Shown: piece by piece, positions 1 to 37,936 of the stretch
How the letters are laid out: each line of letters starts with the position of its first letter
Position numbering within the stretch: the first letter of the stretch is position 1
Assembly (NCBI GenBank): GCA_027491785.1
Contig: JAOZGJ010000017.1
Location: forward strand, 1-37,936
Length of the DNA: 37,936 nt
Direction of reading: 5' to 3'
DNA from: Thermoproteota archaeon
GTDB taxonomy: Archaea; Korarchaeota; Korarchaeia; Korarchaeales; Korarchaeaceae
Program-made: the position numbers and the translations under genes
Notes under the pieces: model-generated
Databases searched by the model: none
The model's input: only the letters and a program-made list of their open reading frames with translations
Told to the model about the DNA's origin: nothing

Positions 1-530
1 GCTACTGGAAAGATGAGCTTCTCCTTATTCAAGTAAAATTTTCTGAAGGGAATTATGTTTAGGTATGAAAAAATTGATAAAATTATCGCAAATAGCATGA
101 CATATATAAGGGGTCCGATCCAAGCTGTCCAGTTCAAATTACCGCCTAATAACAGCGATCTAAGAGCTTCAGGATTTCTTGGGACTAGGAATTCAGGCAG
201 TATACCTTTTAATGGAAAATCTCTAGATAAGCCCGCAATAGCCCATGAGGGTAGTATGTATTGCCATCCTATAAATAAGACTGTAATAACCTCTATTGAT
301 CCAAATATAACACCCATCTCTCCTATTGATAAAGGATTCCCCTTTATAGTTGATATCGCATAAGAAATTGCTAGAACTACAAGCGCAGCCTCTCCCGTCC
401 AGCTATATCCTCCTGCACTCCTCATGGCAGTTTGAGCGAATAGCATAAATAAGCCAAATATGAGGGAGAGGACGATAGACCTAGCTGTAAAAGGGCTTTT
501 ACTTTCCACCTGATTTCCATTATTCTCCAA
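1..530 (-). CDS. DUF6785-like polytopic membrane protein, N-terminal part (cut by window edge)
   Basis: An open minus-strand frame begins at TTG 530-528 and runs off the window, giving about 176 residues. A GGTGG Shine-Dalgarno six bases upstream supports the TTG. I see hydrophobic segments at about residues 17-36, 48-57, 72-88 and 137-158, separated by a loop with aromatic and Pro residues. The stretch resembling WxxPLIYVMLFAIILSI followed by RKFYLNKEKLIFPV looks like the N-terminal half of DUF6785/OPT-like proteins, where a membrane segment is followed by a charged RxxWxxxERLxFPI-type motif. That family is thought to be transporter-like; no substrate can be read from this part. It lies 33 bases after the GAPDH-like gene on the same strand and may be the last gene of the pgk transcript. 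Family assignment is from recalled pattern only. Confidence 0.65.
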   Translation of the reverse strand, partial: MENNGNQVESKSPFTARSIVLSLIFGLFMLFAQTAMRSAGGYSWTGEAALVVLAISYAISTIKGNPLSIGEMGVIFGSIEVITVLFIGWQYILPSWAIAGLSRDFPLKGILPEFLVPRNPEALRSLLLGGNLNWTAWIGPLIYVMLFAIILSIFSYLNIIPFRKFYLNKEKLIFPV

Positions 531-563
531 AAGGAACCACCCTTTTTCTTTAATCACTTTAGT

Positions 564-1328
564 CTAAAGGATCAGTCCTCCTTTTATATTTAGGTGTTCA
601 TCCGTGATCTCACGAGAGATACTTCTCTTTAGCCCTTCGGATTCTCTCAGAGTATCTATCGTCTCGGGTAAGCTCACCATGAATCCAAGCAATGAGATAA
701 ATTCTACAGCCTTTCGATCTCTCCCCTTAACTTTCACAGAATTCATAAGTATGTTAATAGAGAAATTTGAATGAGGAGCAGCTATAGGAAGGAAGAAGCA
801 TAAGTCTTGGAGGTAAATGCCCTCTCCTGAAATAGCAAGAATTCTAGGGGCAGTAAGAAGAGAATCCTTAGCCCATTCTTGCTCTATCTCCTTAGAAAGA
901 TTTAATGAGATCTTGAATGTCTTGAAGTAGGGACAATATATGAGATCATTCCGTATCTCCTCAAGTGTTAAATCCTTTACAGGAAGAACAGTTGAGAGTC
1001 TCTCTAAAAGAACCTCATAGGGTTTAATGGTGATACCAGAACTTCCATACGAAACCTTGGTGGCTATCTGCTCATAATCATATTCCAAAAAAGCATCAGT
1101 CTTCTCAATGAAATCTTCTAAGAACCCAGCAACTTTTACTCCTCTCTGTTTGAAGAGATTTAGTCCTGATTTGCTACAATATACAGGTATTCTATGGGAA
1201 ATCGGTTTGGAGTATGGAGAAAGCTCATGACTATAGGCGCCAATTACTTGGATATCAGGCTGTTTAGTTAGGCTCTCCAATAATGGTATAGTATAGGGGT
1301 CATGTCCAACGATCCCCATCCTTATCAT
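564..1328 (-). CDS. Degenerate GAPDH-like protein, likely non-catalytic
   Basis: This 254-residue protein resembles archaeal (type II) glyceraldehyde-3-phosphate dehydrogenase at both ends. The N-terminus has the MIRMGIVG strand and later PVYCSKSGLNLF...GVKVAGFLEDFIEKTD, matching the family's first 80 residues. The C-terminus (SVKVKGR ... LPETIDTLR) matches the family's SINVRGN ... VPENIDAIR end. It is about 85 residues shorter than a normal GAPDH (about 340). The Rossmann glycine motif (NGYGTIGKR in the family) is GHDPYT here, and the catalytic SCNTTG motif is absent; Cys132 sits in an unrelated YCPYF context. NAD(P) binding and thiol catalysis are therefore probably lost. The ATG overlaps the pgk stop as ATGA, so the two are translationally coupled. 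Homology is likely; the present function is unknown, perhaps a PGK partner. Confidence 0.7.
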   Translation of the reverse strand: MIRMGIVGHDPYTIPLLESLTKQPDIQVIGAYSHELSPYSKPISHRIPVYCSKSGLNLFKQRGVKVAGFLEDFIEKTDAFLEYDYEQIATKVSYGSSGITIKPYEVLLERLSTVLPVKDLTLEEIRNDLIYCPYFKTFKISLNLSKEIEQEWAKDSLLTAPRILAISGEGIYLQDLCFFLPIAAPHSNFSINILMNSVKVKGRDRKAVEFISLLGFMVSLPETIDTLRESEGLKRSISREITDEHLNIKGGLIL

Positions 1329-2533
1329 AGAATTGTACTCTCCCTAAGAGCATCAACTGCAGGTAAAGGCAGGCCAGCTAGCCCGTATAGGACAGCTCCC
1401 CCAGCAGTATAAACCCTACTGCCCCTAGTTCCTACCATGCTAGCTGCAGTACTGAGGTGTCCTCCGCAAAGCACCGATTCCTTAGCATATTCCTCCATAG
1501 CCTTTACTATCTCCAAAGTACCCTTCCTTGACTCAGGCCTCTCAAATATCCCCATTGGACCATTTGCTACGGCAAGATCAGCACCTCTCAACCTTTCTTT
1601 ATATATCTCAATAGTTCCAGGGCCTATATCAACTATCTTGCTCTCTTCTGGTACAGCATAGACAGGTACGTCCTCAATCGTCCCATCTTTTAGTTTAACT
1701 ACAAAATCCACTGGGTAGAAAACTCTCCCAGTGCCCATTTCTAGGATCTCTCGCGCGGCAGGTAAGAGAAGATCTAGATCCCTGACCTTTCTTACCTCAC
1801 CATTAAGCTTATGCCCGGATGCTAATGCTACTATTATGCCAAGCAAGCCACCTGTTAGTACCTCAGCAGCTCTACCATTCCTTATAGCATGTACCATCAC
1901 CTTTAGCTTATCTGAGACCTTTGCTCCGCCCAGTATAAAGATTCTTTTCCCTTTTATCGCGTTTATTTCAGCCATTTCAGCTATCATCCTTTGCATATTC
2001 CTCCCAGCTGCTGCTGGCATTAGATATGGAAACGCCACTAACGATGGTTGGCTCCTATGGGCCGCCTGAAACGCATCGTTAATATACACATTAAAGAGGG
2101 GTGCTAGCCTCTGAACGAAATGAGTCTTTACCAGATCCCTTGGATCACCTTCGATATTTTCCTCGGCCATGAACCTCAGGTTTTCAAGCAATAAGACCTC
2201 TCCCTGACCTAACGCCTTTATTTGTTCCCTTACTTCTCTAGATATAACTCCATCGACATATTTCACTTCACTACCTATCTCCTTGGCCAATTCCTCTGCA
2301 TGAGGCTCTGTACTTATGAAATCGCTACTTCCAGGTCTGCCCTGATGCGTCCCTATTACAACAGAGGATCCCCTCTCCACAAGCTCCTTTAGAGTCTTTG
2401 CTGCCTGCTTTATTTTCTCTACACTCATTATTTCCCCATTATCTCCTATAGGAACGTTCATATCGGCTCTTAAGAAGACCTTTTTCCCATCTAGCGATAT
2501 ATCGTCGAGTGTGAGAATCTTCCTAGCTCTCAA
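1325..2533 (-). CDS. pgk: Phosphoglycerate kinase
   Basis: PGK interconverts 1,3-bisphosphoglycerate + ADP and 3-phosphoglycerate + ATP in the cytosol. Visible family motifs are GKKVFLRADMNVP near the N-terminus (substrate-binding Arg and Asp), GTHQGRPG, ENLRF, HRSQPS, GGAKVSDKL, NGPMGIFE and a C-terminal CGGHLSTA...TAGGAVL. Length of about 402 residues is usual for archaea. I place the start at TTG 2533 because a GGTGAT Shine-Dalgarno lies four bases upstream; a GTG at 2545 is in frame but sits on or before that element. A TATA-like A/T block upstream at 2577-2592 suggests its own promoter rather than read-through from the phosphorylase gene. The stop overlaps the start of the GAPDH-like gene, in the place where many archaea carry an active gap. 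Confidence 0.95.
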   Translation of the reverse strand: MRARKILTLDDISLDGKKVFLRADMNVPIGDNGEIMSVEKIKQAAKTLKELVERGSSVVIGTHQGRPGSSDFISTEPHAEELAKEIGSEVKYVDGVISREVREQIKALGQGEVLLLENLRFMAEENIEGDPRDLVKTHFVQRLAPLFNVYINDAFQAAHRSQPSLVAFPYLMPAAAGRNMQRMIAEMAEINAIKGKRIFILGGAKVSDKLKVMVHAIRNGRAAEVLTGGLLGIIVALASGHKLNGEVRKVRDLDLLLPAAREILEMGTGRVFYPVDFVVKLKDGTIEDVPVYAVPEESKIVDIGPGTIEIYKERLRGADLAVANGPMGIFERPESRKGTLEIVKAMEEYAKESVLCGGHLSTAASMVGTRGSRVYTAGGAVLYGLAGLPLPAVDALRESTIL

Positions 2534-2576
2534 GGATATCACCACTAGAATGCTCCGTCTAGTCTTCTGCTTAGGA

Positions 2577-2592
2577 TTAAATTAAAATTTTA
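2577..2592 (-). promoter_or_regulatory. TATA-box region for pgk
   Basis: On the minus strand this reads TAAAATTTTAATTTAA. A start about 26 bases downstream would give a leader of roughly 25 bases, enough for the GGTGAT ribosome-binding site at the TTG start. Assigned from composition and spacing only. Confidence 0.45.
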
Positions 2593-2637
2593 CATTAGTA
2601 GAGGGAAGCATCTTCGCTTTTATGTTAATTTTTTAAA

Positions 2638-3453
2638 CTAATGGTCTATGAACTCCGCAAGCGCATCTTTACATACGCAGGATCTCTCTCTCGGTATTAG
2701 AGTTATAGAACTAGCGAGAAGTCTTGATAAATCCTCTAGCTTTCTAGAAAATATATCTAGAACTTCTTGGTGAGTCAGTTTCTTTTCTCCACCGACCCCT
2801 GCCGCATAATTTGTGACTATAGATACACTAGCATAGCAAATTGCCAGCTCTCTAGCGAGAGCCGCTTCAGGACAGCCTGTCATGCCTACTATATCTCCTC
2901 CCATAATAGACATGGCCCTTATCTCGGCAGGTGTCTCAAATCTATTTCCCTCTGTACATACATATACGCCTTTATCTACAAGATGGATGCCTAGCTGATT
3001 GGCTGCGCTCATAAGAGCGGATCGTATTTCGGGGCAATACGTATATGGAGTCATGGAAATGTGCACTACTCCCTTAATCCTCCTTCCCCTAACGATGATC
3101 TCGGTTTTTCCATTATAGAATGTACCATCTCTACATTTAGTTAAATCTATGAAATCATGAGGTAAAACTATAGTACCTGGCATAAGTTCAGGGTTTATTG
3201 CTCCAACGGCATTACTTGCTATTATCCTTTCCACTCCTAGCATATTTAGCGCATATATATTAGCCTTATAATTCACTTTAAAGGGCGGGATTTCATGCTT
3301 CTCTCCATGTCTGGGAATGAAAGCTATCTCCTCGCCTCCGAACATCCCTAAGTAAACATTTGCAGGACCAAAAGGTGTGTCTATTTTCTTAAGTTTGGAG
3401 TTTTCCACGAGATGATACAAACCACTGCCTCCTATGATACCTATCCTGACCAT
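2638..3453 (-). CDS. mtnP: MTAP/PNP-family nucleoside phosphorylase
   Basis: This 271-residue protein belongs to the trimeric phosphorylase family that cleaves 5'-methylthioadenosine or purine nucleosides with phosphate (methionine and purine salvage). Motifs are GIIGGSGLY (phosphate site), IPRHGEKHEIPP, SNAVGAINP, GVYVCTEGNRFETPAEI and MTGCPEAALARE. The end carries Cys259-Val-Cys261, a CxC disulfide motif like that of the hyperthermophilic Sulfolobus MTAPII, with further Cys at 140, 194 and 206. The base-recognition loop reads TNYAAG (Asn215, Ala217) instead of the TDYD of typical MTA phosphorylases, so 6-oxopurine nucleosides (inosine, guanosine, methylthioinosine) are possible substrates. 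The gene is divergent from the thermosome gene and shares its promoter region. Family is certain; substrate is open. Confidence 0.9.
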   Translation of the reverse strand: MVRIGIIGGSGLYHLVENSKLKKIDTPFGPANVYLGMFGGEEIAFIPRHGEKHEIPPFKVNYKANIYALNMLGVERIIASNAVGAINPELMPGTIVLPHDFIDLTKCRDGTFYNGKTEIIVRGRRIKGVVHISMTPYTYCPEIRSALMSAANQLGIHLVDKGVYVCTEGNRFETPAEIRAMSIMGGDIVGMTGCPEAALARELAICYASVSIVTNYAAGVGGEKKLTHQEVLDIFSRKLEDLSRLLASSITLIPRERSCVCKDALAEFIDH

Positions 3454-3491
3454 AGCGCATCCTCTCTAGCTTCCTCGAATGGGATAGGAAG

Positions 3492-3507
3492 GTGATAATT
3501 TTTATAA
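3492..3507. promoter_or_regulatory. Shared divergent promoter of mtnP and thermosome
   Basis: The 127 bases between the two divergent genes contain an A/T element, GTGATAATTTTTATAA, whose core TTTTTATAA (3499-3507) reads as a TATA box on either strand. Predicted starts about 26 bases away would leave a leader of roughly 50 bases for the thermosome and 25 for mtnP. A second A/T stretch near 3537-3546 could also serve the thermosome. Confidence 0.4.
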
Positions 3508-3580
3508 CTCATTGTTGTCCATGATACATGCCTGCATTTAATATTAAGTGTAGAGGCTTTGAACAACGGAGGTGATTGTA

Positions 3581-5236
3581 ATGGCTTTAGCTACCGTAGG
3601 AGGAAAACCCGTTCTGATCTTAAAGGAGGGAACTACAAGAACCCGTGGTGAAGAAGCTAGAAGAATAAATATTATGGCTGCTCGCGCGATATCCGATGCA
3701 GTTAAGACGACCTTAGGGCCTAAAGGTATGGACAAGATGATAGTAGATACATTAGGCGATATTACAGTTAGCAATGATGGAGCTACCATTCTCCAAGAGA
3801 TGGAAGTGGCTCATCCAGCTGCCAAGCTTATGGTGAACTTAGCCAAGGCTCAGGACAAAGAGGTGGGAGATGGTACAACTACAAGCGTGGTATTAGCAGG
3901 TGAACTATTAGCTGAGGCTGAGAATCTCCTTCAGAAAGATATACATCCAACAATAATAATAGATGGTTACGAGAAGGCCTTAAAGTTCATCGAGGAGGAA
4001 ATTGAGAAGCTGGCAATAGAGGTTAACCCTGACGATGAAGAATGGCTGAAAAAAGTTGCTGAAACTGCTATGAGCAGTAAACTCATTAGTGCCGAGAAGA
4101 GAAAGCTTGCAGAGATCGCAGTGAAGGCTGTGAAGGCAGTAGAGGAGAAGAAGGGTGACAAGAGGATAGTTGATATAGACAATGTGAAGATAGTTAAGAA
4201 GAAGGGCGGTAGCCTATCAGATGTACAATTCGTAAGAGGAGTAGTGCTAGATAAGGAAGTTGTTCACAGAGATATGCCAAAAATAGTGAAAGATGCGAAG
4301 ATAGCGATACTGAACCTCTCTCTGGAAATAAAGAAACCTGAGATAGACATAGAGGTCCAGATATCCTCGCCTCAGGAATTAAGGGAGTTTATAGACCAGG
4401 AAACTAGGATATTAAAGGAGAAAGTGGAGAAGATAGCCGCTACTGGCGCCAACGTAGTGTTCTGCCAGAAGGGAATAGATGAAGTCGCCCAGCACTTCCT
4501 AGCTAAACACGGTATACTGGCAGTCAGGAGAGTAAGCGAGAAGGACATACAGAGGATAGAGAGGGCAACAGGAGGTAAGGTAGTAAACAACCTCGATGAT
4601 CTAACTGAAGCGGAACTAGGCTATGCTGGAATCGTTGAAGAGAGAAAGGTAGGAGACGATAGAATGATCTTCATAGAGGAATGCAAGAATCCTAAGGCGG
4701 TAACGATACTGATAAGAGCTGGTGCAGATACCATATTAGACGAAGCCGAGAGGGGCCTCAAGGATGCATTATACGTAGTAAGGAATGTGGTAGAGGACGG
4801 TAAGGTATTCTATGGAGGTGGCTCCATACAGGCAGAACTAGCTTTAAGGTTAAAGGACTATGCTCACACGGTAAAGGGCAAGGAACAACTGGCTATGGAG
4901 GCATTCGCTGATGCCCTTGAGAGTATACCGAGAATATTAGCTGAGAACTCGGGAATGGATTCAGTCGACGCTCTCGTTGAGATAAGAAATGCTCATAAAG
5001 CTGGGAATGTCTCGATAGGAGTAGATGCCTTGAACAGCAAGGTAGGTGATATGAAGGAACTGGGCGTCGTTGATACCTACAGAGGGGTGAAAAACGCAAT
5101 AGCGGCCGCAACGGAGACAGCAGTGCTTGTAATAAAGACAGATGATATAATTGCAGCTAAACCCTATGAAGAGAAGGGCAAGGGTAAAGGAGGAGAAGAG
5201 GAAGAAGGCGGAGAGTTTAAATCCGAATTCGACTAA
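3581..5236 (+). CDS. thsA: Thermosome subunit (group II chaperonin)
   Basis: This 551-residue protein is a group II chaperonin subunit that forms an ATP-driven double-ring folding chamber in the cytosol. Visible signatures include [38 protein letters not shown] (nucleotide-binding loop with catalytic Asp), the apical-domain block around [18 protein letters not shown] with the helical protrusion, [14 protein letters not shown], and [11 protein letters not shown]. The C-terminus is Lys/Gly/Glu-rich and lacks the GGM repeats seen in some archaea. I use ATG 3581, preceded at four bases by GGAGGTGAT; a GTG at 3572 lies inside that ribosome-binding site. Nine bases separate it from the next gene, so the downstream membrane-protein genes may share its transcript. 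Whether a second subunit exists elsewhere cannot be seen. Confidence 0.97.
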
Positions 5237-5245
5237 GGGCTCTAG

Positions 5246-6130
5246 ATGAAACTGGTAGACAGAAAGACTGGAAAGATCCTTGGAGTAAACTCTTTTGATC
5301 TTTTTTTAATAATTATAATTCTTGCTTTCGCTGGTTATTACGCCTATGAGAACCTGCTTCCTCCCCCTCAAGAGGTAAATGCATATTCAGGACTTAACAT
5401 CAATAACGCAGCCTTAGAGTTCTCTAGACTCTCTGGTATGGGTTATGTGGTAACCGCGCATGTCGATGGAGTCTGGACCTCAAATAAGACCGAGTTCCAT
5501 GACGACGTACTAATCACTTGGTCCTATGAGACTAGACTCTTCGGATGGTACAAGGGAAGAAGGATAACTATAGGCGGTCCAAATGCTTACGTTGAGGACG
5601 TAGCAGCGACTAAAATAACATTTAAAACAGAGTCTCCGTCTGTTATAAGGGCCTATACCTATCCAATAGAGGATAAAAATTTAACAAAGGTAGCTAATGA
5701 GCTCGATAGCATAGGGAGAAAAATCGCCGGAAATTACGGTGTGAAGGTAATAAAAATAAGGTCTTCCCTGATACTAGATATACCAAAGTTAAAACCTAAT
5801 GCCTATCTCTATAACAGACTTAAATGGAGGATTTACAACGAAATCCCTTGGGGATATCCATACATTTATTTGGGAGATTCCTTCATAACCATAAGATTTG
5901 ATTACACGCAGAAGATAGCTCTTACAACAGGCGATCTCAGAAAAGTGGATTCTATTCTGAAGGATCTAAATATAACATATGAAAGGGCAGTGCTGGACTC
6001 AGCGTATATTTATATAGGGACTGAAAAGCCTTTAACTGGCATTTCGGTTTACTCTAATCTCTTGGAGAACGCTAGACCTTTGTCAGGAATAATTGATGTT
6101 ACAAGGCTCACATACATTCCTAAGCCATGA
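5246..6130 (+). CDS. DUF4330-like protein with N-terminal membrane anchor
   Basis: This 294-residue protein starts MKLVDRKTGKILGVNSFDLF, a charged segment with the GKI-G-N-x-D pattern of DUF4330 proteins. One transmembrane helix follows at about residues 18-36, and then a long domain rich in beta-type sequence. Most of the protein is therefore predicted outside the membrane with a short cytoplasmic N-terminus. I see no catalytic motif. The function of DUF4330 is not established. The gene lies nine bases after the thermosome and 15 before two polytopic membrane proteins, and may belong with them in cell-surface glycan handling. The family call is a resemblance at the N-terminus only; the extracellular part I do not recognise. 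Confidence 0.55.
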   Translation: MKLVDRKTGKILGVNSFDLFLIIIILAFAGYYAYENLLPPPQEVNAYSGLNINNAALEFSRLSGMGYVVTAHVDGVWTSNKTEFHDDVLITWSYETRLFGWYKGRRITIGGPNAYVEDVAATKITFKTESPSVIRAYTYPIEDKNLTKVANELDSIGRKIAGNYGVKVIKIRSSLILDIPKLKPNAYLYNRLKWRIYNEIPWGYPYIYLGDSFITIRFDYTQKIALTTGDLRKVDSILKDLNITYERAVLDSAYIYIGTEKPLTGISVYSNLLENARPLSGIIDVTRLTYIPKP

Positions 6131-6145
6131 GGGTGATTTCCTGCA

Positions 6146-7465
6146 ATGATATCACTTCTCATAAAGTCATATAATCGATCTTTACCGGCTAAAATTCTAA
6201 GGATAAGCGAAAATAAGCTATTGGAAATAATTAAGGGGAGCAAAAGCTATGAACTTGTATCTGCCTTGGGAGAAGTGCTATCTAATGCTAAAGATAGTTC
6301 CTTGACTATTAAAACTCTAAAAAGAATTTGCCTTCCTTTTATCAGGCTTTTGACGGCTAAAAGGGAAGGGAAAGTAAAAAGAAAAGGTGGAGGAGTTATT
6401 AACAGGGTATTTAAGATAATACTCTCTCCTTGGGCACTTCCCATAGGCTTCCTACTGTTCTTCTGGTCATCCTTAGCTAAAGTATCCTCAACTACTCTAT
6501 TACTGATCTATTCAGTAGTCGCTGTAATGGCAATTTCCATATATTTGGCCTCTAAAGAGGGAGACCTTGAAGTCATCGATTCAAGAGGAGTTATCTTATT
6601 CCTAGGCTCTCTAATGTTCCTCATTGGATATGCTGCTTTCATCGCCCAATTATCTAAAGTGGGGGGTATCCCTCTGCTCAACGATCAGCTAAGAAGAGGA
6701 CTTTCACCAATCCTTAATTACATAGCTTGGACTACCGTTCCTGGAACAGCCTTCCTTCTATCATCGATGAATTTGGATAACTGCGAGGCCTATGCGCTGG
6801 CACTCGTGGGATTCATTCCATCATTCTTTTTGGCATTCAGAACCGAGATGATAGCTTACATATTGGCCACATTAGTGGTACTTTACTTCAGGAAGATGAT
6901 AAGTGGGTTACACATATCGCTTGGTTTGGTGATAACGGCAGTTTTCTTCGTTGGAGTCGGTGCTATAAGATCGATCACTACTGGTCTGGTTCAAAACCCA
7001 ATATTCTCGGTTTTATACAGACCTACTATAACAATTGCCGCTTTAGATACGATAGTTAGGCTATATGATCTAATACCAGTAACTGGCGGCCGGGTGCATT
7101 TGGCTGCGTTTTCATCACTAGGTCTCATTAGGGGATCGAGATACGGACCAAGAACGCTCATTAGCATATATACCGGTGGTAGAAGAACTGTTTCTACAAC
7201 TGCAACATTAATAGGAGGTCCATTACTAGATTGGGGATGGATAGGAGCTGTCACGGTGCCATTTCTATTGGCATATCTTCTATCTTTTTCCTATAAGTTT
7301 TCTATGGAAGGTAAGCACTTGCTCGGTCCATACGCAACTCTCTATTCATATTCCCTAGTTGGGATAGAGACAGGTATATTGGACATCAATGTCTATGCGT
7401 ACATTACAATAGCTCTTCTCCTGATAATTCTATCATTGAGGCCTAAAAATGAGATTGAAACGTAA
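6146..7465 (+). CDS. Polytopic membrane protein, oligosaccharide repeat-unit polymerase (Wzy)-like
   Basis: The protein has 439 residues: a soluble basic N-terminal region of about 90 residues, then about ten hydrophobic segments, with a large loop around residues 280-350. That loop holds GPRTLISIYTGGRR, followed by STTATLIGGPLLDWGWIGAV. This arrangement (a GxR-rich loop, then a TTxT...DxGxxG segment entering the last helices) resembles archaeal oligosaccharide repeat-unit polymerases, which join lipid-linked glycan units on the outer face of the membrane. No biochemical residue can be confirmed. The start ATG has GGGTGAT upstream. The gene overlaps the next one by 17 bases, and that one has the same topology and a matching loop. 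Fold class is likely; polymerase function is tentative. Confidence 0.5.
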   Translation: MISLLIKSYNRSLPAKILRISENKLLEIIKGSKSYELVSALGEVLSNAKDSSLTIKTLKRICLPFIRLLTAKREGKVKRKGGGVINRVFKIILSPWALPIGFLLFFWSSLAKVSSTTLLLIYSVVAVMAISIYLASKEGDLEVIDSRGVILFLGSLMFLIGYAAFIAQLSKVGGIPLLNDQLRRGLSPILNYIAWTTVPGTAFLLSSMNLDNCEAYALALVGFIPSFFLAFRTEMIAYILATLVVLYFRKMISGLHISLGLVITAVFFVGVGAIRSITTGLVQNPIFSVLYRPTITIAALDTIVRLYDLIPVTGGRVHLAAFSSLGLIRGSRYGPRTLISIYTGGRRTVSTTATLIGGPLLDWGWIGAVTVPFLLAYLLSFSYKFSMEGKHLLGPYATLYSYSLVGIETGILDINVYAYITIALLLIILSLRPKNEIET

Positions 7466-8609
7466 CTTCGTGGTGAATCCGACTATCGGTATAATGGCTG
7501 TATTACTTGCAATAGCAATCTCAGGTTCCCTAGAGTTCGGATCGGATATTGATTGGGTAACTATCTCGTTCGGTGGACTATTGTTTTTTTACATTGGTAC
7601 AAAGATAATTAATATATTTAACAATAATAAGGCTATGCTTTTACTCAGTGAATTTCTAACTTTAATACTGTTACTTGTTTCCTTTAGAAGCGTAGCTGGA
7701 GTGTTAGCTATACCTATAGCCATGCTGTGGCTTATCGTTCTTAGTACCGGAGGGATAATTGTAGGCTCCAAAAAAGCACCAATACCCTATTACTCAATGG
7801 CCCTCTATTTTATAGGGGCTATTTTTGTCATTCATTCCTTTCTGCAATACAGAAGCTGGGATATTATAAGATCATTACCATTAACGCCACCAGAAGGTGC
7901 ATTTGGGATGTTTCTCATTTTCATCACATTCCCAAGCATCTTTCAATGGTTGCTCTCATACCGCCGATATCCATCAGTCATATTCATAGTTGTCAGCACA
8001 TTATTGATGCTGCTTCACGGTTTTAGAGCTGATGCTGCTCTCATACTGCTCTCCACATTTCTAATCATATGGAAGAGACATCCCCGTATATCTTATATAT
8101 TTCTAATAACTCTGGTCTTATTATTTATGTTAGTAGATATTACTAGAAATAACCTTAGCGTTCCTATACTAGAAAGGCCAATTTTCAGACTTAGCACTAC
8201 TTATTACTACTCTAAGGAAGTTCTTAAATGGTTCCTCTCGCCATTACCATCCTTAGATCCGTTTTGGCTATTTTCAATACCCCTACACCCTTCCCAGTCC
8301 ATAGGTAGGGGTATCTATGGAAAGGAGTATGGTATAACACCGACTATTTTTGTAGAATTCGCCATAAGCTCTGGTTTACTTGGGATGTTCTTAATATCCT
8401 TGATATTAGGAATCTTATCAGGCTATAGCTTCAGGCTGTTCTTGGAAAATAGGGATACCTTCTCTTATGCTATAATATGGCCAATACTGATAACTAGAGT
8501 GGAGATAGGTATGAGTCAGCTTGACTTGGTTATGATATCTGGCTCAGTTACTTTCGCTGTCCTAGCCAATATTTTTAATGAGGGTCTCTCTGCTACATCG
8601 GTGAAATAG
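7449..8609 (+). CDS. Second Wzy-like polytopic membrane protein, diverged paralogue of its neighbour
   Basis: This 386-residue protein is almost entirely hydrophobic, with about eleven predicted helices and a late loop. The loop contains SIGRGIYGKEYGITPTIFVEFAISSGLLGMF, which parallels STTATLIGGPLLDWGWIGAV of the preceding gene in position and pattern. Unlike that gene it lacks the 90-residue soluble N-terminus. A loop earlier in the chain (LTPPEGAFGMF) and an Arg-containing HGFRADAAL segment match the neighbour's FRTEMIAYIL. The start at ATG 7449 overlaps the previous gene by 17 bases, and the stop is one base before the S8e start, so translation is coupled on both sides. Tandem duplication followed by divergence is the simplest reading. 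Function as a glycan polymerase or ligase is tentative. Confidence 0.5.
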   Translation: MRLKRNFVVNPTIGIMAVLLAIAISGSLEFGSDIDWVTISFGGLLFFYIGTKIINIFNNNKAMLLLSEFLTLILLLVSFRSVAGVLAIPIAMLWLIVLSTGGIIVGSKKAPIPYYSMALYFIGAIFVIHSFLQYRSWDIIRSLPLTPPEGAFGMFLIFITFPSIFQWLLSYRRYPSVIFIVVSTLLMLLHGFRADAALILLSTFLIIWKRHPRISYIFLITLVLLFMLVDITRNNLSVPILERPIFRLSTTYYYSKEVLKWFLSPLPSLDPFWLFSIPLHPSQSIGRGIYGKEYGITPTIFVEFAISSGLLGMFLISLILGILSGYSFRLFLENRDTFSYAIIWPILITRVEIGMSQLDLVMISGSVTFAVLANIFNEGLSATSVK

Positions 8610-8610
8610 C

Positions 8611-9015
8611 ATGCCGTACTACTATCATGGTCCAGTAATGCCCGGTGGTAGAAAGCCCACCGGAGGGAAGATAAGAAAGAGCAGAGGAAAGAGGAGAAGG
8701 GAAATTGGTAGACCTCCAGCCTTTACGATCATTGGGGAGAGAAAGGTAAGGCCAATAAGGGTTATGGGAGGAAGAAGGAAACTTAGGCTAATATCAGCCT
8801 ACGAAGTTAATGTAGCTTTAGGGAATGGGGAGACAAAGAAGGTGAAGATCCTAGATGTGATTGAGAACAAAGCTAGCAAAATATTCACTAGAAGAAAGAT
8901 CCTAACTAAGGGCGCTCTCGTTAAAACAGAGTTAGGCACAGTAAGAATAACTTCTAGGCCTGGACAGCACGGCATATTGAATGGAGTTCTCCTGAGGGAG
9001 GATGTTGCCTCCTAA
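8611..9015 (+). CDS. rps8e: 30S ribosomal protein S8e (eS8)
   Basis: This 134-residue basic protein matches archaeal eS8: GRKPTGGKIRKSRGKRRREIGRPP at the N-terminus, then GERKVRPIRVMGGRRKLRL, VIENKASKIFTRRKILTKGALVKTELG and the SRPGQHGILNGVLL ending. eS8 binds 16S rRNA in the small subunit. The N-terminus MPYYYHGPVMPGG is a few residues longer than the common form. Translation is coupled on both sides: it starts one base after a Wzy-like gene, using GGTGA inside that gene's last codons, and overlaps SRP19 by 14 bases. A ribosomal protein following surface-polymer genes is an unusual upstream context; the S8e-SRP19-Gar1 order itself is familiar in archaea. Confidence 0.95.
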   Translation: MPYYYHGPVMPGGRKPTGGKIRKSRGKRRREIGRPPAFTIIGERKVRPIRVMGGRRKLRLISAYEVNVALGNGETKKVKILDVIENKASKIFTRRKILTKGALVKTELGTVRITSRPGQHGILNGVLLREDVAS

Positions 9016-9289
9016 GAGACCTAAGATCATCTATCCTTCCTATTTCGATTCTAGGCTTAGCAGGGCTAAGGGAAGGAGGGTACCTAGGGATCTATCTGTT
9101 AGGAGGCCCAGTCTACAGGACATAACTAGGGCCTTAAGGTACCTCTCACTTGATTTCAAAGTAGAAGAAGATAAGCATCGACCTTCTAGATGGTATAAAA
9201 TGGAAGGCAGGGTAAAAGTATACTACGAAGGAAGCAAGGAAGAACTTCTTAAGAAGATAGGAAAAATCCTCAGGAGTATAAGGAAATGA
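9002..9289 (+). CDS. srp19: Signal recognition particle protein SRP19
   Basis: SRP19 binds helices 6 and 8 of the 7S RNA and prepares it for SRP54, directing membrane and secreted proteins to the Sec machinery. The 95-residue sequence has the family core IIYPSYFDSRLSRAKGRRVPRDL, then PSLQDITRALRYLSLDFKVEEDKHRPSRWY and a basic tail. The annotated ATG abuts the GAGGGAGG ribosome-binding site with no spacer, so the next codon (TTG 9005) is an equally possible start; only one residue is at stake. The gene overlaps the end of S8e by 14 bases and its own end overlaps gar1 as ATGA. Confidence 0.93.
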   Translation: MLPPKRPKIIYPSYFDSRLSRAKGRRVPRDLSVRRPSLQDITRALRYLSLDFKVEEDKHRPSRWYKMEGRVKVYYEGSKEELLKKIGKILRSIRK

Positions 9290-9564
9290 AGCAACTGGGA
9301 GAAGTTATAAAGACTACTCGATCGAGGAATTTTCTGGTTAAGCTTAAGCCCCCACTGGAATATGATATCAAGAACTACAAGGTCGTGTCTGAGGATCTTA
9401 TCTTAGTGGGCGTGGTAAACGATATAATAGGTCCTGTGTACGAGCCATACGCTTTAGTGAAGATCCTAGTTCCTTTAGACAAAGCTCATGAATATATAGG
9501 TAAGAAGCTCTATTTAGTTGAAAGGAAAGAGGAGAAGGATCTCATAAAATATCCAGAAGACTAA
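9286..9564 (+). CDS. gar1: H/ACA RNP protein Gar1
   Basis: Gar1 is one of four proteins of archaeal H/ACA ribonucleoproteins, which convert uridine to pseudouridine in rRNA and tRNA; it binds the Cbf5 catalytic subunit and assists substrate turnover. The 92-residue sequence has the beta-barrel signature LVGVVNDIIGPVYEPYALVKI, preceded by VSEDLILVG and followed by IGKKLYLVER. The ATG overlaps the SRP19 stop (ATGA). The 3' end overlaps the convergent NTPase gene by 23 bases, so the two mRNAs are antisense there. Confidence 0.93.
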   Translation: MKQLGEVIKTTRSRNFLVKLKPPLEYDIKNYKVVSEDLILVGVVNDIIGPVYEPYALVKILVPLDKAHEYIGKKLYLVERKEEKDLIKYPED

Positions 9565-10084
9565 GAACATCTTCTATTATTGAAGCAGCCACATAATCTG
9601 CCTTTCCTCTATCTATCCAATATACCTTAGACTTATTACATATCTCCTCTACAAGGGGAATTCTATAAACTGGTGCTGTTCCAATGGCTATAATGTCAGA
9701 TAACCATATCTGCCTAATTATATCAGCGAAAGATTTGGAAAATAGCTCCATTTTTCCTATCTCATCCACTATCACGACATCACACTTTTCCATGGCCTTG
9801 CTTAGGGCTGGTATAGCTATTTTCTCAAATTCTTTCACCCTAATGTAGTACTTAGATACTCTTGGTCCCCCTTTGAAAGTAGTGGATGCAAATAAGGCTT
9901 GCTCGCCTGTTAAGACATTCTCTACGAAGAATCCCCTTCTTATTCCCCCTTCCCTTAATTCCGGGGTTTTTATTCCTCCCACTATAACTCCTTTCCTCTC
10001 TAATTGCTGCTTAATTATGTTTATCGCCGTAGACTTTCCTGAGCCTGGCCTACCTCTTATTATATACTTCCCCTCTCCTCTCAT
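9542..10084 (-). CDS. THEP1-type nucleoside-triphosphatase
   Basis: The protein has the P-loop GRPGSGKST close to its start, VVGGIKTPELREGGIRRGF, and a Walker B-type CDVVIVDEIGKMELFS, the arrangement of archaeal THEP1 nucleotide phosphatases (about 180 residues). These hydrolyse NTPs with broad specificity; the biological role is unsettled. I choose ATG 10084 (180 residues). Two earlier in-frame starts, ATG 10105 and TTG 10114, lie on or upstream of the transcript start predicted from the TATA element at 10114-10122 and inside the first codons of trm1. With that promoter the mRNA would have only about nine leader bases. The gene is divergent from trm1 and convergent with gar1, overlapping it by 23 bases. 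Confidence 0.88.
   Translation of the reverse strand: MRGEGKYIIRGRPGSGKSTAINIIKQQLERKGVIVGGIKTPELREGGIRRGFFVENVLTGEQALFASTTFKGGPRVSKYYIRVKEFEKIAIPALSKAMEKCDVVIVDEIGKMELFSKSFADIIRQIWLSDIIAIGTAPVYRIPLVEEICNKSKVYWIDRGKADYVAASIIEDVLSLLDIL
10057..10067 (+). promoter_or_regulatory. TATA box for trm1, inside the THEP1 coding sequence
   Basis: TTATTATATAC lies about 26 bases before the run of three ATG codons at 10083-10091, predicting a leaderless mRNA for trm1. The element is within the first codons of the divergent NTPase gene. Confidence 0.5.
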
Positions 10085-11216
10085 GATGATGCCCAAGCTT
10101 AACATCCCTCTCAAATTATATAGTGAGGGTAAAGTTTCTTTCTACTCAACAGATCTGGACTACTTAGGAGAACTTGGCCTAGCCTATACTAAGGCACCCG
10201 TCTTCTACAATCCTAAAATGAAACTTAATAGAGATGTGACGATTTCACTATTTGCTTCCCTCTCTCTAAAAACAGCAGCTGATCTTATGGCAGCCTCTGG
10301 TGTAAGGGCATTAAGACTGGCAGCTGAAGGCAATGCGCAAGAGGTATTAGCCAATGATTCAAGTTGCCTCTCGGTCCACATAATTAAGATGAACGCCAGA
10401 CTGAATGGTCTGAGTAATATAAAAGCAAGTTGCTCTGATGCAAGACTAATGGCTGAGAAGCTATCTTGGGAAGGATATAGGATGGAATATGTGGATTTAG
10501 ACCCGTTTGGATCTCCTGCTCCATATATAGACTCCTTCCTAAGAGCTGTTAAGAGGGGCGGTGTCATTGGGATTACTGCTACAGATACGCCGCCCCTCTT
10601 TGGGTTGTATCCTGATAAATTATTTAGATTCTATGGGGTATGGGGGAAGAAATTTTTCTTTCATAAGGAATTTGGAATTAGAACTCTCATATATTTCGTG
10701 GTTAAAACTGCTGCGAGATTTGATCTAGCTGCGAGGCCCATCCTCTCTTATGGAAGAGAGCATTATGTAAGAACCTTCTTCCAACTAGAAAGGGGAGCAT
10801 CAGCCTCGAGCGATCTACTAAAGAACAACATAGGGTGGATCGAATACCTTGATGGAGATTTTAGTGTGATTAGGGGAAAGGATCTTCCAGTAAGGAAGAA
10901 AGGAGTCGTAGGACCTGTATGGATTAGCAGTATATCGGATATAGATCTCATTAGGAGAATAAGACCGATTAACGAGGAGACATCGAACCTCTTAGCAGCT
11001 CTTGTTAGAGAGGCAGGAGGCCCTCCCCTCTACTACTTACTAGACGATATATGCTCGGCAATGAGGACAAGAGTTCCTAAAATCGATGATGTTATTTTGA
11101 AGTTAAGGGAACTTGGCTACTTTGCATGTAGGACTCATCTAGAGCCGTTAGGTATTAAAACCAATGCAAGTAGGAAAGAGTTAGAGAACGTAGTTAGAGA
11201 ACTTACAGCTTCCTAA
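10083..11216 (+). CDS. trm1: tRNA (guanine-26 N2) dimethyltransferase Trm1
   Basis: Trm1 transfers two methyl groups from S-adenosylmethionine to N2 of G26 in tRNA. The protein of about 377 residues shows FYNPKMKLNRDVTISLF, the SAM-binding stretch LMAASGVRALRLA, NDSS at the second SAM strand, the catalytic VDLDPFGSPAPYIDS (Asp138-Pro-Phe-Gly region near residue 140), ITATDTPPLFG and REHYVRTFFQ. Three in-frame ATGs stand in a row at 10083-10091; the promoter spacing favours leaderless use of one of them. An open frame extends 70 codons further upstream, but it lies on the antisense of the NTPase gene and has no family resemblance. The 3' end overlaps the convergent fibrillarin gene by 14 bases. 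Confidence 0.95.
   Translation: MMMPKLNIPLKLYSEGKVSFYSTDLDYLGELGLAYTKAPVFYNPKMKLNRDVTISLFASLSLKTAADLMAASGVRALRLAAEGNAQEVLANDSSCLSVHIIKMNARLNGLSNIKASCSDARLMAEKLSWEGYRMEYVDLDPFGSPAPYIDSFLRAVKRGGVIGITATDTPPLFGLYPDKLFRFYGVWGKKFFFHKEFGIRTLIYFVVKTAARFDLAARPILSYGREHYVRTFFQLERGASASSDLLKNNIGWIEYLDGDFSVIRGKDLPVRKKGVVGPVWISSISDIDLIRRIRPINEETSNLLAALVREAGGPPLYYLLDDICSAMRTRVPKIDDVILKLRELGYFACRTHLEPLGIKTNASRKELENVVRELTAS
10114..10122 (-). promoter_or_regulatory. TATA box for the THEP1-type NTPase, inside the trm1 coding sequence
   Basis: On the minus strand this reads TATATAATT. A start about 26 bases downstream falls near 10093, leaving a leader of about nine bases before ATG 10084. The element occupies trm1 codons for Leu-Tyr near its N-terminus. 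Confidence 0.5.
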
Positions 11217-11886
11217 ATACAATCATTGCATGTTTTGGATCATAAGGGGAAAGATCAATGTTCTCTATCAGCTTGTACTTGCCAGTCGAGGTCATCTCTC
11301 TTTCTACCTGCCTATATACCTTCTTAGGTGGGAGTGTTACATCGATGCTGCTGGATTTCACAGCTATAAAGGCATACCCTCTCTTTCTAAGGAAGATGTC
11401 CGAGTTCCTTCTCAATATACTCGCTTGATCAGGTTGAGCCACATCCTCATAAACTACGTCAACCTCCGGAACAATCCAGCAGTAATTCTGAGGCCTTCTC
11501 GCGCTCTCCATTATAGGGACTATATTCTTCCTAGCAGCAGCTACAGGCAACAAGTCTCTCAGAACTCTTTGGGCTATTTCTATACCGAATATAACACCAC
11601 TATTTCCTATTATATCGCTAATGTGAGAAGCAGTAGTTCCAGAAGCTATCCCTAGATATAAGATCCTAGATCCCTTCTTGAAAGGGAAAGTACTCAGACC
11701 TTTGTAGATGGCTGCAGCCAGCTTAGATCTATACGGGTTCCAGACCCTATACTCTACACCCCTACTGCGTTTTAGGACTTCATCGTATACCCTCTGGCCT
11801 GGGACAAGATTTTTCGTAGCTAACTGCTTCTTACCATCTAAGATCCAGTAAACATCCTCAAACCTCTGATCCATTTTAACTTTCAT
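11203..11886 (-). CDS. flpA: Fibrillarin, C/D-box RNP 2'-O-methyltransferase
   Basis: Archaeal fibrillarin is the SAM-dependent methyltransferase of C/D-box sRNPs, which 2'-O-methylate rRNA and tRNA under guide-RNA direction. The 227-residue sequence contains YRVWNPYRSKLAAAIYKG, the SAM motif ILYLGIASGTTASHISDIIG, FGIEIAQRVLRDL, DVVYEDVAQPDQ and FIAVKSSSID, all in family order. I start at ATG 11886 because AGAGGTGAT lies five bases upstream; an in-frame GTG at 11895 is part of that site. The start overlaps the nop5 end by 11 bases; Nop5 is its direct scaffold partner, so stoichiometric coupled translation is expected. Convergent overlap with trm1 at the 3' end. Confidence 0.96.
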   Translation of the reverse strand: MKVKMDQRFEDVYWILDGKKQLATKNLVPGQRVYDEVLKRSRGVEYRVWNPYRSKLAAAIYKGLSTFPFKKGSRILYLGIASGTTASHISDIIGNSGVIFGIEIAQRVLRDLLPVAAARKNIVPIMESARRPQNYCWIVPEVDVVYEDVAQPDQASILRRNSDIFLRKRGYAFIAVKSSSIDVTLPPKKVYRQVEREMTSTGKYKLIENIDLSPYDPKHAMIVFRKL

Positions 11887-13021
11887 GATTATCACCTCTT
11901 ATCAGTTCTTTAAGCTTCTTATCTATTTCTTCCCTGAGCTTATCTCCTATATATCTCCCCCCGCCAAAAGCGTCTACCCTAGCGGCCATTGCTATCTTAG
12001 TAGCAAGAAGTCGAGCTATCTTGCCCCTGAGTTTCTTAGGAGAGGTTCTGACTTCCTTAGCTTGAAATAGAATTCCATGCTTTGGTGGTTTAGCCCCCTT
12101 AACTAAATGCATGAATATCGCCTTATGAGCTCCTAATATCTGAATGGAACTGGCTGGCAAGCTAGCAAGCCTCTTGAGGCCGCCAGCAACAGCTATCAGC
12201 CTAGCTCCAACAAGAGGATGCACTATAGATGAGAGATTCGGAGCGCCTCTCTTCATCAAGCTCTCTATGAAGGACTCAACAGTTTTTCTGGATTCATAAA
12301 GGGAAATCCAATTATCAGCAACTTTTTTAATCGTACTCAGATCATCGGCATCGAGATCAGCGCCCATTGATTCTCTAGCAGCACTTATCACGGATTTAGC
12401 AGTGTTCCCACTTATACCCACCTTTTTCAATACATTCTCATCGATCTTTCTCCTGTCTGGTTGGAGTGATACTATCCTCATGAAAGTCGGGTGATCTTCG
12501 ATCAGGTCATTTAATTCTGGAAAATGTATGGAATACCATTCTCTTATGGCTGGAGCTAGTACGTTGAGGGCTTTATTGGCGTGATCAATGTAGTCTATGG
12601 ATTTCATAATCTGCTGATCTAATGAACTTAGCTCTTCCTTGATTTTTCGCTTGGTAATCTTGATGCCTATCTCGTTGAGGATAAGGTAGTATTCCCTCTC
12701 ATCGGTGTCACTCCAAGCTCGAGAAAGGTATTTGAGGAACTCCTTCCTAATTCTCAGAAACGGTTTCTCATTCGGTGAGATCACGGCCTTTACTCCCTTC
12801 TCATCCAGTAGATCTTTGAGCACTTGATCGTTAACTAAGATGTCTCCTTTAACTCCTATATCTGTGATTATTTTATTAATATATTCGCCTAATAGATTCC
12901 TATTTTTCACGATCTCGACTATAGAATCTGGATCTTTAGGAAAAGGATAAAGCTTGATCACCTTACCTTTGTCATCTAAGGCAAGCAAACCATATGGCTG
13001 TATAGAAAGGAATATAGACAA
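11876..13021 (-). CDS. nop5: Nop5 (Nop56/58 homologue), C/D-box RNP scaffold
   Basis: Nop5 bridges fibrillarin and L7Ae on C/D-box guide RNAs. The 381-residue protein has an N-terminal fibrillarin-binding domain, a coiled-coil of about residues 120-240 (DQQIMKSIDYIDHANKALN), and a C-terminal Nop domain with NLSSIVHPLVGARLIAVAGGLKRLASLPAS, IQILGAHKAIF, KHGILFQAKEVRTSP and RGKIARLLATKIAMAARVD. It lacks the long Lys/Glu tail of eukaryotic homologues. The start is TTG 13021 with AAGGGGAT just upstream; no ATG fits the N-terminal domain. It lies 43 bases after the S30e stop and overlaps fibrillarin, forming an S30e-nop5-flpA unit. Confidence 0.95.
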   Translation of the reverse strand: MSIFLSIQPYGLLALDDKGKVIKLYPFPKDPDSIVEIVKNRNLLGEYINKIITDIGVKGDILVNDQVLKDLLDEKGVKAVISPNEKPFLRIRKEFLKYLSRAWSDTDEREYYLILNEIGIKITKRKIKEELSSLDQQIMKSIDYIDHANKALNVLAPAIREWYSIHFPELNDLIEDHPTFMRIVSLQPDRRKIDENVLKKVGISGNTAKSVISAARESMGADLDADDLSTIKKVADNWISLYESRKTVESFIESLMKRGAPNLSSIVHPLVGARLIAVAGGLKRLASLPASSIQILGAHKAIFMHLVKGAKPPKHGILFQAKEVRTSPKKLRGKIARLLATKIAMAARVDAFGGGRYIGDKLREEIDKKLKELIRGDNHES

Positions 13022-13064
13022 GTTATCCCCTTAAAGAGAATAAAACTGCTCCTAAAAAACTCTC

Positions 13065-13232
13065 TCATATAGGGTGCTGACCGGGTTTTCTACCTAGGAC
13101 AAATCTCTTGCGGTAGATGCCTCTTACCCTTATCCTAGGAGTAGGGCTTCTCCTAGGCCTAGGTTCTACTTTAGGAGTAAGTGATCTAACTTTACCAGCC
13201 TTATTTAATGCTCCATGAGTACCTCTAGGCAT
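13065..13232 (-). CDS. rps30e: 30S ribosomal protein S30e (eS30)
   Basis: A 55-residue basic protein is encoded on the minus strand, starting MPRGTHGALNKAGKVRSLTP and rich in Arg and Pro afterwards. This matches the eS30 pattern HGSLxKAGKVRxxTPK. eS30 binds near the decoding region of the small subunit and is found in TACK and Asgard archaea and eukaryotes. ATG 13232 has GGTGAT four bases upstream. A TATA element GTTTTATATAG at 13261-13271 is about 26 bases before the expected transcript start, giving a leader just long enough for the ribosome-binding site. It probably heads the nop5-flpA transcript. Confidence 0.9.
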   Translation of the reverse strand: MPRGTHGALNKAGKVRSLTPKVEPRPRRSPTPRIRVRGIYRKRFVLGRKPGQHPI

Positions 13233-13260
13233 TTTATCACCATGCCTATGGTACCCATAG

Positions 13261-13271
13261 CTATATAAAAC
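13261..13271 (-). promoter_or_regulatory. TATA box for S30e-nop5-flpA
   Basis: Minus strand GTTTTATATAG, identical over 11 bases to the element before the Sm-like gene at 18744-18754. Predicted transcript start near 13239, just before the GGTGAT ribosome-binding site. Confidence 0.6.
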
Positions 13272-13286
13272 TTGACTTGATAGGTA

Positions 13287-15293
13287 TTAGCCGTTTTCCC
13301 GATCTTCTAGCTCTGTCTTCAGAAGAGCAGCTCTGTAATCCCTTATTATATTTATTATGTTCCTCTCAATGCCTTCATTATCCGATTTTTTCTCCTCTAT
13401 GGAAGATAAGAGATCTAGAGCATCCTCGGTTGGGATAAGCGGTTCAATACCTTTCCATACTATCCTATAATCTGTAGCTGGAGCTATCATTAATCCTTCA
13501 TTCTTAGCAGCATATAGGAACTCCTTTGGTGGAGGATCACCCCTATATAATAAGACCTTTATGCCCATATCCTTCATTCTTTTAGCGATGTTTGGACTTG
13601 CTCCGGTAGCATCGAGAGCTAGAAGAACCTCCCTAACTGGGTCATTGTACAGGGAGTCTAGCTTCTCCTTAGATAGTGAGGAAAGGACTGCAAGTCTTAT
13701 CCCATCTACCTCCTGATTAGCTTCACCCAGCTGTCTCATTTGCGACTTCAGGAGCTCTACTCTCCACCTTTCTTTAGACAGTAGTTCTTCTAATTCTCTT
13801 ATTCTAGCATTTCTAGAAGCTATTCTCCTGTCTATCTCTATTTCTATACTCCTTCTATTCTCCAAGGTTTCTATTTTTCTTCTTAGGCTATCAATCTCAT
13901 CCTCTTTCTCCTTTAAAAGAGATTTATATTTCTCAGTTTCCTTCTCTAGTGATTCTATTCTTTCATTAAGCTTTCTAATATACTTATTTGCTCTCCTTAA
14001 CTCTCTTTTAAGTTCAGATAGTCTTAACGTCCTTTCCTCTTCAATCTCCTCTTTCTCTGATAAGAACTCCTCTATAGCCTTTGAAATGGGAGTTCCTTTA
14101 AGAACCATGCTCACTATTTCATCTACTTCCTTTGATAAGCCCGCCTCTTCTGCTTTCGCTTTCGCTTTCGCTATCAGATTTTTGGCCTTATAATAGACTT
14201 TCAAAGCAGCTGCTAAGGAATCCCTCTCATGGGAACTTTCTACCCTTATCCCCTTTTCCTCCTCATATTCCGATACTATTTTCTTCTTCTCCTCGGCTTT
14301 CATCTCATATTTAGCTACTAAGAGCCTAGAATCGAACATATTAGCTATCTTAACTACGCTCTTTGGAGGGGGATTAACATCTGTCGCTATTATAACGGGG
14401 TACCCATGATCTAGGATCTCCTCTACTATCTCTGATCTGGAAGCTCTTCTCATGGTCCTAAGAAGCAAAAGATCGCCAGATAAGCTTAATATAGCGAGTC
14501 CAACGGACATTCCAGGGTCTATTCCTACTATTATAGGTCTAGATTTCGGTAAAGCGGAGAACTGCCCTGAGGGAAACTTCAGCTTGCTTCTCCAAGATTG
14601 TTTCACTATTACCCGTAAAGGTGCCCATTCACTGCTTTCCTTGACTACCTTCTTCACACTATCTATGTCCGAATATACTATGAATTCAGCCCTCCTAAGA
14701 CCTCCTGACGCTCTTTCCACGTATAGATCATAGTCCATATTAGCATCATCCAGTTCCGTTGCAATTTTGTTGGCTTCACTCAGTATACTTGCTTCTATAG
14801 ATCTTCTCCATCTATTATTTCCCGATCCACCCTGTTTCATACTCCTATTTCTCGTAATTAAGATCCTAGTTTCGGGATACATTGCAACTACTTCGATACC
14901 AACACCTCTCTGAGCTAATTGTGCTACTATTCTAGCTGTTAATAAAGGATCCTTGTGGGATGGGGATGGTAAACCAGCCTCCTTCGCTATCGAGGAGAGA
15001 GGCCTGAGTCCCTTGGGAGAGCCAGTTACTTGAATTAGTTTACTTCCAGGTGGTAACTTCTTAACGAATTCTCTCAATCCCCTCAAATCCCTCGCCAGCT
15101 CGTATATGTTATCTGTAGCGAGGATCTTGGCATCATACCTCCTCATTATACCTATTATATCTTCTATATGAGCTTCCTCGAGCTCAAAGAGGATGTTATC
15201 CCCCTTAACTACAGAAATCGAGTATAGAGGTCTCTGCCTTGATCTAGGGGATCCGGATCTTATATCGGCACCCACTATTACTGAGTTCTCCAT
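13287..15293 (-). CDS. DUF460 family protein (RNase-H-like fold plus coiled coil)
   Basis: The 668-residue protein is of the archaeal COG2433/DUF460 type. An N-terminal region to about residue 250 resembles a first, degenerate RNase-H-like domain (VIVGADIRSG, ILATDNIYEL). A second begins PIIVGIDPGMSVGLAILSLSGDLL near residue 255, with HERDSLAAALKVY near residue 360 as the acidic end of the fold. A long coiled coil follows at about residues 410-560, then a C-terminal domain with VREVLLALDATGASPNIAKRM. The family is predicted to act on nucleic acids (RuvC/YqgF-like) but its role is not established. The ATG is followed closely by the promoter shared with the divergent surface protein; the predicted leader is only a few bases. 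Its stop lies 16 bases from the S30e TATA box. Confidence 0.85.
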   Translation of the reverse strand: MENSVIVGADIRSGSPRSRQRPLYSISVVKGDNILFELEEAHIEDIIGIMRRYDAKILATDNIYELARDLRGLREFVKKLPPGSKLIQVTGSPKGLRPLSSIAKEAGLPSPSHKDPLLTARIVAQLAQRGVGIEVVAMYPETRILITRNRSMKQGGSGNNRWRRSIEASILSEANKIATELDDANMDYDLYVERASGGLRRAEFIVYSDIDSVKKVVKESSEWAPLRVIVKQSWRSKLKFPSGQFSALPKSRPIIVGIDPGMSVGLAILSLSGDLLLLRTMRRASRSEIVEEILDHGYPVIIATDVNPPPKSVVKIANMFDSRLLVAKYEMKAEEKKKIVSEYEEEKGIRVESSHERDSLAAALKVYYKAKNLIAKAKAKAEEAGLSKEVDEIVSMVLKGTPISKAIEEFLSEKEEIEEERTLRLSELKRELRRANKYIRKLNERIESLEKETEKYKSLLKEKEDEIDSLRRKIETLENRRSIEIEIDRRIASRNARIRELEELLSKERWRVELLKSQMRQLGEANQEVDGIRLAVLSSLSKEKLDSLYNDPVREVLLALDATGASPNIAKRMKDMGIKVLLYRGDPPPKEFLYAAKNEGLMIAPATDYRIVWKGIEPLIPTEDALDLLSSIEEKKSDNEGIERNIINIIRDYRAALLKTELEDRENG
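14152..14172 (-). repeat. Hexanucleotide microsatellite in the DUF460 coiled-coil linker
   Basis: GCTTTC repeated three times plus GCT on the plus strand; in the gene this encodes alternating Ala-Lys (AKAKAKA). In-frame length changes are possible by slippage. I see no other simple repeat in the gene. Confidence 0.8.
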
Positions 15294-15316
15294 CCAATAG
15301 GACGCTAGTATATCTA

Positions 15317-15328
15317 GTTTATTAAAGC
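15317..15328. promoter_or_regulatory. Shared TATA element of DUF460 gene and surface-protein gene
   Basis: GTTTATTAAAGC lies in the 54-base divergent gap. Counting about 26 bases from its centre gives starts at about 15348 on the plus strand, the first base of the surface-protein ATG, and about 15296 on the minus strand, three bases before the DUF460 ATG. Both mRNAs would be leaderless or nearly so. Confidence 0.5.
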
Positions 15329-15347
15329 TTAGCCCCTCTTATGGACG

Positions 15348-16670
15348 ATGAGAAAAACCGCAATGGTCCTTGCAGTGCTGCTACTCATCATATTACCAAA
15401 TCTAAATAAAGTATCAGCACGAAATAGTGATCTATCAATCAAAATAAATTCGGAGAGCTCCTGTATAGCAGGATTTCCATGTTACGTAAATGTAACGGTG
15501 AAAAGTCTAGATGGGTCTATACTTGTTAACTATGTAAAGCTCGTTACCCCATGGGGGGCGTTTATAAGAAATCTTGGATTTAGAGAGCTAAGCGCTAACT
15601 CGACCATACAAGTATCTATTCCGGTAAATGTAAGTAGGAACTCCTTAGAAGGACCTAATTTCATAATTCCTTTCATTGAGTATTTCAAGAGAGGAGAGAT
15701 AGGCCTTAAGACCGTAGAGGGAAATAGAACGTCTTTGTTCGTAATAAAACCAAAGGTGAATGCGACTATGTATATAACTTTAAACAAGAGGGAGCTTTAT
15801 ACAGGGGAAATATTGCGTATCAATGGGAGCTATGAAATCAAAGGAATACCGCAAAACTATAAACCCTCCCTTCTAATATATCTAAATAACAAACTTCAAC
15901 TGAGGAAAAAGTTAAATGGAACTCTAGGAGATTTTCATGCCTTCCTTTCACCTAAGAGAGAGGGAAATTTTACACTTAATGTAAGCCTCTGCTATGGAAT
16001 AGGTTGCATTAGTAGAGAATATAGCATAGCTATTAAGAGAATAGTTAAAATCGTTAGCGAGTTCAATAGGAGTGCTTTATTGGATTCTCTAAAGGGAGTT
16101 AATGAGATGGAGGACAACTTGGAGAAACTCTATAAAAATGCCGTTAGCGACTCCATAAAACTTCCCGAAGGTATACTGATTAATATGTCAATAATAAGCT
16201 CTAAGATTAGAGATGCAGAACTCATTCTTAAGAAAGAGAATATCTCCTATTCTGACATATTAGAGATACAGAAACTTCTAAATCAATCTGAAAGCATGAT
16301 AATTGAGGTATCAAAGGAAATTGTAGAATCCTATAAGAGATCCATGTACGAGAGGATATCAAAGCTAGAGGACGAGCTCAGCGGGATAAGTAGTATTATT
16401 AATAAGACGAGGTTTGGAGCCATTAAAGAGGAGCTTAACAACCTATCCGATAGGGTGAATAAGGCTAATTCCACCAACGCCCCCTCAATATATTCAAATA
16501 TAACTAAAGAGCTGAATGACCTAAGTAGCGAGATAATGAGCCTAAGGGAAAAAGCTATGCAGGAAGCTAAGCTTTTATCCGCCATTGTTTCATTGGTAAT
16601 ATTCGTTGCAATGATTTCAGGTGCAATCATTATCTTAAGGGAATGGAAGTCGAAGTTGAATAGAGAGTAG
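15348..16670 (+). CDS. Secreted, membrane-anchored, sequon-rich coiled-coil protein
   Basis: I do not recognise a family. The 440-residue protein has a signal peptide (MRKTAMVLAVLLLIILP, cleavage likely after VSA at about residue 24), a beta-rich region to about residue 230 with two Cys pairs, an alpha-helical/coiled-coil region at about 235-405, a transmembrane helix at about 410-432 and a short basic tail. It would face the outside with its C-terminus in the membrane. There are 17 Asn-X-Ser/Thr sequons, very dense for this size, so heavy N-glycosylation is likely. The architecture recalls archaeal surface-layer or stalk proteins. ATG 15348 fits leaderless transcription from the shared TATA element. 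It is 12 bases before glmS, which makes an amino-sugar precursor of such glycans. Confidence 0.75.
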   Translation: MRKTAMVLAVLLLIILPNLNKVSARNSDLSIKINSESSCIAGFPCYVNVTVKSLDGSILVNYVKLVTPWGAFIRNLGFRELSANSTIQVSIPVNVSRNSLEGPNFIIPFIEYFKRGEIGLKTVEGNRTSLFVIKPKVNATMYITLNKRELYTGEILRINGSYEIKGIPQNYKPSLLIYLNNKLQLRKKLNGTLGDFHAFLSPKREGNFTLNVSLCYGIGCISREYSIAIKRIVKIVSEFNRSALLDSLKGVNEMEDNLEKLYKNAVSDSIKLPEGILINMSIISSKIRDAELILKKENISYSDILEIQKLLNQSESMIIEVSKEIVESYKRSMYERISKLEDELSGISSIINKTRFGAIKEELNNLSDRVNKANSTNAPSIYSNITKELNDLSSEIMSLREKAMQEAKLLSAIVSLVIFVAMISGAIIILREWKSKLNRE

Positions 16671-16682
16671 GGTGCTGATAAA

Positions 16683-18479
16683 TTGTGCGGGATAGTGGGC
16701 ATAGCCAAAAGACGCGATCATGTAATAAAGGATCTAATTGCAGCTCTTAAGAAGCTAGAGTACAGAGGATACGACTCGGCTGGAATAGCTGTATTATCTA
16801 ATGGAACAATACATGTGATTAAGGGAGTTGGTACTATAGATAAAGTGATTAACTCTACAAGGAGCATTAAGGATGGAAATGTAGGGATTGGACATACTAG
16901 ATGGGCTACTCACGGTGGAGTCAGCAAGGAAAATGCCCATCCTCATATTTCTTGCAATGGAGAGGTAGCAGTAGTTCATAATGGGACTCTAGACGACTTT
17001 AATATCATCAGGGATAAGCTCATAAGAAAGGGACATAAGTTCTCCTCAGAGACTGATACAGAAGTAATAGCTCACTTAATTGAGGAGAAGCTTGCAGAGA
17101 TAGGAGATCCCGTTAAAGCATTCTCTCAGGCCATATATGAACTAAAAGGAAGCTATGCCATAGCATCGATTATCAAAGGATACAATTTCATCCTATTGGC
17201 TAGGAACAAGAGCCCTTTGGTAATAGGAGTAGGGAATGGAGAGAATTACTGTGCTTCCGATGTCGCGGCCCTTCTTCATAAAACTAACAGGTTTATCTTC
17301 CTTAAAGATGGTGAAATAGCCCTAATAACGCCAGATAGAGTTGATATATGGTACTTAAGTGAAAGTACCATGAAAAAAGTCGAGAATAAAATTGAGGTGA
17401 TAGATTGGTCCCCTCAGCTGCTTGATAAGGGAAACTACGAATACTTCATGCTTAAGGAGATCTACGAGCAACCCTATATATTAAATAAGCTTGCTAATAG
17501 TATAGATTACTATAAGAAATTCTCAGATCAACTATTAAGGTATTCAGAGAGTGGAGGAATATCTATAGTTGCAGCAGGAACTTCCTATCATGCGGGGCTT
17601 ATAGGGAAATTCCTCCTCTCTAAACTTGCGGGAATGAGGTCAGAAGTCATTATCGCATCCGAATTTCCAGAGTGGTCTCACCATGTAAATAAGAGTGATA
17701 CTATACTGGCTATAAGCCAATCCGGGGAAACCGCAGACGTACTAGAAGCAGTTAGGATAGCTAAGTCCAGAGGGGCTAAAGTGTTATCCATAGCCAATGT
17801 GCCAGGTAGCACCCTAACTAGGTTATCCGATGAGACCGCATTTATACAGGCGGGGCCAGAAATTGGAGTTGCTGCTACTAAAACATTCTTGGCTCAGGTG
17901 GCTGTTCTTTACATAATATCTTCTCTTATATCCGGGAAGTCCACTGTAAGGATAAAGGATGGTTTGATAAATGTAGCAAAAGAACTAGAGAGCTCTATGG
18001 AACACATAAGCACTATTTCAAGGAGAATAAGTAGCCTCCTCATGGATAGGGAGCATGTATTCTTCCTTGGGAGGGGCATAAATTACCCTACTGCCTTGGA
18101 AGGAGCCCTTAAATTGAAAGAAATAAGCTACATACATGCCGAAGGCTATCCAGCTGGGGAGTATAAGCACGGACCCCTCGCCTTGATAGAGAAAGGTGTA
18201 CCATCCATAGTCTTAGTTCCAAGCGATGAGAGGACTAGGGAGAAAATAATCTACAATATAATGGAGATTCGATCCCGTGGCGCATTTACGATAACAATTC
18301 AACCTAAGAGCGTTAACATTCCATCAGATTTTTCTCTTCCTCTAGATGTGAAAAGCGAATTGACATCACCTATGATTTACGTAGTTCCTTTACAACTAAT
18401 AGCTTATCATACAGCGGTTTCTCTAGGAAGGAATCCGGATAAACCTAGAAATCTTGCCAAAAGCGTAACTGTGGAGTGA
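16683..18479 (+). CDS. glmS: Glutamine-fructose-6-phosphate aminotransferase (isomerizing)
   Basis: GlmS makes glucosamine-6-phosphate from fructose-6-phosphate and glutamine, the first step to UDP-GlcNAc. The 598-residue protein has a class II glutamine amidotransferase domain beginning CGIVGIAKR, with YRGYDSAGIAV, GHTRWATHG and HNGTLDDF. Two SIS domains follow (AAGTSYHAG; AISQSGETADVLEA; GRGINYPTALEGALKLKEISYIHAE; AGEYKHGPLALI) and the classic end DKPRNLAKSVTVE. The start is TTG 16683: it puts the catalytic Cys at position 2, which must become the N-terminus, and GGGTGCTGAT stands just before it. It is transcribed with the upstream surface-protein gene. The last codons form part of a hairpin shared with the convergent Sm-like gene. 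Confidence 0.97.
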   Translation: MCGIVGIAKRRDHVIKDLIAALKKLEYRGYDSAGIAVLSNGTIHVIKGVGTIDKVINSTRSIKDGNVGIGHTRWATHGGVSKENAHPHISCNGEVAVVHNGTLDDFNIIRDKLIRKGHKFSSETDTEVIAHLIEEKLAEIGDPVKAFSQAIYELKGSYAIASIIKGYNFILLARNKSPLVIGVGNGENYCASDVAALLHKTNRFIFLKDGEIALITPDRVDIWYLSESTMKKVENKIEVIDWSPQLLDKGNYEYFMLKEIYEQPYILNKLANSIDYYKKFSDQLLRYSESGGISIVAAGTSYHAGLIGKFLLSKLAGMRSEVIIASEFPEWSHHVNKSDTILAISQSGETADVLEAVRIAKSRGAKVLSIANVPGSTLTRLSDETAFIQAGPEIGVAATKTFLAQVAVLYIISSLISGKSTVRIKDGLINVAKELESSMEHISTISRRISSLLMDREHVFFLGRGINYPTALEGALKLKEISYIHAEGYPAGEYKHGPLALIEKGVPSIVLVPSDERTREKIIYNIMEIRSRGAFTITIQPKSVNIPSDFSLPLDVKSELTSPMIYVVPLQLIAYHTAVSLGRNPDKPRNLAKSVTVE

Positions 18480-18493
18480 GTACGCTCACTCCA
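18472..18493. terminator. Hairpin spanning both convergent stop codons (glmS and Sm-like gene)
   Basis: Nine-base arms TGGAGTGAG and CTCACTCCA pair perfectly around a TACG loop. Each arm contains the stop codon of one gene (glmS TGA at 18477-18479; Sm-like TGA at 18488-18486). The genes are six bases apart. No T-run follows on either side, so it may act as an RNA 3'-end stabiliser or bidirectional boundary rather than a simple terminator. Confidence 0.6.
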
Positions 18494-18716
18494 GCGATAT
18501 GAAAAGGATATTGTTTCCCCTTATAAAGAGGGTACCCATGTTCCTCCTCACATCTTTGGTGTTAGGATCGAGTTCCCTAGCTGAATCAAGTACTAAATTC
18601 ATCATATCATCGTAGACTAGTAGTTTTCCCCTTATTTCACTACCATTCTTGAGCTTTACAGTTATCTCAGCTCCGTGAACCTTTCTAAGATGGGAAATAG
18701 GTAGATCCCTACTCAT
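18486..18716 (-). CDS. Sm-like archaeal protein (LSm/SmAP)
   Basis: The 76-residue protein has the Sm1 motif (HGAEITVKLKNGSEIRGKLLVYDDMMNLVLDSA) and the Sm2 motif (GTLFIRGNNILFISL), the complete Sm fold. SmAPs form heptameric rings that bind U-rich RNA and act in RNA turnover and processing. Start ATG 18716 lies about six bases after the start predicted from TATA box 18744-18754, so it is nearly leaderless; it may also be reached by read-through from S7, which ends 47 bases upstream. In many archaea EF-1 alpha follows S7 here instead. Its last codons lie in the hairpin shared with glmS. Confidence 0.94.
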   Translation of the reverse strand: MSRDLPISHLRKVHGAEITVKLKNGSEIRGKLLVYDDMMNLVLDSARELDPNTKDVRRNMGTLFIRGNNILFISLE

Positions 18717-18743
18717 GGTACATCAACCTAAGATGAACGTCAT

Positions 18744-18754
18744 CTATATAAAAC
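18744..18754 (-). promoter_or_regulatory. TATA box for the Sm-like gene
   Basis: Minus strand GTTTTATATAG, the same 11 bases as the S30e promoter. Predicted transcript start near 18722, six bases before the ATG. Confidence 0.6.
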
Positions 18755-18763
18755 GGTATGATA

Positions 18764-19411
18764 TCATCTACTGCTCAGGGCTATCCTCTCTATTTCCTCT
18801 TTTCTCCTTATGGCGAAACTTCTGTTCCTATCATACTCTGCTGCCGCTATTATCTCATCAGCCAGTGATTCTGCTAGACTTCTAGGGCTTCTAAAGGCTT
18901 TCATGGCCGCACCTTGAGCTATATGCCTTATAGCAAGGTCAACCATCCTACTGGGTGATGTATCAACTGCATGGAAATAACTCACGCCACCATACATAAT
19001 CCTAGTAACTTCTTCCCTAATTACGGAGTTCTCTAAAGCATCCAAGAATACTTGAATGGGATTTCTACCTGTCCTCAATTCTATTATCTCAAAGGCGTAC
19101 TTCACCGTCCTCAGGGCCTTAAGCTTCTTTCCGGGATTCTTACTATTGACATGATCTCTCTTGCTTCCAGCATTTAGGGCTTGGCTCATAAGCCTGTTTA
19201 CCAGTCGCTCAACTATAGGGAGGTCTAATTTTCCAAACCTCTTATGTTCATGTCTCCCCCCAGTATGTGGGAGGTAAACGGGCTTAAGGGAGATCACCTT
19301 CTTCAGAGCGACATTCTTAACCTCCACTCCATCGTAGCTCCACTTTCCGAATAGCTTTATTCCCCCATTCCCTCCACTAGAGCTGTTATTTTGCTTGTCC
19401 TCCGTGCTCAT
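18764..19411 (-). CDS. rps7: 30S ribosomal protein S7 (uS7)
   Basis: uS7 nucleates assembly of the head of the small subunit and touches the exit site. The 215-residue protein shows [75 protein letters not shown] and the strict archaeal/eukaryotic end [18 protein letters not shown]. The first 18 or so residues form a Ser/Asn/Gly-rich extension. ATG 19411 is chosen because GGTGATCTT precedes it; the frame stays open 20 codons further, into the S12 end, without a ribosome-binding site. It is the last ribosomal gene of the rpo string, four bases after S12. Confidence 0.96.
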
Positions 19412-19415
19412 AAGA

Positions 19416-19856
19416 TCACCTACTCGGCTTTTCCTTCTTTCCTTGTAAAATAGCCTGTAGGGACACCCCATTTACCTTTATTACCTTATATCTCACTCCT
19501 GGGATATCTCCCATGGACCTTCCCCTGGAACCCCCTATACCCTCTATTAACACTTCATCATGCTCATTTATCACATTAAGAGCTCCATCTCCTGGGGCGA
19601 AGGCGGTTACTATCACACCATTTTTCGCTAATTGAACTCTAACAGCCTTTCTAAGGCCAGAATGAGGCTGTCTCGCTTCCAACCCTATTTTTTCCAATAC
19701 TATCCCCCTAGCCATAGGAGCTCCTTCCAAAGGATCGAACTTCTCTTTCAGCCTATAGAGCCTTCTCCTAACTTTCCAGCTATGGAGTCTTTTCTCCTTA
19801 TATCTCTGAGCTAACCCTCTGGCTGCATATAAGCCCAGTGGAGATTTCTTACCCAT
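19416..19856 (-). CDS. rps12: 30S ribosomal protein S12 (uS12)
   Basis: uS12 sits at the decoding centre and controls fidelity. The 146-residue protein follows the archaeal pattern: [86 protein letters not shown]. The loop that contacts the codon-anticodon helix is normally QPNSA[IL]RKCVRVQL; here it is [14 protein letters not shown]. The Pro and Ser that touch rRNA and codon are kept, while Asn to His and Ala to Gly are changed. I re-read the codons (CCT CAT TCT GGC) to exclude a translation slip. Downstream of nusA by eight bases, upstream of S7 by four. Confidence 0.96.
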
Positions 19857-19864
19857 GTCATCAC

Positions 19865-20335
19865 CTACGAGTTAGGAATAGACCATGTTGCTATTTTAAC
19901 ATTGTCTATGTCATACCATCTTTTAGCGAGAAGTCTCGCCCTCTTTATTCTCCTTCCATTCTTACCTATAGCTATACTTTTATCCTGCTCTATAACGTAG
20001 GCTATCGCCACAGTTTCATTATTCTGCTTTAATATCTTCACCTTAGGAACCCTGGCTGGGCTAAGCAGATTCGTGACGAATCCTTCTGGCGTATCGTCGA
20101 ATTCCACAACTTCTATATTTCTGTTAAGATCGTCCACGAGGAGGCGCTTCATTGTTTTAAGCTTTCTACCTCCTCTCCCTACAGCCCTACCGAGATCTCC
20201 CTTTTCCACTATAAATATGAGTCTGTTCCCCTCCTCATCCTCCACGACATCCTTTGGTCTCACTCCAAGCATGTCTTGGAATAATCTTATGTACTTGAAC
20301 TGCTCTGGTGCTATTACTACCTTCCTCTGGGGAAT
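19865..20335 (-). CDS. nusA: Archaeal NusA-type KH-domain protein, probable AUU start
   Basis: Archaeal NusA has two KH domains and no S1 domain, and accompanies the rpo/rps genes. KH motifs are seen at [15 protein letters not shown] and [19 protein letters not shown], with [17 protein letters not shown] between. The first ATG in frame (20272) would cut the conserved N-terminus: the frame continues upstream with [17 protein letters not shown], matching the family's RYISLFQDITG-x-KD. It reaches a stop at 20341-20339. In that space no ATG, GTG or TTG exists, while GAGGAGGTG stands seven bases before an ATT at 20335-20333. I therefore annotate an AUU start, giving 156 residues. The stop is eight bases before S12. 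Confidence 0.8.
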
Positions 20336-20350
20336 CTTCTAGCACCTCCT

Positions 20351-20662
20351 CTATTCTAGGTTCAGGATCTCTAGGATCCTTGATTCACCTTCATCCATTA
20401 TAGCTGCAGCTGAGACAAAGAAAGGCTTCTTAAAAGCTCTTCCCATATCTATAGATTTGCCTGGGTATTGATAGAGGGGCACACCAGCAACCTTAGCTAG
20501 ATACTCTATCTCCATCTTGATGCTTTCCGGTGCATTGCTGGCTACTATTATGAGCTTTGGATTATTGCCAGATTTCAGCTGTTTTATTACTTTTTTAGCT
20601 CCTAACAATATGCTTCCGGATTTCAAAGCGAGATAAAGTTCGGGATCTATTTCACTGCTCAT
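20351..20662 (-). CDS. rpl30e: 50S ribosomal protein L30e (eL30)
   Basis: The 103-residue protein has the L7Ae/L30e RNA-binding fold: ALKSGSILLGAKKVIKQLKSG, PKLIIVASNAPESIKMEIEYLAKVAGVPLYQYPG and SIDMGRAFKKPFFVSAAAIMDEGES. eL30 binds kink-turns in rRNA. I start at ATG 20662 with AGGGTGA eight bases upstream; an in-frame ATG at 20683 lies deeper in rpoA without a ribosome-binding site. It overlaps the rpoA end by 11 bases. Placement between the RNA polymerase genes and nusA is the standard archaeal order. Confidence 0.94.
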   Translation of the reverse strand: MSSEIDPELYLALKSGSILLGAKKVIKQLKSGNNPKLIIVASNAPESIKMEIEYLAKVAGVPLYQYPGKSIDMGRAFKKPFFVSAAAIMDEGESRILEILNLE

Positions 20663-23600
20663 CGGTTCCTTCACCCTTACCATAATGCTTACTCAGGTCC
20701 CACCTAACGGAGACCCTTCCAGTTCCTATAGGTGGGGTCTGACCCATTATTAATGCATCTAATGGACCAGCTATAGGATTATCCTCACCGCGCCTAGCGG
20801 TATTTAATATGACATGGGTGGTCCATTCGAATGCCATCTTGCTGAGGGGAGTTTTCATTTCACTGAAGAATCCAGAAGATACACCTGCTGCTTGAAGTCT
20901 TATGGCCTCTATGGTTCCGGAGAACGTCATAGTATCTGCGATCAGAGATATGTACCTCTTGTCCACTTCAAGTCCCTGCTCGTCCAAGATCCTAGCTAGC
21001 TCCTTATATATACAATTTCTGGCGGCTTCTATTCCCAGAACCTTCTCTATCTCCTTACAATCATTAGTTATCGTCTTAGATACATCAACACAATCTAGGT
21101 TTAGCACTTCCCTTAGATTGGAACCGGAAGTCCTTACGACATACTCCTTCTTTCCATCGACCTCTACTGTTTCTATCCACGCCCTCTTTATGCCTTTCAT
21201 TCCAGATACGAGCTTGTCTAACACCCTATAAGACCACGATCTTAGAGTTTGGAGGGGTTTTTCTCTTTTAGCTGCTTCGAATAACTCTACAACGATGTTA
21301 TCTCCTTCGATGCTGACCTCTCCCTTCATGTTCTTGACTGCGCTCCTAATGTAGCCAACGAACTTATCCATCGTTATCAAATTTGTATTGAGGGCCTTCA
21401 TATCAGGCTTCAGAATGAGCCTGTAACCGAAGTTATCTATCGCGTATTCCTCTATTAGATCCCTAACTCTAAGCTCCCTTATACTTCTGATAACCTTTCT
21501 CACCTTCATCTCATCATCCATACATTCTGGTTTGAGATGTATCTCCATGGTGGGCGTGCTCGTTGAGGCATAGAATACCAGTTCCTTAAATCTCTCCACT
21601 CCATGGGTTACATCAAGGGCGAGGAGTCCTGGAGCATGGAAAGTCCTTAGAACCATCTGGGTTGTCGGTTCAGCTATGCTTTGGGCACTTATGAGGCCTA
21701 TAGGAGTTAATACCTCCACTTTAGCATTATCAAAACCCTCTTTCAGATCTTCTATTATCTTCTGAAGTTCTGGTTCCCTAGGTTTGGCTTTATATATCTT
21801 ATCAGCCAGACTTAACGGTAAACCAGCTTTCCTTAATGCCTCCTCTATCCTAGCTTTGGAGATCCCTCTCTTCCTAGCATTCTTCACATGCTTTTCTAGG
21901 ATCATCTCCACGTTGACTGGTTCGCCCCTGAAAAGCTTAGTTGGATCGAACCCATCCCCTCCAAATCTGAATTGGATTATATGACCCATAGAGTCTCTGA
22001 CGGTTTCATCGTATGATACATAAACGTCTTTAAGAGAATTGGCCACTCTTCTATAGAAATAGCCACTATCTTCTGTTCTCCTTCCCTTATCTATGAGAGA
22101 CTCTCTACTAGACATTGCATGGAAGATGAATTCCGCCGGATTCAGTCCCTTCATATAGCTATTTCTTACAAACCCCCTTGCCTCAGGACTTAGATCTCCT
22201 CTTTCGAAGTATGAGAGGACCCTGTCTCTATATCCCTTCCTAGGTCTTCCGCTGGTTAGAACGAATCCGATCCTAGTCTTGATCTTTTGCTGACCCACTT
22301 GGCCCATTATCTGGGAGAGGTTGGCTATTGATCCCCTAGCACCAGTCTTAGCCATCACAGAGACATTGGATTTGGGATCAACGTACTTAGCCACTATATC
22401 GCTCACTTTACTCCAGAAACTATCTATTGTCTGGACTATATCAAACTCAAGCATTTGCTCTTCTCTCATTAGGCGAAGTAGCTCTTCCTTTGTTCTATAT
22501 ACGGCCGCCTTCCTTGTGATTGGTCTGCTTTCAATGATCTTCCTCACTTCCTCCTCAAGCTTTGAGTATATACCATCTATCTCCTTGTACGCTTCCTTAG
22601 GCATCATAAGCTCTTTAGGTGAGGTAGTGATGCCATACAGCAATACTTCCTTGGCCGCTATCTTAAGGAGCTTATTCAGGAAATCTGCTGCTACATCACC
22701 CCCATAATCCCTGATTAGCACGTCTATTATGGTGAGCTTTCCTTTGACGAGAGTTCCAACTATGTCGTCATCCAATACTCCAGACAATAGCTGACCATTT
22801 CTTATCAGGACATATCCATCGTTAGGGCATGATGGATCGACACATTCAGCACCCTTAGCCAGTTTAGAAACGGATTCGAAGTTCAAGTCCTCAGGCAAGA
22901 GGACAGATATGAGCTGCTTCCCTGTCCATAACTCCTTCGGTTTCTTTATTGCTGGTTCGGGTAGCTTCGTTATCTCTGCCCTAGAGAGGATCCTAGTTGC
23001 CTCTGATTTTGTGAAAAGGGAATCCTTCTTTGTTATCATATAAAGGACGGTAATGAGATCCTGTCTCGCTCCTACTATGGATCCTCCCGTTCTAGGCGAG
23101 AGCATGTTATTCTTGACGCCCATTAACTCCTTAGCTTCTATAGACCCGTCTAACAGCTGAGGAGCATGTAAATTCATCTCATCTCCATCAAAATCTGCAT
23201 TATATGGAACACAAACTGCTGGATGGAGCCTGAAAGTAGCCCCCGGTAGTACCTTCACCCTATGGCCAAGCATAGATAGCTTATGGAGGGACGGCTGCCT
23301 GTTGAATATGACATAATCTCCGTCCATAAGGTGCCTTTCTACTACATCGCCCGGCTCGAGCTGCTCAGCTATCTCCTTCAAAGCATCTTTTCCCTTTCTC
23401 TGTATTATTTTTAGGCTTATGGGAGTTATCCCGCCTTTCCTTACCGTATTAGCTCCAGGATATTCATCAGGTCCTCTCATGACTAGCTCCTTTAACTTCT
23501 CTATGTTATTCTCGTTCACATACTCCGGAACTGTGAGCACCATGGCTATCTCGACTGGTACACCAACTTCATCTATGTCTATCATAGGATCGGGAGAAAT

Positions 23601-24629
23601 TACAGTCCTACTGGAGAAATTAACCCTCTTTCCTATCAAATTCTTCCTAAGTCTTCCCTCCTTACCGCCCAGCCTCTGGAACAAGGACTTAAGAGGTCTC
23701 CTCGTACCTTTCTGAGTAGCTACAGGCATGCTAGCAGCAGCATTATTGAAAAATACGCTAACCCAGTATTGCAGTAGGTCCCATTCGCTCTCTACCATGC
23801 TACTGGGAGCTCCAAGCCTTTTTGAGTTGTGTAGCTTCCTATTCACCTTTAGTATCTCTACTAAAATGTGAGTTAGATCATCCTCAGACCTCTCACCAGT
23901 CTCTAAATATATTGAGGGCCTAACAGGAAGCGGAGGTACCAAGAGAACTGTAAGTACCGTCCATTCAGGTCTGGCCCTCTCTGGATTAAATCCTATTAGG
24001 AGAGAATCATCGTCACTTACCCTCTCAAGTATATCTCTTATCTCAGTCGGCCAGAGCCTCCTAGGTTCAGGTTCCCTCACTATAAATTTGTATACCTCTT
24101 CTAGCTCAACTTTCTGTATATCAGCACCGCAGTGAGGGCATTTCCTATGCTTCTTAACGTACTTCTTCACCTCTTCCCTGACTTCCCTGACAAGACTATC
24201 ATCTATTTTCTTATCAGGATTCTTAGCTGCAGCTTCCTTAGCTCTAGCTATAAACTCGGATCTAACGTCTTCAGGTAAGAGAACCTTTCCACACTTATGG
24301 CATACGGTATTCAAGGCATCCTTCAGTCTCTTGACATATCCTATATGGACTACAGGCATGGCTAGCTCTACCCTACCAAAGTGGCCAGGACAATTCTTTG
24401 GATAGTTACCACAAATTGGACACCTCTTCCTGGGATTTATGGTTCCTAGCCTTGGATCTAGAACACCTCCTTGTATTGGGAGACCGCCTTCATCGTAGGC
24501 CGTTGGCTCTGTTATCTCTATAAAGCCTATCCTCCTTGCGTCCGATGGCGATATTAGGCCAAACATGACCCTCCTTAAACTGTAGGGAATGGCTTCCTCG
24601 TCTCTAACAGGCTCCCATATAAGCGCCAT
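20652..24629 (-). CDS. rpoA: DNA-directed RNA polymerase subunit A, unsplit (Rpo1N + Rpo1C)
   Basis: This 1325-residue chain joins the regions that most Euryarchaeota and Crenarchaeota encode as separate A' and A''. The N-terminal clamp has the Zn motif CPICGNYPKNCPGHFG and a second site (CHKCGKVL ... CPHCGA). The catalytic loop NADFDGDEMN at about residue 477 carries the three Mg-binding Asp residues. The bridge helix region at about 840 reads HAMSSRESLIDKGRRTEDSGYFYRR, against a near-universal HAMGGREGLxDTAVxTAxxGYxxRR. The trigger-loop base at about 983 reads AQSIAEPTTQMVLRTFH, against AQSIGEPxTQMxxxTFH; the key Leu, Arg and His remain. The frame is intact and all neighbours are standard, so this is the cell's working subunit. 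The start has GGGGATGATC upstream; RpoB ends 21 bases before it. Confidence 0.97.
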   Translation of the reverse strand: MALIWEPVRDEEAIPYSLRRVMFGLISPSDARRIGFIEITEPTAYDEGGLPIQGGVLDPRLGTINPRKRCPICGNYPKNCPGHFGRVELAMPVVHIGYVKRLKDALNTVCHKCGKVLLPEDVRSEFIARAKEAAAKNPDKKIDDSLVREVREEVKKYVKKHRKCPHCGADIQKVELEEVYKFIVREPEPRRLWPTEIRDILERVSDDDSLLIGFNPERARPEWTVLTVLLVPPLPVRPSIYLETGERSEDDLTHILVEILKVNRKLHNSKRLGAPSSMVESEWDLLQYWVSVFFNNAAASMPVATQKGTRRPLKSLFQRLGGKEGRLRKNLIGKRVNFSSRTVISPDPMIDIDEVGVPVEIAMVLTVPEYVNENNIEKLKELVMRGPDEYPGANTVRKGGITPISLKIIQRKGKDALKEIAEQLEPGDVVERHLMDGDYVIFNRQPSLHKLSMLGHRVKVLPGATFRLHPAVCVPYNADFDGDEMNLHAPQLLDGSIEAKELMGVKNNMLSPRTGGSIVGARQDLITVLYMITKKDSLFTKSEATRILSRAEITKLPEPAIKKPKELWTGKQLISVLLPEDLNFESVSKLAKGAECVDPSCPNDGYVLIRNGQLLSGVLDDDIVGTLVKGKLTIIDVLIRDYGGDVAADFLNKLLKIAAKEVLLYGITTSPKELMMPKEAYKEIDGIYSKLEEEVRKIIESRPITRKAAVYRTKEELLRLMREEQMLEFDIVQTIDSFWSKVSDIVAKYVDPKSNVSVMAKTGARGSIANLSQIMGQVGQQKIKTRIGFVLTSGRPRKGYRDRVLSYFERGDLSPEARGFVRNSYMKGLNPAEFIFHAMSSRESLIDKGRRTEDSGYFYRRVANSLKDVYVSYDETVRDSMGHIIQFRFGGDGFDPTKLFRGEPVNVEMILEKHVKNARKRGISKARIEEALRKAGLPLSLADKIYKAKPREPELQKIIEDLKEGFDNAKVEVLTPIGLISAQSIAEPTTQMVLRTFHAPGLLALDVTHGVERFKELVFYASTSTPTMEIHLKPECMDDEMKVRKVIRSIRELRVRDLIEEYAIDNFGYRLILKPDMKALNTNLITMDKFVGYIRSAVKNMKGEVSIEGDNIVVELFEAAKREKPLQTLRSWSYRVLDKLVSGMKGIKRAWIETVEVDGKKEYVVRTSGSNLREVLNLDCVDVSKTITNDCKEIEKVLGIEAARNCIYKELARILDEQGLEVDKRYISLIADTMTFSGTIEAIRLQAAGVSSGFFSEMKTPLSKMAFEWTTHVILNTARRGEDNPIAGPLDALIMGQTPPIGTGRVSVRWDLSKHYGKGEGTDEQ

Positions 24630-24650
24630 GAGATCATCCCCCGTTTCCCC

Positions 24651-27600
24651 TTATACCTCCTCCTTCACATCCAGTCTCACATCTACGTGCCCGCTCACGA
24701 GCTCATCTAAGAAAAGCTTCGAGGCATGACTCGTTATCAAGGGCTTTACCTCAACGGAAGATTGGCATCTTGGGCAGAAGAACTCGTTTGTCTTCTGATT
24801 AAAGAAAGCTACGGTCCCACAGTTCTTACATACGTAGATTATCGTTTTATCTGATTGCTCTACATATCTATCCCTTATGACAGAAGCAGCTCCATGGGAA
24901 ATCAGGACCTCCCCTTCCATCTCGCCTAGTCTTAGGCCACCACCCCTAGCTCTTCCCTCTACCGGCTGCCTCGTAAGCAGTTGCATCTGACCTCTAGCTC
25001 TCGCATGTATCTTATCTCTCACCATGTGCTTAAGCCTTTGATAGTAGCTCACACCTATGAATATGGGAGCCTTAATCATCCTCCCAGTTCTCCCATCGTA
25101 CATTATCTCCTCGCCGCTGTATTCGAATCCTAGCTTCTTTAGAGCCTCCATCAGATCTTCTACTGGTTCAGACATGAAAGGAGTTCCATCAACGAACCTT
25201 CCCTCAAGGGCTCCGACCTTTCCTGCCAAAATCTCATAGAGCTGGCCTATCGTCATCCTAGATGGTATCGCATGGGGATCCAGTACTATGTCAGGCACGA
25301 TGCCATCGGAAGTGAAGGGCATATCTTCTTGTCTGTATATCATTCCAAGGACACCTTTTTGCCCATGCCTAGTTGCAAACTTATCTCCAAGCTCAGGTGG
25401 TCTAGTATCCCTGACCTTAACTCTTACCAGTTTCTCTCCTCCAGTCTTTGTAGCTAGGAGTACATCTGAAATAACTCCCCTTTCCCAGGCCCTCATTGAA
25501 ATAGAAGTATCCCTTCTCTCGAATGTATACTGATAACCTCCCCCAATGGAGAGCTCTGGGGAGAACCTTGGTGGGCTAGTTTTGCCTATTAGTACATCTC
25601 CACCTTCAACATAAGTCTCCGGATCTACAATACCATCTTCTCCCAATTTCTGGTAATACTGCTCTTCCTTCTTACCTGAGACCTTCTTTAGAGGTAATGG
25701 ATTCTCAAACTTATCCCCTTCTATTATGGCCTGTCTCCTTGCCTCAGTTTCGTAAGTCCTGAAGAAAACCGCCCTTGCAGCGCCCCTATCTATCGAGCCC
25801 TTTGACATGACCAAGGCGTCATCCATATTATAGCCGTCCATCGGTATCAAAGCCACAACCAAGTTCTGGCCCGATGGTCTGTAATCATAGCCAGTTATTT
25901 CGGCTCCTCTTGTCCTTACTATTGGTCTCTGTGGATAAAACATGAGGAATGCTCTGCTATCAAACCTAAGCCTCCAATTGGCTATATACTCCCCTAAACC
26001 TTGCCTCACCATGTTAGCTCCTATAATGTCCCTCGGTATATTGTTATGCTCGGCATAAGGTATTTGAAGAGCAGCCACGCCGAACATCGCGTAGGGAGCG
26101 AAGTCCAGATGAGTATGTTTCCCATTGAGTTCGCTTAAGCTGTAAGCTATAACTGCGGATTCTTCCTCATCCACATCCAATAACTCCACAATTCCCTGCT
26201 TTACTAGGTCAGAAAAGCTTATATTACCGGCTTCTATATCAGGAAGGAGCTTTATGGCCATATCTATCTTATCTACCGGTATTAAGGGTCTTCTCATCCT
26301 TCCTGCATCAGCATTAATGTAGATCGAATTATCCTCCCTATTGTATACGAAATTAACTTCAGGGCTCATATTTGGCCTATTCTCCTTAAGATAAGAGATT
26401 AGATCATCAGGTCTATCTGTAAAAGCTATGAGCTTTCCATTAACATATATCGGAACAAGGCTTCCGACCTCCTTAGGGCTTGCTTGGGCTGCAGGCTTAG
26501 CTCCCCATTCTAGGATGAGCTCTATTATCGGTTCTGGATCTGTTCCGAAAGTTACATCAGTAAAAGCAGCTAAACTCCTGACAAGACCCACATTAGTTCC
26601 CTCAGGAGTTTCCAATGGGCATAATCTACCTATAGAAGTTCCATGTATCTGTCTAGCCTCATGAAGGGGCAATCCAGCGGGTAGAGGGGAGTTAACCCTC
26701 CTCAGGTGGTGCAGTGTCGCTATGTAATTCGTCCTCTCCAAGTTCTGGCTTACTCCCAGATCCCCTCCTGGCCAAGCTCCTGTTGCGACTGCCCTTAATA
26801 TGCGCTGAGTTATCATTTTCTGACTCATTAAAATTCTCCTGACATCTAGATCGTATACTCCACTGCTAAGCTGCTCATCCGCCTTTTCCTTAAGTCTCCT
26901 CACGAGCTGATAAAAAGCATCCCTGAAGACTTCCTGCATCAAAGTTCCTGCAAGCCTTAATCTCTTATTGGAGAAATGATCCTTATCGTCTGGGTCTACC
27001 TTCCCCCTAACTACTTTAAGCAGCTTCTCTATCATCTTAGCGAGGAAATACGCCTTGACTATGTTATCCTCCTCGCTATTTCCTATGTGAGGCAGTAGGT
27101 TATTTTTCAAATACTCTTTAGCGTATCTGATTCTATCGGGCTTTGGAACTGCCTGAACAAGCCTCCTTCCTATGTAGTCCAAAGCCTCCTCCCTAGTGAG
27201 CATTCCAAGGGTTCCTTCTTCCTCTGCCCTTCTCTGGACATCATCTAAGCTGTAAAGGAACTCGTTCCTTATCTCATCATCGTTTGATATGGCATTGACT
27301 ATATCCTCGTCCCTCTCTAAGCCAAGGGCCTTGAGGAGCATGGCAACGGGGACTCCCCTTATAGCTCCAGTCGATGCTTTTATGGTTCCATCCCTCGTAT
27401 AATACTCCAGGTAAAGCCTTGTTCTGAGCCCCGCCTTCGCTGATACTATTTGAGCCACATGAGAGTAGGGTTTATTTTCCGCAGTGGTCTGCTCTACTAT
27501 TACCTTGTTTGGAGCCAAATCATCTCTTATTACAAGCACCCTTTCAGATCCGTTGATGATGAAATAACCTCCTGGATCTCTAGGATCCTCCCCCTTCTCG

Positions 27601-28019
27601 ATGAGCCTCTTCTCATCGAGCCCATATAGATAGCATCCTTTAGACTTCACCATTATGGGTATGTGCCCTATCCTGATCCTCTCGCTCTTTAGCTCCATGC
27701 CGCCTGAATAGATCTTTACCTCGAGCTCTATAGGAGCTAGGTAATTGGCATTCCTAAGCCTTATCTCATTGGGCATCGCAGGTAGAGAGGATCCATCGTA
27801 TTCCTCGACCTCTGGCCTGCCCACATATACCTTGCTCAATACAAGTTTATAGTTCTCTACAAGCTCTAATTCCTTAAAAGCATCTACAACCTCCTGTATT
27901 CCCATTTCCAGAAACCTATTGAAGGATTCTATTTGGACATCCGAGAGCTTCCGCTCTCGAAAATACGCCTTGACTATGGGATAAAAATCAACATTTAAAC
28001 CATCTTTCTGGATTGACAC
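24651..28019 (-). CDS. rpoB: DNA-directed RNA polymerase subunit B, unsplit (Rpo2)
   Basis: The 1122-residue subunit covers all of Rpb2: lobe and protrusion (GYFIINGSERVLV, fork region LCPLETPEGTNVGLV), hybrid-binding domain (GDKFATRHGQKG with its active-site Lys residues) and clamp Zn ribbon (CKNCG ... CPRCQSS). It is one chain, unlike the split B'/B'' of some methanogens. Two conserved catalytic-face motifs differ: YNMEDA is YNMDDA (the Glu corresponds to yeast Rpb2 Glu836, the Asp is kept), and RxGEMERDC is RLGEMEGEV. Both were checked at codon level. GTG 28019 is the start; AGGTGG lies upstream. RpoH ends 29 bases before. Confidence 0.97.
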   Translation of the reverse strand: MSIQKDGLNVDFYPIVKAYFRERKLSDVQIESFNRFLEMGIQEVVDAFKELELVENYKLVLSKVYVGRPEVEEYDGSSLPAMPNEIRLRNANYLAPIELEVKIYSGGMELKSERIRIGHIPIMVKSKGCYLYGLDEKRLIEKGEDPRDPGGYFIINGSERVLVIRDDLAPNKVIVEQTTAENKPYSHVAQIVSAKAGLRTRLYLEYYTRDGTIKASTGAIRGVPVAMLLKALGLERDEDIVNAISNDDEIRNEFLYSLDDVQRRAEEEGTLGMLTREEALDYIGRRLVQAVPKPDRIRYAKEYLKNNLLPHIGNSEEDNIVKAYFLAKMIEKLLKVVRGKVDPDDKDHFSNKRLRLAGTLMQEVFRDAFYQLVRRLKEKADEQLSSGVYDLDVRRILMSQKMITQRILRAVATGAWPGGDLGVSQNLERTNYIATLHHLRRVNSPLPAGLPLHEARQIHGTSIGRLCPLETPEGTNVGLVRSLAAFTDVTFGTDPEPIIELILEWGAKPAAQASPKEVGSLVPIYVNGKLIAFTDRPDDLISYLKENRPNMSPEVNFVYNREDNSIYINADAGRMRRPLIPVDKIDMAIKLLPDIEAGNISFSDLVKQGIVELLDVDEEESAVIAYSLSELNGKHTHLDFAPYAMFGVAALQIPYAEHNNIPRDIIGANMVRQGLGEYIANWRLRFDSRAFLMFYPQRPIVRTRGAEITGYDYRPSGQNLVVALIPMDGYNMDDALVMSKGSIDRGAARAVFFRTYETEARRQAIIEGDKFENPLPLKKVSGKKEEQYYQKLGEDGIVDPETYVEGGDVLIGKTSPPRFSPELSIGGGYQYTFERRDTSISMRAWERGVISDVLLATKTGGEKLVRVKVRDTRPPELGDKFATRHGQKGVLGMIYRQEDMPFTSDGIVPDIVLDPHAIPSRMTIGQLYEILAGKVGALEGRFVDGTPFMSEPVEDLMEALKKLGFEYSGEEIMYDGRTGRMIKAPIFIGVSYYQRLKHMVRDKIHARARGQMQLLTRQPVEGRARGGGLRLGEMEGEVLISHGAASVIRDRYVEQSDKTIIYVCKNCGTVAFFNQKTNEFFCPRCQSSVEVKPLITSHASKLFLDELVSGHVDVRLDVKEEV

Positions 28020-28048
28020 AACAAACCCCCACCTAACAGAATATTATC

Positions 28049-28468
28049 TCAAGAACTTCTCAAACTAACGACTCTTCTGTAGTAATAGCCCTCTTCACGA
28101 TGTATCCTAATGATATCTCCCTCCTTAGCCCCTATCTTCTCTACTATAGGATCTGTGATGAGTATCATGGGAAAATAATCTAGTGAACCATATTTCTTCA
28201 CCAGCCACTCTTTTTCCTCATCACTTATTAACTCATGCTTAGGAACCATGAAGTTTTCGGTTGGATCATATTTCATTACCCTCTTGACCTTTCTGGTACC
28301 CTTTTTCTGAGCCTTCTTAGTGGCCTTTGATTTCTTGGTGATCTTCCGCTTTCTCTCCTTACCAGTAGCTCCTTTACTCTTACCTCTAACACCCCTCTTC
28401 TTACCTTTAGATGAAGAGGATTCCGGCTTTAGGTCTGAATCAACAGGAACATCATCAAGCTCTACCAA
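28049..28468 (-). CDS. rpoH: RNA polymerase subunit H (Rpo5) with long basic N-terminal extension
   Basis: The last 75 or so residues match archaeal Rpo5: MVPKHELISDEEKEWLVKKYG, LDYFPMILITDPIVEKIGAKEGDIIRIHR and GYYYRRVV. Rpo5 forms part of the downstream jaw. Archaeal Rpo5 is usually 75-90 residues; this one has 139, with an N-terminal tail of about 65 residues that is acidic/Ser-rich first and then strongly Lys/Arg-rich with little order. The start is TTG 28468, with GGGGGTGC at good spacing. A shorter start at ATG inside (KRVMKYDP) is possible but lacks a ribosome-binding site. It is the first gene of the rpoH-to-S7 string and shares a promoter with the divergent gamma-subunit gene. Confidence 0.92.
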   Translation of the reverse strand: MVELDDVPVDSDLKPESSSSKGKKRGVRGKSKGATGKERKRKITKKSKATKKAQKKGTRKVKRVMKYDPTENFMVPKHELISDEEKEWLVKKYGSLDYFPMILITDPIVEKIGAKEGDIIRIHREEGYYYRRVVSLRSS

Positions 28469-28519
28469 ATAAGCACCCCCTTAAAGGGAACACTAGCATC
28501 AGTTTGAGATGTAATACGG

Positions 28520-28528
28520 TTTTAAAAA
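28520..28528. promoter_or_regulatory. Shared TATA element of rpoH and the oxidoreductase gamma gene
   Basis: TTTTAAAAA in the 92-base divergent gap reads as a TATA box on both strands. Predicted leaders are about 30 bases for rpoH and 11 for the gamma-subunit gene, both long enough for the G-rich ribosome-binding sites seen. Confidence 0.5.
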
Positions 28529-28560
28529 GTTTACACCTGAATGAGTATAGGGGATTCTGT

Positions 28561-29166
28561 TTGGACAAGGACCTGATAGAAATCAGGTGGCATGGTAGAG
28601 GTGGCCAAGGAGCCGTTCTCGCATCTAGGATAGTAGCAAAATCTGCCTTTCTAGAGGGAAAATGGTCACAAGCCTTCCCGTTCTTTGGTGCGGAAAGAAG
28701 GGGGGCTCCTGTTATGGCCTTCACTCGTGTCTCCAATTCTCAAATAAGGCTAAGAAGCCAGGTATATGAGCCAGATATTTTGGTACTAATAGATCCGATG
28801 TTTCTCAACTTAGAACTAGCATGGAGGGGAGTTAAGCCAGATACGATCGTCGTGATGAACATACCAGAGGATCCCAGTAGGATATTTCTACCTAGAAGGG
28901 TTAAGAGCTTGGCTACAGTAGATGCTACTTCCATAGCCATGGATTTGAATTTGAAAGTAGCTGGACTTCCCGTTCCCAACTCCGCCATGGTAGGGGCTCT
29001 CATAAAAGCTACCGGAATAGTAAAGCTAGAGAGCGCGGAAGAGGCTATTAGATCCCTCATGAGGCGCCTGACCGATGAAAACATTCAGGCCCTAAGAAGG
29101 GCATACGAGGGGACAAAAATCGTGGAAGAACCTAAATTTGTACCTGAGATCCTAGGAGAAGGGTAG
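28561..29166 (+). CDS. 2-oxoacid:ferredoxin oxidoreductase gamma subunit
   Basis: The 201-residue protein has the gamma-domain signature IEIRWHGRGGQGAVLASRIVAKSA, then AFPFFGAERRGAPVMAFTRVS, PDILVLIDPMFL and GLPVPNSAMVGALIKATG. This domain joins alpha, beta and delta subunits in pyruvate, 2-oxoisovalerate or related ferredoxin oxidoreductases (CoA-dependent oxidative decarboxylation). None of the partner genes is adjacent, which is unusual, so the specific enzyme cannot be named. The start is TTG 28561 with GGGGAT six bases upstream; the longer open frame to 28411 crosses rpoH antisense and has no family match. A stem-loop with a pyrimidine tract follows the stop. Confidence 0.9.
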   Translation: MDKDLIEIRWHGRGGQGAVLASRIVAKSAFLEGKWSQAFPFFGAERRGAPVMAFTRVSNSQIRLRSQVYEPDILVLIDPMFLNLELAWRGVKPDTIVVMNIPEDPSRIFLPRRVKSLATVDATSIAMDLNLKVAGLPVPNSAMVGALIKATGIVKLESAEEAIRSLMRRLTDENIQALRRAYEGTKIVEEPKFVPEILGEG

Positions 29167-29197
29167 GTGTACAACACCTTTCCTTTCCCTTAATTTA
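29165..29197 (+). terminator. Stem-loop and T-rich tract after the gamma-subunit gene
   Basis: AGGTGT and ACACCT form a six-base stem with a three-base loop, starting within the stop codon, followed by a pyrimidine-rich run (TTCCTTTCCCTTAATTTATTT). It fits archaeal T-rich termination and separates this gene from the convergent elf1. Confidence 0.45.
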
Positions 29198-29198
29198 T

Positions 29199-29444
29199 TT
29201 ATACCTGCTCTTCTCCCTCTATGAACGAATCAAAAAATCTCGTATATACATCTACTTTAGTTTCACCTGGTAGAAGATCCATCTCCTTCACTAAACCGCA
29301 GTTAAAGCATTTTATTATGGCCTTACCTTCTTTCTCGTGGAGCTCTACCATAATAGAGTTATGCTGGCATACTGGACATCTAAAGAAGGCAGATTTCCTT
29401 CTCCTCCTTATAGGTAAGGTTGTCCTTCTCTTCCTCCTTCCCAA
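29199..29444 (-). CDS. elf1: Elf1-family transcription elongation factor (zinc ribbon)
   Basis: The 81-residue protein has a basic N-terminus (MGRRKRRTTLPIRRRRK), then a Zn ribbon with Cys23-x2-Cys26 and Cys46-x2-Cys49, and the VDVYTRFFDSF ending of Elf1 proteins. Eukaryotic Elf1 travels with RNA polymerase II; the archaeal form is found in TACK and Asgard lineages and is presumed to act on elongation too. The start is TTG 29444 with AGGTG upstream. It is divergent from polC and shares a TATA element, and convergent with the gamma-subunit gene. It lies just beyond the rpoH end of the polymerase string. Confidence 0.88.
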   Translation of the reverse strand: MGRRKRRTTLPIRRRRKSAFFRCPVCQHNSIMVELHEKEGKAIIKCFNCGLVKEMDLLPGETKVDVYTRFFDSFIEGEEQV

Positions 29445-29477
29445 CTAAGCACACCTATGACAAAAGCAATTCTATTC

Positions 29478-29485
29478 ATTTAAAT
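29478..29485. promoter_or_regulatory. Palindromic TATA element between elf1 and polC
   Basis: ATTTAAAT is a perfect palindrome in the 103-base divergent gap. Expected starts leave a leader of about 40 bases for polC and 12 for elf1. A further T/A stretch, GTTTATAC at 29525-29532, is too near the polC start to serve it. Confidence 0.45.
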
Positions 29486-29547
29486 AACTTCCATATCCAC
29501 GGAGCTGACATGGCACACATGACTGTTTATACCCAAGGGATGATCTC

Positions 29548-32500
29548 ATGCTCGGTATGGTAGTAGAAGAATACTTCTCATCCCTTGAGAAAGAGCTTAG
29601 CAGGGTAATAGAAGTAGCTAAAAGGGCTAGATCATTGGGATACGATCCGACCACCGACATAGAGATAGAGATAGCCAATGAACTGCATGAGAGAATCGTG
29701 GCCCTATTCCAAGTGGAGTCCTTAGGGGAGAGGGTGAAGTACTGGCTTGATAAAACAGGGAACAAGGTAGAGACAGCCTTTAGAGTAATAGCAGAGATAA
29801 TCCCTAAAGAAGGAGAGGAAAAAAAGATTGAGATAAAGGGAAATGACGAATACAGGGCTGAATTAGCGTTAAGGGCTGGCATGGCCATAATAACGGATGC
29901 CACGGTCTCAGCTCCGATAGAGGGCATAAGCAAGGTGAAGATAAAGGGATCTGGAAAGGACTCGTACCTCTCGGTGTACTACAACGGACCTATTAGAACT
30001 GCGGGTGGTACGGAAGGAGCTATTAGCGTTCTGATGGCTGATTATATAAGGCAAAGGCTCGGTCTTTCTAGGTTCATACCTACTCATGAGGAGGTAGAGA
30101 GATACGTCGAGGAGGTGTTCCTCTACAAGAGGGTGGCTCACCTCCAGTATAACTCAGAGCCGGATGAGGTTAGGAGAGCTGTTCGTGGCATACCAGTAGA
30201 AGTTACCGGTCCTCCTACGGAGAAAGAAGAAGTATCTTCCTTTAGAAATCTGCCTAGAGTGGAAACTAACAGGCTTAGAGGAGGTGCGATTCTAGTAATA
30301 AATGATTGCATAATACAGAAGTCAAAGAAGTTAAAGAAGACGATAAAGCAGCTCAAAGAGTCCTCCATAGACTTTGATGATTCGGAGTGGAGATGGCTAG
30401 GCGGAGATGAAGGAGGTAAGTCCGAAGAAGTTGAAGGTGAGAACAGGCAGAAGAATGAGGAGGGATGCCCGGTAATACCTCCCTCCTATAAGTACTTGAA
30501 AGACGCTGTTATGGGAAGACCAATCCTCTCTTACCCATCTCGCATAGGAGGATTCAGATTGAGATATGGGAGAGCTAGAAATACCGGTCTTGCTTCTATA
30601 GGGATAAGTCCATCTACTATGTACATAGTAGATAGTTTCGTGGCAGTAGGTACTCAAGTGAGGATAGAGAGACCGGGAAAGAGTGCTGTGGTAATGCCGG
30701 TTGACTGGCTAGAGGGTCCGACAGTGAAGCTGAGCGATGGAAGTGTAATAAGGGTGGATGATCCTGAAGATGCCTATAAGCTATCTGGTCAGGTAAAGGA
30801 GATAGTACATCTCGGAGATGTCTTAATAGGATATGGGGAATTCCTTGAGAATAATCACAGGCTGCTCCCGGCTGCTTGGACTGAGGAATGGTGGTACAGC
30901 CTGCTGAAGAGGAGGGCTAAGGAATTAGGGGTAGAGCCTCCTGTCGATAGATGGCAAAAGCTTTCCTTCATGGAAGCCCTAGAAATCTCGAAGAAGTTTA
31001 ATGTACCACTACATCCCCGTCATACCTATTTTTGGGAGCATATAACTATAGAGGAGCTAGCTACCCTAATCAGTTCCCTGAGGAATGGACGGATAGAGAA
31101 TGGAGAAATCTATATAGCCCTAGAAAACGATGTAAAGGAGATCCTTGAGAAATTAGGTATACCTCATGAGGTTTGGGGAGATCTAATAAAGCTTGAGGGC
31201 GATGAAGCTAATCTACTCAGTTATATAGAATCGAGCCTTCCGAGAAGCATAGCAGAGGAGGACGAAGCTGCCCATGGTACCATATACTATCTGAATCGTC
31301 ATTTAGATGTGAAAATTATGCCTAAAGGACCAACTAAGATAGGTATGAGAATAGGGAGGCCAGAGAAGGCTAGGCCTAGGAAAATGAAACCACCCATCAA
31401 TTTACTATACCCCGTTGGGGAGCTGAAGGGAATGACTAGGTCCTTGGATGCTGCTTACAGGAACGGGAAGGTAGAAGTAGAGGTAGCATTGAGGGTCTGC
31501 CCGAACTGCGGGACAAGGACTACACTCTATAAATGCCCGAACTGCGGGACAAGGACTGTAACAATGAGGTTCTGTCCCATATGTGGGAGGCCTGTAAATG
31601 GTAGATGCAAAGACCATCCAGATGCCGAGCCGGTTCCATATGTGAAACTCAAGCTTAATTTGAAGGAGGAGGTAGACAGAGCCCTAAATAAACTTGGAGA
31701 AGGGCAGGAGGTCCTTAGTAAGGTTAAGGGGGTTAAAGGACTCACTAGTGGTTCTAAGCATCCAGAGATCATTGAGAAGGGAATACTCAGGGGGAAATAC
31801 GACTTATATGTCTTCAAGGATGGGACCGTGAGGTTCGATGCAGTCAATGCGGTTCTTACTCAATTCAAACCCAAGGAAATAGGAACTAGCATATACAAGC
31901 TTAGAGAGCTAGGCTACACAAGGGACATTAAAGGGGAAGAGCTGGTGGATGAGGATCAGCTGGTTGAGATAAAGGTTCAGGACATAATAATTCCTAGGGC
32001 CGCCGCTCACTACTTATTAAATATCTCGAAGTACATTGATGAGCTACTTGAGAAGGTTTACGGGCTTGAGCCTTTCTATAATCTAGAAAGGGAGGAAGAC
32101 CTAGTAGGTCAACTCGTTTTAACGATCTCCCCACATACATTCGTCGCTAACGTAGCTAGGATAATTGGATTCACCGATGCCGATGTACTTTACGCTCATC
32201 CCTTCCTTCATGCAGCCAAGAGGAGGAACATAGATGGGGACGAGGACTCCATCATGCTGGCTTTAGACGGATTACTCAACTTCTCTAGGGATTTCCTTCC
32301 ATCTACCCCAGGGGGTAGGGAAGATGCCCCCCTCATCATGGTAACTAGGGTCGATCCGGAATTCATAGACGATGAAGTATACAATATGGAGGTAGTCACC
32401 GAGTTTCCACCTGAATTCTACGAGGCGACCTACAGGTTCGAAGATCCAAGCAAAATGAAATCCATCATAAGGATAGTAGAATCGGAGCTCTCCATGGGAG

Positions 32501-33093
32501 TCAAGTATCCATCCATTGGCTATCTGATCCCCACCTCCCACGCTTATGGGGGCCCCCTTCAGACGACCTACAGAAAGCTGAATAAGATGTCCCAAAAGAT
32601 GGAGGCCCATTTTTCACTGGAAAATAAGATAAGGGCTGTAAATAAGGCAGATGCCCTCTCCAGAGCTATATCGTCCCATTTCCTCAGGGATATAGTTGGA
32701 AATCTCAGGAAGTTCGGTCAGCAGACATTCAGGTGCACCAAGTGCAATGCTAAGTATAGGAGGCCTCCCTTATCGGGTAGATGCCTAATTTGTGGTGGCC
32801 CCATACAGCTTACCGTTCATAAGGGAACCGTTCTCAAGTACCTAGGACCCACACTAAACTTGGTGAGGAGATATGGTATAGAGGGTTACCTCTCCCAGAG
32901 GATAAAGATACTGGAGGAAGAAGTGAATTCCATGTTCAAGGAGATAGAAAAGGAGAAAGTGACGCCAAGCACATTGGAGTCGCTTCTTGAATCAGAATCG
33001 GGAGAGGGGAACAACGGTGAGTATGAAGTGGAAAATAAGGAGGAGGGTACAGGAAGGAAGTACATTCCAAAGAGACTTGTCGATTTCATGTGA
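29548..33093 (+). CDS. polC: DNA polymerase D large subunit (DP2)
   Basis: DP2 is the catalytic subunit of the archaeal replicative polymerase PolD. The 1181-residue chain runs from the N-terminal KH-like region, through SVYYNGPIRTAGGTEGAISVLMADY, GIPVEVTGPPTE, GGFRLRYGRARNTGLASIG, MGRPI, a Zn module at about 650-700, to the active-site NIDGDEDSIMLALDGLLNFSRDFLPS near residue 895, with its two metal-binding Asp residues. A C-terminal Zn site (CTKCNAKYRR ... CLICGG) is followed by the tail that contacts partners. There is no intein, although DP2 often carries one. The Zn module holds an internal duplication. The start ATG 29548 has GGGATGATC upstream. The small subunit DP1 is not in this window. 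Crenarchaeota lack PolD. Confidence 0.97.
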   Translation: MLGMVVEEYFSSLEKELSRVIEVAKRARSLGYDPTTDIEIEIANELHERIVALFQVESLGERVKYWLDKTGNKVETAFRVIAEIIPKEGEEKKIEIKGNDEYRAELALRAGMAIITDATVSAPIEGISKVKIKGSGKDSYLSVYYNGPIRTAGGTEGAISVLMADYIRQRLGLSRFIPTHEEVERYVEEVFLYKRVAHLQYNSEPDEVRRAVRGIPVEVTGPPTEKEEVSSFRNLPRVETNRLRGGAILVINDCIIQKSKKLKKTIKQLKESSIDFDDSEWRWLGGDEGGKSEEVEGENRQKNEEGCPVIPPSYKYLKDAVMGRPILSYPSRIGGFRLRYGRARNTGLASIGISPSTMYIVDSFVAVGTQVRIERPGKSAVVMPVDWLEGPTVKLSDGSVIRVDDPEDAYKLSGQVKEIVHLGDVLIGYGEFLENNHRLLPAAWTEEWWYSLLKRRAKELGVEPPVDRWQKLSFMEALEISKKFNVPLHPRHTYFWEHITIEELATLISSLRNGRIENGEIYIALENDVKEILEKLGIPHEVWGDLIKLEGDEANLLSYIESSLPRSIAEEDEAAHGTIYYLNRHLDVKIMPKGPTKIGMRIGRPEKARPRKMKPPINLLYPVGELKGMTRSLDAAYRNGKVEVEVALRVCPNCGTRTTLYKCPNCGTRTVTMRFCPICGRPVNGRCKDHPDAEPVPYVKLKLNLKEEVDRALNKLGEGQEVLSKVKGVKGLTSGSKHPEIIEKGILRGKYDLYVFKDGTVRFDAVNAVLTQFKPKEIGTSIYKLRELGYTRDIKGEELVDEDQLVEIKVQDIIIPRAAAHYLLNISKYIDELLEKVYGLEPFYNLEREEDLVGQLVLTISPHTFVANVARIIGFTDADVLYAHPFLHAAKRRNIDGDEDSIMLALDGLLNFSRDFLPSTPGGREDAPLIMVTRVDPEFIDDEVYNMEVVTEFPPEFYEATYRFEDPSKMKSIIRIVESELSMGVKYPSIGYLIPTSHAYGGPLQTTYRKLNKMSQKMEAHFSLENKIRAVNKADALSRAISSHFLRDIVGNLRKFGQQTFRCTKCNAKYRRPPLSGRCLICGGPIQLTVHKGTVLKYLGPTLNLVRRYGIEGYLSQRIKILEEEVNSMFKEIEKEKVTPSTLESLLESESGEGNNGEYEVENKEEGTGRKYIPKRLVDFM
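31498..31557 (+). repeat. Tandem 36-base duplication in the PolD zinc module
   Basis: A 24-base segment, positions 31498-31521, recurs without mismatch at 31534-31557; the period is 36 bases (12 codons). It encodes CPNCGTRT twice, so two identical zinc-knuckle halves stand side by side before a third, CPICGRPV. Perfect nucleotide identity suggests a recent duplication or conversion event. Confidence 0.85.
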
Positions 33094-33102
33094 GGCGATG
33101 CC

Positions 33103-33423
33103 ATGTATTGGGTCAAGATAAAGGACATTAGGGAGGGGGAGGTGGCCGTCATAGGGGTTGTGCTTAACGTGGTAGAGAACTACTTGGTGATAGATGACGG
33201 GACATCTAGGGCAAGGGTTTACTACGATAGAGCATCTCAGTTTAACCTTAAAGATATAGTTCTAGCTGTCGGGTCTGTCATAACATCTTCTGCGGAATTC
33301 AAGGAGATACAGGGCTATGCCATCGCCAATATATCAGGAATAGATATAAGTTTGATGAGGGATGTGGAAGAGGTGAGGCGAGAAGTAGAGAGGATGTTGA
33401 AAGGTGGTATGAATGGGAAATAA
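33103..33423 (+). CDS. Small single-OB-fold protein of the replication cluster
   Basis: I do not recognise a named family. The 106-residue protein looks like one OB fold: VAVIGVVLNVVENYLVIDDGTSRARVYYD (strands 1-3, with the IDDGT turn typical of RPA32- and RMI2-like folds), GSVITSSAEFKEIQGYAIANISGIDIS (strands 4-5), then a charged helix RDVEEVRREVERMLKGG. It starts nine bases after polC and overlaps PCNA by 11, so it is made with PolD and PCNA. A single-stranded DNA-binding or polymerase-accessory role is inferred from fold and position. It has no Zn motif and no clear C-terminal PIP box. Alternatives are a divergent RPA32-type subunit or a nucleic-acid-binding tRNA-anticodon-type OB domain. 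Confidence 0.6.
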   Translation: MYWVKIKDIREGEVAVIGVVLNVVENYLVIDDGTSRARVYYDRASQFNLKDIVLAVGSVITSSAEFKEIQGYAIANISGIDISLMRDVEEVRREVERMLKGGMNGK

Positions 33424-34165
33424 GATAGCTTTTGAGGAAGCAGGCACTCTAAAAGCCATTGTAGAAGCTGTAGAGTCCTTAGTCGGAGAGGCTTCAATAA
33501 AGCTCGATCCCGAGGAAGGATTGGGCCTTCAAGCGCTCGATCCATCGAAGACAGCAATGATACAACTCATACTTCCCAGAACATACTTCATCGACTTTGA
33601 TGTGGATCAATCCGGTTTCTATGGGATAAACTTCACGGATCTCTCTAAGATACTCAGGAGAATAAAGACTAAGGAGAGGATAGAACTTGAGTTCTCAGAA
33701 TCCTTCATGAGGATAATAGCCACTAACAGCTATAGAAAAAGCTTCGAACTTCCCCTCTTGGCAGGTACGCCCTTCGAGTACAAGACGCTCAAGGTCGATT
33801 ACAAGGCTAAAGCTAGGATGGATAGTGAGGTAATACCCAATGCTGTGAAAGATCTGAAGATAGTTGGCTCGGATGTTGAGATATATATAGATAGCGAGAA
33901 AATAGAGTTTAGAACATCGAGCGATAAGGGGAAAGCTGTTGTTTCCATAGGAAAGGAGGATAGGGCGCTTATAGATGTATGGGCAGAGGAACCATCTCAT
34001 AGTGTTTACAATATGGCTTACCTTGAGAAAATGACTAAACCAGCGAAGATATCAGAGGAAACGGACTTAGAGCTGAAGACTCAAGCTCCGCTCAAGCTAA
34101 GCTATCCATTAGGGGGAATAGAGGGAGCTGGTATAACGTACTACTTGGCCCATCTTCAGGTATGA
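33413..34165 (+). CDS. pcn: DNA polymerase sliding clamp PCNA
   Basis: PCNA encircles DNA and tethers the polymerase, ligase and nucleases. The 250-residue protein has the duplicated clamp fold: LKAIVEAVESLVGEASIKLDPEEGLGLQALDPSKTAMIQLIL, FDVDQSGFYGINFTDLSKILRRIK, the interdomain region around PFEYKTLKVDYKAKARM, and the PLKLSYPL...GITYYLAHL end. There is one copy here, so a homotrimer is the simplest form; whether paralogues exist elsewhere cannot be seen. ATG 33413 has GGTGG six bases upstream and overlaps the OB-fold gene. PriL follows after four bases. Confidence 0.95.
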   Translation: MGNKIAFEEAGTLKAIVEAVESLVGEASIKLDPEEGLGLQALDPSKTAMIQLILPRTYFIDFDVDQSGFYGINFTDLSKILRRIKTKERIELEFSESFMRIIATNSYRKSFELPLLAGTPFEYKTLKVDYKAKARMDSEVIPNAVKDLKIVGSDVEIYIDSEKIEFRTSSDKGKAVVSIGKEDRALIDVWAEEPSHSVYNMAYLEKMTKPAKISEETDLELKTQAPLKLSYPLGGIEGAGITYYLAHLQV

Positions 34166-34169
34166 TCAT

Positions 34170-35102
34170 ATGCATGAAATAATCCTAATAGCTCCTTTCT
34201 CTGAGGAAGCTGCTAAGCTGTTAGAAGAACAGGGTTTAACCCTCGAAGACCTGGCTTACGATCCCCTGCTTGAGAGAGCCAGATCCTTGGCTAGAGAAAG
34301 ATTGATAAATGCTATAGAAGGAAGGAGGGGCCCTGTTCTAGATAGAGCCAATCCGATGAATGAGGTTTACTCATACTTGGCAGCTAAGCTCATAGCAGCT
34401 AGGGTGGGTGGATCTCTGCTAAGGAGGCTCGCCACCTACGAGGCCAAGAGATTCGGCGAGCTCTCAAGGCGCCTTCCCTTGGATAAGATAAAAGAAATAG
34501 CCTCAAAGACCTTCGGATTCGTCATAAGGGAGGATAATGGAATATGGATAGATCTGGTAAGTTACCTCAAGGGATGCATAGGCATAGGAGGATCCAAGTG
34601 GAGGCTTGTCAATAGGGTACTGACCAGCGGCTATGTTCTGATCGATGAACATGATCTGAGGAGGTTGCTGGAGGAACATGTAAGGAGGAAGGTGATGGAG
34701 ACTCCCAGAGTGGAGCTACCTGAGCCTCTTGAAGATATAGCGAGGGAGGCATCCGATCTATTCGCTAGGAGGATGAGGAAGAAATTTAAGAAGCCAAGGA
34801 AGGGTAAGGGCGATTTCCCTCCATGCATAAAGGAGCTCATGGTCAAGTTGAGGAGAGGAGAGAACCTAACCCATCAAGCTAGATTTGCCCTCACGTCATT
34901 CCTCCTGAATTATGGTTGGTCGAAAGAGCAAATATTAGATCTTTTCAGGGGGGCTCCCGATTTTAACGAGAAAATAGCCTCGTATCAAATATCTCATATA
35001 GAGAGGAGGGGATATAAGGTGCCAAGCTGTGAAACGATGAAAAGCTGGGGCTTATGTCCAGGAGATTGCGGCAGGAAATATCCCTTGGAGGGCATCAAAT
35101 GA
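34170..35102 (+). CDS. priL: DNA primase large subunit PriL
   Basis: PriL assists primer initiation and carries a [4Fe-4S] cluster in its C-terminal domain. The 310-residue protein has an all-helical N-terminal domain (VYSYLAAKLIAARVGGSLLRRLATYEAKRF) and a C-terminal cluster domain with Cys219 (FPPCIKELM), Cys287 (PSCETM), Cys296 and Cys300 (GLCPGDC), joined by LTHQARFALTSFLLNYGWSKEQI and PDFNEKIASYQISHI. All four expected Cys are present. The start ATG 34170 follows PCNA by four bases. The stop is followed after one base by the PriS start, so the two primase subunits are translated together. Confidence 0.94.
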   Translation: MHEIILIAPFSEEAAKLLEEQGLTLEDLAYDPLLERARSLARERLINAIEGRRGPVLDRANPMNEVYSYLAAKLIAARVGGSLLRRLATYEAKRFGELSRRLPLDKIKEIASKTFGFVIREDNGIWIDLVSYLKGCIGIGGSKWRLVNRVLTSGYVLIDEHDLRRLLEEHVRRKVMETPRVELPEPLEDIAREASDLFARRMRKKFKKPRKGKGDFPPCIKELMVKLRRGENLTHQARFALTSFLLNYGWSKEQILDLFRGAPDFNEKIASYQISHIERRGYKVPSCETMKSWGLCPGDCGRKYPLEGIK

Positions 35103-35103
35103 G

Positions 35104-36255
35104 ATGAGGGTTTTGGAGAATCTCTTCAGCTCCTATTATAGGGCGATGTCCAAGACAATATACGTCCCGGAGGTTCCTAGGAGAGAATTCATGTTCAGGG
35201 GGTTCGATGGTAAGGTAAGGAGGCATATCTCCTTCTTTAATCTGGGAGATCTGAGGAGGTATCTCATATCAGAGCCTCCTCTTCATGCCTATTATTCAGT
35301 TTCCCTTTACAGGAATCCCACAGCTCCCATGGAGGAGAAGGGACCTATAAAGGCAGACCTCTTCTTCGATATAGACTCAACGGATTTACGCGATGAGGAA
35401 TGCGAGAAGGACTCCATATGGAGATGCAAAGAATGCGGATATGTTGGGAAGGGAATAAAACCGGAGAGATGTCCCAAGTGCGGATCTGAGAGGTTAGAGG
35501 TGAATCACTGGCTCAATGAGAGATGCATCTCCCTTGCGAAACACGAGGTTGAGAAGTTGGTGGGCATGTTAAACGAGGATTTCGGCGTAGATTTCGCTCA
35601 TATATCAATCTCCTATACTGGTAATAGGGGCTTCCACGTCAGGGTCACAGAGGGATCGCTTACCTCCCTAGGAAAGAACGAGAGAAGGGAAATTTCCTTC
35701 TATATAATGGGAAAGGGGCTCGATCCCTCAAGCCACCTGATAGTAAATGAAGGGAAGGTAGCGGTATCGACGGAGAGCAAGGTCATGAAGAGAGCGGTGG
35801 GCTTCCTACTTAGCAATCCTTCCACCTTCGGAGGGATAAGCGGTAAGATTCTGGATGCCCTCTCTGGTAAACCAGTCAGGCTAAGCTCTAGGGAGGTCAG
35901 TCATATGATGGACCTGCTGAAAAGATCAGCCTTACTCTCTGGAGCGAAGATAGATTGGATGGTGACCATGGACACGGGGAGGCTCACTAGGATACCCAAC
36001 AGTTTACACGGGAAGACCGGTTTCAGGGCATTAAGTCTTACACTTGACGATTACAGGGTATTCAACCCGTTTGAGGATTCCGTAGGGTTACCTGCCCATC
36101 CTGAAATCGAAGTAGAGGCCACTATGAATGTTCCCTCTTTTAACTTAAAGGGGGAAAAATTCGGTCCCTACTCACCTGGAGAGAGGATAAAATTGCCAGG
36201 GTTTGCTGCTACTTTTCTCATACTGAGGGGGAGAGCTAAGCTAGTGGGCGATTAA
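35104..36255 (+). CDS. priS: DNA primase small (catalytic) subunit PriS
   Basis: PriS makes the RNA primers for replication. The 383-residue protein has the catalytic ADLFFDIDSTD (Asp89 and Asp91), a Zn knuckle inserted just after it with Cys108, Cys111, Cys123 and Cys126, the nucleotide-binding SYTGNRGFHVRV, and TMDTGRLTRIPNSLHGKTGF with the third acidic residue and conserved Arg and His. The usual order of archaeal primases is preserved, with all key residues. It lies one base after PriL and ends before an A/T-rich element that probably starts the GINS transcript and may end this one (T run at 36261-36266). Confidence 0.95.
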   Translation: MRVLENLFSSYYRAMSKTIYVPEVPRREFMFRGFDGKVRRHISFFNLGDLRRYLISEPPLHAYYSVSLYRNPTAPMEEKGPIKADLFFDIDSTDLRDEECEKDSIWRCKECGYVGKGIKPERCPKCGSERLEVNHWLNERCISLAKHEVEKLVGMLNEDFGVDFAHISISYTGNRGFHVRVTEGSLTSLGKNERREISFYIMGKGLDPSSHLIVNEGKVAVSTESKVMKRAVGFLLSNPSTFGGISGKILDALSGKPVRLSSREVSHMMDLLKRSALLSGAKIDWMVTMDTGRLTRIPNSLHGKTGFRALSLTLDDYRVFNPFEDSVGLPAHPEIEVEATMNVPSFNLKGEKFGPYSPGERIKLPGFAATFLILRGRAKLVGD

Positions 36256-36267
36256 TTTAATTTTTTA
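36253..36267 (+). promoter_or_regulatory. A/T-rich promoter element before GINS (possible priS terminator)
   Basis: TAATTTAATTTTTTA begins in the priS stop codon. A start about 26 bases from its centre lies just before ATG 36291, so the GINS mRNA would be almost leaderless. The T6 run may also end the priS transcript. Confidence 0.45.
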
Positions 36268-36290
36268 GGTCCTATACGATCGATAGGTAG

Positions 36291-36791
36291 ATGGCTAAAT
36301 ACAGGGAAATAATGAGGCTTCTACATGCATCTCTAGCTGAGGGTAAAATTCCACCTTCTCTAATAGAAGAAATAAAGGAGTTAGAGGAAGAACTCTCCAA
36401 GGATTTGCCTCCTGGAACTGAAGGGAGGATATACACGCTGTCCGCTGATGTACTGAGGGACTTGAGGATGGAGCTTGAGAAAGCATCTAAAATCGAGGAG
36501 ATATTCAGAAAAGCGGTTTATGGAGCCTCTTTGGACATTATAATGGGTAAAAAAGAAGCATATAGCTCCATTAGGGAGGAAGAAACTGAAAGGATATTAG
36601 AAAAGGAGTATCCGCCCATTAAAGACGATATAGATAAGGTCTTAGTAACGTTTAAAACTCCAGTATCCAAATTCGTTGGTGTGGATATGAAAGTATACGG
36701 TCCTTTCTCAGAAGGAGATGTCGCTCTCATACCATCCGAGAACGCTGAGGTATTAAAGAATAGGGGAGTTGTTGAGGTGGTGGAAGAATGA
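36291..36791 (+). CDS. gins51: GINS complex subunit (Gins51/Gins15 type)
   Basis: GINS joins MCM and Cdc45/RecJ-like protein in the replicative helicase. The 166-residue protein has a helical A domain at the N-terminus and a C-terminal B domain. The B domain reads VLVTFKTPVSKFVGVDMKVYGPFSEGDVALIPSENAEVLKNRGVVEVV, the conserved FVG...YGPF..GD...LP..NA..L..RG pattern of archaeal Gins51. The A-then-B order distinguishes it from Gins23. It follows the primase genes and overlaps L44e as ATGA, the classic link between GINS and the L44e-S27e-aIF2-alpha genes. Confidence 0.9.
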   Translation: MAKYREIMRLLHASLAEGKIPPSLIEEIKELEEELSKDLPPGTEGRIYTLSADVLRDLRMELEKASKIEEIFRKAVYGASLDIIMGKKEAYSSIREEETERILEKEYPPIKDDIDKVLVTFKTPVSKFVGVDMKVYGPFSEGDVALIPSENAEVLKNRGVVEVVEE

Positions 36792-37066
36792 AAGTTCCTT
36801 CCGCAATAAATGCCTATTGCCCGAAGTGCGGCAAGTATACCAAGCATAAGGTAACCCTATATAAGCAAGGGAAAGCCAGGACCCTCTCTTGGGGACAGAG
36901 GCAGCTGGAAAGAAAGAGGAGGGGATATGGCGGGGAGCCCAGGGGAAAATTGAAGAGGAAAGCCAAGACCACGAAGAAGGCGTTAATAGTCCTGACCTGC
37001 GAGGAATGCGGTAGGAAGGTCGTGAGAAACTTGGGTAGGCTATCTAGAGTTGAAATAAAGAGGTGA
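36788..37066 (+). CDS. rpl44e: 50S ribosomal protein L44e (eL42)
   Basis: eL42 lies near the tRNA exit site of the large subunit. The 92-residue protein has two Zn-binding Cys pairs, AYCPKCGKYTKHKV near the N-terminus and TCEECGRKVV near the C-terminus, around the basic core TLSWGQRQLERKRRGYGGEPRGK. Its ATG overlaps the GINS stop, and its stop codon lies inside the GAGGTGATC ribosome-binding site of S27e. Confidence 0.95.
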   Translation: MKVPSAINAYCPKCGKYTKHKVTLYKQGKARTLSWGQRQLERKRRGYGGEPRGKLKRKAKTTKKALIVLTCEECGRKVVRNLGRLSRVEIKR

Positions 37067-37074
37067 TCAGGTTC

Positions 37075-37287
37075 ATGACCAGAGGCAGGTTAGAGTTAAT
37101 TCCCCTTCCTAAAAGCTATTTCGTCAGAGTTAGGTGTCCCAAGTGCGGAAATGAACAGATAATATATTCCCATGCATCTCGCGTGGTGAGATGCCAAGTC
37201 TGTGATGAGGTTTTAGCTAGACCTAGGGGAGGCAAGGCTGAGATACTCGCTACAATCATAGAAAAATTGGGAAGAGTGATAGAGTGA
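37075..37287 (+). CDS. rps27e: 30S ribosomal protein S27e (eS27)
   Basis: eS27 is a small Zn-ribbon protein of the 30S subunit. The 70-residue sequence has VRCPKCGNEQIIYSHASRVVRCQVCDEVLARPRGGKA, with both Cys pairs. I start at ATG 37075, placed eight bases after GAGGTGATC; an in-frame GTG at 37063 lies within that element. The stop overlaps the aIF2-alpha GTG by four bases. Confidence 0.94.
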   Translation: MTRGRLELIPLPKSYFVRVRCPKCGNEQIIYSHASRVVRCQVCDEVLARPRGGKAEILATIIEKLGRVIE

Positions 37288-37936
37288 GCTATAAGTCCTT
37301 CCCGAGGAGAAACGAGCTCGTTGTTGGTACCGTAGAGAAGGTAGAGGATCACGGAGTGACTGTGAGGCTCGATGAGTACGATGGATTGGAAGCCTACATA
37401 CCTAGGAGTCATGTCGCCTCGGGAAGGATAAAGGACATAAGGGACTTCGTAAAGGAAGGGGATAAGATAGTCGGTAGGGTTATAAGGGCTCATAGAAAGC
37501 TAGGTCAGGTCGATCTCTCCTTAAGGTACGTTAGTGCGGAGCAGAGGAAGAGGAAACTAGAGGAATGGAAGGAGAGGGTGAGGGTAATCTCCCTCTTGAA
37601 GCTAGCGGCCCAGAGAGCTGGCTATAGAGATCCAGAGACCGTTGCCAGGGAGGCGTGGAGTAAACTATCCGAATATTATAGGGATCCGCTAGATGCCCTA
37701 GAAGACGTCTTTTACGAAGGAGTAGAGCCTTTAATAAACGCTGGATTAGATAATAAACTGGCTGAAGTTTTAGAGGACATAGTGAAGGTTCAGCTCAAGC
37801 CCCCCATGTATATAAAGAACGTGATCATCAGGCTCGTTTCCTACGCCTATGATGGTGTTCTAAGGATTAAGAAAGCCCTGATGAGAGGCCTCTCCACACC
37901 CAAAACGGAGAACGTTGAGGTAGATATATATTCTGC
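37284..37936 (+). CDS. eif2a: Translation initiation factor aIF2 subunit alpha (3' end beyond window)
   Basis: aIF2 brings initiator tRNA to the ribosome; alpha contacts the tRNA and the other subunits. The visible 217 residues show an N-terminal S1 domain (ELVVGTVEKVEDHGVTVRLDEYDGLEAYIP ... IVGRVIRAHRKLGQVDLSLRYV), then QRKRKLEEWK and the helical domain with AWSKLSEYYRDPLDALEDVFYEG, in the family order. Total length in archaea is about 265-275 residues, so about 50 are missing. The start is GTG 37284 overlapping the S27e stop (GTGA). The gene order GINS-L44e-S27e-aIF2-alpha is widely conserved in archaea, usually followed by nop10. Confidence 0.94.
   Translation, partial: MSYKSFPRRNELVVGTVEKVEDHGVTVRLDEYDGLEAYIPRSHVASGRIKDIRDFVKEGDKIVGRVIRAHRKLGQVDLSLRYVSAEQRKRKLEEWKERVRVISLLKLAAQRAGYRDPETVAREAWSKLSEYYRDPLDALEDVFYEGVEPLINAGLDNKLAEVLEDIVKVQLKPPMYIKNVIIRLVSYAYDGVLRIKKALMRGLSTPKTENVEVDIYS

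Follow-up and report, generated by a model that had tools for sequence, protein, structure and literature searches.

The closest described relatives of the gene considered here are the archaeal type II GAPDHs (TIGR01546/NF003251; 1b7g, 2czc, and 1cf2), which at full length are proteins of about 335–345 aa. The reduced protein shares with them common descent, an operon place conserved in sister genera, the predicted overall fold, and a C-terminal LPExID..RES..TDxxLxI segment. It differs from them, however, in being about 85 residues shorter, in having lost the NAD loop, SCNTTG, and the Arg/His set, and in scoring far under the family cut-off (28.7 bits versus 185 for NF003251). A second comparison can be made with regulatory and scaffold pseudoenzymes, where likewise the fold is kept, the catalytic motifs are lost, and the protein is selected and encoded together with a pathway partner (PMC10211241), although for the reduced GAPDH that partner is only putative. 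Pseudoenzymes commonly serve as allosteric partners or scaffolds (reviewed in PMC10211241), and a physical association of GAPDH with phosphoglycerate kinase (PGK) has been reported in human erythrocytes, as has coupled GAPDH/PGK function in archaea (reviewed in PMC7729029). In a limited search of the literature, no archaeal GAPDH pseudoenzyme and no relevant work on the GAPDH of Korarchaeum was found.

The gene lies in the window, i.e., the whole stretch of 37,936 nucleotides that was analyzed, which very probably derives from a member of Korarchaeum, a genus of hot springs and deep-sea vents. An initial annotation had described an intact frame of 254 codons sharing an ATGA overlap with pgk, and both observations hold: the ORF at 564–1328 (minus strand) starts with ATG, contains no internal stops, and begins within the end of pgk, itself an ordinary and intact enzyme gene. 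The features of the locus are:

1 to 563, minus strand: start of a membrane protein, a DUF6785/OPT-like transporter, downstream of the reduced GAPDH gene and truncated by the window edge
564 to 1328, minus strand: reduced type II GAPDH homologue of 254 aa, predicted to be catalytically dead, with its stop codon at 564–566
1293 to 1307, minus strand: GHDPY, codons 8–12, replacing the GxGTIG dinucleotide-binding loop, with P11 invariant in 15 orthologues
1325 to 1328, minus strand: ATGA overlap, comprising the last base of the pgk CTA codon, the TGA stop, and the ATG of the reduced GAPDH
1325 to 2545, minus strand: phosphoglycerate kinase gene pgk, intact, 406 aa (Pfam PGK, E=1.6e-96)
2638 to 3453, minus strand: S-methyl-5′-thioadenosine phosphorylase (MTAP), an upstream neighbor of pgk conserved throughout the family

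Elsewhere, the window encodes an RNA polymerase largest subunit as one unsplit ORF with Rpb1 domains 1–5 (20652–24629, minus strand), adjoining an unsplit Rpb2 homologue. On the plus strand, an overlapping tandem pair of membrane proteins with O_anti_polymase matches (PF01901; 6146–7465 and 7449–8609) lies downstream of both a thermosome gene and an ORF with weak TrmB likeness, and a DNA primase small subunit (35104–36255) contains a rubredoxin/zinc-ribbon-like insert with weak matches to PF21349 and PF23458.

The likeness of both protein ends to archaeal GAPDH, as first noted from the sequence, was borne out by profile searches. The NCBIfam model for type II GAPDH matched residues 17–84 (NF003251; E=6.7e-07), and phmmer aligned 1b7g with residues 3–82 and, weakly, with residues 143–252 (E=2.2e-06), while the score against TIGR01546 was 25.8 bits versus a cut-off of 232.9. 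By single-sequence searches, type II GAPDH was recognized in the N-terminal 80 residues only, whereas a profile of the 15 orthologues compared with 17 full-length archaeal GAPDHs gave a probability of 98.4% across 249 columns in an alignment anchored at either end. The shortfall, initially put at about 85 residues, amounts to about 85–90 (254 aa versus about 340 aa). Within the middle of the protein (residues about 85–131), homology to GAPDH is undetectable by sequence alone, and residues 81–150 taken by themselves yielded no profile homology to GAPDH, which suggests that part of this region was shrunk or substituted instead of simply being cut out and leaves, in some 50 residues, room for a new active site. 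A possible SCNTTG relic, SYGSSG at residues 93–98, was dropped as a candidate, as the middle alone gave no profile match and MAFFT set SCNTTG against a gap. Searches of the reduced protein by Pfam, NCBIfam, and phmmer found no recognizable family other than GAPDH, and in a tree the reduced proteins group, on a long branch, with the family’s own GAPDHs, though with a support of no more than 74/72. We conclude that the ORF at 564–1328 encodes a type II (archaeal) GAPDH in reduced form.

Structure prediction, which had been proposed as a check on this ancestry, points the same way. AlphaFold models of the window protein (pLDDT 92.7, pTM 0.88) and of an orthologue about 37% identical to it (pLDDT 91.8, pTM 0.89) both have archaeal type II GAPDHs as their top PDB matches, with TM scores by query of 0.78 and 0.79, ahead of the class I GAPDHs. 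As modeled, the GAPDH fold is shrunken, not replaced.

An alignment of the 15 orthologues with the 17 full-length enzymes shows what the shrinkage removed. The full-length enzymes share 54 invariant positions; of these, the reduced proteins retain 12 (including G8, D25, G30, G68, D78, R162, P221, D225, R228, S238, and T242), have lost 19 by deletion, and carry other residues at 23. The two motifs first reported as lost have different fates: SCNTTG, with its nucleophilic Cys, falls within a deleted stretch, and the glycine loop is replaced. The deleted stretches thus contain S-C-N-T-T, the substrate-phosphate Arg pair R166/R167, and H191/H192, among others, and the replaced positions include K34, Q298-E299, the catalytic H217 (now K/R), and GxGTIG, which reads G[HQ]xP[YH]T/A across the orthologues (GHDPYT in the window protein) with an invariant Pro. 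Meanwhile, new invariants have appeared, including P11, C51-S52, E82-Y83, C132-P133, and C177, and altogether 47 columns are invariant in the 15 sequences, whose identity goes down to 37%. The three invariant cysteines and the GxxP/EY motifs are absent from GAPDH, and an N-terminal half-Rossmann pocket is marked by the invariant or near-invariant G8-x-x-P11, H34, S40, C51-S52, and E82-Y83.

It could be argued that the product is still an active, minimal GAPDH or some other oxidoreductase with rearranged catalytic residues, given that the invariant C132-P133 aligns near V-P-T-T, a conserved segment flanking the active site. Such retained activity is, however, very improbable: the NAD loop is lost, with an invariant Pro inside the glycine loop, the second half of the Rossmann domain is undetectable, SCNTTG is gone together with the Arg and His pairs, and the activity is supplied by a full class I GAPDH (see below). 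We infer that the reduced protein no longer performs GAPDH chemistry.

The genus is represented by 16 genomes, and 15 of them carry clear orthologues of 250–254 aa, 37–74% identical and all with open frames. All but one of the orthologues overlap pgk by ATGA (14/15), and the remaining one abuts it. The sixteenth genome (G002) has, at the same spot and with the same ATGA overlap, a strongly diverged ORF of 209 aa (L101:2703-3332) scoring 15.9 bits against the family, where the maximum of 200 shuffles was 6.4. Judging by this sequence match, it is a further eroded orthologue, so that every genome of the genus (16/16) possesses an ORF of this kind behind pgk. Outside the genus, the short form was found neither in searches of 101 genomes and of 394 archaeal genomes nor in a scan of GTDB contigs, and the non-genus matches listed were full-length GAPDHs, except for one spurious 36-residue match with an internal stop.

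The initial annotation had further argued that the gene is maintained, with frame decay in sister genomes as the alternative. For close pairs (dS 0.2–0.9), the reduced gap gene has a pairwise Nei–Gojobori dN/dS of 0.06–0.12, as compared to 0.01–0.06 for pgk in the same genomes, and a random-mutation control at the observed dS leads one to expect 3–12 stops per copy, when none was observed in 15 copies. Low dN/dS and open frames together indicate a gene under selection, and a pseudogene reading was rejected on the basis of dN/dS and the random-mutation control. A subtler form of decay is also conceivable, in which an idle protein is slowly eroding and its frame persists only because the operon’s translation or expression would suffer without it. 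The reduced protein does evolve at about five times the rate of PGK, and this, together with the further erosion in G002, suggests that it may be dispensable. Still, a slowly decaying remnant is a most unlikely account, being largely refuted by the dN/dS values and opposed by the lack of any frameshift or stop in 15 genomes, by compact models of high confidence for two distant orthologues, and by specific, newly conserved motifs.

The genomic neighborhood identifies the gene’s ancestral state. Within the genus, all 16 genomes lack a full-length type II GAPDH, whereas all eight family genomes from other genera have one directly behind pgk. The gene order in a sister genus is MTAP-pgk-gap-phosphomannomutase, and that of the window’s genus is MTAP-pgk-reduced gap-membrane transporter-phosphomannomutase; from this shared order it follows that the reduced gene is the in-place orthologue of the intact gap. 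The intervening transporter is a 667-aa DUF6785/OPT-like membrane protein (L120:5787-7787; its start is at window 1–563, minus strand), and since gap adjoins phosphomannomutase in the sister genus, its insertion is assigned to the window’s genus. The reduced gene encodes a lineage-specific type II GAPDH pseudoenzyme, whose ancestral state survives in the sister genera. By the same token, the adjacency of pgk and gap is ancestral and was established with a full-length enzyme, and taken by itself it speaks less strongly for a partnership with PGK than the initial annotation had supposed.

The initial annotation had supposed a takeover of glycolytic oxidation by another enzyme, for instance ferredoxin-dependent GAPOR, to be sought alongside GAPN or a second intact gap. 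The takeover stands, and so does the second gap, in the form of a class I GAPDH:

G000:C36:1648-2655 (L152:1645-2655), minus strand: class I GAPDH of the window’s genome, 336 aa, 418 bits versus a cut-off of 367

This bacterial-type enzyme (PF02800/TIGR01534) is found intact in all but two of the genus’s 16 genomes (14/16), these two being 63% and 70% complete, and its copies are 72–90% identical. Only a distant relative of the reduced protein, it belongs to another class and occupies another locus, has both GFGRIG and SCTTN intact in the window’s genome, and supplies the reaction that the reduced protein lost. No class I GAPDH was found in the eight genomes of sister genera, making it likely that the genus acquired the gene at its base. 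Contamination is ruled out as an explanation by the genome G010, a single contig carrying both the reduced gap and the class I GAPDH. A phosphorylating class I enzyme also explains the conservation of PGK, which needs 1,3-bisphosphoglycerate (1,3-BPG), and displacement of the type II by the class I GAPDH in this genus is highly likely. The class I gene lies between genes for a VCP-like AAA ATPase and a protein resembling leucyl-tRNA synthetase, an arrangement shared with G010. Class I GAPDH homologues with one to three in-frame stops occur in other archaea (G120:C90:42607-43623, G260:C26:134075-135073, and G264:C51:2531-3541) and represent either broken copies or a recoded stop.

The part of the proposal that did not stand is GAPOR. 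Several aldehyde:ferredoxin oxidoreductases (AFORs) are encoded per genome, which lends some initial appeal to replacement by GAPOR, but none of the genus’s genomes encodes a protein passing the GAPOR cut-off (NF040818; best score 53 bits versus 1300, with a Pyrococcus-type control at 1393), and in a tree the AFOR proteins of the genus do not group with GAPOR. Leaving aside possible assembly gaps, these searches refute a takeover by GAPOR. As for GAPN, the aldehyde dehydrogenase superfamily to which it belongs (PF00171) is patchy in the genus and absent from the window’s own genome, and a GAPN/ALDH replacement was set aside on that ground and as unnecessary given the class I GAPDH. With either enzyme, moreover, PGK would be conserved though useless without 1,3-BPG, and replacement by GAPOR or GAPN is hardly credible. 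One AFOR gene of the genus, at G013:C2:10928-11516, is in pieces with two TGA codons and is probably a broken copy.

Taken together, the homology, the predicted fold, the lost catalytic residues, the genus-wide conservation, the selection, and the displacement argue with great confidence that the product is a maintained, GAPDH-derived pseudoenzyme, displaced in place. The history begins with a type II gap in an ancestral MTAP-pgk-gap operon, from which the present gene descended without leaving its place. In the ancestor of the genus, the reaction most likely passed to a bacterial-type class I GAPDH, after which the old protein shed about 85 residues along with its Cys motif, substrate-phosphate Arg pair, catalytic His, and NAD(P) glycine loop, while a folded core was retained under purifying selection at 250–254 aa and translated in step with PGK. 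Overall, the best explanation, to which we assign a probability of roughly 0.6, is that of a displaced gap kept as a non-catalytic protein, most likely as a partner of PGK.

What such a partner might do can be stated only tentatively. The reduced protein could pair with PGK, and perhaps also with the new class I GAPDH, in a non-catalytic role that holds or tunes a complex handing over 1,3-BPG, possibly with a ligand bound at the remodeled N-terminal half-Rossmann pocket. A role as PGK partner or metabolite-binding regulator is a best guess and unproven, because the adjacency to pgk was inherited, and a specific PGK-linked role is accordingly putative. Its most explicit form, in which a non-catalytic subunit that senses a ligand and is co-translated with PGK controls the hand-over of 1,3-BPG from the imported GAPDH to the native PGK, is conceivable and somewhat unlikely. 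About as likely as the PGK-linked role is a new function unrelated to PGK, where the half-Rossmann pocket and C51, C132, and C177 would make up a new site for a ligand, a metal, or redox chemistry, with the gene staying behind pgk by inherited synteny only. The many columns invariant across such divergent orthologues, including the three cysteines and the non-GAPDH motifs, would suit this neofunctionalization, as would the ancestral pgk-gap adjacency; against it, no family but GAPDH is recognizable in the protein, and the operon place and tight overlap with pgk are retained in every species.

At a practical level, the finding corrects an annotation: the weak GAPDH match at this locus is not to be taken as the GAPDH of the genus. 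In broader terms, displaced enzymes normally end in gene loss, and here one has been kept, shrunken and conserved beside its pathway partner genus-wide. With an intact gap at the same locus in sister genera, the family offers a rare before-and-after natural experiment on the origin of a pseudoenzyme from an enzyme of core metabolism.

What the first reader, a model, noticed from the sequence alone, without database searches (positions are those of the whole stretch)
20652..28019. RNA polymerase large subunits depart from near-universal catalytic motifs in four places
Seen: subunit A has HAMSSRESLIDKGRRTE where almost all cellular polymerases have HAMGGREGLxDTAV (bridge helix), and QSIAEPTTQM where QSIGEPxTQM is expected (trigger-loop base). 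Subunit B has YNMDDA for YNMEDA (a residue facing metal B in yeast Rpb2) and GEMEGEV for GEMERDC. I re-read the codons at all four sites. NADFDGD, the trigger-loop Leu/Arg/His and the B active-site GQKG remain. The genes are full length in a normal operon, so this is a working enzyme. Inference: correlated change on both sides of the active site suggests altered elongation kinetics or a compensating factor (Elf1 lies nearby, and Rpo5 is extended).
Basis: partly seen in the sequence, partly recalled or inferred. Interest (0 to 1): 0.7.

Follow-up and report, generated by a model that had tools for sequence, protein, structure and literature searches.

The report
Korarchaeal RNA polymerase lacking glycine hinges
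In one whole family of heat-loving archaea, the cell's only RNA-making enzyme has lost five of the six glycine and proline residues that act as hinges in its moving parts, including a triple loss whose alanine version kills yeast, yet the gene is strictly maintained, so something else in the enzyme must compensate.

Summary
The residues are really there (codons re-read). They are not special to this genome: all 19 complete Rpo1 sequences of the window's family carry them, including a 1,590,757-base one-contig genome that I take to be Korarchaeum cryptofilum. [quoted passage not shown] Relatives in the same order, class and phylum carry partial sets, so the changes accumulated stepwise.

The mapped bridge-helix/trigger-loop hinges H1-H4 rest on six Gly/Pro residues; this family keeps one (AGESSS), while 70 of 73 other archaea keep four or more. 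Also unnoticed were FHAPG in the trigger-loop linker and a conserved 8-residue insert (IGFVLTSG) in the F loop.

Several replacements equal studied mutants: G823S and A1076T are error-prone yeast alleles, and Q817K is superactive in Methanocaldococcus. I read this as hinge loss balanced by activating changes; the compensation is inferred. Elf1, the Rpo5 extension and absence of TFS do not explain it. The two Rpo2 sites are not enriched above that subunit's background. Some reduced-genome archaea lost H3/H4 too. It is a new variant of a known kind.

The parts
20652..24629 (-). rpo1, unsplit A'+A'' subunit, 1325 aa
   Evidence: PF04998 match E 6.4e-64; PDB matches to archaeal Rpo1N/Rpo1C
24651..28019 (-). 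rpo2 (subunit B), 1122 aa, GTG start
   Evidence: PDB match to archaeal Rpo2 over 11-1121
22032..22136 (-). bridge helix, Rpo1 832-866
   Evidence: alignment
22098..22112 (-). hinges H3/H4: SSRES in place of GGREG (Sc G819S, G820S, G823S; Mj G809S, G810S, G813S)
   Evidence: codons; conservation; hinge score; hinge definition PMC3533926
22080..22088 (-). K848-G849-R850 (Mj Q817K, A818G, V819R); Q817K superactive in M. jannaschii, V819K likewise
   Evidence: PMC2988716
21672..21674 (-). hinge H1: A986 in place of Gly (Sc G1073A)
21663..21665 (-). T989 (Sc A1076T, Mj A'' G72): same change as a fast, error-prone yeast allele
   Evidence: PMC5127505; PMC4168980
21630..21635 (-). A999-P1000 (FHAPG; Sc F1086A, A1087P) in the trigger-loop Ala-Gly linker
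   Evidence: PMC5127505
21594..21602 (-). hinge H2: G-V-E in place of G-L/V-P (Sc P1099E; G1097 kept)
   Evidence: PMC2776397, PMC3533926
22248..22271 (-). family-specific 8-aa insert (I/V/L)GFVLTSG, Rpo1 787-794, in the F loop
   Evidence: F-loop position from PMC7565877
20874..20891 (-). family-specific 6-aa insert, Rpo1 1247-1252, in the motif I recall as switch 1
   Evidence: switch-1 identity from memory
25821..25823 (-). Rpo2 D733 (Sc Rpb2 E836, metal B neighbour); D734 (Sc D837) is kept
   Evidence: PMC3533926
24906..24914 (-). Rpo2 G1036-E1037-V1038 (GEMEGEV in place of GEMERDC)
23181..23201 (-). catalytic NADFDGD, intact
28049..28468 (-). rpo5 with Lys-rich N-terminal extension (genus-level, variable)
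29199..29444 (-). Elf1-like zinc-ribbon gene

Best explanation
This is the single, working RNA polymerase of the Korarchaeum family. Its bridge helix and trigger loop have lost the Gly/Pro residues that define hinges H1 to H4 elsewhere (five of six lost). Shown: the substitutions, their fixation in the family, their graded appearance in relatives, strong purifying selection, and a conserved family-specific F-loop insert. Inferred from mutants in other species: the hinge losses alone would slow or disable the nucleotide addition cycle. They are offset within Rpo1 by substitutions of the activating class (Mj Q817K, V819R; Sc A1076T), by a new glycine in the middle of the bridge helix (Mj A818G) that moves its flexible point inward, and by the F-loop insert, which lies where the F loop caps the bridge-helix N-terminus and the trigger-loop tip. 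The net effect would be a re-tuned cycle, most likely near-normal speed with altered fidelity or pausing, rather than a crippled enzyme.
For: Fixation: all 19 complete family Rpo1. Purifying selection: bridge helix plus trigger loop 40-47 synonymous versus 0-5 nonsynonymous differences from four genus members.

Hinge score (H1 G1073; H2 G1097, P1099; H3 G819, G820; H4 G823): family 1/6; order relative 3/6; class and phylum relatives 4/6; 70 of 73 other archaea 4/6 or more.

Mutant data. M. jannaschii: any residue but Gly at G809 or G810 severely reduces activity (PMC2988716); Q817K and V819K are superactive. Yeast: G1073A very slow; G819A and G820A slow; GGREGL to AAREAL lethal; GVP to AVA fast (PMC3533926); A1087/G1088 linker changes almost all lethal or severe; most F1086 and P1099 variants loss-of-function; A1076T faster (PMC5127505); G823S and A1076T recovered among eight alleles of an infidelity screen (PMC4168980). 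Gain- and loss-of-function alleles of bridge helix and trigger loop suppress each other in yeast.

Order of change: K817 with A809 in the phylum relatives, G818 and FHTPG in class and order relatives, A1073 in the order relative, the rest in the family.

F-loop insert GFVLTSG conserved in the family, absent from the other phylum genomes and at least 95% of 74 outgroup archaea.
Against: No biochemistry on this enzyme exists here. Mutant phenotypes come from single changes in other backgrounds, mostly Ala rather than Ser or Glu, and disagree at P1099 (fast in PMC3533926, mostly loss-of-function in PMC5127505). Yeast hinge effects looked additive, not synergistic. The link between G810 loss and K817 across archaea is strong in raw counts (31 of 33 versus 13 of 68 distinct sequences), but there are only four inferred losses, two on a K817 background and one with K817 arising on the same branch; the independent-pairs test has no power. 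All family-level changes sit on one long stem branch, so their order there is unknown. The structure model was too poor to use.
Confidence: 0.55

Rival explanations
1. Neutral drift: the whole RNAP evolved fast on the korarchaeal stem and these positions changed with the rest, without functional re-tuning.
For: Rpo1 and Rpo2 are 1.50 and 1.34 times as far from a balanced outgroup as its members are from each other, more than any member (maximum 1.19 and 1.18). Many conserved columns outside the active site changed too (20/242 at 90%) and Rpo2 active-site motifs are not enriched.
Against: The new residues are themselves frozen over saturated synonymous divergence. At 90% conservation, bridge helix plus trigger loop change about three times as often as other columns (post hoc). 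S7, S12 and NusA are not accelerated (1.04, 1.11, 0.91); EF-2 is 1.38, but the sister genomes are 1.32-1.36 for it, so little of that is family-specific.
Confidence: 0.25
2. Adaptation to heat: replacing Gly by Ser, Ala or Glu stiffens helices at high temperature.
For: Five of six hinge Gly/Pro became residues of higher helix propensity; summed helix penalty at the N-terminal hinge falls from 2.85 to 1.85 on the Pace-Scholtz scale as I remember it.
Against: The hyperthermophile M. jannaschii has the glycines and needs them; the Thermococcales and Desulfurococcales sequences here keep the motifs. G818 goes the other way. Total bridge-helix penalty barely changes (12.18 to 11.83).
Confidence: 0.1
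3. An external factor compensates: Elf1, the extended Rpo5, or an intrinsic-cleavage adaptation to missing TFS.
For: Elf1 lies nearby and Rpo5 is extended in the genus. Cyanobacteria, which lack Gre, use bridge-helix and trigger-loop changes to raise cleavage (PMC7026648).
Against: TFS is present in 25 of 29 phylum genomes, with the catalytic D-E kept. Elf1 occurs across archaeal groups with normal motifs. The Rpo5 extension is absent from genus g3 of the same family and variable in the genus.
Confidence: 0.05
4. Assembly or sequencing error.
For: None beyond the oddity itself; the window's genome has 114 contigs and 7% contamination.
Against: Identical residues in 19 family genomes, one of them a single contig; open frames throughout.
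Confidence: 0.005

Closest known systems
Nanoarchaeum equitans RNA polymerase and related Woese-/Pacearchaeota enzymes (Nottebaum and Weinzierl 2021, PMC8204694)
   Same: Natural archaeal RNAP with radical substitutions in bridge helix, trigger loop and metal-B motif, active when reconstituted.
   Different: N. equitans has a bridge-helix proline and a metal-B Glu to Gln; here there is no bridge-helix proline, metal-B Glu is Asp, and the change is loss of hinge Gly/Pro plus an F-loop insert. The Korarchaeum family is not DPANN; its genomes are 0.7-2.9 Mb as assembled.
M. jannaschii bridge-helix/trigger-loop mutants (Tan 2008, PMC2776397; Weinzierl 2010, PMC2988716)
   Same: Same positions: G809, G810, G813, Q817, V819, A'' G72, I98.
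   Different: Single laboratory mutants; here about a dozen changes are combined in a natural wild-type enzyme.
Yeast Pol II hinge, fidelity and trigger-loop alleles (PMC3533926, PMC4168980, PMC5127505)
   Same: G823S, G1073A and A1076T occur here as the natural state; P1099 is lost as in AVA.
   Different: In yeast they impair fidelity or rate, and the triple H3/H4 change (to Ala) is lethal; here three Ser occur at those positions.
DPANN phylum of genome G045 (about 1 Mb genomes)
   Same: H3/H4 also lost at all three Gly (HQMSQRKAL), with K817.
   Different: Trigger-loop H2 is kept (GLP) and the F-loop insert is absent.

Membership tests
Archaeal/eukaryotic-type multisubunit RNA polymerase | Rpo1 with NADFDGD and family-level similarity | tested here: met
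   NADFDGD at 23181-23201; PF04998 E 6.4e-64; best PDB hits archaeal Rpo1N/Rpo2
Archaeal/eukaryotic-type multisubunit RNA polymerase | Trigger-loop substrate residues Q1078, L1081, H1085 and Rpo2 metal-B D837 | tested here: met
   Q991, L994, H998 and Rpo2 D734
Archaeal/eukaryotic-type multisubunit RNA polymerase | Gly/Pro of hinges H1-H4 (usual, not strictly defining) | tested here: not met
   1 of 6 kept; the enzyme is still a member by the other features
N. equitans-type divergent active site | Proline in the bridge helix | tested here: not met
   No Pro in Rpo1 833-866
N. equitans-type divergent active site | Metal-B Glu replaced by Gln | tested here: not met
   Asp at Rpo2 733
N. equitans-type divergent active site | Divergent fork loop 3 | not tested
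   Fork loop 3 was not mapped in Rpo2
Cyanobacterial-type RNAP adapted to absence of cleavage factor | No Gre/TFS factor in the genome | tested here: not met
   TFS in G000 and 25 of 29 phylum genomes, D-E intact
Cyanobacterial-type RNAP adapted to absence of cleavage factor | High intrinsic transcript hydrolysis | not testable with these tools
   Needs purified enzyme

The most novel reading that the evidence does not exclude
Probability: 0.22. Interest if true: 0.8.

Novelty: new variant of a known kind. Interest (0 to 1): 0.52.

Why it matters
[quoted passage not shown] A whole archaeal family that has lost five of six, with part-way states in its relatives, is a natural experiment. It names the substitutions and one insert that may compensate, and each can be tested by swapping residues in reconstitutable archaeal enzymes. 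It also warns against treating these motifs as invariant.

Tried and rejected
- Loss of TFS as the cause: TFS is present and looks intact.
- Rpo5 extension or Elf1 as compensator: distributions do not match.
- Acceleration confined to RNAP: first suggested by S7, S12 and NusA, weakened by EF-2 (1.38 times). Measured against the sister phylum genomes, Rpo1 is about 1.33, Rpo2 about 1.19 and EF-2 about 1.04.
- K817 as a required precondition for losing G810: strong raw association, only four inferred losses. Left as suggestive.
- AlphaFold model of Rpo1 301-1325 from 22 sequences: mean pLDDT 61.5, below 50 in bridge helix and trigger loop. Not used, no fold search run.
- Rfam search of the window: nothing. 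Phage tblastn: only distant RNAP.
- One alignment call failed through wrong strands and was repeated.
Full report
WHAT IS THERE. The minus strand of the window carries rpo5, rpo2, rpo1, an L30e-like gene, a NusA-like gene, rps12 and rps7 in the usual archaeal order. Rpo1 is unsplit (1325 aa) and is the only copy in the genome. NADFDGD, the trigger-loop Q/L/H residues and the metal-B Asp of Rpo2 (Sc D837) are intact. Positions are given in yeast Pol II (Sc) or M. jannaschii (Mj) numbering, anchored on Mj T821/Sc T831 = residue 852 and Sc H1085 = residue 998.

WHO HAS IT. The window's genome has 15 genus-mates, 8 other family members, one order relative, one class relative and three phylum relatives in the held set. 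G010, one contig of 1,590,757 bases, matches the size I remember for Candidatus Korarchaeum cryptofilum, so I take the genus to be Korarchaeum; the handles themselves are unnamed. All 19 complete family Rpo1 sequences carry SSRES (TSRES in two), DKGRRTE, SIAEP, FHAPG and GVERFKEL. The order relative has AGRDS, DKGLRTAE, SVAEP, FHTPG and a normal GLPRL. The class relative has AGRET, DKGLRTAE, SIGEP, FHTPG. The phylum relatives have AGRES, K817, A818 and SIGEP. In Rpo2, Sc E836 is D in the family, K in the order relative, E in the class relative and H in the phylum relatives; GEMERDC is GEMEGEV, GEMEEEV, GEMEKEA and GEMEKDA or unchanged. The set is therefore typical of one lineage and built up stepwise.

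IS IT MAINTAINED. Between the window and four genus members, synonymous sites are saturated while dN is 0.06-0.15. In bridge helix plus trigger loop there are 40-47 synonymous and 0-5 nonsynonymous differences. The new residues are held by strong purifying selection.

HOW RARE. Against 74 non-redundant archaeal Rpo1 sequences, Mj G809 is Gly in only 52, G813 in 58, and 817 is Lys in 8, so those are not near-universal. Mj G810 (71), Sc G1073 (67; Ala nowhere), Sc A1087 (70) and Sc P1099 (71) are. Of columns at least 90% conserved, 9 of 34 in bridge helix plus trigger loop changed in the family against 20 of 242 elsewhere (Fisher p=0.004), but I chose the region after seeing the finding, and at 97% it is 1 of 20 against 10 of 143. 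The Rpo2 active-site segments are not enriched. Some reduced-genome archaea lost G810 as well: Ala or Ser in a clade around G034, Gln in the phylum of G045 where all three H3/H4 glycines are gone, and Ser in the very long-branched L184.

THE PATTERN. Kireeva and co-workers defined hinges H1 (Sc G1073 region), H2 (G1097, P1099), H3 (G819, G820) and H4 (G823) (PMC3533926). Scored on these six residues, the family keeps one (AGESSS). The order relative keeps three, the class and phylum relatives four. Of 73 other archaea 70 keep four or more; the exceptions are L184 (0), L186 (2) and L197 (3). In M. jannaschii any residue but Gly at G809 or G810 severely reduces activity (PMC2988716). In yeast G1073A is very slow, and changing all three H3/H4 glycines to Ala is lethal. 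Sc A1087, here Pro, lies in a linker where nearly every change is lethal or severe, and most variants at F1086 and P1099 are loss-of-function (PMC5127505). Other changes are of the opposite class. Mj Q817K is superactive and V819K is too, here K817 and R819. Sc A1076T gives faster elongation, and A1076T and G823S were both recovered as error-prone alleles in a yeast screen (PMC4168980). Within the trigger-loop pocket, T1080V, L1101F, I837F and L841V are also changed. Gain- and loss-of-function alleles of bridge helix and trigger loop can suppress each other.

A CANDIDATE COMPENSATOR IN RPO1. The family has a conserved 8-residue insert, (I/V/L)GFVLTSG, at Rpo1 787-794, absent from the other five phylum genomes and from at least 95% of outgroup sequences. 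It falls in the central F loop (human RPB1 790-800, PMC7565877; I map this to yeast 767-777 with an offset of 23 from memory). [quoted passage not shown] A second insert at 1247-1252 is in the motif I recall as switch 1.

MECHANISM PROPOSED. The N-terminal bridge-helix hinge is stiffened, with its summed helix penalty falling from 2.85 to 1.85 (scale values from memory), while a glycine at Mj 818 introduces flexibility in the centre, next to a region that simulations already found labile. Activating changes and the F-loop insert offset the loss. The phylogeny fits in part: K817 and G818 are present in relatives that still have G810. Across archaea, 31 of 33 distinct bridge helices without G810 have K817 against 13 of 68 with G810, but these reduce to four inferred losses, two on a K817 background and one with K817 arising on the same branch, so this is only suggestive. 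All steps about kinetics are inference.

ALTERNATIVES. Drift with general acceleration remains possible. Rpo1 and Rpo2 are the most divergent of all taxa compared, and EF-2 is also somewhat divergent. Heat adaptation fails to explain why other hyperthermophiles keep the glycines. External compensation by Elf1, Rpo5 or missing TFS is disfavoured. Error is excluded.

COMPARISON AND NOVELTY. The closest precedent is N. equitans RNAP, active despite radical active-site changes (PMC8204694); its defining changes (bridge-helix Pro, metal-B Gln) are not met here. Two full-text searches pairing Korarchaeum/Korarchaeota with RNA polymerase or bridge helix listed no title on the korarchaeal active site. 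This covers open-licence papers only, and I did not read all of them.

Noticed in passing
window 22248-22271 (Rpo1 787-794): Conserved 8-aa insert (I/V/L)GFVLTSG in the F loop, specific to the family.
   Followed up: partly
window 20874-20891 (Rpo1 1247-1252): Conserved 6-aa insert (consensus A-x-G-x-x-S) near the C-terminal motif I recall as switch 1, with R1245L, K1258M and A1265M around it, all family-specific.
   Followed up: no
window 28049-28468: Rpo5 has a 60-70 aa low-complexity N-terminal extension: Lys/Ser-rich in most of the genus, acidic in the K. cryptofilum group, absent in genus g3 (L131).
   Followed up: partly
L172 (G028) versus L208, L191: Within one phylum rpo1 is split into A' and A'' in G028 but unsplit in the others.
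   Followed up: no
L134, L140, L141, L099 (Rpo2): The metal-B Glu (Sc E836) is Lys in the order relative and His in phylum relatives, so this catalytic-site position drifts through the phylum.
   Followed up: partly
L184 (G043, about 0.5 Mb, 74% complete): An archaeal Rpo1 with none of the six hinge residues, also missing T821 and QSIGEP; very long branch, could be a strongly degenerate symbiont enzyme.
   Followed up: no
L254, L249, L257 and others (phylum of G045): Bridge helix HQMSQRKAL with all three N-terminal glycines lost, shared by many about 1 Mb genomes.
   Followed up: partly
L150-L161 (TFS): TFS in the genus has RAADE instead of RSADE at the catalytic hairpin; other family members keep RSADE.
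   Followed up: no
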